Assembly: GCA_023151185.1 (NCBI GenBank)
Contig: JAKLJL010000005.1
Coordinates: 62,001-126,000 of the forward strand
Reading direction: 5' to 3'
Length of the DNA stretch: 64,000 bases
Source: Bacteroidota bacterium
Lineage (GTDB): Bacteria; Bacteroidota; JABWAT01
Translations under genes and position numbers: made by a program
The notes under the pieces: generated by a model
Database searches by the model: none
What the model was told of the DNA's origin: nothing
Seen by the model: the letters and a program-made list of their open reading frames with translations, nothing else
Shown here: positions 1-64,000 of the stretch, piece by piece
How positions within the stretch are numbered: position 1 is the first letter of the stretch
Layout: each line of letters opens with the position of its first letter

Positions 1-252
1 CGAAGTTAGGCTCCCCGGTGTTTTATACTCAGAAAGAGGGGTGTGGTGGATGAAAAAAATGCGGCGGAGGACGGCTTTTACTGATAGAATCAGGATAAAG
101 GAAGTGAACAGAAGTCCGGTAATCCCGGAAGCTTCCTCCGGCGGAAATAATTTAAAAACAGCAAGTGCTGCCGCCGTCCAGAGAAGGGATAGGAAGACAT
201 AGTCCAGAATTTCTCTTCTGACCCAGGTCAGATAGTGGCGGGCATGCAGCAT
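1..252 (-). CDS. partial two-helix membrane protein, C-terminus off the window
   Basis: The minus strand is open from an ATG at 252 to the window edge with no stop, giving 84 residues. It starts MLHARHYLTWVRRE, followed by two hydrophobic segments at about residues 17-34 and 45-60, each followed by basic residues. I do not recognise the family. No clear ribosome binding site precedes the ATG, so the start is uncertain. It lies downstream of the GNAT gene on the same strand with a 30-base gap, so it may belong to the same transcript. Confidence 0.5.
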   Translation of the reverse strand, partial: MLHARHYLTWVRREILDYVFLSLLWTAAALAVFKLFPPEEASGITGLLFTSFILILSVKAVLRRIFFIHHTPLSEYKTPGSLTS

Positions 253-282
253 TGGTAATTCAATCCGGAAAAGTTCTTCAGG

Positions 283-792
283 TCAGAACGGTTTAATAAT
301 TTCCCAGGTTTCCCAAAGTCCGTGGTCATCAAGGGACTGGCCCTTGCGGGTCATTCCCGATTTTTCAAGAACCCGTGATGAGGCCGGATTACCCTGGAGG
401 GCCCTGCCGGTAATCTGGAAAAGGCCAAGAGTCCCGAATCCGTATTCCAGACAGGCTTTTGCGGCTTCGGTGGCATAACCGGATCCCCAGTGTTTTTTTA
501 AGAAGCGGAATCCGAGATCAACCATTCCGGTTTCGGGGTGGAATTTTAATCCGCACCAGCCCAGCGGGGCGCCGGTTTCTTTTAAAATAACCAGCCACCT
601 GCCCATTCCGAAGTCCTGATATCCCGTATATCCCTCTAAAAACGTTTCAGCTTCACTAACCGAAGCGAATGGGACGTCGCCGGTGAACAGGAGTACTTCC
701 GGATCCAGATTCAGTTCAAACAGAAATCCGGCATCAGCAGGAACCATTTCCCTGATTATCAGCCGGGATGTTTCAGCAATCTGGTTTCCCAC
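283..792 (-). CDS. GNAT family N-acetyltransferase (RimJ/RimL-like)
   Basis: Predicted acetyl-CoA-dependent N-acetyltransferase of the ribosomal-protein/small-molecule GNAT group. The protein begins TSRLIIREMVPADAGFLFEL, the usual first strand and helix of RimJ-like proteins. It has LGWCGLKF in the central strands and the acetyl-CoA loop region KHWGSGYATEAAKACLEYGF, followed by the typical NPASSRVLEKSGM ending. I chose a GTG start at 792 because GGAGGA sits 4-9 bases upstream; an in-frame TTG at 810 has no binding site. It follows parC by about 18 bases and is probably co-transcribed. The substrate cannot be deduced. Confidence 0.85.
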   Translation of the reverse strand: MGNQIAETSRLIIREMVPADAGFLFELNLDPEVLLFTGDVPFASVSEAETFLEGYTGYQDFGMGRWLVILKETGAPLGWCGLKFHPETGMVDLGFRFLKKHWGSGYATEAAKACLEYGFGTLGLFQITGRALQGNPASSRVLEKSGMTRKGQSLDDHGLWETWEIIKPF

Positions 793-810
793 TTGTCCTC
801 CGGGGGGCAA

Positions 811-3429
811 TTATTCAAATAAGCCTATCTGGTCCTTCTCGTCCGGGTTTTCTGCCTCCGGACCGGCAGACTCGCCGGTTTCTGCAGATGCATCAGGTTC
901 AGCAGGTTCTGCAAGATCATCGGCCGGACTCAGCATCCTGACTGAAATAACCGGAAACTGACTCAGCCGGTTCCCAAGAGCTTTCCACCCTTTCACATCC
1001 ATCAGGTCGGCCAAACCCAGTTCTTCGGTGATTTGTTCCTTTGATTTTCCTTTTTCGTAAGTCAGCGAAATCTGGGGTTCTGAAACAACCGTTACCGCAA
1101 TCAGTTTCGATTTTTTGTCATCACCGATAAAGGAAAACCGTTTATCCTGAGTCTGGGTTTCGATCTGAAACCGTTTTACGAAGTAATTTTCCTGTGCGCC
1201 TTCGTAATAAACACAGGAAATAATGGTTTCGGCATGGAATTTCCGGATAATTAAAACCTGTTCCGGCTCATACCGGTTGGTGACTTCATGCGAAGTCAGT
1301 TCATATGACCCATCTTTATAAATGACGAGAATGGAATCATTCGTATTGTAATTACCTATCCATTTTCCGCGGCCATCCAGATTCAATCTGCCAACGACGG
1401 CATCATACCAGACTTTTCTTGCGCCGAACGAGGAGGGGCCTACTGATTTCCGTATGATTTTTTTTACCGGCCAACGGGTAAGAATATTCCCCATCGACTG
1501 CCGTCCCTTGATGCTCAGGTCACCGAAATCATAGTCAAAGACCTTGATTTTCGCCCTGCACCCCTGCGATAAATTCACATTGACAATTTCGGATTCCCCG
1601 TTTGGATTCGAAGTAAAGTACAGAATTCTGGAATCCTTGGTTCCTTTTGTAACCGGATATTCCCGGTCGCGGGTAATGGCTGTGACCGCAAACCGTTTGG
1701 CAAAGGCAAACCCGGTTTCACCATCCAGATAAACAATATTGTAAATCCGGCGTTCATCGTTTTTCTTCCAGACATCAACATGAATGATGTCCTTTCCGAC
1801 AAATTTTTTGTCTTCGATCCGGGTAACCTGCATGGTTCCGTTCTTCAGAAAAACAATAATATCATCCATATCTGAGCAGTCACAGATATATTCGTCCTTT
1901 TTCAGGCCGTATCCAACGAAACCATCTTCCCGGTTAACATATAATTTCTGATTGGCAATGACCACCTGGCGGGCTGCAATGGTATCAAAAGTCCTGATTT
2001 CGGTTTTTCTTTCCCTTCCGGCACCATATTTTTTCAGGATATTCCTGTAATAGTCGATACTGTATCCGATCAGATGGGCCAGATGATGCTGAACCTGACG
2101 GATTTCATCTTCTAATGATTTTAATTCCTCGTCTGCTTTATAGGAATCGTATTTTGAAATCCGTTTAATTTTGATTTCTGTCAGTTTCAGGATATCCTCA
2201 CGGGTGATTTCCCGCCTGAATAATTTTTTGTACGGATCAAGGCCCCGGTCGATGGTTTCAAGTACCGATTCCCAGGTTGTACATTCTTCAATATCCCGGT
2301 AAATTCTTTTTTCGATAAAGATTTTTTCGAGGGATGAAAAATGCCATTTTTCCTGTAATTCCCTGAGGGTGTTTTCAAGTTCAAGTTTCAACAGATTAAC
2401 GGTGTGGGCCGTATTGAATTTCAATATTTCGGTCACACCCAGAAAGGCAGGTTTTTCTTCGGCAATCACGCAGGCATTGGGTGATTCTGAAATTTCACAT
2501 TCAGTAAAGGCAAATAAGGCATCAATGGTGACATCCGGTGAGACACCCGGGGCCAGTTCTACTACGATTTCGACATCTTTGGCGGTATTGTCGATGACCC
2601 GTTTGATTTTGATTTTACCTTTATCGTTAGCCTTCACGATCGAGTCAATCAGCGAAGCAGTCGTTTTTCCGTACGGGATTTCCCTGATAACCAGTGTTTT
2701 CTTATCCAGCTCCTCAATTTTCGCTCTGATCCTGAGCTTGCCTCCTTTTTTGCCGTCATTGTAATTGGTGACGTCAATTAATCCGCCGGTAGGAAAATCC
2801 GGGAAAATAACCGGTTCCTTTCCTTCCAGAATGTGAATACTGGCGTTGATCAGTTCGCAGAAATTATGCGGAAGGATTTTAGTGGAAAGACCGACAGCAA
2901 TTCCTTCAACACCCTGGGCCAGAACCAGCGGAAATTTTACCGGAAAGAAAATGGGTTCTTTTTTTCTGCCGTCGTAAGAAAGTTGCCAGTCGGTAATATC
3001 TGCATTGAATAAAACTTCAAGGGCAAATTTTGAAAGACGGGCTTCTATATACCGGGCTGCTGCTGCCGAATCACCGGTTCTGGGATCTCCCCAGTTTCCC
3101 TGGCAGTCAATCAGCAGGTCTTTCTGCCCCAGATTGACCAGTGCCGCCGTAATCGACTGGTCGCCGTGCGGATGAAACTGCATGGTCTGACCGATAATAT
3201 TTGCGACCTTGTGGTACCTTCCGTCATCCATTTCCTTCATGGAATGTATGATCCGCCGCTGAACTGGCTTCAGTCCGTCGTAAATCGCCGGTACGGCACG
3301 GTCCAGAATTACATACGATGCATAATCGAGCCACCAGGAATCAAACATTCCCCGGATGTGAGTCATCTCATGAAGTTTTTCACTTCCGTTTTCCGGAGAA
3401 AACGGTTCATTCTGATCAGTTGAGCTCAT
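811..3429 (-). CDS. parC: DNA topoisomerase IV subunit A
   Basis: Breakage-reunion subunit of type IIA topoisomerase, which relaxes and decatenates DNA together with ParE. It shows [16 protein letters not shown] near the N-terminus, the winged-helix motif FHPHGDQSI, and [13 protein letters not shown] containing the catalytic tyrosine (residue 127 from this start). The C-terminal half has degenerate propeller blades ([10 protein letters not shown]) but no QRRGGKG GyrA box, which supports ParC over GyrA. It ends in an acidic Ala/Glu-rich tail. The ATG at 3429 has AAAAGGA upstream and overlaps the parE stop by 14 bases; an upstream in-frame TTG at 3450 is less likely. At the position equivalent to GyrA Ser83 there is Gln. 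About 872 residues, normal for the Bacteroidota type. Confidence 0.95.
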
Positions 3430-5272
3430 GATCAACCAAATCCTTTTCAATTCTCAGATTGTCGATAATATAATTCCGCCGTTCGGGGGTGTTCGTCCCC
3501 ATATAAAACTCAAGCAGTTTGGGGATGGGAGTTTCCTTGGTCAGAATAACAGGTGCCAGGCGGATATTATCCCCGATAAAGCCTGAAAATTCATCCGGTG
3601 AAATTTCTCCGAGGCCTTTAAACCGGGTGATTTCAACCCCTTTTCCCAGTTTGTTCATGGCCAGTTGTTTTTCTGTTTCATCGTAACAGTAAATGGTTTC
3701 CTTTTTGGTTCTGACCCGGAACAGCGGGGTTTCAAGAATAAACAAATGTCCGTTTCTGACCAGATCCGGGAAAAACTGCAGGAAAAAGGTCAGGAGAATC
3801 ATCCGGATGTGTTTTCCGTCTTCATCTGCATCGGTGGCCAGAACAACCTTGTTATACCGAAGGTTTTCGATTCCGTCTTCAATGTTCAGGGCATGCTGAA
3901 GCAGATTAAGTTCTTCATTTTCATAAACATACTTCTTGGTCATCCCGTAACAGTTCATCGGTTTTCCACGGAGACTGAAGACCGCCTGGGTTTCTACGTT
4001 CCGTGATTTGGTAATCGAACCCGAAGCCGAGTCACCCTCGGTTATAAAAATGCTGGACTGGTACCGGCGGTCATCTTTACCTTCATTCAGGTGATACCGG
4101 CAGTCCCGCAGGTTTTTATTGTGCAGATTTGCCTTTTTGGCCCGTTCATTGGCCAGTTTTTTAATTCCGGCAATTTCTTTCCGTTCCCGTTCAGACTGGG
4201 TAATCCGTTCAAGCAGAGCCTGTGCCGTTGACGGGTTTTTATGAAGAAAATCATCCAGTTCTTTTTTTAGAAAATCGGCCACATAGGTTCTGACAGACGG
4301 GCCGTCGGGCCACATGGTCAGGCTGCCGAGCTTTGTTTTCGTCTGACTTTCAAAAACCGGTTCCTGAACCCGGACGCTGATGGCTGAAATGATCGAAGCC
4401 CGGATGTCTGACGGATCAAAATCCTTTTTGTAAAACTCCCGGATCACCTTAACAACGCCTTCCCGGAAGGCGGCCAGATGAGTACCGCCCTGGGTCGTAA
4501 ACTGACCGTTGACAAATGAATAATGCTCCTCGCCATACTGATTGCCATGGGTCATGGCAACTTCAATATCCTCACCCTTCAGGTGGATGATCGGGTACCG
4601 CTGGGTTTCAGGTTCAACCTTCCGGCTGAGCAGATCAAGAAGACCATTGGCAGAATAGAATTTTTGCCCGTTGAAATTAATCGTCAGACCGGCGTTCAGA
4701 AAGGCATAATTCCACAGCATTTCATCCAGAAATTCGGCGACGAAATGAAAATTTCTGAAAACAGTTCCGTCCGGAGTAAAGGTGATCAGTGTTCCGTTCC
4801 GTTCGGTTGAGTCTGTTTCCCTGTGATCCTGAAGCAAAATTCCTTTTTCGAATTCGGCAATTTTAGTCCGTCCGTCCCTGACCGACTGCACACGGAAGGC
4901 ACCCGAAAGGGCATTGACTGCCTTGGTCCCAACGCCATTCAGCCCAACTGCTTTCTTAAATGCACCCGAGTCATATTTTCCGCCGGTATTAATTTTGGAA
5001 ACGCAGTCAATTACCTTCCCAAGCGGAATACCCCGGCCATAATCCCGGATTCTGACCGATTGGTCAGTGACTTTGATATCAATGGTTTTCCCGTAACCCA
5101 TGACGTGTTCATCAATGGCATTATCCATGATTTCCTTGAACAGAACATAGATACCGTCATCCGGGGCAGAACCGTCGCCAAGTTTCCCGATATACATCCC
5201 CGGTCTCAGCCGGATGTGTTCCCGCCAATCAAGCGATTTTATACTGTCTTCTTCGTATCTGACTTCACTCAT
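3416..5272 (-). CDS. parE: DNA topoisomerase IV subunit B
   Basis: ATPase subunit of topoisomerase IV, 618 residues. Visible in order are the GHKL ATPase domain ([45 protein letters not shown]), the transducer domain, and the Toprim domain with [10 protein letters not shown] and [14 protein letters not shown], whose acidic residues bind Mg2+. The C-terminus carries [13 protein letters not shown], shared by all GyrB/ParE proteins. It is the first gene of a parE-parC-GNAT transcript, and its stop overlaps the parC start. The short length and pairing with a GyrA-box-free partner favour ParE over GyrB. Confidence 0.96.
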
Positions 5273-5326
5273 TCCGATTTACTATCCTGATGCCCGGGAT
5301 GACCCGGTTTGGTTTTAGGCAAACGT

Positions 5327-5334
5327 CAAATATA
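5327..5334 (-). promoter_or_regulatory. candidate Bacteroidota-type -7 element upstream of parE
   Basis: Read on the minus strand this is TATATTTG, an exact match to the TAnnTTTG -7 consensus known from Bacteroidota, 55 bases upstream of the parE ATG. A convincing -33 TTG was not found, so the call rests on one element. Confidence 0.35.
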
Positions 5335-5500
5335 CAAAATACCGAATTAAAATACAGTAGTTTCCTGAATTTAAAATTCCGGGCAGTGTTTCAGGTGTGG
5401 GCTGTGTCATGGAATTTTAAGAAAAACTAAAAAAAACCGGTCGCCCGAAACCCGAAACTGAAGAAAAAGTGTTTGGAACATGGTAATTCGTTTGGCTGGA

Positions 5501-5517
5501 TTAAGAAAAATTCTTAA
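5501..5517. repeat. inverted repeat upstream of the sensor kinase
   Basis: TTAAGAA, three A, TTCTTAA: a perfect 7-base inverted repeat, 72 bases before the preferred ATG of the kinase. It could be an operator or merely AT-rich upstream sequence; there is no T-run to make it a terminator. Confidence 0.3.
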
Positions 5518-5588
5518 TTAGCAGAATTTTGCCTGACCTGCCCGGAAAGTCCGTGCAGGAAGGAGAAGACCAGAATAACTCGGTACGC

Positions 5589-8500
5589 ATGGAAAAAAGA
5601 CGACCCCAGTTCAGCCGCATTTTAACCGGAAGCAGGTCTCCGGTTATCGGTGATCTGATGCTGTTCCGGATCCTTCCGGTTGTCATGTCCGTTATTTTAC
5701 TGCTCGGCTGGGTTTTTCATTCTGTATTTATCCCCGCTTCTTCAGACAGCCTTTCGGCCCGCCTCATCCTGATTGGTCTGCTGATTTCCTTTTCGGTATC
5801 CACCTTTTTGAGCCGGTTTGCCAGGCAGAATGCCCAGGTGATATTTTCAGTTCTCTTTTCAGTTTGCAGTCTCTGGATTCTGGTGCTGAATTTCCAGAAC
5901 GGATTTAATATCAGCTACAGCATCGGATTGTTTTTTATTTACCTGATTTTTGCTGTCTCCTTCCGGTCCCTTAAACTGCTGGCCCTGTATTCGGTCATTA
6001 TGGTATGCCTTCCGGTGATGGGAATCCTTTTTTCGGACCAGCCTTTCGAAATTAAATCGCTTTACATTACCCTGATTCTGGTCGTTATGATTACCGGCGG
6101 GATTCTTCTGGGTATCAAAATGACTTACCAGTCAGAAAACGAAATCAAAGCACTGGTTCTTTCTGCCATATTCAATGAATCGTCCGATTTTCTGATTCTT
6201 GCCGATCCTGAATCACTCGAAATCCTGGGCGGAAATAATCTGGCAGTAAAGACTTTCGGAATAAATGTTTCGGACCGGAACGGGCAGAAATTGCCCGGAT
6301 TTTTTGCCTGTCCGGAATCCTGGGACCGGTTTTCTGATCTGAATTTATTCGATATGCGGGTTCATCATCCCCTGAAAGAATTCTGGGCAGATATTTCCGT
6401 GAAACCGGTTAAATCTGCCGAACAGCCATTTTTACTCGTCAGGCTTACCGATATCAGTCAGAAAAAGGGTGCAGAAGAGACCGCAGAACGGTTTGCCATT
6501 CAGAGAAAACGTCTTCTGGAAACGGCCGGTTCGATGCTGACCATGCTGAGTCTCGAAGATATTTTTAAACAGATTTCGACTGCCTTGAGTGAAATTACAC
6601 ATTACAATCTGTGTGCGCTGTTCTGGACTGAACCAAATCTGAACAGTTTTAAACCGATTGCAGTGGTAAAAAAACATCAGGATGCCTTCCCGATGGAATC
6701 CTGGACGGTGCAATACGGAAAAGGGCTCATCGGCAGTATTATTCAGGAAGGCAAAAGCCAGATGATCAATAATTGTCATCTGGATCCCAGATCCATTTAT
6801 CCGGCCGGATATATTCCTGAAAAAGAGCATTCAATTATCATCCCGGTAAGAGTAAAAGGTGAAATTCAGGGAATCTTTACGGTTACCAGAAATAGCGATG
6901 ACGTTTTTTCTGCCGATGATTTTGAACTGATCCAGCTTTTTATCACCCATTCCATCGCGGCAATTCAAAATGGAATTTTATTTGAAGAGGCAAACCGAAG
7001 GGCCCGTCACAGCCAGTCGCTGATGGAAGTGACCAAGGCTATTATTTCGACTTTTGAAGTGGATCAGCTTCTCGATATGATTGTTGAAAAAGTTCTGGAA
7101 CTGACCCAGTCACAGCATGGAGCCCTGTTTCTTTTGAACGAAACGACCGGCATACTTTCTATCGGTGCCTCAAGGGGAATCAGCCCGGAAGTGATTCCGC
7201 TGATGAGGTTTCCGGTTGGCGATTCAATTGCCGGATATGTGGCCCAAACCGGCAGGGGAATGCTGATTCAGGATGTTCAGAGCCATCCCAGGTTCAGAAT
7301 GATTCCGCAGTTGGAACAGTTCGTATCGATGATTTCCATCCCGCTCATTTCAAAAGGAAGAGTCATTGGCGTCATGGGCGTTGACCGTCTTCAGGGTGAA
7401 AAATTCTTTCAGGATACCGATTTTAAAATTGCACAGGATTTTGCGGATCAGGCTGTTCTTGCACTCGAAAATGCCCGGCTGTTTAATCAGATCAATCAGT
7501 CAGAAAAAAAATACAGAACCCTGTTTGAAGAAAGTGAAGATGCTGTTTTTGTTTCTTCTCTTGACGGTAAATTTCAGGAAATCAATCCGGCCGGTGTGAG
7601 TATGTTCGGATATGAGTCGCGCGAGGAATTTCTGAAAATGGATATTTCGCGGGATTTATATTTTTCGCAGGATGAAAGAAATGCGTTGGTTGACCGGATT
7701 CTTCGTGACGGATTTGTCCGGAATTTTGAAATAACACTGAAGAAAAAAAACGGATCACCGGTTACCGTTGTTCAGTCTACCAATCTGGTTCGGGATGAAA
7801 ATGGAAATGCCGTTTTTTTAAGAGGAATAATCCGGGATATCACCGAACAGCGGAAATTGCAGCATCAGTTATTTCAGTCCCAGAAAATGGAATCACTTGG
7901 GCAGCTTGCCGGTGGAATGGCCCACGATTTCAATAATATTCTGGGCGGAATTATGGGGTATGCTTCCTTTATGAAGTCCCAGCTTGGCCCGGGGTCACCA
8001 TTTATTAAATATGTCGAATCCGTCGAAAAGGGTGCTGAACGGGCTGCAGGGCTCATTGCAAGGCTCCTTGCCTTTGCCCGGGGCGGAAAATCAACTCCGA
8101 TCGCAGTGAATTTAAATCAGCTTGCTGCAGAGTCCCTTTCTATAATGGAAAGAACGTTCGACAAATCCATTGAATTGAACTCTGTCCTTCATCCCGCCAT
8201 TCAGCCGGTTTTGGGAGATCCGGTTCAGCTTCAGCAGGTGATCATCAATTTGTGTGTGAATGCCCGGGATGCGATTTCCGGTAAAGGTATTATTGAAATT
8301 GAAACCCATGAAATGAGTTTTGATTCCTCTGCCGAAATGACAACAGGTCTTATTCCGCCGGGTAACTATGTGGTGCTTTCAGTTTCTGATACCGGAACGG
8401 GTATGGAGTCTGAAATTCTGAGCCGGATTTTTGAGCCGTTTTTTTCGACGAAGGAAACCGGAAAAGGAACCGGTCTGGGGTTGGCAATGGTGTACGGGGT

Positions 8501-9026
8501 TCTTCAGAATCATCAGGCATTTCTCAATGTGACCTCGTCGCCGGGAGTCGGGTCCCGGTTTGATGTCTTTTTCCCGGCACTGAATTCTGCCCTGTTACCC
8601 GCACCTGACGCCAGTCCTGAACCAGGGTCCGGTCCTGACGGTGCCGGAGTTTCGGCAACCGGATGTATTCTGGTTGTGGATGATGATGAATCCATCCGTG
8701 AACTGGCATCAGATATTCTAAGACATTTCGGATATGAAGTCCTTACGGCAACAGACGGGCTGGATTCCCTTTCTGTTTTTGAAGCCAGTCAGGATAAAAT
8801 CAGCCTGGTTCTGATGGATGTCATGATGCCAAGAATGAGCGGAATTGAAGCTTTTCAGGCATTGAAATCCATCAAACCAGGAATTCCTGTTATTTTTTCA
8901 AGCGGTTACAGCGAAAATGATGCTCTGGAAACGCTGGTTCAGGACGGACTTGCCGGGTTTATTGCAAAACCCTACCACGTTGGAGAATTCATCCGGATTA
9001 TCCAGGATTATCTTTCGGATAAATAA
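5589..9026 (+). CDS. membrane-bound hybrid sensor histidine kinase (PAS-GAF-GAF-PAS-HisKA-HATPase-REC)
   Basis: Large hybrid two-component kinase, about 1145 residues. The N-terminus has about six membrane helices in the first 180 residues, with little extracytoplasmic sequence. It is followed by a PAS-like region ([17 protein letters not shown]), two GAF domains (the second has [16 protein letters not shown]), a PAS domain ([16 protein letters not shown]), then the H-box [17 protein letters not shown] with the phospho-accepting His (codon at 7923). The ATPase boxes NARDAI, DTGTGM and [11 protein letters not shown] follow, and a C-terminal receiver with phospho-acceptor Asp in [12 protein letters not shown] (codon at 8817). 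The HDFNN H-box is typical of kinases that end in a receiver. An in-frame TTG at 5529 is possible; AAGGAG lies too far from the ATG to decide. The signal sensed is unknown. Confidence 0.93.
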
Positions 9027-9535
9027 CGAACAATTTCCCTGCAGAAATCGGGTAAATCATCGGGCCGCCTGCTGGTTATAAAATTGCGGTCACAAACAAC
9101 GGGTTCATCAGTCCAGCTTGCGCCGGCATTTACCAGATCATCCATAATTCCCGGTGTAGAGGTAACTGAGTATCCTCTTACAATTCCGGCTGAAACCGGG
9201 ATCCAGCCTGCATGGCAGATAAAGGCAATCAGTTTTCCTGACTCCTGAAACTGCCGGGTCAGTTCCCTGACTTTTGGCACCCGCCTGAGCTGGTCCGGTG
9301 CAAATCCTCCGGGAATAACCAACGCATCGAAGTCCGGTTCATTCAAAGAAAAAAGGGCAGCATCAGATTTGCAGGGATAACCATGTTTTCCCCTGTATAT
9401 TTTTTTTGCTTCCGGTCCCGCTACGGTTATGCGGGCTCCTTCTTCAGCCAGTCTGAGTTTGGGATACCAGAGTTCAAGATCTTCGTAAACGTCATCCACA
9501 AACATCAAAATCCGTTTACCATCCAGCTTTTTCAT
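9008..9535 (-). CDS. DJ-1/PfpI family protein (protease I / deglycase-like)
   Basis: 175-residue protein of the PfpI/YhbO branch of the DJ-1 superfamily, whose members have been assigned glyoxalase, deglycase, chaperone or protease activity. The nucleophile elbow is AFICHAGW with Cys107 followed by His108; the supporting acid is Glu18 in VYEDLELWYP. Other family signatures are ALVIPGGFAPDQLRR and the late TSRRPDDLPDFCR. The start is preceded by AAAGGACAAAAT. Its 3' end overlaps the 3' end of the convergent sensor kinase by 19 bases. Which enzymatic activity applies cannot be told from sequence. Confidence 0.9.
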   Translation of the reverse strand: MKKLDGKRILMFVDDVYEDLELWYPKLRLAEEGARITVAGPEAKKIYRGKHGYPCKSDAALFSLNEPDFDALVIPGGFAPDQLRRVPKVRELTRQFQESGKLIAFICHAGWIPVSAGIVRGYSVTSTPGIMDDLVNAGASWTDEPVVCDRNFITSRRPDDLPDFCREIVRYLSER

Positions 9536-9843
9536 ATTTTGTCCTTTAACTCCGGATTCCGGATACTAATTTCAGACGGAATTTTAATTCCGCACTTCCT
9601 GTTTTTATTCAGATTTTGTGAAAATGATCACACAGGAAATAAATTTCACGTATTTTCAACGGATTTTTCGGGAAAATTCTTTAAAAAACAGATAAAGAGA
9701 ACAAAATACTGTTTACTATCGTGAAAAAAGAATTAAATTTGTACTTTACACTGAAATAAGTGAAATGATAAATTATTTAACCAAAATAACCTGCATTTTT
9801 CCCCGCACCCGCATTTCCATTTTTATAGGACGGAATTCCTGAA
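9536..9843. other. 308-base AT-rich divergent intergenic region
   Basis: Separates the minus-strand PfpI gene from the plus-strand receiver gene and must hold both promoters. It contains an inverted repeat at 9577-9592 (CGGAATT, TT, AATTCCG), close to another CCGGA-rich palindrome at 9552-9563. No coding sequence with a binding site was found in it. Confidence 0.5.
9734..9741 (+). promoter_or_regulatory. candidate Bacteroidota-type -7 element for the double-receiver operon
   Basis: TAAATTTG matches TAnnTTTG. A TTTA, close to the -33 TTTG, ends 18-19 bases upstream (9712-9715). The resulting leader before the ATG at 9844 would be about 100 bases. Confidence 0.4.
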
Positions 9844-10812
9844 ATGAAACCTGCTGTCCTTTTTGTTGATGATGAACCCCAGATTCTGGATACCCTAAAA
9901 GATATTTTCTCCAATTTTTACACGGTTTACACCGCAGAAAATGCACAAAAAGGGCTGGATTATTTAGGAAAATTTTCAATCCAGGTGGTTGTATCTGACC
10001 AGAGAATGCCCGGAATGACCGGAACGGAATTTTTGAAAATCTGCAAGGATAAATATCCGGATACTGTCAGAATTCTGGTTACCGGTTTTTCTGATCTTGA
10101 TCTGATTATCGAAACAATTAATACCGGTGATATTTTCAGATTTATTTCTAAACCCTGGAAAATTGAAAAACTAAAGGAAACCATCGATCTGGCTGTTCAG
10201 CTTTATGATCAGGTTAAGGCAGTTAAGCAAAAAACTGATCCTGCAAAACCGGCCAGTCAGGTGCAAACGGTAGTTCCCGTTACACCCCGCCCGTCGGGAC
10301 TGCACCGCAAGCAGCATTTACTTTTTGTTGATGAAAATCAGGTTCAAATCTCCAATTATCAGGAATTATTCGCACAGGATTACATCGTTCATTCGGCTAC
10401 ATCAGCAGAAAAGGCGTTCGAAGCCCTTGCCCAGTTTCCGGTAGCTGTTTTAATCTGCGAAGCCCAGATCGGTGAAACAGACGGGATTGATTTTATTTCA
10501 GTGATCCGGGATGACTATCCGAATGTTGTCCCCATTTTGCTCACTGATATCAAGGATATTGAACTGGCAGTCCGCCTGATCAATGAAGGCCGGATTTTCA
10601 GATATTTTATCAAACCTTACCGGAAGGAACATTTTTATTCCGAAATGGAAAAAGCTGTTGCCCAGCATTTAAACTATCTGAACCGGCCGGAACTGAATAT
10701 CCGGAAAATTGAAGATGATCTTATTTCGCCAAAAGAAGATAAAAAACCGCAGACTTTAAGTGAGTCTCTGAAAATGACCCGTGACCGGCTGAACCGCCGG
10801 GTAGGATATTAA
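9844..10812 (+). CDS. double-receiver response regulator without output domain
   Basis: 322 residues containing two CheY-like receivers. The first (residues about 3-120) has VLFVDDEPQILDTL, phospho-acceptor Asp52 in VVVSDQRMPGMTG, LVTGFSD and FISKPW. This resembles receivers of RpfG-type regulators. The second (about 156-275) keeps the acidic pair (FVDENQ), the Thr (LLTDIKD) and the Lys (YFIKPY), but has Glu206 where Asp is expected (VLICEAQIGETDG). A Glu can mimic phospho-Asp, so this receiver may be locked on. A charged tail of about 45 residues follows with no known output domain. It is probably the first gene of an operon with the SixA-like phosphatase 30 bases downstream and ppk1. Confidence 0.9.
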   Translation: MKPAVLFVDDEPQILDTLKDIFSNFYTVYTAENAQKGLDYLGKFSIQVVVSDQRMPGMTGTEFLKICKDKYPDTVRILVTGFSDLDLIIETINTGDIFRFISKPWKIEKLKETIDLAVQLYDQVKAVKQKTDPAKPASQVQTVVPVTPRPSGLHRKQHLLFVDENQVQISNYQELFAQDYIVHSATSAEKAFEALAQFPVAVLICEAQIGETDGIDFISVIRDDYPNVVPILLTDIKDIELAVRLINEGRIFRYFIKPYRKEHFYSEMEKAVAQHLNYLNRPELNIRKIEDDLISPKEDKKPQTLSESLKMTRDRLNRRVGY

Positions 10813-10841
10813 TCAATTAAGTAAAAAAATAGAGTTATCAT

Positions 10842-12455
10842 TTGAAAAGTATTTATTTGCTGCGTCACGCACAGGCCGAAAAAGATGAACTTAATTTTTC
10901 TGACCGTGACAGAAGTCTGACGCCAAAAGGTGAAAGTGATTGTAAAAAGGTTCTCATTCAGGCTAAAAAAGCCGGAGTCCTGCCCGGGTTAATCCTGACA
11001 AGTCCTGCACTGCGGTGTACCCAAACGGCTGAACTTGCAGCCGGTATTTTATTTGACTCGACCCCATCCATCCAGATTGCCGAGCCTCTTTACGGAGGTC
11101 AGGAAGTGGATTTGCTTGAACTGATTCAAAAATTGCCAGCCTCTGTTTCCAGGGTTCTGATTGTTGGACACAACCCTGATTTAACCACTGCTGCCGAAGT
11201 GCTTACCGGAAAAATACTGACACCCATCCCCACATCCGGTCTGATTTCCATCGAATTTCAAACAAACAACTGGACAGATTTACCACCGGGAGAAGGAACC
11301 ATCACCATGCTTCAAACACCAAAAATCAAAACAACCCAGGAGTACCAGTCAATTAAAACGGTTCTATCCGAATCAGTTTTGCCTGCACTTAAGGCCCATC
11401 TGGAATCCCTCGATCCCAGAGTCAGGGCACGGGCAGAAAAGGCAATTGACAGTACTTTGGGTAAGCTTGCCAAAAAACTGATAAAAGCTGCAAGGCCTGA
11501 AAAACCTGCTGCGGCTACGGCAAAGGCTAAGAAAACTGCAGCAACCGGATCGGCACCTGCCAGACGTGGCCGGAAGCCGGCCGTAAAACCTGCAGCACCG
11601 GTGGTTTCTTCAGAACCCAAAAAACGTGGCCGTAAACCTGCAGCGGTAAAAGCTGAAACTCCTGTAGTTGCCACAGAACCGAAAAAACGCGGCAGAAAAC
11701 CGGGTGCAGCAAAAGCAGCCAAACCGGCAGCACCGAAAACACCGGGAAAACGTGGCCGTAAACCCGCAGCGGTAAAAGCTGACACTCCTGTAGTTGCCAC
11801 AGAACCGAAAAAACGCGGCAGAAAACCGGGTGCGGTAAAAGCTGCCAAACCGGCAGCACCGAAAGCACCGGGAAAACGTGGCCGTAAACCGGCAGAGAAA
11901 AAAGCTGAAACTCCTGTAGTTGCCACAGAACCGAAAAAACGGGGCAGAAAACCGGGTGCAGCAAAAGCAGCCAAACCGGCAGCACCGAAAGCACCGGGAA
12001 AACGTGGCCGTAAACCTGCAGAGAAAAAAGCTGAGAATCCTGTAGTTGCCACAGAACCGAAAAAACGGGGCAGAAAACCGGGTGCGGTAAAAGCTGCCAA
12101 ACCGGCAGCACCGAAAGCTCCGGGGAAACGTGGCCGTAAACCGGCAGAGAAAAAAGCTGAGAATCCTGTAGTTGCTTCAGAACCGAAAAAACGGGGCAGA
12201 AAGCCTGGGGCAGCAAAAGCAGCCAAACCGGCAGCACCGAAAGCTCCGGGAAAACGTGGCCGTAAACCGGCAGAGAAAAAAGCAGAAGAACCTGCAAAAG
12301 TGACTGCACCGGCCGAAAAAAAAGCAAAGACACCGGTAAAAAGTAAACCGGCAAAAGGGGGAAAAGGCAAAAAAGCCAAACCGGCCAAATCCAAAACACC
12401 GGTAATTCCGAAGGCAGCACCCGAAACGGCACCTGCCCCGGAATCCCAAAGTTAA
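10842..12455 (+). CDS. SixA-like phosphohistidine phosphatase with AT-hook/lysine-rich repeat tail
   Basis: The first ~155 residues are a histidine-phosphatase domain of SixA type: YLLRHAQAEK carries the catalytic RH, LTSPALRCTQTAE follows, and VGHNPDL carries the second His. SixA enzymes remove phosphate from His residues of phosphotransfer proteins. A linker of about 55 residues leads into about 320 residues of Lys/Ala/Pro repeats with twelve RGRKP motifs, close to the AT-hook core RGRP and reminiscent of histone H1-like bacterial proteins. Start is TTG at 10842. The catalytic domain alone would be normal-sized (about 160 residues); the tail triples it. It lies between a receiver protein and ppk1, suggesting phosphorelay and polyphosphate links. 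The tail could bind DNA or polyphosphate. Confidence 0.88.
   Translation: MKSIYLLRHAQAEKDELNFSDRDRSLTPKGESDCKKVLIQAKKAGVLPGLILTSPALRCTQTAELAAGILFDSTPSIQIAEPLYGGQEVDLLELIQKLPASVSRVLIVGHNPDLTTAAEVLTGKILTPIPTSGLISIEFQTNNWTDLPPGEGTITMLQTPKIKTTQEYQSIKTVLSESVLPALKAHLESLDPRVRARAEKAIDSTLGKLAKKLIKAARPEKPAAATAKAKKTAATGSAPARRGRKPAVKPAAPVVSSEPKKRGRKPAAVKAETPVVATEPKKRGRKPGAAKAAKPAAPKTPGKRGRKPAAVKADTPVVATEPKKRGRKPGAVKAAKPAAPKAPGKRGRKPAEKKAETPVVATEPKKRGRKPGAAKAAKPAAPKAPGKRGRKPAEKKAENPVVATEPKKRGRKPGAVKAAKPAAPKAPGKRGRKPAEKKAENPVVASEPKKRGRKPGAAKAAKPAAPKAPGKRGRKPAEKKAEEPAKVTAPAEKKAKTPVKSKPAKGGKGKKAKPAKSKTPVIPKAAPETAPAPESQS
11601..12293 (+). repeat. 126-base in-frame tandem repeat encoding the RGRKP tail
   Basis: Five units begin with the shared word GTAGTTGC at 11664, 11790, 11916, 12042 and 12168, each exactly 126 bases apart (42 codons), preceded by a diverged half-unit from about 11601. 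Units alternate between two versions, GCAGCAAAAGCAGCC and GCGGTAAAAGCTGCC, in the order A-B-A-B-A, so the higher-order period is 252 bases. Each unit encodes two RGRKP motifs. Confidence 0.95.
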
Positions 12456-12466
12456 CCCACACCCAG

Positions 12467-12497
12467 GCCGGCAGATTTATTCTGCCGGTCTTATTTT
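12467..12497 (+). terminator. Rho-independent terminator after the SixA-like gene
   Basis: GCCGGCAGA, loop TTTAT, TCTGCCGGT, then CTTATTTT. The 9-base stem sits 11 bases after the stop. It may reduce read-through into ppk1, which starts 50 bases downstream. Confidence 0.8.
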
Positions 12498-12546
12498 ACC
12501 ACATGCACCTGATCAGGAAAAGGTCTTCAGAAACGGAACAGTTGGA

Positions 12547-14646
12547 ATGGAAAAGAACCTGAGTTTGTTCAAAGAACGTGAAATCAGCTGGCTTTCTTTT
12601 AACGAGAGGGTCCTGCAGGAAGCCGGTGACCCCACTGTGCCGGTAATTGAACGCCTGAAGTTTCTGGGAATCTTTTCTTCAAATCTGGATGAATTTTTCA
12701 GAGTCCGGGTGGCAGTGCTTAAAAGGATGGTCAACCTCAGTAACCGGTACACCAAAATGGTCGGGAAAAAGCCTGAGGAAGTTCTTGGCGAAATCCAAAG
12801 AATAGTGATCAGTCAGAATAAGCGGTTTGATAAAATATATGAAGAAATTCTGAAGGAACTTGGCAGCCGGAATATTTTTATCATCAATGAAAAACAATTG
12901 ACCGAGACACAGGGCGCACTGGTCAAAACCATTTTCAAACGGGATATTCAGCCGGCATTGGTTCCGATTATGATCGACGGAATAGCCGAATTCCCGTATC
13001 TGAAAGATAAATCCATTTATCTGGCGGTTGTTTTAAAAAATAAAAAGGCGAAATCAAAAACGAAATATGCCCTGATTGAAATCCCGACACAAATATCCAG
13101 GTTTGTGGTTCTGCCAGAATTTAACGGGAAACAATTTATCATTTTAATTGATGATGTAATCCGGTATTGTCTGAAAGATATTTTTTTCATTTTTAAATTT
13201 GACGAAATCGCTGCCTATACCATTAAAATGACCCGTGATGCAGAACTGGATCTGGACAACGATGCAGTCATCAGCTACATAGAAAAACTTTCAAAAGGAG
13301 TTAAAAAACGCCAGAAGGGGAACCTCGTCAGGTTTATTTATGATGCTTCCATTCCGGATGAATTGCTGTCCTATATTTTTAAACGCCTTCACCTGACAAA
13401 GAAGGATAATGTCATTGCCGGCGGCCGGTACCATAATTTCAAGGATTTCATCCGGTTCCCGAAAGTGGGTACTTCCGATATGCGGTATGCTCTTCCTGAA
13501 CCGCTTACCCATCCGGCACTGCCACATGGCACCAGCCTTTTTGATCAGATCAAAAAGAAAGATATTCTGCTTCACTACCCGTACCAGTCTTTCGATCATA
13601 TTCTGGACCTGCTCAGAGAAGCCGCCATTGATCCGAACGTCAGATCAATTAAAATGACCCTGTACCGGGTTGCCGATAAGTCGAATGTGGTCAATACCCT
13701 GATCAACGCTGTCAAGAACGGAAAATCAGTGACGGTTGTGATGGAGCTTCAGGCAAGATTTGATGAGGAAGCCAATATTTTCTGGTCGAATAAACTTGTT
13801 GAAGAAGGCGCCCGGGTTATTCACGGATTCAGAAGTACCGAAGCGGATCTGCGTGAAAACCAATATAAGGTCCATTCCAAGCTATGCCTGATTACCCGGA
13901 ATGAGGGCAGGAAAGTGGTTCGGTATGCCAATATCTCAACCGGTAATTTTAATGAAGATACCGCCCGGTTGTACTGCGATGACAGTCTTCTGACCGCCAA
14001 TGATGAGATCACCGACGAAGTAGCCAAGGTCTTCGACTCATTTGAAGATCACGTCAAAATTTCAAAAAACCGGTATAAACACCTGCTTGTTTCGCCCTAC
14101 AACATGCGGTCCCGGCTTGAAAAACTGATCTGGACGGAAATTGAAAACCACGAAGAAGGAAAACAGGCCTGGATTACCCTGAAGGTCAATAATCTGGTCG
14201 ACAAGGAAATGGTTTCCCTTTTAAAGGATGCGGTCTCGAGAGGAGTTCCCACCCGCCTGATCATCAGGGGAACCTGCTCCCTCGTTCTGCCGGATGACCG
14301 GGAAACTAAAAATTTTCAGGCCATCAGTCTGGTCGACAAATATCTCGAACACAGCCGTGTTTATGCCTTTTGCAATGGCGGTGACCCGAAATACTTTCTG
14401 ACTTCTGCTGATATGATGACCCGGAATCTGGATCAGAGAATTGAAGTTGCCTGCCCGGTTTACGACCCCGATTTACAGAAGGAACTTGCAAAAATTCTGG
14501 AAATTCAGCTTCACGACAATGTGAAAGCCCGGCTGATTGACAAACACCAGTGCAACCAGTACAGAAAAGGCTCCAAAAACGCAAAAACGGTCAGGGCACA
14601 GGACGAGATCTACTCTTATCTGGCATCAAGGAGACAATCTGACTGA
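12547..14646 (+). CDS. ppk1: polyphosphate kinase 1
   Basis: Reversibly polymerises ATP gamma-phosphate into polyphosphate. 699 residues, the normal PPK1 size. It begins NLSLFKEREISWLSFNERVL, followed by the N-terminal FFRVR-type segment (SNLDEFFRVRVAVLK). The C-terminal phospholipase-D-like domains include VHSKLCLI with the autophosphorylated His and ISTGNFNEDTARLYCD, and later DMMTRNLDQRIEVACPV. It follows the SixA-like gene and its terminator on the same strand, and ends two bases before the stop of a convergent 30-residue membrane protein. Confidence 0.97.
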   Translation: MEKNLSLFKEREISWLSFNERVLQEAGDPTVPVIERLKFLGIFSSNLDEFFRVRVAVLKRMVNLSNRYTKMVGKKPEEVLGEIQRIVISQNKRFDKIYEEILKELGSRNIFIINEKQLTETQGALVKTIFKRDIQPALVPIMIDGIAEFPYLKDKSIYLAVVLKNKKAKSKTKYALIEIPTQISRFVVLPEFNGKQFIILIDDVIRYCLKDIFFIFKFDEIAAYTIKMTRDAELDLDNDAVISYIEKLSKGVKKRQKGNLVRFIYDASIPDELLSYIFKRLHLTKKDNVIAGGRYHNFKDFIRFPKVGTSDMRYALPEPLTHPALPHGTSLFDQIKKKDILLHYPYQSFDHILDLLREAAIDPNVRSIKMTLYRVADKSNVVNTLINAVKNGKSVTVVMELQARFDEEANIFWSNKLVEEGARVIHGFRSTEADLRENQYKVHSKLCLITRNEGRKVVRYANISTGNFNEDTARLYCDDSLLTANDEITDEVAKVFDSFEDHVKISKNRYKHLLVSPYNMRSRLEKLIWTEIENHEEGKQAWITLKVNNLVDKEMVSLLKDAVSRGVPTRLIIRGTCSLVLPDDRETKNFQAISLVDKYLEHSRVYAFCNGGDPKYFLTSADMMTRNLDQRIEVACPVYDPDLQKELAKILEIQLHDNVKARLIDKHQCNQYRKGSKNAKTVRAQDEIYSYLASRRQSD

Positions 14647-14647
14647 G

Positions 14648-14740
14648 TTATCTTGCAACGAGTGCCAGGTTCCCGAGAATCAGAACAATCAGGAACAGGA
14701 TTCCGGTTACAATTCTGAAAAATGAGCCGGCAAATTTCAT
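14648..14740 (-). CDS. 30-residue single-helix membrane protein
   Basis: Short minus-strand frame ATG at 14740 to TAA at 14648. It reads MKFAGSFFRI, then an unbroken hydrophobic helix from about residue 11 to 28 (VTGILFLIVLILGNLALV), ending AR. The start is preceded by CGGAGGACTT, a near-perfect ribosome binding site at ideal spacing. It lies tail to tail with ppk1 with one base between stops. The combination of a strong binding site, basic-then-hydrophobic composition and clean stop argues for a real small protein. No family is recognised; it resembles the many single-pass small proteins that modulate membrane enzymes. Confidence 0.6.
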   Translation of the reverse strand: MKFAGSFFRIVTGILFLIVLILGNLALVAR

Positions 14741-14907
14741 AAGTCCTCCGATGGTTGGCCGGATCTAATGAAAATCCCGTGCCGGAATCCAAAACCCGGC
14801 ATTTGCCCATTTATAACAGGTTAAACTCATCAGGTGTCAACCGGCAGAGACATCTCTGCACGTAACCTGTAATCAAATGATGACACAGGAAAGGGAACTG
14901 GAATCCG

Positions 14908-15786
14908 ATGAAAAAAGTTGCAAAACCTCTTATTTACCTGGCCATCCTGGGCATTCTGTTTCTGGTTTTCAGGCTGGTCACCGGGCCCGGTGAATCGGAA
15001 CAGCCGGCAGAGTCCAGATCCGGACAGAGGGGTAAGTCTGACAACCTGCATCTGATTACCTGGAATCTGTTTAATTTCGGAAAATCGAAAAGTCCGGCGG
15101 ATATTCAGTTTATTGCCGGTGAGCTTCGTGATGCTGATGTGGTGGCCGTTCAGGAAGTTTCAACAGGACCTGCTGGTGCCCAGGCAGTTGCTGCTTTGGT
15201 GGATGAACTGAACCGGACCGGATCCAGGTGGGACTACACGGTTTCGGATCCGACAACCGGTGATGGATCTGAACGGTATGCTTTTCTCTGGAAACCGCAC
15301 CGGTTAAGCCTGAAGGGCAGGGCACAACTTGCCAATGCCCTGGAATCCAAACTGAACCGTGAACCTTACTTTGCTGTATTTGAATTTGAAGGGAAGGAAG
15401 TTGGAGTTGCCAGTTTTCATGCTGTTCCCACTGCAAAAAAACCAGAGACAGAAACTTCACTCCTCGATGATCTCATCCGGGTGACCGGGAGAAAGGATCT
15501 TCTGATTGCCGGTGATTTCAATCTGTCAGAAAAACATCCGGGTTTCGATGAACTTAAAAAGGCCGGCTGGATTCCGGTTCTGAAAGGAACCAAAACCAGC
15601 CTGAAAATGAAGAAAACAGAGGAAGGACATCTTGCCAGCGAATATGACAATATCTTTTACAATCCGGCAGTGATCCTGCCCGTTGAAGCCTCTGCGCAGG
15701 ATTTTTCAGAAAAGTTTCCGGTACTTGAAAAAGCCAGAAATATTTCAGATCATCTGCCAGTTTCATTTTATTTCAAGGTTAAGTAA
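14908..15786 (+). CDS. endonuclease/exonuclease/phosphatase-fold protein, membrane-anchored or secreted
   Basis: 292 residues. Residues 5-24 form an N-terminal membrane helix or signal (AKPLIYLAILGILFLVFRLV), followed by a polar linker and an EEP (DNase I-like) domain. Its motifs are LITWNLFNFGKSK, VVAVQEVSTG with the metal-binding Glu, LIAGDFNLSEKHPG with the Asp/Asn pair, YDNIFYNP and SDHLPVSF at the C-terminus with the catalytic His. The likely role is cleavage of a phosphodiester substrate outside the cytoplasm. Its TAA overlaps the ATG of dctQ by one base, an unusual partner for a TRAP permease. Confidence 0.85.
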   Translation: MKKVAKPLIYLAILGILFLVFRLVTGPGESEQPAESRSGQRGKSDNLHLITWNLFNFGKSKSPADIQFIAGELRDADVVAVQEVSTGPAGAQAVAALVDELNRTGSRWDYTVSDPTTGDGSERYAFLWKPHRLSLKGRAQLANALESKLNREPYFAVFEFEGKEVGVASFHAVPTAKKPETETSLLDDLIRVTGRKDLLIAGDFNLSEKHPGFDELKKAGWIPVLKGTKTSLKMKKTEEGHLASEYDNIFYNPAVILPVEASAQDFSEKFPVLEKARNISDHLPVSFYFKVK

Positions 15787-16319
15787 TGAGTCCATTTATC
15801 CGGTTTGCAGATGCCGTTGACCGGTTAACAGAAAAGACCGGTTCTGCAGTAAGCTGGCTGTCAGGGGTGCTGGTTGCCGTTGTATGTTTCGATGTTCTTA
15901 CCCGGTATCTGTTTAATTTTACCAGTACGGGAATGGCAGAACTGGAATGGCATTTATTTTCGGTTCTTTTTCTGATTGGTGCGGGCTACACACTTAAACA
16001 TCAGAAACACGTTCGGGTTGATGTTTTTTATCATACCATGTCAGAAAAATCAAAAGCCTGGGTTAACCTTTCCGGGCATTTGTTTGCCCTGATTCCGTTT
16101 TCTGTTCTGGTCATCTGGTCTTCCTTTCCGTTTGTGGCTTCTTCCTTTTCTCTTTCTGAAACCTCGCCGGATCCCGGCGGACTTCCCTTTCGGTGGCTGA
16201 TCAAGGCCATGATTCCGGCTGGATTCAGTTTCCTGATTTTACAGTCTTTGGCCGAAGTTGTCCGGCAGATTCAGATTTTAACCGGAAATCCGGAAAAGGA
16301 GACACCCGGTGATCATTGA
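15786..16319 (+). CDS. dctQ: TRAP transporter small permease (DctQ)
   Basis: 177 residues with four predicted membrane helices: about 20-40, 50-66, 90-110 and 137-157. Features typical of DctQ are LTRYLFNFT, the amphipathic MAELEWHLFSVLFLIGAGY with its EWHLF segment, and KHQKHVRVDVFY. The PGGLPFRWLIKAMIP segment is characteristic of the 2-oxoacid (TakPQM) branch. It overlaps the upstream gene by one base and dctM by 11 bases. It would work with DctM and a periplasmic DctP; the only DctP here is 11 kb downstream. Confidence 0.9.
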   Translation: MSPFIRFADAVDRLTEKTGSAVSWLSGVLVAVVCFDVLTRYLFNFTSTGMAELEWHLFSVLFLIGAGYTLKHQKHVRVDVFYHTMSEKSKAWVNLSGHLFALIPFSVLVIWSSFPFVASSFSLSETSPDPGGLPFRWLIKAMIPAGFSFLILQSLAEVVRQIQILTGNPEKETPGDH

Positions 16320-17631
16320 ACTGAATCCCCTGAGTTTATTTGCTGTTCTGTTTGTTCTCCTGCTGCTGGGGTTCCCGGTTGCATTCACTCTCGGCGGTGT
16401 GTCGCTGGTGTTCGGTTTTCTGACCTTCGGTCTCGATTTTTTTAATCTTCTTCCGATGCGGGTTTGGGGTGTCATGAATAATTATGTTATGATGGCGGTC
16501 CCCTTATTCGTTTTTATGGGGGTCATGCTTGAAAAATCAGGACTGGCCGAAGATCTCCTCGAAACGATGGCTCTTATTTCGGGGAAAATCAAAGGCGGCC
16601 TTGCTCTTTCTGTTCTGTTTGTCGGACTGCTCCTGGCAGCCTCAACCGGGATTGTTGGCGCCACGGTTGTGACTATGGGGATGCTGAGCTTACCGACCAT
16701 GCTCAAGCGGGGATACAGCCCTGAGCTATCTGCCGGAACCATTGTGGCCTCGGGGACACTTGGCCAGATCATTCCGCCAAGCATTGTTCTGGTTCTGCTG
16801 GGTAGTGTGATGAATGTTCCTGTCGGAGATTTATTTATCGGAGCACTGGTTCCCGGTTTTCTGCTGTTTGGACTTTATCTGGTGTTTGTTGCAGTATTTG
16901 CCTGGCTGCGCCCCGGGTCTGCACCGCCGATGCCGGATGACCTCATGGCCCGGTTTACCGGGAAGGAAAAATGGATGAGGATCGGAAAGGCATTCGTGCC
17001 GCCTGTTTTTCTGATGATCGCTGTTCTCGGAACCATTTTTACCGGCATTGCCTCACCGACCGAGGCTGCAGCAGTTGGCGCTTTGGGTGCCACTTTGCTA
17101 ACCCTGTCCCAGGGGAAACTGACAGTGCTGACTCTGAAGCAGGTAATGAAGGAAACAACTTTCCTGACCAGTATGGTATTTATTATTCTTGCCGGTGCTG
17201 CTGCGTTCGGTCTGGTTTTCAGGGGAATGGGTGGCGACCACTACCTTAGTTCACTGATTCTGGGGTCCGACCTGGAACCGCACCATTTTCTTCTGATTGT
17301 CATGCTGGTGGTTTTTATTGCAGGGTTTTTCATTGATTTTATTGAAATCTGCTTTATCATCGTTCCGGTTGTAGCACCGATCTTCCTAAAAATGGGAGTT
17401 GATCTGACCTGGCTTGGGATTCTGCTGGCGGTAAATCTGCAAACTTCCTTTCTGACACCTCCGTTTGGTTTTGCTCTTTTCTACCTTAAGGGTGTAGCTC
17501 CGCCCGAAGTGACAACCCGGCATATTTACAAAGGAATCATTCCCTTCATTCTGATTCAGTTGCTGGTTTTATACCTTGTCATGGAATTCCCTGTACTTGC
17601 GACCGGTTTGATCGGACTGACCGGCAATTAG
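16309..17631 (+). CDS. dctM: TRAP transporter large permease (DctM)
   Basis: 440 residues, about 12 hydrophobic helices: the Na+-coupled transport subunit of a tripartite TRAP transporter. Family motifs include VPLFVFMGVMLEKSGLAEDL, ASTGIVGATVVTMGMLSLP, GTLGQIIPPSIVLVLLG, TGIASPTEAAAVGALGA and LTPPFGFALFYLKGVAPPEV. The start is GTG at 16309, overlapping dctQ. Its stop overlaps the stop of a convergent thioredoxin-like gene by four bases. By similarity of DctQ and the distant DctP to TakPQM, a 2-oxo monocarboxylate is the likely substrate, an inference. Confidence 0.95.
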   Translation: MIIELNPLSLFAVLFVLLLLGFPVAFTLGGVSLVFGFLTFGLDFFNLLPMRVWGVMNNYVMMAVPLFVFMGVMLEKSGLAEDLLETMALISGKIKGGLALSVLFVGLLLAASTGIVGATVVTMGMLSLPTMLKRGYSPELSAGTIVASGTLGQIIPPSIVLVLLGSVMNVPVGDLFIGALVPGFLLFGLYLVFVAVFAWLRPGSAPPMPDDLMARFTGKEKWMRIGKAFVPPVFLMIAVLGTIFTGIASPTEAAAVGALGATLLTLSQGKLTVLTLKQVMKETTFLTSMVFIILAGAAAFGLVFRGMGGDHYLSSLILGSDLEPHHFLLIVMLVVFIAGFFIDFIEICFIIVPVVAPIFLKMGVDLTWLGILLAVNLQTSFLTPPFGFALFYLKGVAPPEVTTRHIYKGIIPFILIQLLVLYLVMEFPVLATGLIGLTGN

Positions 17632-18236
17632 CCTGGGAAGGATAATCTCTGAAGCAGTTCCCGGCTGATGGATTCTCCCTTATTCCTGCCATACCACAGG
17701 TGAAGATCTTCGGTTATTTTTTCCTTTATCACCCCGTCAGTTTTCGATTTCAAAACGAGTTCATGTGCTTCAGCCGGTCTGGGGCCCCACCGGAAGATTT
17801 CGTTCCCGTCTGAGTCAAAACAGATCAGAATGGGGATCGATCTGGTTCCGTTGGTCAGATACAATTCCATAATTTCGGGATGCTGATCCCGGAGGAAGAT
17901 CCGGAAGGTGATTGCCGGATTGATTTCCGCCATCCGGATGAGGTAGGGAAGATTCTGTGCAGAGTCACCGCACCAGGGTTCGGTTAGTACAACCCAGGTT
18001 TGCGGGGTTGCTGCAGATCTGAGTTTTTCTGCCAGCTCAACCGGGACAGTATAGGTTTTGAAGATCCGTTCTGACCGTTTCAGGTTCAGGTGAGTATACC
18101 GGATCCTGTCTATGGCTTCGGGTGAAAGTTCCGGCGTAATTACAGCCTCTGCTGCCGAAATAAAAAGTTGCCGGTATTGGTCAGGAGTCAGCGCAGCAGA
18201 TAGGGCTCCGTCAAACAAAAATGCAGGTTTTTCCAT
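17628..18236 (-). CDS. thioredoxin-like fold protein (WCGDS motif)
   Basis: About 202 residues from the ATG at 18236, which has GGGAGGACTAT upstream; an in-frame start at 18275 lacks a site. The thioredoxin domain contains VVLTEPWCGDSAQNLPYL, i.e. a WCxxS active site with one Cys, so it is probably not a classical dithiol oxidoreductase. It continues with RSIPILICFDSDGNEIFRWG, containing the cis-Pro. This matches a widespread family annotated as thioredoxin family protein. An N-terminal helical part of about 80 residues precedes it. Confidence 0.82.
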   Translation of the reverse strand: MEKPAFLFDGALSAALTPDQYRQLFISAAEAVITPELSPEAIDRIRYTHLNLKRSERIFKTYTVPVELAEKLRSAATPQTWVVLTEPWCGDSAQNLPYLIRMAEINPAITFRIFLRDQHPEIMELYLTNGTRSIPILICFDSDGNEIFRWGPRPAEAHELVLKSKTDGVIKEKITEDLHLWYGRNKGESISRELLQRLSFPG

Positions 18237-18448
18237 GATAGTCCTCCCGGGTATCAGAACATCTGCACCCAACATCCGGTTTCCGGAAACAGAGATTTCC
18301 TGAATTCAGATATAAAGAATCCGCCTTGTTTCTTATTTTTAAATTCTGAATCTGAATTCACCGTAAGTTTACATCCGGTTAATCAGGGGTGACTCTGTGG
18401 TAATAATCGGAATGGATTTTTGCAGAACCACTTAATTTTTGAGATTGA

Positions 18449-19504
18449 ATGACCGGACAGGCCTCCCGACCCAAACTGCTTTTAATCTGCGGATCACTGC
18501 ATCAGACAATTCAGATGCACCTGATATCAAAAGAACTGCCCGGATTTGACTGCTATTTTACCCCGCATTATGCCGACGGCTTTACCGAACTGATCAGAAA
18601 ACTGCGGTGGACAGAAATGTCGGTTCTTGGCCGGAAACATTATGACCGGTGCATGAACTATCTTGAAAAACACGGGCTTGAGGCAGATTACCGGGGTGAA
18701 AAATATTCCTACGATCTGGTCATTACCTGTTCGGATATGGTGATACAGAAAAACATCCGGGATAAAAAAATAGTGGTGGTTCAGGAAGGGATGACCGATC
18801 CGGATGAGTTCTGGTATTACGTTGTTCTTCTGATTCCCACCCTTCCCCGCTGGGCTGCCAGCACAGCAATGACCGGGATGAGTAATATGTACGACCGGTT
18901 CTGTGCGGCAAGTGAAGGGTACAAGTCCCATTTTGTATCCCGGGGTGCTGATCCCGCCCGGATAGCAGTGACCGGGATTCCCAATTTTGACAATGCAGGA
19001 AAATTCCGGAAAAATGAATTCCCCTACCGGAATTTTGTTCTGGTTTGTACTTCAGATTCCCGTGAAACTCTGAAAATCGAAAACCGTGCTGCCTTTATCC
19101 GGAAATGTGTCCTGATTGCTGGGGGACGGCAACTGATTTTTAAACTGCATCCGAACGAAAACTTCCGGAGGTCCATCCGGGAAATTACCCGGCTTGCTCC
19201 CGGCGCAATTATTTACACCTCGGGCAGTGCAGAAGAAATGATCGCCAATTGCGATGTTCTGATTACCCAGTGGTCATCGGTCGTTTATGTTGGCCTGGCA
19301 CTTGGCAAGGAAGTTTATTCCAATTTTGATCTGGAAGATTTGAAACGGAAGCTCCCGGTTCAGAACAATTCTGCTGCCCGGAATATTGCAGAGGTGATCA
19401 GAGAAGTGCATGAGGATCCGGCTGTTATCAATCCGAAGAAATTGAATAACCGGCTTTTTTACTACCGCAGGTTTTTAAACCTCTTTAAGAAGGCAGCCAA
19501 ATGA
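18449..19504 (+). CDS. GT-B fold glycosyltransferase, candidate CMP-sugar transferase
   Basis: 351 residues. The second half has KLHPNENF (an HP motif) and TQWSSVVYVGLALGKEV (an SS motif), plus VVQEGMTDPDE containing an acidic-Gly motif. The HP and S/T-S pair is shared by GT-B sialyltransferases and Kdo transferases and by CDP-glycerol transferase-like proteins. It opens the sugar-acid cluster and its TGA overlaps the ATG of the SpsF-type cytidylyltransferase (ATGA), so the two are translationally coupled. I infer transfer of the CMP-activated product made by the downstream genes. A CDP-glycerol glycerophosphotransferase-like role is the main alternative. Confidence 0.65.
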   Translation: MTGQASRPKLLLICGSLHQTIQMHLISKELPGFDCYFTPHYADGFTELIRKLRWTEMSVLGRKHYDRCMNYLEKHGLEADYRGEKYSYDLVITCSDMVIQKNIRDKKIVVVQEGMTDPDEFWYYVVLLIPTLPRWAASTAMTGMSNMYDRFCAASEGYKSHFVSRGADPARIAVTGIPNFDNAGKFRKNEFPYRNFVLVCTSDSRETLKIENRAAFIRKCVLIAGGRQLIFKLHPNENFRRSIREITRLAPGAIIYTSGSAEEMIANCDVLITQWSSVVYVGLALGKEVYSNFDLEDLKRKLPVQNNSAARNIAEVIREVHEDPAVINPKKLNNRLFYYRRFLNLFKKAAK

Positions 19505-20301
19505 AAATTCTGATCATTGTGCAGGCCAGAACAGGATCTTCCCGGCTGCCGGGTAAAATTCTGATGCCGCTGGCCGGGAAGCCGGCTCTCCAGAGACAAA
19601 TTGAACGGATTCAGGCTGTTCAGACCCCGGCAGACCTGATTGTTGCCACCACAACTGACCCGTCTGATGAACCCGTCAGGGAATTGTGCAAAAAACTCGG
19701 GGTTTCCTGTTTTTCGGGACACCCGACAGACCTTCTCGACCGGCATTACCAGGCGGCACGGAACCTGGCTCCGGAAGCCGTTGTCAAAATCCCGTCTGAC
19801 TGCCCGCTGATCGACCCGGCTATAATTGATGAAATATTCAGGTTTTTCCTCTACACGGCGGGTGAATTTGATTATGTCAGCAACCTGCATCCGGCGACCT
19901 GGCCTGATGGAAATGATGTTGAAATTATGACGTTTCAGGCACTCGAAACCGCCTGGAAGGAAGCCGAACGCAGCTTTGAACGGGAGCATTGCACACCCTT
20001 TATCTGGGAAAACCCTGACCGGTTCCGTATCGGAAACGTTATCTGGAATTCAGGCCGGGATTATTCAATGACTCACCGGTTTACCCTTGACTATCCTGAA
20101 GATTACGCCTTCATCCGGGCGGTCTATGATGAACTTTGCTGGCCGGGATCAGAACTGTTCGGACTTGAAAAGATTCTGGAATTATTGTCCGGAAAACCAG
20201 ACATTTACCAGTTGAACCAGGCGTATGCCGGAGTAAACTGGTACCGGAATCACCTGACAGAATTAAGGACGATCCGGCCGGATCAAACCAGAACGAACTA
20301 A
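19501..20301 (+). CDS. SpsF-type cytidylyltransferase (CMP-sugar synthetase-like)
   Basis: 266 residues of the acylneuraminate cytidylyltransferase superfamily. The nucleotide-binding N-terminus IIVQARTGSSRLPGKIL is diagnostic, followed by ADLIVATTTDPSDEP, KIPSDCPLIDPAIIDE with metal-binding Asp, and HPATWPDGNDVEIM. It probably activates the sugar acid made by the NeuB homologue as its CMP derivative in the cytoplasm. It overlaps the glycosyltransferase upstream, and the transketolase N-subunit starts 11 bases after its stop. Confidence 0.85.
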   Translation: MKILIIVQARTGSSRLPGKILMPLAGKPALQRQIERIQAVQTPADLIVATTTDPSDEPVRELCKKLGVSCFSGHPTDLLDRHYQAARNLAPEAVVKIPSDCPLIDPAIIDEIFRFFLYTAGEFDYVSNLHPATWPDGNDVEIMTFQALETAWKEAERSFEREHCTPFIWENPDRFRIGNVIWNSGRDYSMTHRFTLDYPEDYAFIRAVYDELCWPGSELFGLEKILELLSGKPDIYQLNQAYAGVNWYRNHLTELRTIRPDQTRTN

Positions 20302-20312
20302 TTTTACTCAAA

Positions 20313-21170
20313 ATGACACCAGAAATCCAACAACACCTGAATTCCCTTGCACTCTCAGTGAGAGAACATATCATCCGGATGGCGACAAACGGCGGCTGCT
20401 TTATTGGTGCCTCATTGTCCTGTGCTGACCTGCTGGTTTACCTGTATGATCAGGTTCTTTCTGTTTCACCTGACCGAATTTCGGATCCGGACCGGGATTA
20501 TCTCCTGCTATCAAAAGGACATGACGTTCCGGCCCTGTACGGAACACTTGCCGAAAAGGGATTTTTCTCAGCCGACCGTCTGAAAAACCATCTTCACACT
20601 ACGGATTCAATTTACTGGCATCCGAACCGGAACGTTCCGGGAATTGAATTTCATTCGGGTTCATTGGGACATTTGATTTCCGTTGCAGCCGGCATTGCCC
20701 ACGACATTAAAATCAGGGATGGAAAAAACAAGGTTTACGTCATTCTGGGTGACGGGGAACTGAACGAAGGTTCTGTCTGGGAAGCCTGCCTGGTTGCTGC
20801 AACACAGAAACTGGATAATCTGGTGGTGATTGTTGACCGGAATGAATTTCAGGCGAACGTCCGGACGGAGGAACTTCAGCCGCTGGAACCCATCGGGCCC
20901 AAATTCTCGGCTTTCGGATGGTCAGTCAGACGGATCAATGGACATGATTTTGATGAACTGGAATCCGGATTTTCCCAGCTTCCCGCAGAAAAAGACCGCC
21001 CGACTGTCATCATTGCAGATACCGTCCGGGGAAAAGGACTTCCGTCCATCGAAAAACGGGCTGACCGGTGGTTCGTCAATTTTTCACATGAAGAAGTTGA
21101 GCAGTTGCTGAAAGAACTTCACGGGGAACACAAAACAGTTCTCACTTCCGAGACATTAATGGTGAGGTAG
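20313..21170 (+). CDS. transketolase, N-terminal (TPP-binding) subunit
   Basis: 285 residues, equal to the N-terminal half of transketolase. Key features are LLLSKGHDVPALYG, FHSGSLGHLISVAAGIA, and the thiamine diphosphate Mg2+ motif GDGELNEGSVWEACLVAA ending with VVIVDRNEF. Split transketolases consist of this and a C-terminal subunit, found here at 22486. They form heteromers that move a two-carbon ketol unit between sugars. Here the partner is separated by an aldo/keto reductase and a repeat tract. Location in a NeuB-type cluster points to building a sugar precursor rather than the pentose phosphate pathway. Confidence 0.93.
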   Translation: MTPEIQQHLNSLALSVREHIIRMATNGGCFIGASLSCADLLVYLYDQVLSVSPDRISDPDRDYLLLSKGHDVPALYGTLAEKGFFSADRLKNHLHTTDSIYWHPNRNVPGIEFHSGSLGHLISVAAGIAHDIKIRDGKNKVYVILGDGELNEGSVWEACLVAATQKLDNLVVIVDRNEFQANVRTEELQPLEPIGPKFSAFGWSVRRINGHDFDELESGFSQLPAEKDRPTVIIADTVRGKGLPSIEKRADRWFVNFSHEEVEQLLKELHGEHKTVLTSETLMVR

Positions 21171-21177
21171 GGGAGGA

Positions 21178-21396
21178 AGAAGACAGGAGACAGAAGTCAG
21201 AAGACAGAAGACAGGAGGTGGTTCCGGTGGCTGAGGCTCTCGAAGCCACGAGGAGGCATCCGGACAATTCGGGACCCTCTGTGTCCGGAACGCGGTCAAA
21301 GGATTGTGGCTGGAACGCAGAAGACAGAAGGCAGGAGTCAGAAGACAGAAGACAGGAGTCAGAAGACAGGAGTCAGAAGGAAGAAGACAGAAGACA
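21178..21396 (+). repeat. AGAAGACAGAAGTCAG-type short tandem repeat tract
   Basis: Two blocks (21178-21217 and 21320-21396) of degenerate units AGAAGTC / AGAAGACAGA / ACAGGAGTC. They surround a 100-base core holding two hairpins. Reverse-complement copies occur after the aldo/keto reductase (22453-22479) and after the transketolase C-subunit (23483-23513). Repeats of this composition are known to me from intergenic regions of other FCB-group genomes; that is recall, not a search. The tract keeps a frame open and falsely extends the reductase upstream to 21306. Confidence 0.85.
21227..21288. repeat. two REP-like hairpins inside the repeat tract
   Basis: GTGGCT (21227-21232) pairs with AGCCAC (21244-21249) around GAGGCTCTCGA. 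CCGGACA (21260-21266) pairs with TGTCCGG (21282-21288). The first resembles the widespread GGCTGAGCCTGTCGAAGCC intergenic repeat, from memory. They may be mobile REP-like units. Confidence 0.55.
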
Positions 21397-21449
21397 GTTT
21401 TATAAATTCCGGATTTTTTACAGATTTAAAATTAAAAAAAGAACTTATC

Positions 21450-22433
21450 ATGCAAACACGGTTTCTGGGACAATTAAAAACATCTGCTTTGGGTTTGGGC
21501 TGTATGGGAATGTCTGAATTTTACGGCGCCACCGATGACAAGGAATCCGTTGCGACCATCCACAGAGCACTTGAACTTGGCGTCACTCTATTCGATACAT
21601 CGGATATGTACGGTCCGTTCATCAACGAAGAACTGGTTGGCCGGGCAATCAAATCCAACCGTGAAAAAGTTGTTCTTGCAACCAAATTCGGAATCGTCAG
21701 AGATCCTGCCAATCCGGGAATCAGAAGCATCAGCGGACGGCCGGACTATGTAAAATCTGCCTGTGAAGCCAGTCTCCGCCGTCTGGGCGTTGATACCATC
21801 GATCTGTACTATGTTCACCGGATTGATCCAACGACACCAATCGAAGAAACGGTCGGGGCCATGAGCCGGCTGGTTGAAGAAGGAAAAATCAGATTTCTGG
21901 GACTTTCTGAAGCCGGAATTCCAACCATCAGACGGGCACACAAAACTCATCCGATATCAGCACTTCAGACCGAATACTCTCTCTGGTCACGGGATCCGGA
22001 AGATGATCTGCTTTCGGTCTGCAAAGAACTGGGAATCGGATTTGTGGCTTACAGTCCGCTCGGCAGAGGATTTCTGACCGGACAAATCAAATCTGTGGAT
22101 GATCTCGCAGAAAACGATTTCCGCCGGTATTCTCCCCGTTTTCAGGGAGAAAATTTCCAGAAAAATCTGGACATGGTAAAACGGGTTACCGACATGGCGG
22201 CTTCAAAAGGATGCACGCCATCACAACTGGCTTTGGCCTGGGTGCTGGCTCAGAGTGAAACCATCGTTCCCATCCCCGGAACCAAAAGGCGGACGTATCT
22301 GGAGGATAATTGCGGAGCCGTGAATCTGACGTTAACACCGCAGGATCTCCGGCATCTTGATGAAGTAGCTCCGAAAGGTGTTGCCGCCGGAAACCGGTAT
22401 CCGGATGCTGCCATGAAATCCCTAAATCTGTAA
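21450..22433 (+). CDS. aldo/keto reductase
   Basis: 327 residues from ATG at 21450; translation upstream is repeat-derived. It is an NADPH-dependent (beta/alpha)8 reductase of the YakC/IolS-like group. The tetrad is visible: Asp and Tyr in [11 protein letters not shown], Lys in VVLATKFG, His in [15 protein letters not shown]. The NADPH loop is [17 protein letters not shown]. AKRs of this type are general detoxifying reductases with no special link to sugar acids. It lies between the two halves of a split transketolase, flanked by repeats in inverted orientation, which looks like a later insertion. Confidence 0.93.
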
Positions 22434-22452
22434 TTTATATTCTAACTGCTGG

Positions 22453-22479
22453 CTTCTGTCTTCTTACTTCTAACTTCTT
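22453..22479 (-). repeat. inverted copy of the AGAAGACAG repeat
   Basis: On the plus strand CTTCTGTCTTCTTACTTC followed by TAACTTCTT, the reverse complement of the upstream tract. It ends six bases before the transketolase C-subunit ATG, so it replaces the ribosome binding site region; no AGGAGG is seen. Confidence 0.75.
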
Positions 22480-22485
22480 AAAACA

Positions 22486-23475
22486 ATGACTTACGAAGAA
22501 ATTTTATACGATTTTGTTCAGAAAGATGACCGGCTGATCGTGATGACGGCTGAAAACCGGGCGGCAATCCGGAACCTGCCCCCCAAACTGGGAAAACGGT
22601 TTATGGATGCTGGAATCTGTGAGCAAACCATGATCGGAATGGCGGCCGGACTTGCTCTCAGAGGCCGGATTCCCGTCGTTCATGCTTTGGCGACATTTCT
22701 GACATTGCGGGCTTTCGAGTTCATCCGTACTGACGTTGGAATCGGGAAACTGCCGGTTATTCTGGTTGGCGGAGTTCCGGGTTTTCTTTCTGACGGAAAC
22801 GGACCCACTCATCAGGCGATTGAAGATGTTGCCATCCTGCGGGGAATCCCGGGCATGCAGGTTTTTTGTCCGTCTGATGCTGAAGAACTTGCTGCAGGCA
22901 TGCCGGCAATTCTGGAATCGGGCAGACCCTGTTACATCCGGTATTATGCAGGTCCGGCTCCGGTGAAACATACCGCACCTTTTGAACTGGGAAAAGCAGA
23001 AATTCTCGGTAAAGGATCGGATATCACCCTGATGACGTACGGATTTCTGCTGAAGGAAGCCGTCAAAGCTCAGGCGATTCTGGAAAGGAAAGGATATTCA
23101 GTCGGACTGATCAATATGAGAATGCTGGCGGATGCCGATAAGGCCGCCATCATTTCAGCAGGAAAATCAACGAAACTGACGGTTACCATTGAAGATCATT
23201 TTCAAACCGGCGGGTTGTATTCCATCGTCTCTGAAGCCTACATGGAATATCTCTACGAAAACGACTGGGGATTTTCTTCCACCGAAATTATCCGGGATAA
23301 TCCGCCGTTTAAATACAATTATCAGGAAGATTTCCGGCTGGCGAAGGTATTTCCGGTTGCCCTGAATCAGAAATGGTTTAAACCGGCACTGCTCGACCGG
23401 GTGCTTGATTATGAAGGCTTCACCGGAGAAAAACTGGCAGAACGGATCGAAACAGAATTCTTAAAAATCAGGTAA
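22486..23475 (+). CDS. transketolase, C-terminal (pyrimidine-binding) subunit
   Basis: 329 residues, matching the pyrimidine-binding and C-terminal domains of transketolase. RFMDAGICEQTMIGMAAGLA carries the Glu that contacts the thiamine pyrimidine. GPTHQAIEDVAILRGIPGM is the conserved substrate-binding segment. The last third is the transketolase C domain (ITLMTYGFLLKEA, TVTIEDHFQTGGLYS). It partners with the N-subunit at 20313 despite the intervening reductase. The start lies directly after a repeat copy, with no good binding site, so expression may have been altered by the insertion. Confidence 0.92.
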   Translation: MTYEEILYDFVQKDDRLIVMTAENRAAIRNLPPKLGKRFMDAGICEQTMIGMAAGLALRGRIPVVHALATFLTLRAFEFIRTDVGIGKLPVILVGGVPGFLSDGNGPTHQAIEDVAILRGIPGMQVFCPSDAEELAAGMPAILESGRPCYIRYYAGPAPVKHTAPFELGKAEILGKGSDITLMTYGFLLKEAVKAQAILERKGYSVGLINMRMLADADKAAIISAGKSTKLTVTIEDHFQTGGLYSIVSEAYMEYLYENDWGFSSTEIIRDNPPFKYNYQEDFRLAKVFPVALNQKWFKPALLDRVLDYEGFTGEKLAERIETEFLKIR

Positions 23476-23482
23476 CAACAAA

Positions 23483-23513
23483 CTGACTTCTGACTCCTGT
23501 CTTCTGATTTCTA
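23483..23513 (-). repeat. third copy of the short repeat, between transketolase C and aminotransferase
   Basis: Plus strand CTGACTTCTGACTCCTGT then CTTCTGATTTCTA, same orientation as the copy at 22453. Located in a 77-base gap. Confidence 0.75.
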
Positions 23514-23552
23514 ATTCAATAGTCAAAAATTAAAAATTTAAACTTACCAAAC

Positions 23553-24890
23553 ATGCCCAACACCGTTTCTTTCAATCCGTCCTATCCTGTAATAACCGAA
23601 TCGGATAAACTTTACCACCGGGCAACCGGACTCATTCCTGCCCTTACCCAAACGCTGGCAAAAGGTCCGCAGCAGTACGTTAAGGGAGTTGCTCCCAAAT
23701 ATCTCAAAAAAGGAAAAGGCTCCCACGTCTGGGATGTTGACGGAAATGAATTTATCGATTACCAGATGGGAATCGGACCGCTTTCACTGGGTTATTCCTA
23801 CGACGTGGTTGATGAAGCGATAAAGGGACAACTGAATGACGGCATCACCTTTTCTCAGATGCATCCGCTGGAAGTTCAGGTTGCCGAACTCATCCGGGAA
23901 GTGGTGCCGAATGCAGAAATGGTCCGTTACAGCAAAACCGGTTGTGATGTCACCTCTGCTGCCATCCGGGTTGCACGGGCTTACACGGGAAAGAATAAAG
24001 TTTTGTGCTGCGGTTATCATGGCTGGCATGATTGGTACATTTCCGTCACCGACCGGAATATGGGAATTCCCCAATCCATTCAGGATATGACCTTCACGTT
24101 TAATTACAATGATATTCAGTCGGTCCTCGATTCCATTGACGACGACACCGCCTGCATCATTCTCGAACCCATCGTTTTCGAGGCACCGAAAGATAATTTC
24201 CTGCAGAAACTCCGTGATCTGTGTGATCAGCACAACATCCTGCTCATTTTTGATGAAATGTGGACGGGGTTCCGTCTCGCCATTGGCGGTGCTCAGGAGT
24301 ATTTTGGTGTAAATGCTGATCTGGCCTGTTTTTCCAAAGCCGTGGCGAACGGAATGCCCGTTTCCATGCTGACAGGAAAAGCGGAATACATGAAGTTGCT
24401 GGAAAAGGATATTTTCTTTTTTACTACCTTTGGAGGGGAAGCACTGTCTCTTGCTGCGGCAAAAGCGACAATAAATGAACTCCGTGCCCATAATGTACCT
24501 GATTATCTGGCAAAGCAGGGAAAAAAACTGCGTGAAGGATACAATTCAATTGCTTCTGATTTGGGGATGGAGTACACCAAATGTACAGGATTTGACGTCA
24601 GAACGATTGTTACGTTTGATGCAACCGCCGGAAATCCGCTTGAAATGAAAAGTTTGGTTCAGCAGGAGCTTATCAAACGGGGAATTCTCTGGGGCGGATT
24701 TCACAACATGTCGTTTTCACATACCGATTCTGACATTGAGTACACCCTGAAAGCCTACCGGGACGTGTTGTCTATTCTAAAAAAAGCTGTTGATGAAAAA
24801 AATGTTTCAGGTTACCTGAAAGGTGAACCAGTCGGACCTGTTTTCAGAAAAACATCCAATTTCAATATGAAACCGAAAGTGAAATCCTGA
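23553..24890 (+). CDS. class III aminotransferase (glutamate-1-semialdehyde aminomutase-like)
   Basis: 445 residues, PLP-dependent fold type I. Motifs: VWDVDGNEFIDYQMGIGPLS at the N-terminus, CGYHGWHDWY, LIFDEMWTGFRLAIGGAQ with the cofactor Asp, and CFSKAVANGMP with PLP-binding Lys262. It then has FFTTFGGEALSLAAAKA. It resembles GSA aminomutase, but location between transketolase and an SDR in a NeuB cluster suggests it aminates a keto-sugar intermediate. It is two bases from the SDR start, so tightly coupled. A true heme-pathway HemL role is unlikely by context. Confidence 0.85.
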   Translation: MPNTVSFNPSYPVITESDKLYHRATGLIPALTQTLAKGPQQYVKGVAPKYLKKGKGSHVWDVDGNEFIDYQMGIGPLSLGYSYDVVDEAIKGQLNDGITFSQMHPLEVQVAELIREVVPNAEMVRYSKTGCDVTSAAIRVARAYTGKNKVLCCGYHGWHDWYISVTDRNMGIPQSIQDMTFTFNYNDIQSVLDSIDDDTACIILEPIVFEAPKDNFLQKLRDLCDQHNILLIFDEMWTGFRLAIGGAQEYFGVNADLACFSKAVANGMPVSMLTGKAEYMKLLEKDIFFFTTFGGEALSLAAAKATINELRAHNVPDYLAKQGKKLREGYNSIASDLGMEYTKCTGFDVRTIVTFDATAGNPLEMKSLVQQELIKRGILWGGFHNMSFSHTDSDIEYTLKAYRDVLSILKKAVDEKNVSGYLKGEPVGPVFRKTSNFNMKPKVKS

Positions 24891-24891
24891 T

Positions 24892-25701
24892 ATGTCTGAG
24901 TCTCTTTTTTCACTTAACGGAAAAGTAGCTGTTGTGACCGGGGCACTGGGTCTCATCGGGCGAGAACATTGCAAAGCACTGGCAGAAGCCGGGGCTCATG
25001 TTGTTGTTGCCGATCTGGATGACAGATCCTGCCGGTTATTTGCTGCTGAACTTTCACCTGAGTCAGTCGGAATTGCCGTCAATATTACCGATAAGGAATC
25101 TGTCATCCGGTTAAAGGATAAAACTCTGGATACTTTTGGCAGGATAGATATTCTGGTGAACAATGCTGCCATCAATGATCAGTTTGAAAATCCGAAAACC
25201 ACCGCCGACCTGTCCAGGTTTGAAAACTACCCGGTAGATCTTTTCCGGAAATCCCTTGATGTAAATGTGACCGGAACGTTTCTTTGCAGTCAGATTCTGG
25301 GTACAGAAATGGCCAAACAGGGAAAAGGCTCCATTATCAACATTGCATCTACTTACGGCATGAACGGACCCGATCAATCTATTTACGTCCGGCCGGATGA
25401 CAGCCAGCCCTTTTTTAAACCACCGGCATATACAGCTTCTAAAGGGGCAGTGATTGCGTTTACCCGGTTTCTTTCCGCATATTGGGGCAAATCGGGTGTC
25501 CGTGTCAATACTTTGACACCTGGTGGCGTTGAAAACGGTCAGGATGAGTATTTCATCGGGAATTATTCAAAAAAAACCCAGCTTGGCCGAATGGCTTCAC
25601 CAACCGATTACCGGGGTGCCATTGTTTTTCTTGCCTCAGATGCTTCTTCCTATATGACAGGTGCCAATCTGGTTGTCGACGGCGGCTGGACGGCATGGTA
25701 A
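24892..25701 (+). CDS. short-chain dehydrogenase/reductase
   Basis: 269 residues, classical SDR. The NAD(P)-binding motif is VVTGALGLIGREH, followed by ILVNNAAINDQ, the catalytic Ser in INIASTYGMNG, and YTASKGAVIAFTRF containing the catalytic Tyr and Lys. The C-terminus FLASDASSYMTGANLVVDGG is typical. An insertion with proline and aromatic residues sits between Ser and Tyr (about residues 160-180). It probably reduces or oxidises an intermediate in the sugar-acid pathway. Start is one base after the aminotransferase stop. Confidence 0.92.
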   Translation: MSESLFSLNGKVAVVTGALGLIGREHCKALAEAGAHVVVADLDDRSCRLFAAELSPESVGIAVNITDKESVIRLKDKTLDTFGRIDILVNNAAINDQFENPKTTADLSRFENYPVDLFRKSLDVNVTGTFLCSQILGTEMAKQGKGSIINIASTYGMNGPDQSIYVRPDDSQPFFKPPAYTASKGAVIAFTRFLSAYWGKSGVRVNTLTPGGVENGQDEYFIGNYSKKTQLGRMASPTDYRGAIVFLASDASSYMTGANLVVDGGWTAW

Positions 25702-25726
25702 AAGAACAAATGTCAGATAAAAGGAA

Positions 25727-25795
25727 AAGGCCGGACATGGAATCACGGGTTTCGGGAACCTGCCCGTAACCGCAACCAAATTTGGCCCCGGCCTT
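25727..25795. other. long-range inverted repeat / structured intergenic element
   Basis: AAGGCCGG (25727-25734) pairs with CCGGCCTT (25788-25795) enclosing 53 bases. Inside are ACGGG (25745-25749) with CCCGT (25763-25767), an overlapping GGTT/AACC hairpin, and the palindrome CCAAATTTGG. It lies between the SDR and the phosphatase. It may be an RNA element, an attenuator or a small mobile repeat. It is not a tRNA: no T-loop or anticodon stem pattern. Confidence 0.4.
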
Positions 25796-25830
25796 ATGAA
25801 AAATAATCATCTTTACAAATCTGGAAACTG

Positions 25831-26346
25831 ATGATAAAGCTAAGTGAAACAGAACTGAAACTACGTGCAGGAAGAATCAAACTGGTTCTGACGGATAATG
25901 ACGGCGTCCTGACGGATACCGGTGTTTATTATTCTGACCAGGGTGAGGTCATGAAGCGGTTTTCCATCCGTGACGGAATGGGTGTTGAACGGTTGGGTAA
26001 TTGCGGAATTCAGACTGCGATTATAACCGGCGAACTTTCAGGTTCGGTGAAAAAAAGAGCCGAAAAACTGAAGATGAAGTTTCTTTATCTGGGTGTAAAA
26101 GATAAAGCCGCCATGCTGCCTTCCATCCTGAAGGAAACCGGATGTGACCTGTCTGAAGTGGCCTACATCGGGGATGATGTGAATGATGTGGATATTATCA
26201 GGCTGATTTCACCGGGCGGGCTGACCGCATGCCCGGCAGATGCCATGCCCGTGATAAAGCCACTGGTTCACTATCACTGCCAGTTTCCGGGCGGGAACGG
26301 GGCCTTCCGGGATTTTGCAGAATGGCTGATCGGATTAAGAGGATAG
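25831..26346 (+). CDS. KdsC-type HAD phosphatase
   Basis: 171 residues, the tetrameric cap-less HAD phosphatase size. Motif I is VLTDNDGVLTD with both Asp, motif II ITGELSG, then the Lys in GVKDKAAML and motif IV AYIGDDVNDVDII. KdsC-like enzymes dephosphorylate 3-deoxy-octulosonate 8-phosphate or nonulosonate 9-phosphate. In this cluster it likely acts after NeuB. Both flanking gaps hold inverted repeats. Confidence 0.9.
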   Translation: MIKLSETELKLRAGRIKLVLTDNDGVLTDTGVYYSDQGEVMKRFSIRDGMGVERLGNCGIQTAIITGELSGSVKKRAEKLKMKFLYLGVKDKAAMLPSILKETGCDLSEVAYIGDDVNDVDIIRLISPGGLTACPADAMPVIKPLVHYHCQFPGGNGAFRDFAEWLIGLRG

Positions 26347-26362
26347 AAAACAATTTCAAAGC

Positions 26363-26391
26363 TTCCCTCCTTTAAAAAATGAGGGAATTTT
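26363..26391 (+). terminator. probable Rho-independent terminator after the phosphatase
   Basis: TTCCCTC, 11-base loop, GAGGGAA followed by TTTT. The stem is 7 bases with modest GC. It implies neuB has its own promoter. Confidence 0.5.
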
Positions 26392-26459
26392 CGCTTATCA
26401 CTTTGTAATTTATACTTCTATATCATAGTCCCTTGCCGCTGAAATATAGGTGTGTGCAG

Positions 26460-26478
26460 AGGGTTAACGGTAAACCCT
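26460..26478 (+). promoter_or_regulatory. hairpin in the neuB 5' leader
   Basis: AGGGTT, 7-base loop, AACCCT, 25 bases upstream of the neuB ATG. It could influence translation; no riboswitch class is recognised. Confidence 0.3.
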
Positions 26479-26503
26479 TAACTCAAAGCAAATCGGAGAT
26501 TAC

Positions 26504-27400
26504 ATGAAAAAGGCTGAAATCAAAATCGGAAACAGATGGGTTGGGGATGGCCATCCGGTTTTTGTCATTGCCGAAATCGGGATCAATCACAATGGCTCTC
26601 TGGATATTGCCAGAAAACTGATTGAAGGAGCAAAGGCTGCCGGGTGCGACGCTGTAAAGTTCCAGAAGAGAACGCCAGAAGTCTGCGTTCCGAAGGATCA
26701 GCGGGATATCCTGAGAGATACACCCTGGGGCCGGATGACCTACATGGACTACCGGTACAAAGTTGAATTCGGGTTGGAAGACTATGCAGAGATTGACCGG
26801 ATCTCCAGGAAAAACAACATTTTATGGTTTGCCTCCTGCTGGGATGAGGAATCGGTTGAGTTTATGGAGCAGTTTGATACTCCCCTTTACAAATCGGCTT
26901 CAGCGTCACTAACCGACCACGACCTTCTGAAAAAGAAAAAGGCGACCGGAAAGCCGCTCATGATTTCGACAGGGATGTCCACCCATCAGGAAATAACCGA
27001 TGCCATCGACTGCCTGGGTCTGGATAACCTGCTGATTGCCCATGCAACATCAACCTATCCGTGTCCGCCGGAAGAATTGAACCTCAGAATGATCCACACG
27101 CTTAAAAACCTCTATCCTTCTGTACCGATCGGGTATTCAGGGCATGAAACCGGGCTTGCCCCCACCTGGGCTGCTGTTGCACTTGGGGCAACCTTTGTTG
27201 AACGCCATATTACCCTCGATCGGGCGATGTGGGGAAGTGATCAGGCTGCCTCTGTTGAACCTGCCGGATTTGCCCGCCTGGTCAGCAACATCCGCGATAT
27301 TGAAGCTTCTCTGGGTGACGGAATTAAACAGGTCTATCCGTCAGAAATGGGTCAGTTGAACAAACTAAGGCGGGTGAAACCCGGAATTCTGAATTCCTGA
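26504..27400 (+). CDS. neuB: NeuB-family sugar-acid synthase lacking the SAF domain
   Basis: 298 residues. PEP-dependent condensing enzyme of the sialic acid/legionaminic acid synthase family. The TIM barrel motifs are clear: VIAEIGINHNGSLDIARKLI, CDAVKFQKR, MISTGMST, IGYSGHETGLAP and FVERHITLDR with the metal-binding His. Typical NeuB proteins are about 335-350 residues with a C-terminal antifreeze-like SAF domain; this one stops right after the barrel, so its active site may be completed differently. ATG follows a GGAGAT-containing leader. It is the last cluster gene and probably has its own promoter. Confidence 0.92.
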   Translation: MKKAEIKIGNRWVGDGHPVFVIAEIGINHNGSLDIARKLIEGAKAAGCDAVKFQKRTPEVCVPKDQRDILRDTPWGRMTYMDYRYKVEFGLEDYAEIDRISRKNNILWFASCWDEESVEFMEQFDTPLYKSASASLTDHDLLKKKKATGKPLMISTGMSTHQEITDAIDCLGLDNLLIAHATSTYPCPPEELNLRMIHTLKNLYPSVPIGYSGHETGLAPTWAAVALGATFVERHITLDRAMWGSDQAASVEPAGFARLVSNIRDIEASLGDGIKQVYPSEMGQLNKLRRVKPGILNS

Positions 27401-27477
27401 CCGGGAGGGTTCCAGGAATCCAGGATTTGAAATCCGGGAAAAAATTCTGAAATTAAGAATTTGTTTCAGGAAACTGT

Positions 27478-28242
27478 ATGGATTCCCTTCAACTGACCTC
27501 ACTCCTCTTTCTTATTGCTGCCGGTCTCCTTTTTATCGGGTTGGAACGGTTTTACCCTTATTCTCCCGGACAAAAATTCTTCAGGAAAGGCTTTTTTACT
27601 GATTTTTTCCTGTATGCACTCCTTCAGTCGTGGGTTCTGGGGATGCTGATATTCTGGCTGATTCAGTGGGTGGATTCCGGCACAGGGCTTTCCAGATACC
27701 GGTTGGTCTCAGACTGGCCGGTCTGGGTTCAGTTGCTCTTTTTTGTCGTCCTGCATGATTTTTACATATACTGGTTTCACCGGTGGATGCATCACTCTCC
27801 GGTTCTCTGGCGCCTCCATGAGGCCCACCACTCACCGAAGGAAGTTGACTGGATTGCCGGCATGAGAAGCCACTCACTTGAAATCTGTATCAACCAGACC
27901 ATTGAGTTTGCGCCGATGGTTTTACTGGGTGCTGCACCCGAAGTGGCAGTGCTGAAAGGTACGGTCAGTGGCGTCTGGGGAATGTGGATCCACGCCAATA
28001 TTAATGTTCAGTCCGGTTTTCTGCACTATCTCATTAACGGACCTGAAATGCACCGGTGGCATCATGCGGCAGAAATCACCCGGGGCGGGCTGAACTATGC
28101 CACCAAATTTGCCTTTTGGGACTGGATGTTTAAAACCGCCTGGCTGCCCGGAACCCAGAAGCCGGCTGCCTATGGACTGGCCGACGTTGACTTTCCGGAC
28201 AATTACGTGAAACAGCATTTGTTTGCTTTCCGTAAATTCTGA
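27478..28242 (+). CDS. fatty acid hydroxylase / sterol desaturase family membrane protein
   Basis: 254 residues with about four membrane helices. The three histidine clusters of the diiron family are present: HDFYIYWFHRWMHH, HEAHHSPKEVDW and MHRWHHAAE. Such enzymes hydroxylate or desaturate lipids at the membrane. Substrate is unknown; carotenoid, sterol and fatty acyl members share these motifs. It starts 77 bases after neuB and 39 bases before a LysE exporter. Confidence 0.9.
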   Translation: MDSLQLTSLLFLIAAGLLFIGLERFYPYSPGQKFFRKGFFTDFFLYALLQSWVLGMLIFWLIQWVDSGTGLSRYRLVSDWPVWVQLLFFVVLHDFYIYWFHRWMHHSPVLWRLHEAHHSPKEVDWIAGMRSHSLEICINQTIEFAPMVLLGAAPEVAVLKGTVSGVWGMWIHANINVQSGFLHYLINGPEMHRWHHAAEITRGGLNYATKFAFWDWMFKTAWLPGTQKPAAYGLADVDFPDNYVKQHLFAFRKF

Positions 28243-28281
28243 TTTTAATTTTTACTCAGGTCTGATTAATCAGGAAATCCT

Positions 28282-28935
28282 TTGCCAAATCCTGAACTGG
28301 AAATAACCATTCTCATCAAGGGAATCATTATTGGTTTGTTCGTCTCACTGCCGGTCGGGCCGATCAGTGTGCTCGGCGTCAGACGGATTTTACTCAGAGG
28401 TCCGTTCTACGGGATGATGACCGGTTTCGGTGCAGCCACGGCAGATGCCGTTTATTGTTTTATTGCTGCCTTCGGGCTCACTTTTATTGCAGATCTTCTT
28501 CTGAAATACAACACAGAGTTCAATGTTTTCGGTGGAATTTTTCTGATCCTGTTCGGACTGAAGATTTTTTTCTCGAAAATGCCGGGGCAGGTGGTTGTTA
28601 AAGAGGATAACACCAATGGCGGTTATTCCGGCCTGCAGAGAACCTTTTTTTCTTCCTTCCTGATTGCCTTTACCAATCCGATCATGATTTTATCCTTCCT
28701 GGGCATATTCGCCGCCTTGGGAATAAATGCAATCAGCGGAAGCCTCTGGCATGTGCTGATTCTGGTTGCCGGGGTGTGGGGTGGTGCGGCAGGGTTCTGG
28801 TTTCTTTTCAGCCAGGGCATCAATAAAGTCCGTACAAAATTTACTCTCGAATCCCTTCACCGGGTCAATATGCTCAGCGGTTTGGTTCTGGGTCTGTTCG
28901 GGATTGGTCTTGCCGTTTCAGTTTTGATTGATTAA
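28282..28935 (+). CDS. LysE family exporter
   Basis: 217 residues with about six hydrophobic helices. The N-terminal GLFVSLPVGPISVLGVRRIL matches the LysE/RhtB motif, and AFTNPIMILSFLGIFAALG is the second family motif. It is predicted to export amino acids or related small molecules. Start is TTG at 28282 with AGGAAATCC upstream. It precedes dctP by 20 bases. Confidence 0.88.
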   Translation: MPNPELEITILIKGIIIGLFVSLPVGPISVLGVRRILLRGPFYGMMTGFGAATADAVYCFIAAFGLTFIADLLLKYNTEFNVFGGIFLILFGLKIFFSKMPGQVVVKEDNTNGGYSGLQRTFFSSFLIAFTNPIMILSFLGIFAALGINAISGSLWHVLILVAGVWGGAAGFWFLFSQGINKVRTKFTLESLHRVNMLSGLVLGLFGIGLAVSVLID

Positions 28936-28955
28936 TTACACCTGGGGGAAGAAAA

Positions 28956-30086
28956 ATGAGCCGGCGCCACTTTTTAAAAACAGCAGCCATTCTTGCCGGA
29001 ACCGGGGCAGCCGCTGCGCTTTCCGGATGTAAAATCAGGTTTCAATCGTCAGAACAGACTGCAGCAGCTTCCGACCAAACCTTTCATTGGCGCCTTGTGA
29101 CAACCTGGGCTCCGCACTTTCCGGTCATGGGAGAAGGCCTTGATCTGTTCTCGAACTGGGTTGGGCAAATGTCGGGCGGGCGGTTAAAAATACAGGTTTA
29201 TGGAGGCGGCGAACTGGTACCGCCGCTCGAAGTGTTCGATGCCGTCAGTCAGGGAATCGCTGAAATGGGACACGGCGCATCCTATTACTGGTCAGGAAAG
29301 GTACCAGCAGCCCAGTTTTTCTGCACCGTCCCCTTTGGTCTGAACGCCCAGCAGATGAATGCCTGGCTTTATTCGGGAGGCGGATTGGCTCTGTGGGAAG
29401 AAGTCTACAAACCGCATCATCTGATTCCGTTCCCGGCCGGGAATACAGGTGTCCAGATGGGGGGATGGTTTAACCGGGAAATTAAATCGGTGGCAGATTT
29501 CGGGGGATTAAAAATGAGAATGCCCGGTCTTGGCGGAAAGGCCATTTCCAAACTCGGTGCCACAGCCCTGCTTTCTCCCGGATCAGAATTGTACACCAAC
29601 CTGGAACGAGGGGTCATCGACGCCACAGAATGGATTGGCCCTTACCATGATTATCTCATGGGATTCCATAAAATCGCAAAATACTACTACTATCCGGGAT
29701 GGCACGAACCGGGACCAACCCTGGAACTGATCGTGAATGATTCGGCGTTCGCCCAGCTTCCGCCTGACCTTCAGGAAATTGTAAGGACGGCTGCTTTCAG
29801 ACTCAATCTGTGGATGCTCTCAGAGTTTGAAGCGAAAAATGATGAATATCTTCAGAAAATCCGTCAGGAAAAACAAGTCAGAATCCTTCCGTTTCCAGAT
29901 GATGTTATGGCCCAGCTACGGGTAAAGTCTGCAGAAGTTATTCAGGAACTGACTGACCGGGATCCTGCAAGTAAAAAAGTCTTTGATTCCTGGTCGGCTT
30001 TCCGCCGTGCGATTACCGATTACAGCCACTTGTCTGAATCTGCCTACTTCAGTCTGATCTCCGGAAATTCAACCTCCATTCCCTGA
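28956..30086 (+). CDS. dctP: TRAP transporter substrate-binding protein, TakP-like, Tat-type signal with lipobox
   Basis: 376 residues. The N-terminus MSRRHFLKTAAILAGTG is a twin-arginine signal, and ALSGC is a lipobox, so the protein may be a Tat-exported lipoprotein. The mature part has VVTTWAPHFP-like first strand (LVTTWAPHFPVMGEG), GHGASYYWSGKVPAAQFF, GNTGVQMGGWFNREI and KMRMPGLGGKAISKLG with the carboxylate-binding Arg, then YYYYPGWHEPGPTLELIVN. These match TakP, which binds 2-oxo monocarboxylates. Start has GGGGGAAG. Its presumed permeases DctQM lie 11 kb upstream. A strong -35 box begins 19 bases after its stop. Confidence 0.92.
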   Translation: MSRRHFLKTAAILAGTGAAAALSGCKIRFQSSEQTAAASDQTFHWRLVTTWAPHFPVMGEGLDLFSNWVGQMSGGRLKIQVYGGGELVPPLEVFDAVSQGIAEMGHGASYYWSGKVPAAQFFCTVPFGLNAQQMNAWLYSGGGLALWEEVYKPHHLIPFPAGNTGVQMGGWFNREIKSVADFGGLKMRMPGLGGKAISKLGATALLSPGSELYTNLERGVIDATEWIGPYHDYLMGFHKIAKYYYYPGWHEPGPTLELIVNDSAFAQLPPDLQEIVRTAAFRLNLWMLSEFEAKNDEYLQKIRQEKQVRILPFPDDVMAQLRVKSAEVIQELTDRDPASKKVFDSWSAFRRAITDYSHLSESAYFSLISGNSTSIP

Positions 30087-30104
30087 AAAGCACCAGCCGT
30101 CCGG

Positions 30105-30148
30105 TTGACTTTTCTGCTAGTATGGATTTATATTTATCGTACACGATA
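30105..30148 (+). promoter_or_regulatory. promoter with overlapping operator for the DoxX-GPx/ohrR operon
   Basis: TTGACT (30105-30110), 18-base spacer, TATATT (30129-30134). Directly after is the inverted repeat TATCGT-AC-ACGATA (30135-30148), perfect over 6+6 bases and placed over the expected start site. A second -10-like TATAAT is at 30147-30152. This fits repression by the OhrR encoded in the same operon. Confidence 0.6.
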
Positions 30149-30165
30149 TAATCGCAGGTGATATT

Positions 30166-31083
30166 ATGAACTACCTAACCCGCAACCCGGTTTTAAAAAC
30201 CAGTTTACGGATTCTGCTCGGCATACTGATGATAACAGCAGGAACCGGTCATCTCACCTTCCAGAGGCTGGAATTCCAGGCACAGGTTCCAGATCTGATT
30301 CCGGTCGGCAAAGATTGGGTTGTTCTTGCCTCGGGTGCAGTTGAAATTTTACTTGGACTGATGCTGGTTTTCTGGCACCGGCGGAAGGAGCAGATTGGTG
30401 TAGCACTTGCTGTCTTTTTTATTCTGATATTTCCCGGGAATATTGCGCAGTATCTGAACGGAACGCCCGCATTTGGACTGGATACTGACTTCAAACGGCT
30501 GATCAGGCTGTTTTTTCAGCCAGTTCTGATCCTTTGGGCGTTATGGTCATCGGGGGCACTCGAAGCCTATTTTTTCAGAAAACCTGTCCGGCAGAAGAAG
30601 TCCGGATTTTACTCTCTGGAAGCGGTGGACCTGAATGGAAATCCGGTTAAAATGAGCCGTTTCGAAGGCAATGTAATCGTGGTAGTGAATACCGCCAGCC
30701 GGTGCGGATTTACACCACAGTATGCCGGGCTGGAAAACCTATATCAAACCTACAGGGAAAAAGGATTGGTCATACTGGGCTTCCCCTGTAACCAGTTCGG
30801 CAGACAGGAACCCGCCAGTGACAGTGAAATCGGTGAGTTTTGCCGGATTAACTACGGTGTCAGCTTTCCCGTGTTTTCTAAAATTGAAGTCAACGGTTCT
30901 GAAACCCATCCGGTGTTCCGGTATTTAAAGGGCGAACTTCCCGGAGTCCTGGGTGGTGACATCCGGTGGAATTTTACTAAATTTGTCCTGGACCGGACAG
31001 GGAGACCGGTTAAACGGTTTGCCCCCTTTACCAAACCCGAATCCATCGAAGGCTTTCTTCAGAATCTGCTGAATCATGACTGA
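30166..31083 (+). CDS. DoxX-like membrane domain fused to glutathione peroxidase
   Basis: 305 residues. Residues about 8-130 form four membrane helices of DoxX/MauE type (LGILMITAGTGHLTF, ASGAVEILLGLMLVFW). A linker leads to a complete glutathione peroxidase domain (about 147-303). NTASRCGFTPQY has peroxidatic Cys180, GFPCNQFGRQEP has Cys208 and Gln210, and IRWNFTKFVLD has the catalytic Trp/Asn. Cys in place of selenocysteine indicates a thioredoxin-dependent type. The fusion places peroxide reduction at the membrane. The stop overlaps ohrR by 8 bases. DoxX-like proteins are usually separate genes. Confidence 0.92.
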   Translation: MNYLTRNPVLKTSLRILLGILMITAGTGHLTFQRLEFQAQVPDLIPVGKDWVVLASGAVEILLGLMLVFWHRRKEQIGVALAVFFILIFPGNIAQYLNGTPAFGLDTDFKRLIRLFFQPVLILWALWSSGALEAYFFRKPVRQKKSGFYSLEAVDLNGNPVKMSRFEGNVIVVVNTASRCGFTPQYAGLENLYQTYREKGLVILGFPCNQFGRQEPASDSEIGEFCRINYGVSFPVFSKIEVNGSETHPVFRYLKGELPGVLGGDIRWNFTKFVLDRTGRPVKRFAPFTKPESIEGFLQNLLNHD

Positions 31084-31519
31084 CGGCGAAAAATTATTAC
31101 TGTCCAACCAGGTTTGTTTCCCGGTTGTAGTGGCTTCCAGGCTGATTACCCGGGTTTATTCTCCCTTTCTTGAGGAACTTGATCTGACGTACCCTCAGTA
31201 TCTCGTGCTCCTGGCCCTGTGGGAAACCGACAGGCAGACTGTCGGGGAACTGAGCCGGAAGCTTTTTCTCGATTCGAATACCTTGACTCCGCTGCTGAAA
31301 CGGATGGAGGAGAAGGAGTTGGTTTACCGGAACCGGTCTAAGCAGGATGAGCGGAGCGTGGTTATTTCTCTTTCTGAAACCGGGATCGGGTTAAAGGAAA
31401 AAGCGGTCTGCATTCCGGATCAGATAATCCGGTCGTTAGAGGGAAGTTCGGTCAGCACAGAAGAAATTTTGAAATTCCGGGAAACACTCGGGAAGCTGAT
31501 TGCCATTCTGGATAAATAA
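31076..31519 (+). CDS. ohrR: MarR/OhrR family organic-peroxide-sensing repressor
   Basis: 147 residues. The N-terminus LLLSNQVCFPVVVASRLITR carries the reactive Cys14, whose position matches the sensing Cys of OhrR. The winged helix includes LTYPQYLVLLALWE, TVGELSRKLFLDSNTLTPLL and RMEEKELVYRNRSKQDERSV. There is no second Cys late in the protein, so it belongs to the one-Cys class. It overlaps the DoxX-GPx gene and probably autoregulates through the inverted repeat at 30135. It ends before a strong terminator. Confidence 0.93.
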   Translation: MTDGEKLLLSNQVCFPVVVASRLITRVYSPFLEELDLTYPQYLVLLALWETDRQTVGELSRKLFLDSNTLTPLLKRMEEKELVYRNRSKQDERSVVISLSETGIGLKEKAVCIPDQIIRSLEGSSVSTEEILKFRETLGKLIAILDK

Positions 31520-31520
31520 C

Positions 31521-31545
31521 AAAAGGCCGGAAATCCCGGCCTTTT
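31521..31545. terminator. bidirectional Rho-independent terminator
   Basis: AAAAGGCCGG, loop AAATC, CCGGCCTTTT. A perfect 10-base stem with A and T flanks, between convergent ohrR and the DUF2202 gene. Confidence 0.9.
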
Positions 31546-31555
31546 GACGGAAGGG

Positions 31556-32212
31556 TTACCGCCTGCGCCCGCCACGTTCAACCGGGGTTGAAAGGATGGA
31601 CTGAAAAACCTCTTCAGACAGAATCGATGGAGTATACTTTTCACCAGTAACTTCAAGTGCCTGATAAAATCCTCTGATGTGGTTTCTGGAACCCCGTGTC
31701 AGATTGTCCTTAACCCAGAGTAAATCGGCAGCAGTTGTGGTACTGAAGCGGTTATCCAGATCTGCAATATCCGTTTCCTCGATCAGAAGCCCGGCTTTCA
31801 GTGCTTCAGGTAAAGACTTGCTGCCGGCAGCCGTAAGGGCTTCATACAACGCGGCAAGATCAGGATCCTGAAAGACACCGGGTTGGGCCCCGGCAGCCGG
31901 ATCAGGCAGGTTATACCGGTTGAGCAGTACCAGAATTGCGTCGGTGTGGCGTTGTTCAGAAGATGAGATAGACGAAAAGACATCCAGCCCGTAAAGAGTA
32001 TAAAAGTAGGAATAAACATCCCTGGCCAGTTTTTCTTCTTCCCGCATAAAAGTCAGGGCAGGTTTATCCTGGTCATTCAGGGTTCCGGCTTCGGGAAGCC
32101 CCGACAGGAATTGAGCTTCACCCGGGTAATAATCAGGTTCAGTGGTCGAAGACTCGCAGGATTGAAATCCGGTGCCCAGGATCAGCAGGTGGATAAGTAC
32201 GGTCGTTTTCAT
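31556..32212 (-). CDS. DUF2202 ferritin-like lipoprotein
   Basis: 218 residues. The signal MKTTVLIHLLILGTGFQSC ends in a lipobox-like FQSC. The mature domain is four-helix ferritin-like DUF2202. It has FMREEEKLARDVYSYFY, SSSEQRHTDAILVLLNRY and LLIEETDIADLDNR, with Glu and His positioned as in carboxylate-bridged iron proteins. It ends RNHIRGFYQAL and a Gly/Arg tail. Start has AAAGGAGTTCCT. Physiological role is unknown. Confidence 0.88.
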   Translation of the reverse strand: MKTTVLIHLLILGTGFQSCESSTTEPDYYPGEAQFLSGLPEAGTLNDQDKPALTFMREEEKLARDVYSYFYTLYGLDVFSSISSSEQRHTDAILVLLNRYNLPDPAAGAQPGVFQDPDLAALYEALTAAGSKSLPEALKAGLLIEETDIADLDNRFSTTTAADLLWVKDNLTRGSRNHIRGFYQALEVTGEKYTPSILSEEVFQSILSTPVERGGRRR

Positions 32213-32356
32213 AGGAACTCCTTTGTTTTGGTTATGGCCGGATGAATTGCAAAGTCAATGCCAAACCGGAATCCCTTTTTTTAGCCCAAAACTGACGTAT
32301 TCTGCAAGTGTAGACCGCCCGGGAGGACGAATCTGCGACGATCCGGTCGGTTCCGG

Positions 32357-33334
32357 TCAGATTTTTTTACGGAGGGTATGAAGGTGTGCGCTCAGTCTGA
32401 AGGCAGCCGATGTCAGAAAACCCGGGGCATGCTGGATTAAAAGTCCCTGCCGGATCTCACAGCCGAATTTTTCTTTGAAATCAGAAATACCGGGTGTATT
32501 TCCCCCACCCAGATCAAGGGCAGAAAATCCAAGCTCACGGGCTTTTTCCAGTGACTTCCAGACCAGATGATACCCAAAGGGTTCACGGGATGCCTCCCGG
32601 TCCATTGCCGAGATCCAATCCGTCATCCATCCGCCCGGGTGGACCAGCCACAACCGCCATCCCAGAGTTCTTCCTGCCGACTGGTACCGCAGTGCAAGGC
32701 AGGAGCGTTCGGGCACTTTTTCCAGAATGGCTTTCAGTTCGGGTGCAGAAACCGGACTTTTCAGACCATGGCTCCCGTAGGTTTTTGCCAGAAGGGCAAG
32801 GTCCTGAAGAGTTAATTCAGCAGGCGAAATCCAGGAAAATGTTCCGGAAACCGGTTTTTTCAGATTGCGTCTGACCAGTTCGGAGGCCTTTTTTATCTGT
32901 TCGGCAGGATCAGTCACCGGAAGCCAGAGTCCCCTCTGAGGTGAACTTGGCAGGGCGGGATCAGGATAGCCGCCGGATGTGTAGGCAAAATTGAAATTGT
33001 ACCACGAGAGCCCTTCCCTGAAAAACACGGGCATCAGGTCAGCGAATCCCGAAAGGCCTTCAGGGCTGAAAACCGGAGAGGAGAAATACAGCATCGGATG
33101 TCTTTTCGGATAAATCATCCAGAATTTTCTTTCCGGTTTCCAGATCAGCCCGGCCAGCCGTTCGCCGGTTCGGTGAGACCGGATCTCAGTCAGCCTGAAA
33201 CCAGTTCCCCAAACTGCACAGAATGCTTCGGCAGTGTGAAACCAGGATCCGGTCTTCTGAGAACAGACCCAGGAATCCCAGTCTGCCGGAAGTTCACCAT
33301 CAGAAAAAGATTGAACAGAAAATTCAGACATCAT
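32357..33334 (-). CDS. FemAB/GNAT-like acyltransferase family protein
   Basis: About 325 residues from the ATG pair at 33331-33334; the open frame runs further upstream to 33571 but that part overlaps the PNPOx-like gene and has no homology features. The fold resembles FemAB-type tandem GNAT proteins: FSVQSFSDGELPADWDSWV, GSWFHTAEAFCAVW, AGLIWK, and in the second half CLALRYQSAGRTLGWRLWLV, FGYHLVWKSLEKARELGFSALDLGG. Such proteins attach amino acids or acyl groups to cell-surface or small-molecule targets. No clear binding site was seen. Confidence 0.7.
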   Translation of the reverse strand: MMSEFSVQSFSDGELPADWDSWVCSQKTGSWFHTAEAFCAVWGTGFRLTEIRSHRTGERLAGLIWKPERKFWMIYPKRHPMLYFSSPVFSPEGLSGFADLMPVFFREGLSWYNFNFAYTSGGYPDPALPSSPQRGLWLPVTDPAEQIKKASELVRRNLKKPVSGTFSWISPAELTLQDLALLAKTYGSHGLKSPVSAPELKAILEKVPERSCLALRYQSAGRTLGWRLWLVHPGGWMTDWISAMDREASREPFGYHLVWKSLEKARELGFSALDLGGGNTPGISDFKEKFGCEIRQGLLIQHAPGFLTSAAFRLSAHLHTLRKKI

Positions 33335-33398
33335 TCTGCAAAAGTAAGAAGGCCAGATGGTGATCGCTATTGAAAATGGGAATTGCGGAGAGGAAAAA

Positions 33399-33977
33399 TC
33401 AGGGAACCAGCCAGGTCCCGGTGAATCCGTTATTCCGGAAAACAAACCGGGCTCTGAAATGACCGGCAACGCCCAGTCTGAGCCAGTCGATTTCTTCTGC
33501 GGTGAAATGGATGACACTGAAGTTTTTAAAGGCAGCAGCCGGAATGCCGTGCTCAACACCCGGGAATGCACTCAGCGGGTCATCAACCGGGCTTCCCGGA
33601 ATTCCATGGGTTGCATAATTGATTTTGCTCTCGGGGGGAAGATCAGCCCAGAATTCTTCAAGTTCTTTTGTTCCGGCTTCGATCCGGGCCGGTCCGTTAA
33701 ACCTGATCTGAATTCCTTCCTGCGGGTCGTAAAATAACAGAGAAATTTCGGGGTACTGCATTATCTCGTGGCTTTTTGCCGACCGGTTGTCCGAAAAAAC
33801 CTGAAGCTGCCGGCTTTCCCGGTCAGAAAACCGAAGGATTACAGTCCGGATTTGCGGTCGGTGGCCGTCATAGGTTCCAAGAACAGCCCGGCGGAACGGG
33901 TGTTTGGGAAGGGTGCTGCCCAGTTCAACCGAGTCCCAGGTCGCATCAAGAATATGGTCCAGTTCCGAAAAAATCAT
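33399..33977 (-). CDS. pyridoxamine 5'-phosphate oxidase-like flavoprotein
   Basis: About 192 residues with a split-barrel FMN-binding fold. Visible are LGTYDGHRPQIRTVILR, LQVFSDNRSAKSHEIMQYPE, ISLLFYDPQEGIQIRFNGPA and a C-terminal IDWLRL close to the family ending. The length fits small PNPOx-like proteins of the Alr4036/DUF2470 neighbourhood rather than PdxH itself. The start is ATG at 33977 or TTG at 33989 (AAGGA favours the TTG). The substrate is unknown. Confidence 0.8.
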   Translation of the reverse strand: MIFSELDHILDATWDSVELGSTLPKHPFRRAVLGTYDGHRPQIRTVILRFSDRESRQLQVFSDNRSAKSHEIMQYPEISLLFYDPQEGIQIRFNGPARIEAGTKELEEFWADLPPESKINYATHGIPGSPVDDPLSAFPGVEHGIPAAAFKNFSVIHFTAEEIDWLRLGVAGHFRARFVFRNNGFTGTWLVP

Positions 33978-34040
33978 TCTGTGTATCAACTTTCCTTAAC
34001 CTTCGAAAGATAGAAACTGACTTTATTTGAACCAATCTGT

Positions 34041-34048
34041 TATATTTG
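34041..34048 (+). promoter_or_regulatory. candidate Bacteroidota-type -7 element for prolyl oligopeptidase
   Basis: TATATTTG matches TAnnTTTG, about 50 bases before the ATG. A TTTG at 34026-34029 is too close to serve as a normal -33. Confidence 0.4.
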
Positions 34049-34097
34049 CGGAACGATTAAAATTCAGTTACAGTTACCAAACCTTCTGGAGCAGACG

Positions 34098-36212
34098 ATG
34101 AAAAGTCATCCGTTAACCCTGTTGATTCTGGCCGGTCTGGCCGGGAGTTCCTGTATGAAAAATAAACTTGACTACCCGGTTGCCACCCGGTCTGACGTTG
34201 TGGATACCTTGCACGGAATTGCTGTTCCTGATCCGTACCGGTGGCTTGAGAATCCGGATGACAGTGCAACGGTTGCCTGGGTTTCTGCAGAAAATAACCT
34301 GACCCGGGCCTATCTGGATTCGGTCCCGGAACGGGAAAAAATCAAAACCAGACTTACTGAATTGTGGAACTATCCCAAATTCTCGGCTCCAGGTAAAAAA
34401 GGTTCCCGGTATTTCTTTTCAAAAAATGACGGACTTCAAAGCCAGGCGGTCCTATACTGGCAGGAAGGTGCAGACGGAGAACCCAAAGTGCTTCTTGATC
34501 CGAATTCTCTGAGCAGCGACGGGACCGTGGCTTTGACCCTGACTTCGGTCAGCGAGGACGGTGCTTTTCTGGCTTACGGATTGTCGGGGGCGGGAAGTGA
34601 CCGACAGGAGGTCAGAATTCGGGAAGTCAGCTCCGGAACCGACTTACCCGAAGTGATCAAGTGGTGCAAATTTACTTCGATCGCCTGGTTACCCGATGGA
34701 TCCGGATTTTATTATAACCGGTTTCCGGCACCCGGAACTGTAAAACCGGAAGATGAAAACCGGAACAACAAGGTATTTTTCCACCGGCTGAAAACTTCTC
34801 AGGATCAGGACCGCCTTGTTTATGAGGAAAAAGAAAACCCGGACCGCGGATTTTCACCAGGTGTGACGGAAGATGGAAAATACCTGATTCTGTTTGTCTG
34901 GCAGGGAACGGATCCCAGAAACCGGATTTACATCAAAGATCTTAAAAAAGAGAGCCAGTTTGTAAAGCTTTTCAATGCCGGGGATGCCACCTGGTCTCCC
35001 ATTCATAATGAAGGCTCAAAATTCTGGGTGTTCACCAATCTGAATGCACCGAAAGGGAAGGTCATCACTCTTGACCTGGCCTCTCCCGAACCGGATAACT
35101 GGCAAACCATTCTTCCCGAACAGGAAGATGTTCTGGATTTTACGGCGGTAGTAAACGGACAGCTTGTAACCGGGTACATGAAAGATGCCCACCATGAACT
35201 CAAGGTTTTTTCCCTTTCGGGTGAGTTTGTTAAAGAAATTGCCATGCCGGCAGCAGGAACCGTTTCTGTAAGTTCTTCGAAAAGTTCAGATCAGGAGATG
35301 TTTGTTACCTTTACTTCTTTTACTTACCCGTCAACTATTTTCAGATATGATTTTTCGAAAGGGAGTCTGACCCTTTTCCGTCAGCCGGAAGTGAAATTCA
35401 ACCCGGCCGATTTTGAAACCCGTCAGGAATTCTACATTTCCAAAGACGGTACCCGGATTCCGCTGTTTATCGTTTTCAAAAAGGGAACTCCGCTTGATGG
35501 ATCTGCTCCGGCCCTGCTTTATGGATATGGCGGATTTAACATCAGCATGACCCCTGGATTTTCTCTTTCCCGGCTGATCTGGCTTGAATCGGGCGGTGTG
35601 TTTGCAATGGCCTGCCTGAGAGGCGGAGGTGAATATGGTGAAGCCTGGCATCAGGCCGGAATGCTGGAGAAGAAGCAGACGGTTTTTGATGATTTTCATG
35701 CGGCGGCAGAATATTTAGCAGCAGAAAAATATACTTCCGCTTCCAAACTGGCGATCCAGGGCGGAAGTAACGGCGGTCTTCTGGTGGCTGCTGCCATGAC
35801 CCAGCGGCCGGAACTGTACGGCGCCGTAATCTGCCAGGTACCTGTGATTGATATGCTGCGGTATCACAAATTTACGGTTGGCAGTTACTGGATTCCGGAA
35901 TATGGGAATGCCGTGGCCGACAGTACCCAGTTCAGGTATTTAATGGCCTATTCACCGCTTCATAACATCAGAGAAGGAGTCGAGTATCCGCCAACCCTGA
36001 TTACCAGTGCAGATACAGATGACCGGGTGGTACCGGCACATGCCAAGAAGTTTGCTGCAACCCTGCAGCATGTCTATCAGGGATCAAATCCGGTTCTGAT
36101 CCGGATTGAGACCCGTGCGGGTCACGGGGCCGGGAAGCCGACAGGGAAAATGATTGATGAGGCCTCGGATATTTTTTCATTTCTGTTCAAACAATTCGGG
36201 ATGAAACTCTGA
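34098..36212 (+). CDS. prolyl oligopeptidase family lipoprotein
   Basis: 704 residues, family S9A. The signal MKSHPLTLLILAGLAGSSC ends in a lipobox (GSSC), so the enzyme is predicted to be membrane-anchored outside the cytoplasm. The N-terminal segment DPYRWLENPDDSATVAWVSA leads into a seven-bladed propeller. The hydrolase domain has the nucleophile Ser557 in IQGGSNGGLLVAAAMTQ, Asp in SADTDDRVVP (641/642) and His676 in RAGHGAGKP. It cleaves short peptides after proline. GGAGCAGACG precedes the ATG. Confidence 0.95.
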   Translation: MKSHPLTLLILAGLAGSSCMKNKLDYPVATRSDVVDTLHGIAVPDPYRWLENPDDSATVAWVSAENNLTRAYLDSVPEREKIKTRLTELWNYPKFSAPGKKGSRYFFSKNDGLQSQAVLYWQEGADGEPKVLLDPNSLSSDGTVALTLTSVSEDGAFLAYGLSGAGSDRQEVRIREVSSGTDLPEVIKWCKFTSIAWLPDGSGFYYNRFPAPGTVKPEDENRNNKVFFHRLKTSQDQDRLVYEEKENPDRGFSPGVTEDGKYLILFVWQGTDPRNRIYIKDLKKESQFVKLFNAGDATWSPIHNEGSKFWVFTNLNAPKGKVITLDLASPEPDNWQTILPEQEDVLDFTAVVNGQLVTGYMKDAHHELKVFSLSGEFVKEIAMPAAGTVSVSSSKSSDQEMFVTFTSFTYPSTIFRYDFSKGSLTLFRQPEVKFNPADFETRQEFYISKDGTRIPLFIVFKKGTPLDGSAPALLYGYGGFNISMTPGFSLSRLIWLESGGVFAMACLRGGGEYGEAWHQAGMLEKKQTVFDDFHAAAEYLAAEKYTSASKLAIQGGSNGGLLVAAAMTQRPELYGAVICQVPVIDMLRYHKFTVGSYWIPEYGNAVADSTQFRYLMAYSPLHNIREGVEYPPTLITSADTDDRVVPAHAKKFAATLQHVYQGSNPVLIRIETRAGHGAGKPTGKMIDEASDIFSFLFKQFGMKL

Positions 36213-36221
36213 TCCCGACGG

Positions 36222-37397
36222 TCAGACCAGAAAGAACTGAGTCGGATATTTTCTGGCCGGAAGCCCGTTACGGATTCCGGTCAGTTCGTTTTTCCACCTC
36301 AGATATTCCAGATCAAGTTCTGCCGGCGACATCAGATCCTGCAGAAAGGGATATTTTCCTGTTGAAAGTGCCGGATTGAATACAGACAACTGGATCCGGT
36401 CTTTCTGATCCAGCCCGAATGTGCTGATCATTTCCATTGAATCGCTGAAATGCCCGTCCCTGAATTTTTTACCGCCCAGACCCAGAAGGAAAATCAGTTG
36501 AAGAGAAAATCCGGAAGCCTTTAACCGGTTCACCAGTAAAGTAAACTGACCGGATTTACCTGGTTTCCCGACGGCTTCCATCAGCAATTCGTTTCCTGAC
36601 TCAATTCCAATGGCAATATCCGTTACACCAGCCTCCCGGATGAGTTTCCACTCATCTTCCTCTTTCATCAGTCCGGTAAAACCGTCAACAAAACTCCCGA
36701 TCCTGCTAACCCGGAATCCTGGCTGAAGGGCTTTCATATCCCTGATCCAGTCTTTCAGGGTTTCAAGCATCAGAATTAACCTACGGTTTGGAATTGCCAG
36801 TGCATTGGCTTCACCGATAAAAATGTCACGGCGGGCCGAAATCCCATCCCCGAAAAAACCGGAAATGTCAGACAGGTGACTTGTCAGTACCGGAATGTTC
36901 CGGATTTGAAAGGGTTTATCCTTGTAGAACGAACAAAATGTACAGTCATCATAACTGCAGCCCAGAGAAAAGTTGACCACCACCGACTGGTAAAACTCTG
37001 GAGGTAAAATCGGAATATGCCCCCAGATACGGGAAAACTCGGCGGCAAAAAACGGAAGGTTTCTGGCAAATAAAACAATCCGGTGCAAAAATTCAGAAAC
37101 AGGAAGCGGATCGGTATCAAATGAGGCTACGGACCAGGCCGTTTCAGGAATCATCCGCCAGGATTCCCATTCTGCCAGCCATTCCTTCCACCAGAATCCT
37201 GCATCTGACATTGGCAGGAACCGGTCATCGGCCTCAGTTGCTCCTGATTTGAACAGAATTGTTCCATCAAGCCCGATACGGTAATGGTCCCCATGATTGA
37301 AATGGCCGATCAGTCTCCCGGAATAGTCAAAGTGAAACTGTCGGGTGGGGTCTGTCAGAATACTGACACTTACCGTTTTGAAATGGATGCTGGTCAT
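36222..37397 (-). CDS. radical SAM protein with CX4CX2C cluster motif
   Basis: 391 residues. The cluster motif is FSLGCSYDDCTFCSFYKDKP, i.e. CX4CX2C rather than the usual CX3CX2C, a spacing found in one subfamily of uncharacterised radical SAM proteins. Other marks are IFIGEANALAIP, SRIGSFVDGF and IAIGIESGNELLMEAVGKPG, typical of Elp3/HemN-like barrels. About 130 N-terminal residues before the cluster are of unknown fold. The C-terminus is short with no extra Cys cluster. Convergent with the oligopeptidase, ten bases apart. The reaction is unknown. Confidence 0.87.
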   Translation of the reverse strand: MTSIHFKTVSVSILTDPTRQFHFDYSGRLIGHFNHGDHYRIGLDGTILFKSGATEADDRFLPMSDAGFWWKEWLAEWESWRMIPETAWSVASFDTDPLPVSEFLHRIVLFARNLPFFAAEFSRIWGHIPILPPEFYQSVVVNFSLGCSYDDCTFCSFYKDKPFQIRNIPVLTSHLSDISGFFGDGISARRDIFIGEANALAIPNRRLILMLETLKDWIRDMKALQPGFRVSRIGSFVDGFTGLMKEEDEWKLIREAGVTDIAIGIESGNELLMEAVGKPGKSGQFTLLVNRLKASGFSLQLIFLLGLGGKKFRDGHFSDSMEMISTFGLDQKDRIQLSVFNPALSTGKYPFLQDLMSPAELDLEYLRWKNELTGIRNGLPARKYPTQFFLV

Positions 37398-37527
37398 GGT
37401 CTTCAGGCGGTTTTTTGCTTCTGGCTTTGGCTTCTTTTCAGACGCCGGTTATTTTCAAACTTCTTTATTTCGCCGGATAACTGCAATGGAGCCGGTCGGA
37501 ATGTAATCAACATCTAATCCGCAGTCT

Positions 37528-38298
37528 ATGACTTACCAGTTTGAGCCGATCGGGATCCTCCGGACTCCCTTTTCTGATAAATATGCTGCTCCAAGACAGC
37601 CCGGACTTGAAGGGATCCGGTCAGAATCACGGGTTATTTTAAATCCGGACAGCAGGTTGCGGGCCGGACTTAAAGATCTTGACGGATTTTCCCATCTCTG
37701 GCTGATTACCTGGTTTGACCGGGTTTCAGGCTGGAAACCCCTGGTCCTGCCCCCCAGAGGAACCTCCTCAAAAAAAGGAGTTTTTTCCACACGGTCCCCG
37801 CATCGGCCAAATCCGATCGGACTTTCTCTGGTCAGACTGATTGCAGTAGCTCAAAATGAACTTCTGATCGGCGACTGTGATCTGCTGGACGGAACACCGG
37901 TTCTGGACATCAAGCCGTATCTTCCGTTTGTTGAATCTGTTCCGGAGGCGAAATCAGGCTGGATCGGAGAGAAAATTGTGAGTGGTGAGGTGCCCCCGCT
38001 TTTCACTCTTGAGTTTTTTGAAGCTGCCCGTGAAAAACTGGACTGGCTGGAGGCTGCCGGACTGACAGGATTCCGGGAAAAGATTGTCCAGGTTTTAAGT
38101 ACTGACCCGGGTCCGCATCCCTACAAAAGAATTAAACCTGCAGGCCCTGATCACTTCATTTTAGCCTGGAAGGACTGGCGGGTCCTTTTTTCCGTGGTTC
38201 AGAAAACAGTTCGGGTGGAAACGATAGTCACAGGATATAATCAGGAGACCGCCATGCCTGAACTTCACCGGCGGTTTAAGGGAAGGTTTCCTGAATGA
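37528..38298 (+). CDS. trmO: tRNA (N6-threonylcarbamoyladenosine37-N6) methyltransferase TrmO
   Basis: 256 residues. TrmO (YaeB/TsaA) methylates t6A37 in tRNA-Thr. The N-terminal barrel shows FEPIGILRTPFSDKYAAPRQ, FSHLWLITWFD, GVFSTRSPHRPNPIGLSLVR and GTPVLDIKPYLPFVE. The RSPHRPNPIG segment binds SAM. The C-terminal domain ends with YKRIKP and ILAWKDWRVLF. It overlaps the DUF1801 gene by four bases (ATGA). Confidence 0.95.
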   Translation: MTYQFEPIGILRTPFSDKYAAPRQPGLEGIRSESRVILNPDSRLRAGLKDLDGFSHLWLITWFDRVSGWKPLVLPPRGTSSKKGVFSTRSPHRPNPIGLSLVRLIAVAQNELLIGDCDLLDGTPVLDIKPYLPFVESVPEAKSGWIGEKIVSGEVPPLFTLEFFEAAREKLDWLEAAGLTGFREKIVQVLSTDPGPHPYKRIKPAGPDHFILAWKDWRVLFSVVQKTVRVETIVTGYNQETAMPELHRRFKGRFPE

Positions 38299-38723
38299 AC
38301 CCGGTTGAAGACTGGATTTTCAGGCTCCCGCCTGACCTGCAAAGTCTTGCTGCGCAGGCAAGAGAAATTATCCTGAACCAGAATCAGAAGATTTCCGAAA
38401 AAATTTCATTCGGAGTTCCGTTTTATTCCTATCTGGGTTGGATGGTTTATATCTCAGTTCATAAGGGCGGGCTTGATATTACCTTTCTCAGAGGCCATGA
38501 GCTATCCGATACTCACCAAATTCTGGATGCCAGAAACAGGACAATGGTAAAAAGTCTGCATATTCCGCCGGGTCATGTCATCCCAACCGGTATCCTCAGA
38601 GAAACGCTTCAGGAGGCAATGCTGCTGAATGAGGAAACTCCTGACTTAAAACCCGGTCAGTCGAAAAAAAACCGGGAAAGGGAAGGAACCAAAAAAAGGC
38701 TGACTTCGTTAGGGGAGGATTAG
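38295..38723 (+). CDS. DUF1801 domain protein
   Basis: 142 residues. It has the small alpha/beta DUF1801 pattern: LAAQAREIILNQNQKISEKI, FGVPFYSYLGWMVYISVHKG and LDITFLRGHELSDTHQIL. A Lys/Arg-rich tail follows. Function is unknown. It is translationally coupled to trmO. Confidence 0.82.
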   Translation: MNPVEDWIFRLPPDLQSLAAQAREIILNQNQKISEKISFGVPFYSYLGWMVYISVHKGGLDITFLRGHELSDTHQILDARNRTMVKSLHIPPGHVIPTGILRETLQEAMLLNEETPDLKPGQSKKNREREGTKKRLTSLGED

Positions 38724-38735
38724 AAACCAAACCCT

Positions 38736-38743
38736 TAACTTTG
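38736..38743 (+). promoter_or_regulatory. possible -7 element before sodB
   Basis: TAACTTTG matches TAnnTTTG but lies only 14 bases from the ATG, leaving little room for a binding site in the leader. Doubtful as the main promoter. Confidence 0.2.
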
Positions 38744-38757
38744 AACCGGAGCTACCA

Positions 38758-39351
38758 ATGGCTGTTACTTTACCTGCGTTGCCGTATGCAAAAAATGCCC
38801 TTGCCCCTCATATTTCTGAGGAGACCCTCGACTTTCATCACGGAAAACACCACAATGCCTACGTGACCAACCTGAATAATCTGATCAAGGATAGTGATCT
38901 CGACAGTGCCGATCTGGAAACCATTATTAAATCAGTTGCCGGAGATCCTTCAAAAGCTGGCCATTTCAACAATGCTGCACAGGTCTGGAACCATACTTTT
39001 TACTGGAACTCCATGAAACCAAACGGTGGCGGAAAGCCAGCCGGGGACCTTTTGAAAAAAATTGAGGCTGATTTTGGCAGTTATGAAGAATTTGCAGCTC
39101 AGTTTAAAACTGCAGCAACCACCCAGTTCGGTTCCGGGTGGGCCTGGCTGGTGCTTGAAGGTGGTAAGCTGAAGGTTACCAAAACCGGAAATGCTGATCT
39201 GCCGATGGTTCATGGGCAAAAAGCCATTCTGACGATCGACGTGTGGGAGCACGCCTATTACGTTGATTTCAGGAACCGCCGCCCGGATTATATTGCTACC
39301 TTCCTTGACCACCTGGTTAACTGGGATTTTGCTGCTGCAAATCTCGGATAA
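38758..39351 (+). CDS. sodB: iron superoxide dismutase
   Basis: 197 residues. Cytoplasmic superoxide dismutase. Metal ligands appear in LDFHHGKHHNAYV, QVWNHTFYWNSM and DVWEHAYYVDF. The sequence AAQVWNHTFYW, with Gln just before VWNH, and TQFGSGWAWL favour the iron form over manganese. Length and motif spacing are normal. It stands alone, with GGAGCTACC before the ATG. Confidence 0.95.
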   Translation: MAVTLPALPYAKNALAPHISEETLDFHHGKHHNAYVTNLNNLIKDSDLDSADLETIIKSVAGDPSKAGHFNNAAQVWNHTFYWNSMKPNGGGKPAGDLLKKIEADFGSYEEFAAQFKTAATTQFGSGWAWLVLEGGKLKVTKTGNADLPMVHGQKAILTIDVWEHAYYVDFRNRRPDYIATFLDHLVNWDFAAANLG

Positions 39352-39364
39352 TTCTGCATTTTAA

Positions 39365-39402
39365 ACCGGGTCTGGAGGCTAAATCCGGGCCCGGTCCACT
39401 TT
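39365..39402 (+). terminator. probable terminator after sodB
   Basis: ACCGGG (39365-39370) can pair with CCCGGT (39390-39395) across 19 bases, followed closely by CACTTTTTTCC. The long loop makes it less certain. Confidence 0.5.
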
Positions 39403-39662
39403 TTTCCTCACTTGTGCTCCCGCTGATTTTGCCCCTGGGAATTCCCGGCCACTGACCCCAATCACCTGATTTTCCTGTATCTGCCTTACCAACTGACTCC
39501 AGGTTAGCCTGAGTTTTTTAGGAACCGGGTAAGGACAGTAGTATCAGAAAGTTAGGCCAAAACAGGATAAATAAATCTGTAACTCTCTAATGTTTATTTA
39601 ATAGGTAATAAGTGGACTAATAAGTCTATAAGCTACCATCTTTGAAAAAAATCGGGATGGAT
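39403..39662 (+). promoter_or_regulatory. AT-rich leader of the nar operon
   Basis: About 260 bases without a gene. The last 100 are AT-rich, with repeated TAATA/AATAAG words and GACT-AATA-AGTC (39614-39625). I looked for a TTGAT-N4-ATCAA FNR/CRP box and found none. It should contain the nar promoter, but I cannot place it. Confidence 0.35.
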
Positions 39663-40409
39663 ATGAAAAAATGGATACTTGCCGGGTCGTGTTTTTTGAT
39701 GACGCTGTCAATTACCGGTGCGCAACCTTTACCGGGTCAGCCGGAAGAAGGCGTTGTCTTATTCAACAAGAAGTGTACAGCCTGCCACGCCATCGGGAAG
39801 GTGGTTGTTGGTCCGGATTTAAAACCAGCCGGATCAAAGACTGATGGGGATCTGAATCTGGCCTTTAACCGGATGGAGCCCATGGCAGGAACTCTGTCAC
39901 CCAAAAACCGGGCTGATCTGATGGCCTTTTTCAGGGCAGGAAATCTGGATTCCCTTTTGAACCCGCCCAAAAAAGCAGGAATAGCTGAAATTTTACCTGG
40001 AAATCCTGAAACCGGCGAGGCGTTGTATTACGGGGATAATCGACTTCAAAATGGTGGAATGGCCTGCGTTTCCTGTCACTCCTCGTTCCGAGACTCTGGG
40101 CTTGGCGGCGGGAAACTGGGTGTTCCGCTGACCGGGGCATTTTCAAAGTTTGGCGGAACCGGCCTGACTTCAGCAATTCAAAGTGCTGCATTTCCCACAA
40201 TGCGGGAACCGTACCGTATGCATGAAATTACCCAGGCAGAGGCTGAACACCTGGCTGCTTATCTGCAGAAAAATGACCGGGTACCCGAGTATTCAGACCG
40301 GTTTACCTTTTTGTTTTATTCAGTAACCGGAGCATTGGGTGTATTCGGTCTGCTGGGAATTCTTTACAGAAACCGTCTGATCAGCGTTCGTCAGACGGTA
40401 AAACAGTGA
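39663..40409 (+). CDS. narC: NarC-like diheme cytochrome c, C-terminally anchored
   Basis: About 248 residues from ATG at 39663 (MKKWILAGSCFLMTLSITGA is a signal peptide; a TTG at 39642 is upstream). Two heme sites are present: KKCTACHAIG and MACVSCHSSF. Candidate axial Met lie in NRMEPMAGTL and PTMREPYRMHE. A membrane helix near the C-terminus (about residues 220-238, LFYSVTGALGVFGLLGIL) anchors it. A diheme cytochrome heading narGHJI is the arrangement known from Thermus, where NarC is part of the nitrate respiration complex. narG starts 20 bases later. Confidence 0.88.
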   Translation: MKKWILAGSCFLMTLSITGAQPLPGQPEEGVVLFNKKCTACHAIGKVVVGPDLKPAGSKTDGDLNLAFNRMEPMAGTLSPKNRADLMAFFRAGNLDSLLNPPKKAGIAEILPGNPETGEALYYGDNRLQNGGMACVSCHSSFRDSGLGGGKLGVPLTGAFSKFGGTGLTSAIQSAAFPTMREPYRMHEITQAEAEHLAAYLQKNDRVPEYSDRFTFLFYSVTGALGVFGLLGILYRNRLISVRQTVKQ

Positions 40410-40428
40410 GTTGAAAGGGAATGTGAAT

Positions 40429-43400
40429 ATGTCATGGATTCAGGATATTTTAAATCCGGATGCCCGAACCTGGGAACAGTTTTACCGGAACCGCTGGCAA
40501 TACGATAAAATTGTCAGAAGTACACACGGGGTAAACTGTACCGGTGGATGCAGCTGGAATGTCTATGTTAAAAACGGCATTATCACCTGGGAAATGCAGG
40601 CCCTGGATTATCCGAAAATTGCACGGGACATTCCGCCCTACGAACCCCGGGGATGCCAGCGGGGAATTTCCTATTCATGGTACATCTACTCTCCGATCCG
40701 GGTGAAGTATCCGTACATCCGGGGAGTTTTATACGATATCTGGAAGCAGGCAAAGGCGGCCGCAAATGGCAATCCGCTCGAAGCCTGGAAACTGATTCAG
40801 GAATCAAAGGAGCTTCGGGAGCGATATCAGAAGGCCCGCGGAAAAGGCGGACTCCGGAGGTTTTCGTGGGATGAAGCCAATGAACTGATGGCTGCCGCAA
40901 ATCTGATCACCTCACAGAAATGGGGCACCGACCGGATAATCGGTTTTTCACCGATTCCGGCAATGTCAATGGTATCCTACGCCTCCGGAGCCCGGTTTTT
41001 ACAATTGATGGGCGGGGTTGCTCTCAGTTTCTACGATTGGTATTGTGATTTACCGCCGGCTTCACCCGAAATCTGGGGTGAACAGACAGATGTTGCCGAA
41101 AGTGCTGACTGGTTCCACTCCAAAATGATTGCTGTTGTGGGATCCAATCCGTTTATGACCAGAACCCCGGATGCCCATTTTCTGGTCGAAGCCCGCCATA
41201 ACGGTGCAAAGGCGGTCGTCTTTGCGCCCGATTTCAATATGACCTCCAAAACTGCTGATGAGTGGATTCCGATTCACCAGGGGCAGGATTCTGCCTTCTG
41301 GATGGCCGTTGGACACGTGATCCTCAGAGAAAAATTCGAAGAAACCAGGGTTGCCTACTTTGATCAGTACTGCCGTGAAAAAACGGATATGCCGTTTCTG
41401 GTAAAACTTTCAAAAATGGAAAATGGCACCTATTCAGCAGGTTCTCTCCTGCGTGCGGCAGAGGTCAAATCGACGGCAGGTGAAGAAAATGCAGACTGGA
41501 AGACCTTTGTTCTGGATAGGAAATCCGGAAAACCGGTACTTCCAGCCGGGACTTTAGGGTTCCGCTGGCAGAAGGAAAAAGGGAAGTGGAATCTGAAGCC
41601 AGAGGATGCAATTTCCGGTAAGGAAATTGAGGCCGCACTCACGGTTAAGGGGGCTGAAGATGAAGTAGTCACGGTAACGTTCAGTGATTTCTCAGAGTCA
41701 TCCAATGACAAAACGGTCTGCCGTTCGGTTCCGGTAAAGAAAGTTAAGACCCTGGCCGGTGACCAGTTGGTTACAACAGTTTTTGATCTGATGATGGCTC
41801 AGTACAGTGTTAGCCGGTCGGGAGACGATTCAACTGTTTCCTATGACGACGAAGAGGTGCCGAATACGCCGGCCTGGCAGGAAAAGTTTACCGGTGTTGA
41901 CCGTGAAATTGTCATCCGGTTTGCCAGAGAATGGGCTGCAACGGCTGAACAAACCAATGGAAAATGTTCTGTCATCATCGGGGCAGGTGCCAATCACTGG
42001 TATCACAATAACCTGATGTACCGGGCACCGATTTCTGTGCTGATGATGACCGGGTGTGTGGGGGTGAACGGAGGCGGATTGAATCATTATGTGGGGCAGG
42101 AGAAACTGGTTCCGCAAACGTCCTGGGGGCCAATAGCCTTTGGCAGTGACTGGGGTGCACCTCCCCGCCAGCAAAATGCTCCGTCCTTTCACTATATCAA
42201 TTCGGACCAATGGCGGTACGATAAGCCATTCGAAGAAATGTGCTCAGTGTCTGATCCGTCACATTCTATGGCTGGTGGACACACCATTGACAGGAACATT
42301 CAGGCAGTCCGAAATGGCTGGCTTCCCGGATACCCCCAATTTTCGAAACCCAATCATGTTCTCATTGAGGAAGCCAGAAAAGCTGGTGCCACGACAGATG
42401 AGGAAATCATCGCCTGGACGGTAACTCAGTTAAAGGAAAAAAAACTCCGGTTTGCCATCGAAGACCCGGATGCCGAAGAAAACTGGCCGCGGCTGTTTTA
42501 CATCTGGCGGGGAAATGCCCTGATGTCTTCTGCAAAGGGGCATGAGTATTTCCTGAGGCATTACCTAGGTACCCATGATAACGCAATCGCAGATGAGATC
42601 ACCGAAAAAGACGTTAAGGAAGTGACCTGGCATGATAAACTCCCGGTAGGGAAGATGGATCTGATTGTAGATCTGAACTTCCGGATGGATACCTCTGCCC
42701 TTTATTCGGATATCATTCTGCCTGCTGCAACCTTCTATGAAAAGAATGATCTGAATTCAACGGATATGCATTCATTTATCCACCCGCTTCAGGCTGCAGT
42801 TACACCCTGTTGGGAATCGAAACCCGACTGGGACATTTTCAAGGGAATTGCCGAAGCTACTTCACGAATGGCCGGAAAATACAATCTGCCGGCTTTTAAA
42901 GATTTGGTTGCAACACCGATTCAGCATGACACACCGGGTGAAATGGCTCAGCCCAAAGTTAAAAACTGGAGTGAAGGCGAGTGTGACCCCATCCCGGGAA
43001 AAACCATGCCGAACTTCAGAGTTGTAGACCGGGACCCGAAAACAATTTTCAACCGGTTTATTTCTGTCGGACCAGGAATCCGGAAAAATGGGCTTGGTAT
43101 GCATGGCATTCACATCGACGTGCAGGATGTTCATGACCGCCATTTGGCTGACTATCCAACAGAAAAATGGGGCGGAAATGAGTATATCTCTCTCCGGAAG
43201 GACAAGCTTGTCTGTGAGTTCATTCTGGCTTTTGCAGCCGAAACCAACGGCGAACTGGCTTACCGGGCGTTCGAGTATGAGTCCCATAAAACCGGAGTTG
43301 ATCTGTTGGATCTGGCGGAACCCACCCGGGGACTCAAATACACCTTCGAGGATATTGCAAACAATCCGCGGCGGGTTTTGACAACACCGTTCTGGACCGG

Positions 43401-44058
43401 TTTTACAACCCAGGGCCGAACCTATTCTGCTTACACACTGAACAACGAACGAAAGGTTCCCTGGCGAACCCTGACCGGCCGTCAGCATTTTTATCTGGAT
43501 CATGAAACCTACATCGCCTATGGTGAACACCTGCCAACTCATAAACCGGCTGTAGATGCAGTAACGTACGGAGATTTAGTCAACTCTTCTCTGAATGGCG
43601 ATCCGGTAAGTCTGAATTACATCACCCCTCACGGAAAATGGGGAATCCATTCCACTTACGGCGATACGCTGCGGATGAAGACTTTAAGCCGCGGGGTTGA
43701 ACCACTCTGGATCAATAACAAAGATGCTGAACTTATCGGTATACAGGATAATGACTGGGTCGAAGTTTACAATGACAACGGAGTCGTCTGTACCCGCGCC
43801 TGTGTAACCCACCGGCTTCCGCGTGGCATGTGCATGATTTATCACTCACCCGAAAGAACCCTCTCGGTGCCCAAATCGCCCGAAAGAGGAAACCGCCGGG
43901 CCGGTGGGCATAACAGCCTGACACGGGTTCGGCTAAAGCCCCTGTTCATGATCGGCGGTTATGCCCAGTTTACCTATGCCTTTAATTACTGGGGCCCAAC
44001 AGGTGTTAACCGGGAAACTCAGGTTCTGGTTAAAAAACTGACTGATAAAAGGTTTTAA
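40429..44058 (+). CDS. narG: respiratory nitrate reductase alpha subunit
   Basis: About 1209 residues from ATG at 40429 (a TTG at 40411 is in frame). Catalytic Mo-bisMGD subunit reducing nitrate to nitrite in the cytoplasm. The N-terminus FYRNRWQYDKIVRSTHGVNC leads to the FS0 cluster motif HGVNCTGGCSW plus a later Cys in EPRGCQRG. The Mo-ligand Asp region is YDWYCDLPPASPEIWG. Further marks are VGVNGGGLNHYVGQEK and the C-terminal molydopterin-binding IHSTYGDTLRMKTL. No functional Tat signal is evident, consistent with a cytoplasmic orientation. Confidence 0.97.
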   Translation: MSWIQDILNPDARTWEQFYRNRWQYDKIVRSTHGVNCTGGCSWNVYVKNGIITWEMQALDYPKIARDIPPYEPRGCQRGISYSWYIYSPIRVKYPYIRGVLYDIWKQAKAAANGNPLEAWKLIQESKELRERYQKARGKGGLRRFSWDEANELMAAANLITSQKWGTDRIIGFSPIPAMSMVSYASGARFLQLMGGVALSFYDWYCDLPPASPEIWGEQTDVAESADWFHSKMIAVVGSNPFMTRTPDAHFLVEARHNGAKAVVFAPDFNMTSKTADEWIPIHQGQDSAFWMAVGHVILREKFEETRVAYFDQYCREKTDMPFLVKLSKMENGTYSAGSLLRAAEVKSTAGEENADWKTFVLDRKSGKPVLPAGTLGFRWQKEKGKWNLKPEDAISGKEIEAALTVKGAEDEVVTVTFSDFSESSNDKTVCRSVPVKKVKTLAGDQLVTTVFDLMMAQYSVSRSGDDSTVSYDDEEVPNTPAWQEKFTGVDREIVIRFAREWAATAEQTNGKCSVIIGAGANHWYHNNLMYRAPISVLMMTGCVGVNGGGLNHYVGQEKLVPQTSWGPIAFGSDWGAPPRQQNAPSFHYINSDQWRYDKPFEEMCSVSDPSHSMAGGHTIDRNIQAVRNGWLPGYPQFSKPNHVLIEEARKAGATTDEEIIAWTVTQLKEKKLRFAIEDPDAEENWPRLFYIWRGNALMSSAKGHEYFLRHYLGTHDNAIADEITEKDVKEVTWHDKLPVGKMDLIVDLNFRMDTSALYSDIILPAATFYEKNDLNSTDMHSFIHPLQAAVTPCWESKPDWDIFKGIAEATSRMAGKYNLPAFKDLVATPIQHDTPGEMAQPKVKNWSEGECDPIPGKTMPNFRVVDRDPKTIFNRFISVGPGIRKNGLGMHGIHIDVQDVHDRHLADYPTEKWGGNEYISLRKDKLVCEFILAFAAETNGELAYRAFEYESHKTGVDLLDLAEPTRGLKYTFEDIANNPRRVLTTPFWTGFTTQGRTYSAYTLNNERKVPWRTLTGRQHFYLDHETYIAYGEHLPTHKPAVDAVTYGDLVNSSLNGDPVSLNYITPHGKWGIHSTYGDTLRMKTLSRGVEPLWINNKDAELIGIQDNDWVEVYNDNGVVCTRACVTHRLPRGMCMIYHSPERTLSVPKSPERGNRRAGGHNSLTRVRLKPLFMIGGYAQFTYAFNYWGPTGVNRETQVLVKKLTDKRF

Positions 44059-44080
44059 CCGGAAGGATTAGGAGAAGAAA

Positions 44081-45571
44081 ATGACTATCAGATCTCATGT
44101 TTCGATGGTTTTTCACCTGGATAAATGTATCGGCTGCCATACTTGCTCGGTTGCCTGTAAAAATATCTGGACTGACCGAGACGGTGCCGATTATATGTGG
44201 TGGAACAATGTGGAAACCAAGCCCGGAACCGGTTTCCCGGTTCAATGGGAGAACCAGGAAAAATATAAAGGAGGTTGGAAAGTTGACGGCGGAAAGTTAA
44301 AACTTCGGTCGCAGTCTAAATCTGGACATTGGTTCAACCTCTTTTACAACCCGAATCAGCCCGGACTTGACGAGTATTACGAACCCTGGACATACCGCTA
44401 TCAGGATTTGTTTGATGCCCCTGCCGGGACTGATCAGCCTACTGCAATACCGGTTTCCAAAATTACCGGAGAACCGGTTGAAATTAAATCGGGGCCGAAC
44501 TGGGACGATGATCTGTCGGGTTCACCTGTTTATGCGATGAACGATCCGAATTTCGGTGAACTGACTGTACAGGAAAAGGAGCAGCTTCTCGAAGTTGAAA
44601 ACATCGCCATGATGTACCTGCCCCGGATCTGCAACCATTGTACCAATCCGGCCTGTGTGGCCGCCTGCCCATCGGGCGCAATTTACAAACGGGGCGAAGA
44701 CGGCATTGTGCTGATTAATCAGGATAAATGCCGGGGTTGGCGGGCCTGTGTGGCAGCCTGTCCGTATAAAAAAATCTACTACAACTGGAAAACAGGCAAA
44801 TCAGAAAAATGTATCCTCTGCTATCCCCGGCTCGAAACCGGACAGGCACCAGCCTGTTTCCATTCCTGCGTGGGCCGGATACGGTACATGGGGGTAATCC
44901 TGTATGACGCGGACCGGATTGAAGCTTCCATGAAGGTTCCCGATCAGGATCTGGTTGAATCCCAGAGAAGCCTGATCTTAAATCCTCACGATCCTGAAGT
45001 GATTTCAGAAGCACTTAAATCCGGGATTTCCCCCGAAACAATCGAAGCAGCCCAGAATTCGCCGGTATACAAATATGTCATGGAATGGAAGCTTGCTCTT
45101 CCCCTTCATATCGAATACCGGACGGCCCCCATGCTGTTTTACGTACCGCCGATGCTGCCGGTTATGGGTCGGGTCGAAAACGGGAAATATAATCATACAG
45201 TTGATGAATTTTTTACCGGAATTGAACGGGCCCGGATGACCATGGAGTATCTGTCGAATCTCTTCAGTGCCGGCAACAGGGAAATCCTGACCTATGCCAT
45301 CCGAAAAATGCTGGCGGTACGCTACTACCGCAGATTCCGTGAAGCAGCCGGTTTCGATCTCGACCGGGTTAAGGAAATTCTGGCAGCAGCCGACTGCACC
45401 GAGGACCAGGCCAATGCAATTTATGAAATGACAAGCCTGCCTACCGTTGAGGAACGGTTTGTTATGCCCCCGGTTCAGCGGGAAATGGCGATTCAGCCGG
45501 TCTTGGATCCGGAAGTTTGTAAAGGGTGCACGGGTTTTGGTTCGGTAGCCTCACCTGAAAGGGGATTATAA
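44081..45571 (+). CDS. narH: respiratory nitrate reductase beta subunit
   Basis: 496 residues. Electron-transfer subunit with four Fe-S clusters. The Cys groups are CIGCHTCSVACKNIW, CNHCTNPACVAACPSG, CRGWRACVAACPY and CILCYPRLETG plus CFHSCVGR. The Trp in CRGW replaces a Cys and marks the 3Fe-4S cluster. The ATG is preceded by TTAGGAGAAGAAA. A C-terminal CKGCTGFGS pair of Cys ends the protein. narJ starts two bases later. Confidence 0.97.
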   Translation: MTIRSHVSMVFHLDKCIGCHTCSVACKNIWTDRDGADYMWWNNVETKPGTGFPVQWENQEKYKGGWKVDGGKLKLRSQSKSGHWFNLFYNPNQPGLDEYYEPWTYRYQDLFDAPAGTDQPTAIPVSKITGEPVEIKSGPNWDDDLSGSPVYAMNDPNFGELTVQEKEQLLEVENIAMMYLPRICNHCTNPACVAACPSGAIYKRGEDGIVLINQDKCRGWRACVAACPYKKIYYNWKTGKSEKCILCYPRLETGQAPACFHSCVGRIRYMGVILYDADRIEASMKVPDQDLVESQRSLILNPHDPEVISEALKSGISPETIEAAQNSPVYKYVMEWKLALPLHIEYRTAPMLFYVPPMLPVMGRVENGKYNHTVDEFFTGIERARMTMEYLSNLFSAGNREILTYAIRKMLAVRYYRRFREAAGFDLDRVKEILAAADCTEDQANAIYEMTSLPTVEERFVMPPVQREMAIQPVLDPEVCKGCTGFGSVASPERGL

Positions 45572-45572
45572 A

Positions 45573-46151
45573 ATGGAATTGAATATCAAAAAAGAAGTGT
45601 CTGAACAATCCCGGCAGGTGTTTAATCTTCTGGCCCGATTGCTTGACTATCCGGATGAAAATCTTCTTGAGTTAATCAAAAAGGTCAGTTATCTGATATC
45701 CGTCAGCCAACCGGTTCCGGATGAACTTCTGGAGAATTGGCAGCGGTTTGCCTCTCATGCGGTAGCAACTAAGTATACCGGAATGCAGGAAGTATACACC
45801 GCCACCTTTGACCTTAATCCGGTGTGTTCCCTGTACATTTCCATTGGGCTTTTTGGTGAGGAAAACTTTAACCGGAGTCTGTTTATGGCCCGGATGGTGG
45901 ATGCATTCAACATTTATCAGTTTCCTCTCAACCCCGGCGAATTGCCCGATTCATTGCCGGTCCTTTTAAAATTTATGCCCTTTATCACTGAGCATGAAAG
46001 AAGGGAAAGCTTTATCCGGGACTGTATTCTGGCGCCCGCACAGGAATGCATCCTAAAATTGTCAGAAAAAAATAATCCGTATAGTGCCGCATTCAGACTG
46101 ATCGTTCATTTTGCAGAACAGGAAATTAACCAGGAGGCTGCTCATGTTTGA
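45573..46151 (+). CDS. narJ: nitrate reductase assembly chaperone
   Basis: 192 residues, helical NarJ/TorD family. It begins with SRQVFNLLARLLDYPDENLL, then YTATFDLNPVCSLYISIGLF, which is the conserved FD segment, and ELPDSLPVLLKFMP. It binds apo-NarG to control cofactor insertion. AGGGGATTATAAA precedes the ATG. It overlaps narI by 8 bases. Confidence 0.93.
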   Translation: MELNIKKEVSEQSRQVFNLLARLLDYPDENLLELIKKVSYLISVSQPVPDELLENWQRFASHAVATKYTGMQEVYTATFDLNPVCSLYISIGLFGEENFNRSLFMARMVDAFNIYQFPLNPGELPDSLPVLLKFMPFITEHERRESFIRDCILAPAQECILKLSEKNNPYSAAFRLIVHFAEQEINQEAAHV

Positions 46152-46809
46152 TTTATTTCTTTTGGCCGGGTTGCCTTACCTCGCCGTTTTTACTTTGGTT
46201 GCCGGTTCTCTCTGGCGATTTTTTACCCGGAAATTTACCTATTCGGCACTTTCTTCCCAGTTTTTGGAAAATAATGCAGTCTTCTGGGGATCCCTGCCCT
46301 GGCATCTTGGGCTCGGAATTGTTCTGGCAGGCCATACCTTTGCCTTCTTATTTCCGCAGGTTTTTATTGGAATTACAGGATCAATCTGGATGTATCTGCT
46401 CGAGGTCACCGGCCTGGTGGCATCGGTAACTGCATTTGCCGGGCTGAGTGTTCTGCTGGTCAGGCGCCTGCTTACAAGCCGGATCGCCGCAGTAACTACA
46501 TTCATGGATGTAGTCATCTTACTGTTTCTCATTTTCCAGGTTGCACTCGGTATTCTGACTGCGGTACTCTATCCATGGGGCTCGGCATGGGCCCCGGGCA
46601 CTTTCAGCCCCTATCTGTGGAGTCTGGTATCGTTCTCCCCCAACATTGGGCTGGTCGGGAACCTTCCGGTTGTGGTGAAACTGCATCTGGCCGGCGCATG
46701 GGTTTTACTCCTTTTGGTTCCGTTCAGCCGTTTGGTTCATGCCTTTTCACTGCCCTTCCGTTACTTTTTCAGGCGTCCGCAAATCGTCGTCTGGAATAAA
46801 AGGTACTAA
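46144..46809 (+). CDS. narI: respiratory nitrate reductase gamma subunit (cytochrome b)
   Basis: About 221 residues from ATG at 46144, which has CAGGAGGCTGCTC upstream; the open frame to 46111 is in the narJ overlap. Five membrane helices. Heme-ligand His occur in LPWHLGLGIVLAGHTFAF and in KLHLAGAWVLLLLVPFSRLVH. It oxidises quinol and feeds electrons to NarH. It ends the catalytic narGHJI set. Confidence 0.95.
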   Translation: MFDLFLLAGLPYLAVFTLVAGSLWRFFTRKFTYSALSSQFLENNAVFWGSLPWHLGLGIVLAGHTFAFLFPQVFIGITGSIWMYLLEVTGLVASVTAFAGLSVLLVRRLLTSRIAAVTTFMDVVILLFLIFQVALGILTAVLYPWGSAWAPGTFSPYLWSLVSFSPNIGLVGNLPVVVKLHLAGAWVLLLLVPFSRLVHAFSLPFRYFFRRPQIVVWNKRY

Positions 46810-46841
46810 AACTCAATTCAAACATATTCCCTGAGAAAAAT

Positions 46842-48374
46842 ATGAAAACAAACCTGTCTGACTGGCAACCGGAAAATGAAACCTTCTGGAATGAAACCGG
46901 GAAACTAATTGCCAGAAAAAACCTTTTCATATCAGTTCCAGCGCTTCTGGTGGCTTTTTCAACCTGGATGGTTTGGAGCATTATCACGGTTCAGATGAAA
47001 AACCTCGGTTTTCCATTCGATGATCAGCAGTTATTTAATCTGTCGGCCATTGCCGGATTGGCTGGTGCAACACTTAGAATTCCCAATGCCTTTCTGATCG
47101 CCATTTCAGGCGGAAGAAATGTCATTTCTCTGACAACGGCCTTGCTTCTGGTACCTTCCCTTGGTATCGGAGTGGCCCTCCAAAACCCGGATACAACTTA
47201 CTTCACCTTTATTGTTTTGGCAGCATTATCGGGAATTGGCGGTGGCAATTTTGCTTCCTCTATGTCAAATATTTCATTTTTCTTCCCCCGGAAGATGCAG
47301 GGCTCTGCCTTGGGTGTAAACGCCGGGATCGGAAATCTGGGAGTTTCAGTCATGCAGGTTCTGGTCCCGCTGGTAATGACGGCCGGGATTTTTGGCGCCG
47401 CAGGCGGGACTGGGTACGAACTGTCGAAAAATGGGGTTGTTTCGCTGGTTTACATTCAGAATGCCGGTTTGGTCTGGGTGCCAATTCTGGCTGTTCTGGC
47501 ACTTGTTACCTGGTTCGGAATGAACAACCTTTCTGTTTCTGAGCTGAGTTCGACTCCGCAGGCACTGATCAAGGTGATCGGGTTGCTCCTGATCGGGTTT
47601 TTAGGAACGGCAGCAGGAATCTGGCTGATGTTTTTCCTCAAATGGAGCTTGTGGATTGTTTTACCCATGACCATTCTTTTTACCCTCGGGCTCATGAGAT
47701 TGATACCAGGTAAAATTCAGGAAAGCCTGAAAAAACAGTTCTCAATTTTTGGTAACCGCCATACCTGGGTGATGACCATTTTATACATCATGACCTTTGG
47801 TTCTTTTATTGGATATTCAGCAGCATTGCCGTTGTTAATTAAAATTGTTTTTGGGACCCTGCCCGATGGAAGCCCAAACCCGGCCGCACCCAATCCGTTT
47901 GCCTATGCCTGGCTTGGCCCATTGGTCGGATCCCTGATCCGGCCGGTTGGTGGCTGGATGTCCGATAAAATCGGAGGTGCAAAGGTTACGTTTTGGGATA
48001 CAGGAGTTATGGTTATGGCTGCAGTCGGCGTAGCCTGGACAATTATTCTGGCACGGCAGGCGGCATCACCTGAACTTTATTTTACCCCGTTTCTGGTTCT
48101 CTTCCTCCTCCTTTTTGTCACAACCGGAATCGGTAACGGGTCTACCTTCCGGATGATTCCGGTCATTTTTGAACCAGCACAGGCCGGGCCGGTTTTAGGC
48201 TGGACGTCAGCTGTTGCTGCTTATGGTGCCATGATTGTTCCCAAAGTCTTCGGGGAACAGGTTAAATCTGGTACACCCGAGTTTGCATTGTATGGGTTCT
48301 CGGTTTTCTATGTGATCTGTTTAGTTCTTTGCTGGTGGTTTTATGCCAGAAAAAATGCAGAAAAACCATGTTGA
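46842..48374 (+). CDS. narK: NarK-type nitrate/nitrite transporter
   Basis: 510 residues, MFS nitrate/nitrite porter family. It begins with a long polar N-terminus, then VPALLVAFSTWMVWSIITVQ. The substrate-binding Arg is in ATLRIPNAFLIAISGGR and the nitrate signature in AALSGIGGGNFASSMSNISF and GVNAGIGNLGVSVMQ. The second signature is GIGNGSTFRMIPVIF. It has 12 helices and resembles the NarK2 type. It follows narI by 32 bases. Confidence 0.93.
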   Translation: MKTNLSDWQPENETFWNETGKLIARKNLFISVPALLVAFSTWMVWSIITVQMKNLGFPFDDQQLFNLSAIAGLAGATLRIPNAFLIAISGGRNVISLTTALLLVPSLGIGVALQNPDTTYFTFIVLAALSGIGGGNFASSMSNISFFFPRKMQGSALGVNAGIGNLGVSVMQVLVPLVMTAGIFGAAGGTGYELSKNGVVSLVYIQNAGLVWVPILAVLALVTWFGMNNLSVSELSSTPQALIKVIGLLLIGFLGTAAGIWLMFFLKWSLWIVLPMTILFTLGLMRLIPGKIQESLKKQFSIFGNRHTWVMTILYIMTFGSFIGYSAALPLLIKIVFGTLPDGSPNPAAPNPFAYAWLGPLVGSLIRPVGGWMSDKIGGAKVTFWDTGVMVMAAVGVAWTIILARQAASPELYFTPFLVLFLLLFVTTGIGNGSTFRMIPVIFEPAQAGPVLGWTSAVAAYGAMIVPKVFGEQVKSGTPEFALYGFSVFYVICLVLCWWFYARKNAEKPC

Positions 48375-48499
48375 AAGCCGGGCAAATGGGACTGGTGACA
48401 GGTTAAAAAAAAGTAGGAACACTAAAAAATAAATTACAAAAACCCATTCAGTCTCAGTTTATGAGTGGGGCACGTGAAAAACAAGTTCTGGAAAAAACA

Positions 48500-50077
48500 A
48501 TGACAGAAGATCCGAAAGCAATTAAAATACTTATTATGAATACCCTTGCCTTTAGCCTGTGTTTTGCAGTCTGGATGCTGAATGGTGTTCTGGTTACATT
48601 CCTGAGTGCAAATGGTGTATATAAATGGACCCCGGTTGAAATTGGTGTTCTGATGGCAATTCCCGTCCTAACAGGTTCACTCGTCAGATTGCCTGTTGGT
48701 ATCTGGACGGATAAATATGGGGGACGGGTTGTTTATTTCTGGGTGCTGATGACCTCTGCACTCGGTTTGGTATTTCTGCATTTTGCCTCGTCATTTTCCG
48801 ATTTTGTTATTGCCTCGCTGATTTTTGGTCTTGCGGGGACGGCTTTTGCTGTCGGAATTGCCTACACGTCTGTCTGGTTTTCTTCGAAGCACCAGGGGTT
48901 GGCACTTGGGATTTTTGGCGCAGGTAATGCCGGATCGGCGCTTACCCTGTTGGGAGCGCCAAAACTGCTCAATTTACTGACTGAAAACGGAACCAATCTT
49001 GAAGGGTGGCGCTGGCTGCCAATTATTTATGCTGCCATAATGGTGCTGATGGCAGTTGTTTTCTGGCTTTTTACCGAGAATAAACTGACACCGCATGGGG
49101 CAGGTAAGACGCTGTCACAGCGATTGGCCCCATTACGGCACATGCGGGTTTGGAGATTTGGTGCTTATTATTTTCTGGTTTTTGGAGGCTTTGTCGGACT
49201 TTCCCAATGGCTGGTTCCGTATTATGTGAAAGGATATGGGGTTTCGCTTGTTTTTGCCGGTTTGCTTGCTTCCGTTTTTTCTTTTCCTTCAGGTGTAATC
49301 AGGGCTCTGGGTGGGTGGCTTTCTGATCATTTTGGAGCCAGAAGGGTCATGTATTGGGTACTTGGTGTAACGGGCTTTTTTTGCTTCATGCTTTTTTTTC
49401 CGCAAATGACCGTTCTCTCTCCAGGGAATGGCGTTACGGCTTCCGAACCCGGTAAAATTATTGAACTTTCTGAATCTGAAATGACGGTTCTGAACCCGAA
49501 ATCCCAGAATAAAGTAACTTATAAATTGTCCGGTACTCCGCCTCCAGACCTGAATTCAGTTTCGGATCATCATGACACAGAAAATCTTATCTGGCCCTCC
49601 ATGGTTTCCTGGCAGTATTTTGCAGATAAACATCCCGGAGCAAATGGTGAGGTGCGGGCATTTCTGATTGGCGATGAGGTGAAAAAAGGTGAACTTTTGA
49701 TAAAAGGCCAAACAAGGGTCTATTTTCAGGCAAATATTTACATATTCACCGCATTTGTCTTTATAATTGGTATTGCAATGGGCATTGGGAAAGCAGCAGT
49801 TTATAAATATATTCCGGACTATTTTCCCGAAGATGTTGGCGTTGTTGGCGGAATGGTCGGTGTTTTGGGTGGGCTCGGCGGATTTTTTACCCCGATCATT
49901 TTTGGCTGGATGCTTCAGACTACAGGAATTTGGACCACAAGCTGGATGTTTCTGGCATTATTTACCTTTGCCTGTTTGGTCTGGCTGCATCTGGTGGTTC
50001 AGAAAATGATGAAACGGGAGGCACCATTTCTAAGCCGCAGGATAGAGGCAGAACGGACCAAACTTGATACAGACTGA
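48500..50077 (+). CDS. second NarK-type MFS transporter with periplasmic insert
   Basis: About 525 residues from ATG at 48500 (GGAAAAAACA upstream); another ATG at 48461 is in frame. MFS fold with 12 helices: AVWMLNGVLVTFLS, GSLVRLPVGIWTDKYGGRVV with the conserved Arg, GIFGAGNAGSALTLLGAP, and GIGKAAVYKYIPDYFPEDVG with GGMVGVLGGLGGFFTPIIFG. Between helices 9 and 10 there is an insert of about 95 residues, predicted periplasmic, with VKKGELLIKG reminiscent of a lipoyl/hammerhead fold. It resembles NarK1-type proteins. With the first porter it could couple proton symport and nitrate/nitrite exchange, as in other paired NarK1/NarK2. Confidence 0.88.
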   Translation: MTEDPKAIKILIMNTLAFSLCFAVWMLNGVLVTFLSANGVYKWTPVEIGVLMAIPVLTGSLVRLPVGIWTDKYGGRVVYFWVLMTSALGLVFLHFASSFSDFVIASLIFGLAGTAFAVGIAYTSVWFSSKHQGLALGIFGAGNAGSALTLLGAPKLLNLLTENGTNLEGWRWLPIIYAAIMVLMAVVFWLFTENKLTPHGAGKTLSQRLAPLRHMRVWRFGAYYFLVFGGFVGLSQWLVPYYVKGYGVSLVFAGLLASVFSFPSGVIRALGGWLSDHFGARRVMYWVLGVTGFFCFMLFFPQMTVLSPGNGVTASEPGKIIELSESEMTVLNPKSQNKVTYKLSGTPPPDLNSVSDHHDTENLIWPSMVSWQYFADKHPGANGEVRAFLIGDEVKKGELLIKGQTRVYFQANIYIFTAFVFIIGIAMGIGKAAVYKYIPDYFPEDVGVVGGMVGVLGGLGGFFTPIIFGWMLQTTGIWTTSWMFLALFTFACLVWLHLVVQKMMKREAPFLSRRIEAERTKLDTD

Positions 50078-50298
50078 TTCCATTTTTATTTGCTTCGGTG
50101 GGTAACTGGTTCAACGAAGAAAAAGTTTTCTGATGTTTCCCCTGTCAGACAGTTCTCCCAAAAAACCAAAGGCTTTTCTGCACCCCGCTTCCAACACTGA
50201 GGAAAAAACCGTAAATTTCTGCCGGAAGTAAAGTCCGCCGGGAATTCTTTTTCCCGTTCGGAAGCTAATATCAGGAAACTCTTTAAACAGAACAGTCT

Positions 50299-51462
50299 AT
50301 GATCCGATTTCTGACCGCTGGTGAATCTCACGGCCCCGCCCTTACCGGGATAATTGAAGGAATACCGGCTAATCTGCCGTTGACCGTTGATGACATCAAT
50401 CTTCACATGGCCCGCCGGATGAAGGGCTACGGCCGTGGCGGCCGGATGAAAATTGAAACGGATCAGGTTGAAATTTTATCCGGTGTCCGGTTCTCAAAAA
50501 CATTTGGTGCTCCCATCACTTTACTGATTAGAAACAAAGACTGGGATAATTGGCGCGAGCGGATGAAAATTGAAGGGGACGGTGCAGGAATCGGCAGGAT
50601 AACCATTCCAAGACCCGGGCATGCCGACCTCGTTGGGCTTTTAAAATACCGGTTCACTGATATCCGTCCGGTTATAGACCGGTCAAGCGCCAGAGAAACG
50701 GCAACACGTGTTGCAATGGGTTCGGTTTCCCGCCACTTCCTGAAAGCGTGCGGAATAGAAATTGGATCCCATATCGTGGCACTTGAAAAAATCGGGTATC
50801 CTGAACTGGAAGCACCGGCTGAAATTTTGGAGCATCTGGTGGCAAAGGGTGGTGAAGCCTTATGGAAAAAGGCGGATGAATCCGAAGTCAGATGTCTGGA
50901 TGATAACCTTGGCAACCGGATGAAAACACGGATTGATGAAGCCAGAGAAGCCGGGGATACACTTGGCGGAATTTTTGAAATCATTGTGACGGGTTTACCG
51001 GCCGGATTGGGTTCCTATGTTCAGTATGACCGGAAACTGGATGCACAACTGGCTGCTGCAGTAATTTCCATCCCGGCAGTGAAGGGTGTTGAAATTGGGT
51101 ACGGATTTGCGAACGCCCAGAGACCTGGTTCAAAAGTTCATGATCCGATTGTTTTAAAAGAAGGGCAGTTTTCCAGGAGCACAAATAGAGCAGGCGGAAC
51201 GGAAGGGAGCATGACGACTGGAATGCCTCTGATTATCCGGGGTGCTATGAAACCCATTCCGACGCTGATCGATGCTCTCCCTTCTGTTGACCTGGAAACC
51301 ATGTCTCCGGTGAAGGCCCGGGTTGAACGGTCTGATGTGTGTGCCCTGCCGGCAGCTTCTGTAGTTGGAGAGTCGGTTGTGGCAACTGTCATTGCCAATG
51401 CGCTTCTGGAAAAATTCGGCGGCGACTCCCTGGAGGAAGTTCTCGAACGGCTGCGGAAATAG
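50299..51462 (+). CDS. aroC: chorismate synthase
   Basis: 387 residues. Converts EPSP to chorismate with reduced FMN as cofactor. Signatures: FLTAGESHGPALTGIIEGIP, ARRMKGYGRGGRMKIETD, DRSSARETATRVA, IGYGFANAQRPGSKVHD and NRAGGTEGSMTTGMPLIIR. It stands alone, with no other aro genes nearby. A 221-base gap upstream holds a GGGAA/TTCCC hairpin (50240-50255) but no gene that I can support. Confidence 0.97.
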   Translation: MIRFLTAGESHGPALTGIIEGIPANLPLTVDDINLHMARRMKGYGRGGRMKIETDQVEILSGVRFSKTFGAPITLLIRNKDWDNWRERMKIEGDGAGIGRITIPRPGHADLVGLLKYRFTDIRPVIDRSSARETATRVAMGSVSRHFLKACGIEIGSHIVALEKIGYPELEAPAEILEHLVAKGGEALWKKADESEVRCLDDNLGNRMKTRIDEAREAGDTLGGIFEIIVTGLPAGLGSYVQYDRKLDAQLAAAVISIPAVKGVEIGYGFANAQRPGSKVHDPIVLKEGQFSRSTNRAGGTEGSMTTGMPLIIRGAMKPIPTLIDALPSVDLETMSPVKARVERSDVCALPAASVVGESVVATVIANALLEKFGGDSLEEVLERLRK

Positions 51463-51490
51463 GCCGGTAAATCTGGAAAAACCTTGGGGT

Positions 51491-52543
51491 TCAGTTATTC
51501 CCGGTTATAGCCTTCAGCAAAGTTGAATTCCAGGTTTTCTTCGAAATATCGTAGGCGCCGAACCCCGAACCGAATTCCCAGTAAGCCAGGCTGAATGCAT
51601 ATTTCTTGCTTTCGGTTCTGACTTTTGCAGTCCAGTTTGCTCTCGACAACAGATCACCTTTTGAATAAGCACCAAATTCCCCGATGTGAACCGGTCTGGA
51701 TTTAGCAACTGCCCAGTTTGAAATGGTCTTAAAATCAGTTTCAAAATTTGTCTGATCTGAACCCGAAGGCCAGAGCCGGCCGGTTGGAAGAACTGGCGAA
51801 ACCCATTCTGCACCCTGATGGGTGAATTCAAACGGGTTATAATAGTGAATCGTAACGATCAGATTCGGGTCATTCGGGAGCACCAGCTTGGTCAGAGCCC
51901 CGATTCCTCCCCATTCTGCAGTACCAACCAGAACGGTCCGGTTCGGGTTTTCAGCCCGGATTACAGTCAGTGCCTCAGCCAGATAGGTGTTCCAGAGTTC
52001 AGCAGTCAGGTTTTCGTGAGGCTCATTCAAAATTTCAAAAAAGACCTCTTTGGGCATGTTTTTGTAACGTGCTCCCAGTTGTTTCCAGATCGAAAGGAAT
52101 TTCGCCTTATGCTCCGCCGGTGTTTTGTACAACTCATCGAAATGATGTATATTGATAATAACTGACAACCCGTTGTTCAGAGCTGAATTCAGGATGTTGT
52201 CAATCCGGTTTTTAAGAAAGGTTTCATTCAGGGTGTAGGGAGCAGAGTTGCCTGTGTAGGCAGAAAACCGGACAGGAACCCTGACATGCGAAAATCCGGC
52301 AGCTTTAATAACAGGGAAATAGACATCTTCCTGCAGAGTGAGACCCCATTCGCCTTCAGACGGAGCTTCAAGCATGTTTCCCATATTCATCCCGGTTCCA
52401 AGCAGGGCATTTTGTTCGGTGACCGAAACCGGATTTAGAATCCCGCCGCGGTTCAGCGGATCGGTTTCATCCTGAGAAGACTGGTCTGAACTGCAGGAAA
52501 GCAGTAGGGCAAAGGGCAGGAGTCGGAGGGTAAGTTTTAACAC
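51491..52543 (-). CDS. glycoside hydrolase family 5 cellulase-like lipoprotein
   Basis: About 350 residues from GTG at 52543, preceded by GAAAGGAATTTGCCT; the open frame to 52678 is not coding. The N-terminus MLKLTLRLLPFALLLSC is a lipoprotein signal. The family 5 pattern is GTGMNMGNMLEAP, SHVRVPVRFSAY, VIINIHHFDELY, FFEILNEPHENL with the acid/base Glu, TIHYYNPFEFTHQG and HIGEFGAY with the nucleophile Glu. It likely cleaves a beta-glucan at the cell surface. It lies 67 bases downstream of the GGDEF gene on the same strand. Confidence 0.92.
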   Translation of the reverse strand: MLKLTLRLLPFALLLSCSSDQSSQDETDPLNRGGILNPVSVTEQNALLGTGMNMGNMLEAPSEGEWGLTLQEDVYFPVIKAAGFSHVRVPVRFSAYTGNSAPYTLNETFLKNRIDNILNSALNNGLSVIINIHHFDELYKTPAEHKAKFLSIWKQLGARYKNMPKEVFFEILNEPHENLTAELWNTYLAEALTVIRAENPNRTVLVGTAEWGGIGALTKLVLPNDPNLIVTIHYYNPFEFTHQGAEWVSPVLPTGRLWPSGSDQTNFETDFKTISNWAVAKSRPVHIGEFGAYSKGDLLSRANWTAKVRTESKKYAFSLAYWEFGSGFGAYDISKKTWNSTLLKAITGNN

Positions 52544-52610
52544 AGGCAAATTCCTTTCCGGGTCAGAAAGAAATAAAGGTAACGGGAACTTTTTAAAAAA
52601 AAAAGGCAGA

Positions 52611-53510
52611 TTACTCTTTAAAAAGAATTGCCTGGTTCCGGCCGTTCTTCTTGGCCTGATAAAGAGCCGTATCTGCAAGAGAAATCAATACCTGCGGGTT
52701 GTTCTGCTCATGCCCGGGAATTACACTGGCAATTCCCAGGCTGATGGTTACATGGTCGGCCGTTTCTGAATACTCGTGCTTTACTTTCAGATTTGAAACA
52801 GCCGATCTCAACCGTTCAGCCAGCATCTGAGCCGCATCACTTGCTGCCCCCGAAAGCAGAACAACAAATTCCTCCCCTCCGAAACGGGCAACCAGGTCAC
52901 CAGGCCGGTTTCCGGTTTTAGCTAAAACAGCCGAAACTTTTTTCAGGCAGATGTCTCCTTCAAGGTGGCCGTAATTGTCGTTGAAATGCTTAAAAAAATC
53001 AATGTCGATCATGATCAGCGAAACCGGCGTTTCAGTCCGCCGGGCGCGGCGCCATTCTTCATTTAGGGCTTCGTCGAATCGTCTGCGGTTGGCCAGATTG
53101 GTCAGCCCGTCGGTTTGGGTCATTTCTTCGAGACGCATCTGCAGGTTAATGATCCGTTCAGCAACACGGATCCGGGCATGAAGTTCGTCTTTATCGACCG
53201 GCTTCCCGACAAAGTCATCTGCACCGGCATCCATTCCCTCAAGGTAATTTTTCCGGCCGGAAAGTGAACTGACCAGAATGATGTAGGTATAATTCAGTTT
53301 CTGGCTTTTCCGGATTTTTCTGCAGAGATCAACCCCAGAGATTTCGGGCATCAGCCAGTCAGAAACGATCAGCGGAAAGTGGTGGTTTTGATAGAGTTCC
53401 CAGGCTTCCCGGCCATTATCCGCAGTGAAAACATCATGACCGAACGACTGCACCATAATGGAAAGCAGGTTCAGCATGTGCACATCATCTTCAGCAATCA
53501 GAACTTTCAT
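52611..53510 (-). CDS. receiver-GGDEF response regulator (PleD-like diguanylate cyclase)
   Basis: About 299 residues from ATG at 53510 with AGGAAACC upstream. The receiver (1-120) has LIAEDDVHMLNLLS, the phospho-acceptor Asp in IVSDWLMPEISG, VSSLSG and FVGKPVDKDEL. A helical linker leads to the GGDEF domain: DGLTNLANRRRFDEALNEEW, MIDIDFFKHFNDNYGHLEGD and the active-site loop RFGGEEFVVLL. It should make cyclic di-GMP when phosphorylated. No RxxD inhibitory site is obvious. The kinase is not adjacent. Confidence 0.95.
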   Translation of the reverse strand: MKVLIAEDDVHMLNLLSIMVQSFGHDVFTADNGREAWELYQNHHFPLIVSDWLMPEISGVDLCRKIRKSQKLNYTYIILVSSLSGRKNYLEGMDAGADDFVGKPVDKDELHARIRVAERIINLQMRLEEMTQTDGLTNLANRRRFDEALNEEWRRARRTETPVSLIMIDIDFFKHFNDNYGHLEGDICLKKVSAVLAKTGNRPGDLVARFGGEEFVVLLSGAASDAAQMLAERLRSAVSNLKVKHEYSETADHVTISLGIASVIPGHEQNNPQVLISLADTALYQAKKNGRNQAILFKE

Positions 53511-53616
53511 TACCGGTTTCCTGTATCGGGTAAAAAGTGACAAGGTACGCACAGATTTGTTTCAATTTTATGTCTGAAATCACCGAATCCGTCTTATTTT
53601 CAATGAATAATCAGAA

Positions 53617-53645
53617 TTGACATTGTCACCTTCCCCCGTTATCTT
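53617..53645 (+). promoter_or_regulatory. sigma70-type promoter with palindrome for the BMC shell genes
   Basis: TTGACA (53617-53622), 17 bases, TATCTT (53640-53645), 40 bases before the ATG. The -35 lies inside a perfect 11-base palindrome TGACATTGTCA (53618-53628), a possible operator. Confidence 0.55.
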
Positions 53646-53684
53646 CATGCGACTTTCCACCCTTTAATTCAAAAGGAATTTGTT

Positions 53685-53963
53685 ATGGCCTTAGATGCAC
53701 TTGGAATGATTGAGACCAAAGGTCTGGTCGGCGCAATTGAAGCTGCTGATGCAATGGTTAAAGCTGCCAAAGTAGAACTGATCGGAAAAGAAACAATTGG
53801 TGGCGGATTTGTTACTGTCATGGTTCGTGGGGATGTCGGTGCTGTTAAAGCTGCGACTGACGCCGGTGCTGCTGCTGCAGAACGGGTAGGCGAACTGGTC
53901 TCTGTTCATGTCATTCCACGGCCTCATGCCGATGTTGAACTGATCCTGCCGAAACGGTCCTGA
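53685..53963 (+). CDS. bacterial microcompartment hexameric shell protein (BMC-H)
   Basis: 92 residues, one BMC domain, very close in pattern to PduA/EutM. It shows [40 protein letters not shown], the pore loop [20 protein letters not shown], and [19 protein letters not shown]. Hexamers tile the facets of protein organelles. AAAGGA precedes the start. The second shell gene starts ten bases later. No pentamer (EutN/CcmL), trimer or enzyme gene for a microcompartment occurs in this window. Confidence 0.96.
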
Positions 53964-53972
53964 TCTTAACTT

Positions 53973-54449
53973 ATGACCGATTCTGCACTTGGTCTGATCG
54001 AAACCAAAGGGCTCATTGCTGCAATTGAGGCGGCTGATGCCGGACTTAAAGCTGCCAATGTCCAGCTTCTTGCCCGGTACAAGGCAGATGCAGCTCTGGT
54101 GACTGTCGAATTCATAGGCGAAGTGGCCGCAGTCAGGTCGGCAGTTGATGCCGGAAGCCAGGCTGCAGCAAGAATCGGAACGGTTGTCAGCACTCATGTG
54201 ATTCCCAGGCCAGCAGCCGAACTTTTTACTGAACTGACCAGAACTGAAAAACGAAATCTGGTTGTGGCTGGTGCTCCGGATGTATCCGGAGTGAATCCCG
54301 GGGTTACCCTTTCAGATATTGAAGCGATGCCGGTGCGGGAACTCAGAAATTTTGCACGGAATTTTGACCAGCTTCCGATTAAAGGACGGGAGATTTCGGT
54401 GGCAAATAAAGAGCAACTTGTAGAAGCTTTTAAGAGTATTCTGAAATAA
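53973..54449 (+). CDS. BMC shell protein with C-terminal SAP/Rho-N-like extension
   Basis: 158 residues. Residues 1-93 are a BMC domain (SALGLIETKGLIAAIEA, HVIPRPAAELFTEL), but the pore loop reads KADAALVTVEF and lacks the Gly-rich GSG/GGG. Residues about 94-158 are extra. They include VTLSDIEAMPVRELRNFARN and FDQLPIKGREISVANKEQLV, a helix-extended-loop-helix pattern like SAP or Rho-N domains. EutK is a precedent for a shell protein with a nucleic-acid-binding tail. The tail could instead bind cargo. No ribosome binding site precedes the ATG, so coupling to the first gene is likely. Confidence 0.93.
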   Translation: MTDSALGLIETKGLIAAIEAADAGLKAANVQLLARYKADAALVTVEFIGEVAAVRSAVDAGSQAAARIGTVVSTHVIPRPAAELFTELTRTEKRNLVVAGAPDVSGVNPGVTLSDIEAMPVRELRNFARNFDQLPIKGREISVANKEQLVEAFKSILK

Positions 54450-54526
54450 GCAAGTAAATGGTCGTTTTAATGCCGGTTTAATGCCGTCTTAATAACTGAT
54501 ATACCTGAAATTGCATTGGATTTAAT

Positions 54527-54559
54527 GAAAAGCCAGTCGGAATGACCGGCTTTTTTTTT
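54527..54559 (+). terminator. Rho-independent terminator after the BMC pair
   Basis: AAAAGCCAGTC, loop GGAAT, GACCGGCTTTTTTTTT with one mismatch. It overlaps the stop of the convergent Spy-like gene. Confidence 0.85.
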
Positions 54560-55094
54560 AGGGGTGCTCCCGGTTCTCGCGGGGATCACCAGGTCCGGGC
54601 CGTTCCTCATCAGGTGGTGGCACGGGACCCGGACCTCTGTTCCGGAAATCCCGTTTTTCCGGACCACCGGGCCGGAACAACAGCAAACCGGTTAAATGTT
54701 CAATTTCCCGGCCGGGAAGTTTCTGCTTCAACCCGGTTAAAAGACCGGCCCCATCAACCGAAATACTTTTCCTGATTGAATAATAGTGATCGATCAGGAG
54801 AAGCAGGGAATCTTTGGAGGGTACCTCACCTGCCATCAGTTCAAAGGATCGGCGTTCAATCTCTCTGAGCTTCAGGTCCCGTTCCATCAACGTATCCCTG
54901 AAGGATTCAAGTGTGCTCCTGACCAGTTCCCGGTCCTGATCGTTCAGCCCCGGAATCATTTTCATTGGTCCTTCTCTGCCGGGAAAGTCGCGTGGGGCCG
55001 GTCCCAGAGTAAAGTGCCAGGTTAAAGTCCCCAAAACTGCAATATTCAGTACCGTCAGCAAGATGCCGATAAACATCCAGAGTTTAGTTTTCAC
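54558..55094 (-). CDS. Spy/CpxP-like or CnrX-like periplasmic heavy-metal sensor protein
   Basis: 178 residues. An N-terminal membrane helix (about 6-27, WMFIGILLTVLNIAVLGTLT) anchors an extracytoplasmic helical domain: LNDQDRELVRSTLESFRDTL and REIERRSFELMAGEVPSKDS are like the LTxxQ-type repeats of Spy/CnrX proteins. The C-terminus is Pro/Gly/Arg-rich. Start is GTG with CAGGAGAACAAA and overlaps the anti-sigma gene by 11 bases. It probably modulates the sigma/anti-sigma pair in response to envelope or metal stress. Confidence 0.75.
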   Translation of the reverse strand: MKTKLWMFIGILLTVLNIAVLGTLTWHFTLGPAPRDFPGREGPMKMIPGLNDQDRELVRSTLESFRDTLMERDLKLREIERRSFELMAGEVPSKDSLLLLIDHYYSIRKSISVDGAGLLTGLKQKLPGREIEHLTGLLLFRPGGPEKRDFRNRGPGPVPPPDEERPGPGDPRENREHP

Positions 55095-55524
55095 TTTGTT
55101 CTCCTGCCAGAGATTGTAAAACGGTTTCCAGATCAGTTCCGGCTTCTGAAGAAACTGTCAGATTGGAATATTGGTTGTAGCGGACCGAAGAATTGGACAC
55201 AGTGAAAAACCAGTTCCCAACTAAAATCCCGGTTACAACGGCTGCAGCAGAAAGCCCTGTAGTCAGAAAAAGAGACCTGAGATATCCGGTATTTTTTCCT
55301 TTCGTAAGGGTTCCTGTCAAAATCCGGTCTGCAAGGTCAGAATCAGGCTCCAGAAAATGAAGAGATTCAGGTGCAGGTGACCGAAAAACCTCTTGCAGAA
55401 ACCTGGCTTCTTCCTGGCATTCGGGGCAGGTGTTCAGATGGTTCTGAACTGCCAGACGGGTTTTTTCATCCAGCGTTCCTTCAAGGAAAGCCGGCAGATT
55501 TGTGTTTACATGGGTTTGTTTCAT
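55084..55524 (-). CDS. zinc-finger anti-sigma factor
   Basis: 146 residues. The ZAS motif VQNHLNTCPECQEEARFLQ gives HxxxCxxC, followed by a single membrane helix (LFLTTGLSAAAVVTGILVG). This is the layout of transmembrane anti-sigma factors that hold an ECF sigma inactive. It lies between the ECF sigma (38 bases upstream) and the Spy-like gene. Confidence 0.9.
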   Translation of the reverse strand: MKQTHVNTNLPAFLEGTLDEKTRLAVQNHLNTCPECQEEARFLQEVFRSPAPESLHFLEPDSDLADRILTGTLTKGKNTGYLRSLFLTTGLSAAAVVTGILVGNWFFTVSNSSVRYNQYSNLTVSSEAGTDLETVLQSLAGEQSEN

Positions 55525-55562
55525 AACTTATCCGGTAGTATCAAAAGACCAATAACACACTC

Positions 55563-56135
55563 CTAAAGGTGATGTTTCCAGGGCTTGAGTTTTTCAGCCA
55601 GTAATTTTTTCGCCCGGAAAATCCGGGTTTCGGCATTGCTCAGACTGATGCCAAGGGTGTCGGCAATGGTCTGGTAGTCCAAATCCTCATACCGGTTCAG
55701 AACCAGCGGAATCCGGTATTGCGGGGGAAGACTGCTGATAAGAGACTGAATAACCTTTTCCCGTTCTTTGTTTTCAAGGGTTTGATCGGGTCTTCCGGGA
55801 CTGGCAGGTTGCCAGGGTGCATGGCTGTCGACCGGCTCTTCCCGTTCCTCTGCATCTTCAGTCAGCAGGTCAAACCACTGAAATTTCCGTTCCCGGTTCA
55901 GGTGATTCGTGATGTGATTCAGTGAAATCCGGTAAATCCAGGTGTACAGGCCGGAATCTCCTTTAAAGGTCCCGAAGTTTTCCCAGACTTTCATAAAGAT
56001 ATCCTGGGTCAGATCCCGTGCAGTTGCCTCATCTCCGGTCATCCTGAACGCCAGATTCAAAATCGCCTTACCGTACTGCTGGTAAGCAGCACGGAACTGA
56101 ATCTCGGCATCAGTTGACAGTTTCAGTGCATTCAC
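55563..56135 (-). CDS. ECF RNA polymerase sigma factor
   Basis: About 190 residues from GTG at 56135 with AAAGGAAACC upstream; an earlier GTG at 56156 is in frame. Region 2 shows YGKAILNLAFRMTGDEATAR, DLTQDIFMKVWENFGTFKG and LYTWIYRISLNHITNHLNR. Region 4 shows ISSLPPQYRIPLVLNRYEDL and DYQTIADTLGISLSNAETRI. It resembles SigW/RpoE-type factors. It heads the operon with anti-sigma and Spy-like genes, which it probably autoregulates. Confidence 0.94.
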   Translation of the reverse strand: MNALKLSTDAEIQFRAAYQQYGKAILNLAFRMTGDEATARDLTQDIFMKVWENFGTFKGDSGLYTWIYRISLNHITNHLNRERKFQWFDLLTEDAEEREEPVDSHAPWQPASPGRPDQTLENKEREKVIQSLISSLPPQYRIPLVLNRYEDLDYQTIADTLGISLSNAETRIFRAKKLLAEKLKPWKHHL

Positions 56136-56204
56136 GGACCGGTTTCCTTTCGTCACATCCGGTTAGACCAGCAGGCCGGGGAAAACTTGCAGGAGAGTCA
56201 AAAA

Positions 56205-57518
56205 TTATTTTTCTGGTTTCCACCGCTGCTGAAACTGATCCCTGAGCCGGGTTTGGCGGCTGGTCAGGTCGATGGGTGCTCCTTCGATGAATAAATACTC
56301 GACCTGGCTGATCACTTCGAGCGGATTTCCATCGACCACCAGTATGGAAGCAGTTTTCCCCGGTTCAAGCGTTCCCGAATGATCAGAAATTCCCAGAATC
56401 TCTGCGGGATACCGGGTGATGGATTTCAAGGCTTCGGTTTGACTCAGACCCGAACCGGCTGCATATCCGGCCTCGTGAGGTAAATTCCGGAGATTACTTT
56501 CAGAGCCGGACATATCGGAGTTCAGATTGGCGATGGCAAAGGGAATTCCGTTTGCCTGCAGCAGTCCGGGAAGCCGGTAAACCTGATCGTAGGCATCATC
56601 TCTGTTTTCCGGAACCGAAAATACCGACCCGACGATGACCGGAATCCGGTTTCCTTTCAGAACATCCAGACATTTATGGGCTTCACGTCCACCTACCAGA
56701 ATCATTCTGACGTCCTGTTCTTTGCAAAACCGGATTGCAGCGAGGATCTGAAGTAAATCATCTGCCAGAATGAGAACGGGTTCTTTTTTATCAAATACGG
56801 GAAAAAATCCTTCCCATTTGGAATCATAGGACCAGGAACTGCTTTTCCCGGCCAGTTTAGCCTTGCGGTAAGCACGGGCTTCTTCAAAGGCTGATCTGAG
56901 TTCATCCAGATTTTTCTGAATCAGCTGTTTTTGTTCTTCGGCCGGAGTTTTGATCCACTGTGCAGAAATAACGGACATCTGCGGCCAGTTAATGACCAGT
57001 CCGGCATTTGCCTTGATCAGGGTCTCTTCCCAGGTCCAGCCGTTCAGTTTCATTATTGAGGCATGACCTGCTATGAGTCCGCCAACCGGTAGGGTCAGGT
57101 TATATGCAATTCCGTTGCTCCGGGCTACCGGAATCAGTTCACTGTCGGTGTTATAGCTGACCTCTGACCGGATGTCAGCATTGTTGCTGCCGGTTTCGGC
57201 ATGATCATGTGTCTGACGAACCAGTTCGAATTCCCTTAATCCCAGTACGGAACCGGCAGCAAATAAGGCCGGATACACATTTTTCCCTTTAACTGAAATT
57301 ATTTCTGTTCCTTCAGGAAGGTCAACCGACGGTCCGGCTGCTATGATTTTGCCGTTACTGAATAAAACCATCCCGTTTGGTATCGGGTCGCCTGCCATTG
57401 TATAAACCGTTCCGCCAACCAGGGCAATCGGATGACCAGCAGTGCGGGCAGCGGGGTTTCCACCTGAAAGTGCCGTAGCCGGAATCAGAAAAATCAAAAA
57501 AGAAAACAGCTTTTTCAT
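56205..57518 (-). CDS. amidohydrolase-like secreted protein with degenerate metal site
   Basis: 437 residues with a signal peptide (MKKLFSFLIFLIPATALSGG). The amidohydrolase composite fold is evident from ALVGGTVYTMAGDPIPNGMV and the C-terminal GTLEPGKTASILVVDGNPLE. The expected HxH motif after the first strand is replaced by NVYPALFAAGSVLGL, so classical metal binding is probably lost. An Asp remains in IANLNSDMSG. It is the downstream member of a pair, overlapping the larger gene by four bases (ATGA). Confidence 0.85.
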   Translation of the reverse strand: MKKLFSFLIFLIPATALSGGNPAARTAGHPIALVGGTVYTMAGDPIPNGMVLFSNGKIIAAGPSVDLPEGTEIISVKGKNVYPALFAAGSVLGLREFELVRQTHDHAETGSNNADIRSEVSYNTDSELIPVARSNGIAYNLTLPVGGLIAGHASIMKLNGWTWEETLIKANAGLVINWPQMSVISAQWIKTPAEEQKQLIQKNLDELRSAFEEARAYRKAKLAGKSSSWSYDSKWEGFFPVFDKKEPVLILADDLLQILAAIRFCKEQDVRMILVGGREAHKCLDVLKGNRIPVIVGSVFSVPENRDDAYDQVYRLPGLLQANGIPFAIANLNSDMSGSESNLRNLPHEAGYAAGSGLSQTEALKSITRYPAEILGISDHSGTLEPGKTASILVVDGNPLEVISQVEYLFIEGAPIDLTSRQTRLRDQFQQRWKPEK

Positions 57519-60500
57519 TTCAGGTCTCCCCTGGTTATTAAACCCGTTTCATCATAAACTTCCAGACACCGGTTCATTTTGGGGCGGGTTATTTTATCTT
57601 TTGAAATTTTTTCCATAGGGACGCCCGAGTTCAGAATTTTCTGGATCAGAGCCTTTTTCATCCGGTCTATTTTTTCCTGATCGGCTTTATCCTGCTTCCG
57701 GTCAAAATAAAGGCGTCCGTCAATCCAGGTTTGGTCGGGCCGGCTGAAAGTGGACAGCGGATTTCCGTCCCAGATAACAAAATCGGCATCTTTCCCGGTT
57801 TCCAGGCTCCCGGTCAGATGATCAATTCCCAGATTGATGGCAGCGTTCAGAGTGACGTACCGGATGGCCTTTTCGGGTGGAACGCCTCCGTATTTAACTG
57901 CCTTGGCGGCCTCGGTATTCAGCCTCCGGGCAAGTTCATCTGAATCTGAATTAAATGATACCACCACGCCTTCCTGTTCCATCATGGGGCCGTTGTAGGG
58001 AATCGCATCAATCACTTCATATTTATAAGCCCACCAATCAGAAAACCCTGAACCGCCTGCCCCGTGACGGGCCATTTCGCCGGCCACTTTATATCCTTCG
58101 AGGATATGCTGGAATGTTTTGACTTTGAAACCAAGTTCATCCCCGATTCTGATCAGGGCCAGAATTTCGGACTGTACATAAGAATGGCACTGAATCCCAC
58201 GCTTCCCATCAAGAATTTCAGAAATGGCCTCAAGTTCCAGATCTCTGCGGGGTTTGGGTTGGTCCTGGTTTTTCTTCCACATTTCCCAGGCCGTTTTATA
58301 TTCTGCTGCCCGGATGAATTCATCCCGGATGACTTCATAAACACCCATCCGGGTTTTGGGGTAACGGGTATTGTCGTACCGGTTCGACTGCCTTGGATTT
58401 TCTCCGAGAGCAAATTTAATACCGGGGAAGGCGTCTTTGAATTTGAGATTTTCTGCCGGTTGTCCCCACCGGAATTTGACGATCTGGGTTTGACCGCCGA
58501 TGGCATTTGCCGACCCGTGCATCAGATTTGAGGTTGTAACGCCGCCGGCTAGCTGCCGGTAAATCGAAATATCGGTTGGGTCTACCACATCTCCGATTCT
58601 GACTTCAGCCGAAACACCCTGGCCGGTTTCATTGACTCCGTTTGAAATGGCAGTATGGCTGTGGGCATCTATAATGCCGGGTGTCACATGTTTTCCGCGG
58701 CAATCGAGAACCAGTGCCCCGGCCGGTGCCTTTAAATTTTTACCGATCTGACTGATTTTGCCTTTTTGAACCAGAAGATCCGTTTCTTCCCGGTTTTCAT
58801 CAGGTCCGGCAGTCCAGAGAGTTGCAGACTTAACGAGAACGGCAGAAGGCTGCTCAGGTTCAGAACCTTCCCGGCCGTAAGCTCCGAAGGGAAAAGTCAG
58901 AGGGAAGGATGCCTTTTCGACCGGCTGTTTTTCAGCAGGAACCAGTGTTGATGCTGAATCTGACCTGGCGGGTAAAAACTCGGTTTCAGAAGTGCCATCC
59001 GGCCAGAGAAGGGTCAGATCAAGACCGGTTTTTTCTGCAGACAGGGAAATGACCGAAATGCCCGGTTTCCCCAGAGAATCAGACCGGAAACTACCAGACA
59101 GCACACTGTTTTCCAGTTTGACCTGACTGATACTGAAGGATTTCCTTTCCCGGTCCAGAGTTATTCTGGTACCGGATCCGGATCCCGAAATTGAGACCAG
59201 GTTTGTACCCGTGGCTCTTCCGTAGGTTCCTTTCGGTTCTGCCGGCAGGTCGCTGCTGCCTGTAATTTTAATTCCCTTTATCCAGAGGTCGGTAATAACG
59301 GTTTCAGATGAAAAAACAGATCCTGTTGCGATAAAAAAAGAGGCAGTTTTTCCGGGTTCAAGCGATCCGTGAGTTTTGGAGATTCCAAGAAGTGCCGCCG
59401 GAGTTTCGGTCAGTGCCCGGATGGCATCCGGTTCAGCCAGGCCCCGTTGTACAGCCAGTCTGAGTGCAGAAAGAAACGCAGAACCATCTGGTAACCCACG
59501 GGTTGTAAAGGCAACAGGAAATCCTTCCTTTCGGACCAGAGCCGGGTTTTCAGGGGCAAAATCCCATTCAAGAAGTTCCTCAAGTGTGGCGTTCAGAGCC
59601 TTTTCGGGTGATGAGACATCCGGGGCTTTAGGAAAGTTCAGCGGCAGGATGAAGGGATGTTTCGGGAAGTTTCCGGCAGATTTCAGCCATTTGAATTCCA
59701 TTCCCGACCCAACAAATACGGGTGAAAAGCCAAGTTCAGCCGCCAGCCGTTCGAATCTGGGAATCTGGAGTTCGTCTGTGGTGACACAAAAAAATGCCGG
59801 TTTGGTTTTTGTTGCCCTGATCAGTCTTTCAAGTGCTGCATCCTGGGCCGGAAGCTGATTTGCACCGGGATTTTTTTTCCAGGATTCCATCCTGCTTTCA
59901 TACCAGGCAGCATCAAAAAATGTTTGGCGGATGAGTGCAATTGCACCCATTTCTGAGTTGGGATCGGGCCCGGCTGACGGGGTGGCAAGTGACAGACTCC
60001 AGGCAGGAGGTGCAGGAACAGCATCTTTTCCGGATCCCTGCAAACCAAGGTCCAGAACCGCACTTTCTCCCCGGAGCAATCCGTCTGAAGCAAGAAAACA
60101 GGCCGTTGTAAATCCTGCTGACCTGAATTTCCCGACAATTTTCTCATCAGGAACTGCAAAATCAAAAACTGAAGTTTCCGGCTGAATATTCGGATTCCAT
60201 TTCCGGGGTTTCAGGGTGGTACCCGGGGGCAGGATGGTTTTTGTCCAGTTTAAAGCTGCCGGTTCAATCCAACCGGCATAGACAGATTTTCCTGTAAGAT
60301 CAATGACCCGTGCTTCGTCAGGGATGGGAATACCGGATCCTGCACCGGTGATTACGCCACCTCTGAAAACCAGGGTGCCATCCTTGATTACCACCCCGGG
60401 TTTTATGTACAGATCGGCATGGATGAGGGCAAAACAGTCAATCCGTTCGGTTTGAAAGGGAGAAACAGGAGGAACCTGTGAAAAAACCAGATTCATCTGA

Positions 60501-60535
60501 AAGATCAGAAAAAGACAGAGCCAGTTAAGTTTCAT
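57515..60535 (-). CDS. tandem amidohydrolase-domain secreted protein
   Basis: 1006 residues with a signal peptide (MKLNWLCLFLIFQMNLVFSQ). It contains two amidohydrolase modules. The first (about 25-430) has VIKDGTLVFRGGVITGAGSG and GSLEPGKTASFFIAT but AGWIEPAALNW in place of HxH. The second (about 575-985) has LVQKGKISQIGKNLK, the intact metal motif PGIIDAHSHTAIS, GGVTTSNLMHGSANAIGGQ and VVSFNSDSDELARRLN with a candidate Asp, then GSLETGKDADFVIWDGNPLS. Only the second module is likely catalytic. A beta-rich spacer of about 145 residues separates them. The substrate is unknown. Confidence 0.88.
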   Translation of the reverse strand: MKLNWLCLFLIFQMNLVFSQVPPVSPFQTERIDCFALIHADLYIKPGVVIKDGTLVFRGGVITGAGSGIPIPDEARVIDLTGKSVYAGWIEPAALNWTKTILPPGTTLKPRKWNPNIQPETSVFDFAVPDEKIVGKFRSAGFTTACFLASDGLLRGESAVLDLGLQGSGKDAVPAPPAWSLSLATPSAGPDPNSEMGAIALIRQTFFDAAWYESRMESWKKNPGANQLPAQDAALERLIRATKTKPAFFCVTTDELQIPRFERLAAELGFSPVFVGSGMEFKWLKSAGNFPKHPFILPLNFPKAPDVSSPEKALNATLEELLEWDFAPENPALVRKEGFPVAFTTRGLPDGSAFLSALRLAVQRGLAEPDAIRALTETPAALLGISKTHGSLEPGKTASFFIATGSVFSSETVITDLWIKGIKITGSSDLPAEPKGTYGRATGTNLVSISGSGSGTRITLDRERKSFSISQVKLENSVLSGSFRSDSLGKPGISVISLSAEKTGLDLTLLWPDGTSETEFLPARSDSASTLVPAEKQPVEKASFPLTFPFGAYGREGSEPEQPSAVLVKSATLWTAGPDENREETDLLVQKGKISQIGKNLKAPAGALVLDCRGKHVTPGIIDAHSHTAISNGVNETGQGVSAEVRIGDVVDPTDISIYRQLAGGVTTSNLMHGSANAIGGQTQIVKFRWGQPAENLKFKDAFPGIKFALGENPRQSNRYDNTRYPKTRMGVYEVIRDEFIRAAEYKTAWEMWKKNQDQPKPRRDLELEAISEILDGKRGIQCHSYVQSEILALIRIGDELGFKVKTFQHILEGYKVAGEMARHGAGGSGFSDWWAYKYEVIDAIPYNGPMMEQEGVVVSFNSDSDELARRLNTEAAKAVKYGGVPPEKAIRYVTLNAAINLGIDHLTGSLETGKDADFVIWDGNPLSTFSRPDQTWIDGRLYFDRKQDKADQEKIDRMKKALIQKILNSGVPMEKISKDKITRPKMNRCLEVYDETGLITRGDLK

Positions 60536-60684
60536 CGGTTGAATTTGACCTTATGATAATAAAGTAAGCAGTTCAAGTTAATCAACCTGCATCAGGATGG
60601 CAAAAGAGGGCCCTGAATTCAGTAAATCCGGTTTAGGCAGGTGGTTGGGCTGCCCGTCTTTCATGAACAGGACTGTTTTACCTG

Positions 60685-60692
60685 TACCTTTG
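60685..60692 (+). promoter_or_regulatory. candidate Bacteroidota-type -7 element for the outer-membrane protein
   Basis: TACCTTTG matches TAnnTTTG, 53 bases before the ATG, leaving room for ACAGGAGGCACT. Confidence 0.45.
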
Positions 60693-60744
60693 CAACCTGA
60701 GGAAAGGCTTTCCGTAAGACTTTCCCAGACCTACAGGAGGCACT

Positions 60745-62607
60745 ATGAAACCCATGTTCCCGGCTGTACTGACTGCAGCATTTCTCACCGTGACGGTGAC
60801 CGTTCCACTTTCTGCTCAGGAAAAATCTGACAGGAAGCTTGAAAAACGAATCGAAAAACTGACCGAAGAACTTTCAGAGAAAATGACCGAAATGGCCGAA
60901 AAACTCGGAGATCTTCTCGACGATACTCAAAAAGAATCAAACCGGGATCTTGAAGCCCGTCAGAAAAATCTTCAGAAACGGACCGAACGCCTCCAGGACC
61001 GGTTGCGGGAACTTGAATCTGAGGAAGATTCTGAAGGAAAACAGGATGAACTTGAAGCCCTGAAAGAAGAACTGAACTCTGCAGAGTCTGAACTTGAGGC
61101 CCTTCAGGATGAAGCAAAAGCCAATGCAGATGCCCTTGAAGATGCTCAGGAAATGTCGAGGTATATCAATGATAAAACGGTTGAGGAAGGTGAAGTAATC
61201 CCCAATAAACTGATGGTGATCAACGGGAATCTGACCGTTTACGGAACCATTGAGGGAGATGCCATTGCCGTTAAAGGGGATGTGATCCTGAAAAGCACTG
61301 CCGTTATCAACGGGGATGCAACGTCCGTCGGTGGCCGGGTAATCCGCGAAGACGGTGCGAAAGTTACCGGAACGATCAATGAAGTGAAATCGGATACCGA
61401 AACCATGGAAGGCCGCCCGAAAGGCCGTCCCGGAAAACAACGGGGTGTTTATCCTCAGATTGATCCGGAAAAACAATATAAAAACCTGGACAAGCGGTGG
61501 ACCAACGGCCGTTCGATTGATTTTGATAACTGGTGGTGGGATGAAGAATCCGTTCAATTGACTTATAACCGGGTTGACGGACTTTATTTTGGCCTTCAAA
61601 AGGAGAAAAACTACTATTGGAATGACAATCGTAAGTTTTCTGTCCACGGATATCTGGGGTATGGATTCGGAAATTCCAGCTTTCAGTACAAAGGAGCCTT
61701 TGACCGCTGGATCAATGATGATTACCGGACTGAAATCGGGGTTGAAGGATACGATTTTACCGAGCCGAAAGATGACTGGAAAATGACCCAGGCAGAAAAC
61801 TCGGTGATGGGTCTGGTTGCGCGTGAAGATTTTCTTGATTGGTACCGGGTTAAAGGTGTTGGGTTCCATCTGAGCCAGTATTTCACTCCGGATGCCCGGA
61901 TTACAGCAGAATATCAGACCAGAACTTATTCCAGTCTTGAAAACTCGGTTCAATGGTCGGTTTTCGGCGGGGATAAACGATTCCGGCTGAATCCTGCAAT
62001 TCAGGATGGTGAAATCAGATCGATGATCTTTACCGGCGAGCTGGATAAAGTCAGTGATTTTGGCATGAACCGGAAAGGCGTCTATCTGAAAGCCTCCGGT
62101 GAACTTGCAGGTGGCGGGTTAAAAGGGGATTACAGCTATAACCGGATTCTTGCTGACCTGAGAGGCTATACCAGTTTTTCTGAATATGACAATCTCGGTG
62201 CTCATCTGATGGTCGGCAGCGGTGACGGAAACCTGCCGCTTCAGAAAATTTTTGAGCTTGGCGGCCCCGGGTCTCTCGATGGGTACCGGACCAATGAATT
62301 TGCCGGCAACCGGATGGTACTGCTGAAACTGGAAAACCTGATTCACAGCGAAGATCTGCAGGATGAGCTTCCCTCGCCGATTGATGATCTGAATCTGCTT
62401 CTCTTTACTGAAGTTGGTTATGTAAACGGCGTAAAGCCCGGTGAGAAAATGTGGGAAGGTTTCGACATCCGGACAAATTCCCTGAAAAACAGCATTGGGT
62501 TCGGTTTTGCCAGTGAAGATGAAGATTTCCGGTTTACCCTTGGCTGGCGGACAGACAAAGGCGGAGATCCGGTTCAGCTTATGGTGCGGTTCAGAAAACC
62601 CTTCTGA
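60745..62607 (+). CDS. coiled-coil/bactofilin-like/BamA-type barrel outer-membrane protein
   Basis: 620 residues. Order: signal peptide (to about 24, VPLSAQ); charged coiled coil (about 25-130, rich in Lys/Glu); a segment like polymer-forming bactofilins (about 147-212: NKLMVINGNLTVYGTIEGDA, VKGDVILKSTAVINGDATSV); a basic linker; then a C-terminal beta-barrel. The barrel includes LGGPGSLDGYRTNEFAGNRM, the G-S-L-x-G-Y loop of the BamA/surface-antigen barrel, and ends with VRFRKPF, the terminal-Phe outer-membrane signal. Start has ACAGGAGG. The soluble part should lie in the periplasm. I do not recognise a described family with this order. Confidence 0.78.
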   Translation: MKPMFPAVLTAAFLTVTVTVPLSAQEKSDRKLEKRIEKLTEELSEKMTEMAEKLGDLLDDTQKESNRDLEARQKNLQKRTERLQDRLRELESEEDSEGKQDELEALKEELNSAESELEALQDEAKANADALEDAQEMSRYINDKTVEEGEVIPNKLMVINGNLTVYGTIEGDAIAVKGDVILKSTAVINGDATSVGGRVIREDGAKVTGTINEVKSDTETMEGRPKGRPGKQRGVYPQIDPEKQYKNLDKRWTNGRSIDFDNWWWDEESVQLTYNRVDGLYFGLQKEKNYYWNDNRKFSVHGYLGYGFGNSSFQYKGAFDRWINDDYRTEIGVEGYDFTEPKDDWKMTQAENSVMGLVAREDFLDWYRVKGVGFHLSQYFTPDARITAEYQTRTYSSLENSVQWSVFGGDKRFRLNPAIQDGEIRSMIFTGELDKVSDFGMNRKGVYLKASGELAGGGLKGDYSYNRILADLRGYTSFSEYDNLGAHLMVGSGDGNLPLQKIFELGGPGSLDGYRTNEFAGNRMVLLKLENLIHSEDLQDELPSPIDDLNLLLFTEVGYVNGVKPGEKMWEGFDIRTNSLKNSIGFGFASEDEDFRFTLGWRTDKGGDPVQLMVRFRKPF

Positions 62608-62632
62608 TCTTTTTTCCTGGCTTTTTCCTCAG

Positions 62633-62662
62633 ACAGGCTGCCCGGCAGCCTGTTTTTATTTT
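62633..62662 (+). terminator. Rho-independent terminator
   Basis: ACAGGCTGC, loop CCG, GCAGCCTGT, TTTTTATTTT. A perfect 9-base stem, 26 bases after the outer-membrane protein. Confidence 0.93.
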
Positions 62663-62789
62663 ATCGGGACGTGATGACCATCACCCGGGATCCCGGTTTT
62701 CCTGCAAGTTTTTTTAATTGGTTTTGTCAGACCCTTCAGCCCAGCTGGAAATAGGCAACTCAACCAACACAAAAAACGAAAAGGATACG

Positions 62790-63779
62790 ATGATGAAGAA
62801 AAACCCCTTAATCCCCAGAATTTTCCTCCCGGGTCTCATTCTGGTTCTTGCTGCCTGCAGTGATCATATTACCGGAAACAACGACTCTGATTCTGACGGA
62901 ACAGGTTCAGTTCTGGAATCCTTCAACAGTGAAGTGGCTTCTCAGGGAACTGTTGCCATTGACCTGGGCGATGCTGTTGGCCTTATCGGGCTTGACATCG
63001 GGCCGCTTCCGCATGATTCAACAGGAACCCTGGCTTTGAATGCACGGATAATCGTCTTTGCTGATACGGCCGTTCAGGCACATCCCTTTAAGTCGGGCGG
63101 TCTGGATATCGGAACCGTGACTCTGACTCACAACGGGCAGACCCTGACCTTTTACCAGCATACCGTCAGAGAAGGCGGTGTTGTCTATGAACTGCTGCCA
63201 AAACCTGAAAAGGGAGTTAAGCCAACTCCGGTTGCCTTTGCTGCCGGAAGTCCGGTGATGCTGACTGTTTCAGGCACTGCCTCCTTCCCTGCTCAATCCC
63301 TTGAAATTACACCGTCTTCTGTTCTCTCGATCTCAAACCTGGAAAATGGCGCAGCCCTTCCATCAGGTTCTGATCTGACGGTGTCCTGGACGGGGTCAGC
63401 TTCCGATTCCCTGGTTCTGCGGATTCTGCCGGCACCGCCTGCACCCGGAACCCAGCCTTGTGATTCCGCTTTTGCAAAAGGTGGCCCGGGCGGAAAAGGC
63501 CCGAAAGACGGCCCTGGTGGCAAAGGTGGCCCCGGCGGTAAAGGAGGTCCTGGTGGACCAGGCGGAAAAGGTCCGAAGCCGCTATTTGAAATAAAATTAA
63601 GTGCAGCAGCAGGTTCTTACACGCTTGCATCTGCCGACCTGACCACCCTGCTTGGCAGCTTTAATGGCAGTGCGGTGATTGTAGACCTTCATCAGAGAAG
63701 CCTTTCTGATATTACCTCTTCTGCAGGAATGCTTAAAGTTCTTCAAAGTGTTCATGACGGAGTTCTTTTGAAGAAATAA
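62790..63779 (+). CDS. lipoprotein with Gly/Pro/Lys collagen-like tract
   Basis: About 329 residues from ATG at 62790 with AAAAGGATACG upstream; the open frame to 62718 is leader. MMKKNPLIPRIFLPGLILVL is the signal and LAAC the lipobox. The mature part has two beta-rich regions, then a tract at about 63478-63576 of GGPGGKG units (about 30 residues). It finishes with KLSAAAGSYTLASADLTTLL. I do not recognise the family; the middle (ISNLENGAALPSGSDLTVSW) resembles an Ig-like fold. The single-base-pair-rich tract is prone to length change. Confidence 0.72.
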   Translation: MMKKNPLIPRIFLPGLILVLAACSDHITGNNDSDSDGTGSVLESFNSEVASQGTVAIDLGDAVGLIGLDIGPLPHDSTGTLALNARIIVFADTAVQAHPFKSGGLDIGTVTLTHNGQTLTFYQHTVREGGVVYELLPKPEKGVKPTPVAFAAGSPVMLTVSGTASFPAQSLEITPSSVLSISNLENGAALPSGSDLTVSWTGSASDSLVLRILPAPPAPGTQPCDSAFAKGGPGGKGPKDGPGGKGGPGGKGGPGGPGGKGPKPLFEIKLSAAAGSYTLASADLTTLLGSFNGSAVIVDLHQRSLSDITSSAGMLKVLQSVHDGVLLKK

Positions 63780-63826
63780 TCGTGACCGGCAGAAGGTTTC
63801 CCTCGGCTTTCTGCCTGTTTCTCCGC

Positions 63827-63860
63827 AAAAAAAAACCCGGTTAAAGCCGGGTTTTTTTTA
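63827..63860. terminator. bidirectional Rho-independent terminator
   Basis: A-run, CCCGG, TTAAAG loop with CCGGG, T-run: AAAAACCCGG then TTAAAG then CCGGGTTTTTTTT. It serves both the lipoprotein gene and the convergent partial gene. Confidence 0.88.
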
Positions 63861-63883
63861 TCCGTCAGAATCAGCAGCACAGA

Positions 63884-64000
63884 TTACTTCTTCTCTCCGG
63901 ATTTTTCACTTTTCTTTTTTCTGATCACCTTTTTAATGATAATGGTTTCGGTGCTGTCACTCGTGTCACCGCCTTCGACATCTTCGAGAATGACGTCCAT
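63884..64000 (-). CDS. partial CDS, Lys-rich C-terminus
   Basis: The minus strand is open from the window edge to TAA at 63884. The visible 38 residues end IIIKKVIRKKKSEKSGEKK. An ATG falls exactly at the edge but may be internal. Acidic then Thr/Ser-rich then Lys-rich. No family recognised. Confidence 0.4.
   Translation of the reverse strand: MDVILEDVEGGDTSDSTETIIIKKVIRKKKSEKSGEKK

Follow-up and report, generated by a model that had tools for sequence, protein, structure and literature searches.

The gene cluster described here raises the question of what is made by a set of sugar-acid genes that includes a NeuB-family synthase, a putative CMP-ulosonate synthetase and both subunits of a split transketolase, and of what part the transketolase has in making it. 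The window, which is the whole stretch of Bacteroidota DNA that was analysed (64,000 nt), carries the cluster from position 18449 to 27400, with all genes on the + strand. An initial annotation had interpreted these genes as a pathway in which a transketolase-built ketose is aminated and reduced and then serves as the NeuB substrate, the product being CMP-activated and transferred. We recovered each of the genes that it named, at the same coordinates and on one strand, with families assigned by profile search. The observation was thereby confirmed and the CMP-activated ulosonate pathway was supported by gene content, but the interpretation was borne out only in part, since the role given to the transketolase and the timing of amination did not stand. 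The features are as follows.

18449..19504, + strand: GT-B-fold protein, probable CMP-ulosonate transferase (AlphaFold model, Foldseek, co-occurrence with NeuB)
19501..20301, + strand: SpsF-type cytidylyltransferase, CMP-ulosonate synthetase (PF02348, CTP_transf_3, 95.8 bits)
20313..21170, + strand: transketolase N-terminal subunit, H26 changed to F (PF00456, Transketolase_N)
21450..22433, + strand: aldo/keto reductase, inserted (PF00248)
22486..23475, + strand: transketolase C-terminal subunit (PF02779, Transket_pyr; PF02780, Transketolase_C)
23553..24890, + strand: class III (GSA-like) aminotransferase (PF00202, Aminotran_3)
24892..25701, + strand: SDR dehydrogenase (family profile match; invariant Ser153, Tyr180, Lys184)
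25831..26346, + strand: KdsC-type HAD phosphatase (NF058599 and TIGR01670 scores)
26504..27400, + strand: SAF-less NeuB-family synthase (PF03102, 249 bits; no PF08666)
27478..28242, + strand: FA_hydroxylase-family membrane protein, distantly OlsE-like (PF04116; NF052566, 103.5 bits against a cut-off of 475)

Gene order was conserved far above chance among the approximately 80 loci compared, and the operon recurs throughout the phylum and also in Myxococcota and Methyloglobulus, in hundreds of genomes. Three features were absent from the initial annotation: the aldo/keto reductase, the SAF-less state of NeuB, and the FA_hydroxylase-family gene, which lies directly 3' of NeuB, keeps this adjacency in most relatives and is present at 60 relative loci. 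The aldo/keto reductase reading frame (21306-22433) lies between the 2 transketolase genes; its probable start is at 21450, and the extra N-terminus from 21306 is encoded by heptanucleotide repeats. We rejected this gene as a pathway member on finding, in the first 11 relatives examined and then in a wider set, that it does not occupy that site; judged from these comparisons, the inserted gene is probably outside the pathway.

No NDP-HexNAc dehydratase was found among the cluster genes, and no UDP-GlcNAc 2-epimerase-family protein (PF02350) scored above cut-off in the whole genome, in agreement with the initial annotation; 12 matches to the GDP_Man_Dehyd family, which are assignments at the family level only, lie elsewhere in the genome. 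From these absences it had been argued that the NeuB substrate must be built by transketolase. That argument finds no support: in Bacteroides thetaiotaomicron and Prymnesium parvum, the KDN route (PMC6200933) starts from Man-6-P and PEP and proceeds through KDN-9-P and KDN to CMP-KDN. It uses a NeuB-family synthase, a phosphatase and a CMP-synthetase, as in the window, and reaches its ulosonate without any NDP-sugar dehydratase or epimerase, which counts in favor of the explanation that we prefer. The window differs from the KDN route in its SAF-less NeuB, its sub-cut-off phosphatase and its additional SDR, aminotransferase and transketolase. A Pfam search found no SAF domain (PF08666) in the window NeuB, and this domain is present in the second NeuB of the same genome and in those of 2 other loci (L172 and L173); further NeuBs from the phylum likewise carry it. 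The best model for the KdsC-type enzyme was that of KDN-9-phosphate phosphatase (NF058599), at 154.2 bits against a cut-off of 180, and a homologue in the same genome (C21) reached 245.5 bits with this model; the window enzyme scored 122 bits with TIGR01670 (cut-off 107). As the KdsC-type enzyme is under the KDN-9-phosphatase cut-off, a C9 backbone is no more than our leading guess, and this score counts against the explanation that we prefer. We also considered the cluster as a replacement for Kdo synthesis and rejected this, as KdsA (C11, above cut-off) and a Kdo transferase (C3) are encoded in the same genome.

We think it reasonably probable that a CMP-activated amino-ulosonate is the product of the operon, which also transfers it. 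What we observed is the gene content with its conservation and co-occurrence, the replacement of genes and the changes of residues; from these we infer the substrates, the backbone length, the acceptor and the following order of steps. The SAF-less NeuB would condense PEP with an ordinary aldose phosphate, for which Man-6-P is the leading candidate and KDN-9-phosphate the expected product; KdsC would strip the phosphate from the NeuB product to leave a free ulosonate, and the SDR would then oxidise one hydroxyl, for which the terminal group exposed by KdsC is the most plausible candidate. The class III aminotransferase would transaminate the resulting carbonyl, SpsF would use CTP to activate the amino-ulosonate, and its transfer, probably to lipid or LPS core and not into a polymer, would fall to the GT-B protein.

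The precedent for amination at this late stage is Kdo8N synthesis, as KdnB and KdnA work on a finished ulosonate. In the Shewanella pathway, KdnB, a 3-deoxy-manno-octulosonate 8-oxidase, catalyzes the first step (PMC5125639) and is paired with the transaminase KdnA, and the window likewise combines a dehydrogenase and a PLP aminotransferase with an ulosonate pathway. By this analogy, we propose that the SDR is the functional equivalent of KdnB and the class III aminotransferase that of KdnA, the 2 enzymes standing in for the known pair. The families differ between the 2 systems: the window dehydrogenase is an SDR, not a KdnB-type Fe-dependent enzyme, its aminotransferase is of class III and not a KdnA-type DegT enzyme, and the Shewanella ulosonate comes from KdsA rather than from a NeuB-family synthase. 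We observed that Ser153, Tyr180 and Lys184 of the SDR are invariant in its homologues and that the PLP lysine of the aminotransferase, K262, is invariant in the alignment; the closest solved relatives of the aminotransferase are GSA aminomutases. A legionaminic acid operon (PtmA, PtmE, PtmF; L173) has an SDR 39% identical and a class III aminotransferase 33% identical to those of the window, together with an SpsF-type enzyme, but its dehydratase, LegC-type, 2-epimerase, acetyltransferase, PtmE-type and PtmF-type genes are all missing from the window cluster.

The part played by the transketolase was approached through its residues (E. coli numbering) and its distribution. The N-terminal subunit had 6yak as its best PDB match, and the 2-chain architecture is that of the split transketolase of Carboxydothermus hydrogenoformans (6yaj, 6yak), the closest solved relative. 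As in that enzyme, the TPP-binding motif, the catalytic E411 and H473 are conserved in all aligned cluster transketolases; in contrast, the sugar-contacting residues are changed (H26F, H461V/F/I and D469N) in every aligned cluster homologue with a residue at the position. Whether the pair might be the sole transketolase of the genome, serving central metabolism, was also checked, and this was rejected: a second split transketolase is present and retains the canonical H26, H461 and D469. Among 70 loci, the pair lies immediately upstream of the aminotransferase gene at 50, and both genes are cleanly absent from the other 20, which keep the aminotransferase, SDR, KdsC and NeuB genes. Presence or absence changed at least 5 times on the tree, and a search of 15 genomes without the pair found no cluster-type transketolase elsewhere, so that relocation was rejected for these genomes. 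The KdsC gene, by the SDR and NeuB genes, is missing from 14 of 45 loci with the transketolase versus none of 19 without it (Fisher p 0.006, a value that ignores relatedness).

These observations bear on the order of steps originally envisaged, by which transketolase would build or trim a ketose, the aminotransferase and then the SDR would act on it, and the resulting amino-aldose phosphate would be the NeuB acceptor, in the manner of aminoDAHP synthesis. The position of the pair next to the aminotransferase gene and the specialised sugar site of every homologue speak for such an order, and the conserved pair at 50 of the 70 loci likewise counts against our preferred explanation. Yet a transketolase that fed NeuB would not be expected to disappear cleanly from 20 loci, and NeuB occurs in 13 genomes that lack the aminotransferase and SDR (see below); we regard this order as unlikely. 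Judged by its residues and its distribution, the pair is an optional accessory TPP enzyme with an altered sugar site. Among the papers searched, none of relevance connected transketolase to NeuB or to nonulosonic or legionaminic acid.

The SAF-less NeuB and the GT-B protein have identical distributions (25 of 61 genomes). Close homologues of SpsF, the SDR and the aminotransferase co-occur in the same 12 of these genomes and are absent from the other 13, which form one family (f8), probably of green sulfur bacteria. Six f8 loci that we examined carry a KdsC-NeuB pair, and 6 f8 GT-B loci carry an operon with the order flippase-like gene, GT-B, CMP-synthetase, Fe-ADH and DegT aminotransferase. 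The best PDB match of the DegT aminotransferase, with which the window aminotransferase has no meaningful similarity, was KdnA (5k8b, 277 bits versus 161 for the next match); a KdnA-type enzyme in the GT-B operon is a feature that these f8 loci share with the Shewanella pathway. The Fe-ADH matched 5k8c at 59.6 bits, with other Fe-ADHs scoring above; a specific closeness to KdnB is not evident from these scores, which counts against our explanation. The same flippase-like gene is found upstream of GT-B at 12 cluster loci and ties the 2 operon types together, and on the tree the f8 NeuB nests within the cluster NeuBs, as sister to relatives with the full gene set. From the cluster to the f8 loci, then, the dehydrogenase, aminotransferase and CMP-synthetase have each given way to a counterpart that is unrelated or distant, and NeuB, KdsC and GT-B stay. 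Amination before NeuB, as the initial annotation had it, does not fit the presence of the same NeuB in the 13 f8 genomes, from which this aminotransferase, the SDR and SpsF are absent, although the f8 NeuB could have the same fold and yet use a different substrate.

Profile searches placed the GT-B protein in no family above cut-off; its AlphaFold model (pLDDT 87) has a GT-B fold, and its HP motif and Ser276 are invariant in 30 homologues. The fold and the HP and SS motifs, listed in the initial annotation, were thus found, but an epimerase would be compatible with them also. Foldseek matches of the model included 2-epimerases, a CMP-dependent polymerase, TagF and a polysialyltransferase, with UDP-GlcNAc 2-epimerases heading the list (1v4v, E 1.6e-10), and this lead counts against the transferase reading. 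The protein might accordingly act on UDP-HexNAc as a NeuC-like 2-epimerase and so provide the acceptor for NeuB in an unusual sialic-acid-type pathway, the SDR and aminotransferase decorating the product; its exact co-occurrence with NeuB would suit this, as would a weak PF02350 match. However, that match (18.8 bits) is under the Pfam cut-off of 30.6, the sole PDB match of the sequence profile below 1e-3 is a TagF-like transferase/polymerase, through the SS region, and TGHRRES of WecB aligns with TSDSRET, with loss of the catalytic His, in what is a low-confidence alignment. Moreover, a CMP-synthetase gene adjoins the GT-B gene in both operon types, and the window NeuB is without the SAF domain typical of NeuBs with N-acylated substrates. 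We consider the epimerase role improbable; the protein is probably a transferase that uses a CMP-ulosonate.

It is decidedly doubtful that NeuB, KdsC, SpsF and GT-B simply make and transfer KDN and that another sugar in the same glycan accounts for the SDR, aminotransferase and transketolase, as f8, which retains NeuB, KdsC and GT-B without the SDR, aminotransferase and SpsF, and the KDN-9-phosphatase model of KdsC would allow: the f8 GT-B operon holds a dehydrogenase and a KdnA-type aminotransferase, so that amination accompanies the pathway in both lineages, the KdsC score is below cut-off, and a KDN-type gene set of more canonical form is encoded in another part of the genome (L037). It is also very unlikely that transketolase extends an SDR-made ulosonate aldehyde by a C2 unit, the ketone then being aminated to an amino-ulosonate of at least 10 carbons, with a shorter terminal amine made where transketolase is absent.

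The cluster defines an uncharacterised ulosonate module that is common to hundreds of environmental genomes, and it brings to light a transketolase in sugar-acid biosynthesis whose substrate site is consistently rebuilt. As a rule, we propose that an SDR and a class III aminotransferase may substitute for KdnB and KdnA; if this is true, where a SAF-less NeuB is encoded and dehydratase and epimerase genes are lacking, the pathway should be taken as one of KDN type or one that leads to an amino-ulosonate, and not as one for sialic acid. A literature search on Chlorobium limicola and neuraminic found nothing. 9-Amino-KDN is isomeric with neuraminic acid, and the sugar of the Chlorobium aminoglycosphingolipid has reportedly been described as neuraminic acid. 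This lipid appears in PMC11762602 in a passage that cites Jensen et al. 1991; if f8 corresponds to the Chlorobiaceae, the module would be a candidate source of its sugar, which we offer as a lead only.

The ORF listing contained, on the + strand of window positions 18449-27400, all of the genes named in the initial annotation, and also revealed genes for an aldo/keto reductase and an FA_hydroxylase-family protein that had been overlooked.

Genes of the cluster
First gene, + strand: GT-B-like protein; no family above cut-off in profile search
Cluster, + strand: CTP_transf_3 (SpsF-type); profile match
Cluster, + strand: transketolase N and C subunits; profile matches
Probable start 21450, + strand: aldo/keto reductase, between the transketolase genes
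Cluster, + strand: class III aminotransferase; profile match
Cluster, + strand: SDR; profile match
Cluster, + strand: KdsC-type phosphatase; profile match
Cluster, + strand: NeuB; profile match
27478-28242, + strand, after NeuB: FA_hydroxylase family; present at 60 relative loci

The aldo/keto reductase gene was not found between the transketolase genes at relatives' loci. Heptanucleotide tandem repeats (consensus CAGAAGA) lie on both sides of this inserted gene and also ahead of the aminotransferase gene (21178-21214 and 21318-21397, +; 22449-22471 and 23490-23512, -), and a scan allowing two mismatches found none in the rest of the window. Two genomes of the same genus have shorter heptanucleotide repeats, in the same opposed orientation, between their transketolase genes.

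The cluster probably directs amino-ulosonate synthesis, as a variant of an already known kind of pathway. To this extent the initial annotation stood; its order of steps, with a transketolase product aminated before NeuB acts, was not supported, as 13 genomes of one family (f8) have NeuB without a close aminotransferase or SDR. Among 61 genomes (the window's own and 60 others), the aminotransferase, SpsF and SDR each had close homologues in an identical set of 12, with more distant matches in a few others, and NeuB and the GT-B protein occurred in those 12 plus 13 more, all f8, which from tree position are probably Chlorobiaceae. The f8 NeuB loci that we read (n=6; L142-L146 and L150) carry a KdsC-NeuB pair and none of the remaining cluster genes. 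The f8 GT-B genes (n=6 loci) lie in a different operon, comprising flippase-like, GT-B, CMP-synthetase, Fe-ADH and DegT aminotransferase genes; the flippase-like gene upstream of GT-B is also present in 12 cluster loci. The best solved match to the DegT enzyme is KdnA, 8-amino-3,8-dideoxy-manno-octulosonate transaminase (5k8b; 277 bits, the next being 161). KdnA works with KdnB, itself an Fe-ADH (PMC5125639), though the f8 Fe-ADH showed no specific closeness to KdnB. NeuB, KdsC and GT-B are thus constant while the dehydrogenase, aminotransferase and CMP-synthetase are swapped for enzymes of the same kind, and the simplest account of this exchange is that amination follows NeuB and KdsC: these two would first make an ulosonate, which, once finished, the SDR would oxidise and the class III aminotransferase transaminate. 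By analogy, amination would be terminal, because of the KdnB/KdnA parallel and because many class III aminotransferases favour terminal carbonyls. A C9 backbone is our leading guess; the best model for the window phosphatase is KDN-9-phosphatase, at 154 bits, below the cut-off of 180.

The initial annotation took the lack of dehydratase and epimerase to point to a transketolase-built substrate. KDN-9-phosphate synthase, however, acts on Man-6-P and requires neither enzyme (PMC6200933), and their absence therefore demands no such substrate. The transketolase is a two-chain TPP enzyme, the closest solved structure being the split transketolase of Carboxydothermus. In an alignment, window included, of 52 N chains (H26 falling in a gap in one of them) and 56 C chains, E411 and H473 (E. 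coli TktA numbering) are retained, and H26 is replaced by F, H461 by V, F or I, and D469 by N; the genome's other split transketolase retains H, H and D. The roles of these residues are established for transketolases, and the changes therefore bear out the earlier suspicion of a specialised enzyme. The H261 region, where automatic alignment was ambiguous, reads by eye as WFV in the cluster enzyme versus WHG in the other. Yet the role claimed for the pair is unsupported: it is cleanly absent at 20 of 70 loci, and 15 such genomes carry only housekeeping-type copies elsewhere (~28 to 42% identity). On the aminotransferase tree its presence or absence changes 8 times, at least 5 of these being forced by well-supported branches.

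Cluster NeuBs are too short for an SAF domain, and a profile search found no PF08666 match in the window NeuB; the domain is present in the genome's second NeuB and in NeuBs of two distant clusters. Residues invariant between cluster and SAF-bearing NeuBs in the alignment include E24, K52, K130, H214 and H235, and PEP condensation is therefore expected of the window enzyme. The f8 NeuBs nest inside the cluster NeuBs, next to Chloroherpetonaceae. Elsewhere in the genome (L037, C21, 13841-17059), a NeuB-cytidylyltransferase fusion, an SAF-bearing NeuB and a phosphatase (245.5 bits, well over the KDN-9-phosphatase cut-off), with ABC transporter genes upstream, likely form a separate KDN-type pathway. 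Distant SpsF-aminotransferase-SDR trios were seen at L173 (8281-11145) and L172 (8634-12616), one inside a legionaminic-type operon and the other followed by an SAF-bearing NeuB.

For the GT-B protein, fold comparison placed 2-epimerases first, closely followed by a CMP-dependent polymerase, TagF and polysialyltransferase, a result that fits an epimerase and a transferase alike. Sequence favours a transferase, because the sole PDB profile match below 1e-3 is TagF-like and the WecB segment TGHRRES lines up with TSDSRET (a low-confidence alignment). A CMP-synthetase gene lies near the GT-B gene in both operon types. The surroundings of the cluster showed no O-antigen-type flippase-polymerase set, and neighbours of a lipid type recur (FA_hydroxylase; the flippase-like protein in relatives), so that the acceptor is more probably a lipid or the core.

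The order GT-B, SpsF, transketolase N and C, aminotransferase, SDR, KdsC, NeuB, FA_hydroxylase is mostly or wholly kept in the 11 same-phylum genomes looked at first. A GTDB genome scan with the aminotransferase alignment gave at least 533 relatives, of which the best 80, whose loci were compared, come from Ignavibacteria, Kapabacteria, Chlorobiota, Chitinophagales, Myxococcota and the gammaproteobacterium Methyloglobulus morosus. ORF clustering around these loci found no further neighbour as widespread as the cluster genes, the next commonest being a metallophosphoesterase (21 loci). A similar metallophosphoesterase lies near second SAF-less NeuB copies at L147 (9310-10206) and L148 (9179-10078), where the remaining cluster genes are absent. 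In Chloroherpetonaceae-like genomes (L070; L028 with L149) the set is divided between two groups lying apart, GT-B to aminotransferase and SDR-KdsC-NeuB.

Elsewhere in the window, reading by eye, the ORF at 10842-12455 has a SixA phosphohistidine phosphatase-like N-terminus, after which a 126-base tandem repeat array encodes KRGRKP (AT-hook-like) motifs, and is adjoined by a polyphosphate kinase-like gene at 12547.

Follow-up and report, generated by a model that had tools for sequence, protein, structure and literature searches.

A DoxX/MauE-like membrane domain fused to a glutathione peroxidase in a putative OhrR-controlled operon of a Bacteroidota bacterium

The 64,000-nt stretch of Bacteroidota DNA analyzed here, referred to as the window, carries a gene whose single uninterrupted frame joins a DoxX/MauE-like four-helix membrane domain to a two-Cys glutathione peroxidase (GPx) and which is followed by a gene for an OhrR repressor (Table 1). 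With a probability of about 65%, the product is a cytoplasm-facing, membrane-tethered GPx of the two-Cys, thioredoxin type, which would be induced by organic peroxides as part of an autoregulated two-gene operon. The induction by organic peroxides can be expected from the OhrR family and from the precedent of the gpx-ospR operon of Pseudomonas aeruginosa. The locus is real, ordinary-looking but informative, and a modest variation on the gpx-OhrR operon.

Table 1. Features of the DoxX-GPx/ohrR locus (coordinates are positions in the 64,000-nt window, forward strand)
Feature	Position	Strand	Details
Promoter-like site TTGACT-18-TATATT	30105..30134	+	consensus scan, 10/12
Predicted OhrR operator, perfect inverted repeat TATCGT-AC-ACGATA = TATCGTACACGATA	30135..30148		single in genome; conserved upstream of doxX
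Second, imperfect predicted operator copy AATCGCAGGTGATA	30150..30163		15 bp downstream; overlaps ribosome-binding region
DoxX/MauE-like - glutathione peroxidase fusion	30166..31083	+	305 aa; frame, profile matches, hydropathy, AlphaFold2
DoxX/MauE-like four-helix membrane domain and basic linker	30166..30591	+	residues 1-142
Two-Cys GPx domain	30601..31080	+	about residues 146-305; C180 peroxidatic, C226 resolving, Q214, W268, N269
OhrR repressor	31076..31519	+	147 aa; C14 and C112; recognition helix DSNTLTPLLKRM
Terminator-like hairpin between convergent ohrR and DUF2202 gene	31520..31546		scan called - strand

The C-terminal part of the fusion matches the GSHPx family (PF00255, fusion residues 148-255, E 2e-43), and the catalytic tetrad as well as the resolving C226 are invariant in 16 aligned GPx domains. 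C226 lies 46 residues past C180, which is the spacing of C36 and C82 in yeast Hyr1/Gpx3, a protein of the GPX4 fold with the same tetrad, to which the fusion adds a four-helix membrane domain. Hyr1 is also the best sequence match of the domain in the PDB, and a structure search returned GPX4 and its kin. By sequence the domain belongs to the two-Cys, thioredoxin type, and thioredoxin would be the donor. Since the GPx domain supplies a resolving cysteine of its own, soluble thioredoxin should suffice, whereas glutathione is disfavoured because the glutathione synthetase family PF02955, the one route to glutathione that was searched for, was not found in the 97.7% complete genome. As the closest folds are phospholipid-type GPx proteins, GPX4 and Hyr1, repair of lipid peroxides by the fusion is plausible.

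Little is understood of the DoxX proteins, widespread as they are. The MauE profile (PF07291) aligns with fusion residues 12-89 at 26.1 bits, just under its curated cut-off of 27, and the designation DoxX-like is therefore valid at the superfamily level only. With this restriction, the earlier note's description of DoxX-like helices fused to a full Cys-type GPx agrees with the intact frame, the PF00255 match and the four helices. Hydropathy gives four hydrophobic segments (residues 8-32, 44-72, 75-99, and 112-130), which agree with four long helices in the AlphaFold2 model, and an AlphaFold2 model with a pLDDT of 92 likewise shows a four-helix membrane bundle. In the model of the whole fusion (pLDDT 90.5, pTM 0.65) the bundle and the GPx fold are confident and their mutual placement is less certain. 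Across 18 DoxX proteins, both termini and loop 2 are basic, and loops 1 and 3 acidic. According to the positive-inside rule, both ends of the fusion, and hence the GPx, would face the cytoplasm.

The start of ohrR overlaps the end of the fusion gene (31076-31083). Its product matches the structures 2pfb and 1z91 with E values of about 1e-34 and is in sequence closest to OhrR proper; the Vibrio-type OhrR model NF052638 scores 148.8 bits, which is below its own cut-off of 200. The reactive C14 is located in an N-terminal NQ(L/V/I)CF motif and is invariant in 13 OhrRs. C112 is kept in 5/6 OhrRs of doxX-gpx-ohrR loci and lies, in the alignment, some seven residues ahead of where Xanthomonas has C127. 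An overlapping one-Cys OhrR had been proposed earlier, of which the overlap and the OhrR identity stand, but two cysteines were counted. Beyond the hairpin, which it has in common with ohrR, a convergent gene (31556-32212, minus strand) encodes a DUF2202 protein whose signal resembles that of lipoproteins.

The inverted repeat that had been noticed from the letters alone is exact, adjoins the promoter-like site and recurs in relatives. It reads TATCGTACACGATA and not, as in classical OhrR operators, with an AATT core. With at most two changes it stands upstream of doxX in five of the six related loci (L022, L024, L025, L026, and L031), and because other Bacteroidota keep it in front of the same genes, it is very probably the OhrR operator. 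The second copy at 15-bp phasing is present in L024, L025, L026, and L031 and absent from L022. At the place of the promoter-like site, directly before the repeat, the relatives have a Bacteroidota-type TAnnTTTG (read by eye). In the 3.74 Mb genome the repeat occurs exactly once and the other matches, at two mismatches, are at control level, so that the whole-genome repeat scan gave no second convincing site for a wider OhrR regulon. Related ATCGC..GCGAT repeats precede the gpx-ohrR pairs L072, L081, L085, L097, and L100, and no matching operator was found upstream of close DoxX genes that stand by themselves (G020, G343, and others).

That OhrR binds the repeat is further supported by a comparison of OhrR and operator types. 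The OhrRs of doxX-gpx and gpx-type operons have the recognition helix (S/T)NT(L/V)TP, whereas those linked to ohr have (S/T/N)GTLTP. Allowing one mismatch, ATCGY..RCGAT sites were found at 11/18 Asn-type versus 0/23 Gly-type loci (Fisher p 1e-5) and ATTGY..RCAAT sites at 0/18 versus 12/23 (Fisher p 3e-4), p values which overstate independence, since the loci are related and the Asn/Gly split follows OhrR clades. At one mismatch the two types never cross, and many loci show no site. Among the seven Asn-type loci without a site in the scanned stretch is L022, which was scored as a miss because an upstream MarR gene shifted the assumed operon start, although its site is present.

In the course of events that we infer, reduced OhrR would sit on TATCGTACACGATA in the resting cell, probably also on the weaker copy downstream, and block the promoter. 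Oxidation of C14 by an organic or lipid hydroperoxide would release OhrR from the DNA and so allow both proteins of the operon to be made. The DoxX-like bundle would anchor the fusion in the inner membrane with both ends cytoplasmic, which would hold the peroxidase close to the site of lipid hydroperoxide formation at the membrane surface. There C180 would reduce the peroxide, C226 would form the disulfide, and cytosolic thioredoxin, not glutathione, would reset the enzyme. The weakest step of this explanation, for which we see about even odds, is that the DoxX domain serves as a module for docking or for presenting the substrate.

The earlier note had suggested a search for the fusion and its link to OhrR, and this search in GTDB genomes was productive. 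The same fusion is encoded in at least two other Bacteroidota MAGs (L022 and L023, the contig of the latter ending before any ohrR), and doxX, gpx and ohrR are separate touching or overlapping genes in at least four loci (L024, L025, L026, and L031). A gpx gene directly followed by ohrR is found in these four and also in L071, L073, and others, and among the matches listed, pairs of gpx and ohrR that lack doxX are frequent in Bacteroidales and present in Pseudomonas. DoxX of the same type also occurs in three ohr-ohrR operons (L189 of G282, L181 of G261, and L184 of G379), two of which contain a DJ-1-like gene. The order in G282 is ohr-doxX-ohrR with the operator TATCGTGAACGATA, which is of the same type as at the fusion locus, and in G261 and G379 ohrR and doxX stand together with ohr. 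From the doxX-gpx-ohrR and ohr-doxX-ohrR gene orders it follows that DoxX partners organic-peroxide reductases of two kinds. In many Bacteroidota, DoxX of this type stands alone.

As it is found on its own and beside Ohr too, DoxX may serve for more than anchoring the GPx. DoxX could be an active partner, binding a lipid or a quinone and dealing with some substrate or product of the stress caused by organic peroxides, with the fusion only securing co-expression. The pairing with Ohr instead of GPx and the many standalone genes speak for this, as do the many invariant polar residues (H29, R34, Q40, E60, N92, Q95, D108, R111, R114, and Q118), but these may be structural, the domain shows neither a cofactor motif nor a known enzyme fold, and its nearest fold in the PDB is the chaperone NACHO/TMEM35A (TM 0.62, E 0.07, suggestive only), a scaffold. 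We regard such an active role as rather unlikely. Similarly tentative is a broader proposal, in which DoxX assists organic-peroxide reductases of Bacteroidota in general, serving both GPx and Ohr in OhrR operons; its invariant polar residues would draw lipid hydroperoxides out of the membrane or present them, and at this locus it would have become fused to its enzyme.

Far less probable is that quinones, hypochlorite or other electrophiles, and not organic peroxides, are the chief signals of the operon. Some MarR-type Cys regulators do respond in this way, and one DoxX relative (L143) adjoins a pirin-like gene. Moreover, a DoxX operon of Haemophilus is induced by hypochlorite (PMC7907618). Against this reading stand the regulator, which resembles OhrR proper most closely, the peroxidase nature of the enzyme, and the presence of Ohr in the sister operons.

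At least as improbable, and marginally more so, is a membrane domain that feeds electrons, e.g., from quinol, to the peroxidase. DoxX-named proteins occur in the thiosulfate:quinone oxidoreductase, and a fusion would be a natural wiring. The DoxX part, however, contains no cysteine, and H29 is its sole conserved histidine, which leaves neither a thiol relay nor a bis-His heme site and hence no visible basis for an electron path through the helices; furthermore, the GPx brings a resolving cysteine with it, is placed on the cytoplasmic side by net charge and is a separate protein in four relatives, so that the earlier idea of electrons drawn through the membrane domain is unsupported. An error of sequencing or assembly, which a single indel could have caused since doxX and gpx touch or nearly touch in relatives, is hardly credible and was rejected, because both parts share one frame across a linker without stop or ATG, the two other MAGs carry the fusion with different linkers, and the remaining relatives have separate touching genes.

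A full-length match to the fusion was found in this genome alone among 395 genomes of the phylum. That the three fused GPx domains form one clade is not rejected (p-AU 0.09), and in a quick tree the GPx of the fusion described here groups with unfused operon GPx proteins. This OhrR and DoxX were not found in the same-genus and same-family genomes G001-G003, and their absence from the nearest kin suggests that the locus was gained by transfer or repeatedly lost. A foreign base composition was considered and rejected, as GC and GC3 are near those of the neighbouring genes. Another candidate GPx fusion (L151, 651 aa) was discarded, as its GPx continues into an esterase-like sequence of exported type and not into DoxX; this frame (2809-4764, in G391) has a signal-peptide-like stretch in its middle and possibly reflects a lost stop codon or an error.

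The genome encodes a single OhrR, one other OsmC-family protein and, elsewhere, a second, unfused GPx, and Ohr was not found in it at 97.7% completeness. Given the one OhrR, the missing Ohr and the one other OsmC-family protein, the fusion is probably the main OhrR-controlled organic-peroxide reductase of this genome. Directly upstream of the locus lies a gene (28956-30086, plus strand) for a DctP-type solute-binding protein with a Tat signal, which has no TRAP permease gene beside it and is neighboured by LysE-type and fatty-acid-hydroxylase-type genes. The window also contains a large molybdopterin oxidoreductase gene (40411-44058, plus strand, 1215 aa), possibly of the nitrate reductase type.

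The closest known system is the gpx-ospR operon of P. aeruginosa, in which a GPx gene is followed by one for an OhrR-type repressor (OspR is an OhrR homologue) and which is induced by cumene, tert-butyl and linoleic hydroperoxide (PMC4999210). It has no DoxX, its GPx is not membrane bound, OspR carries the cysteines C24 and C134 compared with C14 and C112 here, and the OspR sites have AATT cores (PMC4999210) where the fusion locus has ATCG. The ohr-ohrR operons likewise place OhrR beside an organic-peroxide reductase under its control, but DoxX-GPx takes the place of Ohr at the fusion locus. In Mycobacterium tuberculosis, as recounted in PMC7907618 and PMC6930017, a DoxX protein brings antioxidant enzymes to the membrane within the membrane-associated DoxX-SodA-SseA oxidoreductase complex. 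The likeness is one of described role, and that complex consists of separate proteins, with a superoxide dismutase and a sulfurtransferase instead of GPx, and lacks OhrR. A search of the open-licence literature found no earlier report of a link of DoxX to GPx or OhrR, nor one of the operator variant. Apparently, the DoxX partner, the fusion and the operator variant are thus new, while the gpx-OhrR operon was already known.

Taken together, a natural fusion, a conserved gene order and a shared operator tie one branch of DoxX to the removal of organic and lipid peroxides, and the fusion offers a single protein on which the role of DoxX can be tested. In addition, one base per half-site and one residue of the recognition helix change together, which provides a ready test of how OhrR chooses its DNA. 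If DoxX should indeed be a general partner of organic-peroxide reductases, part of a large and functionally vague membrane family would obtain a defined role.
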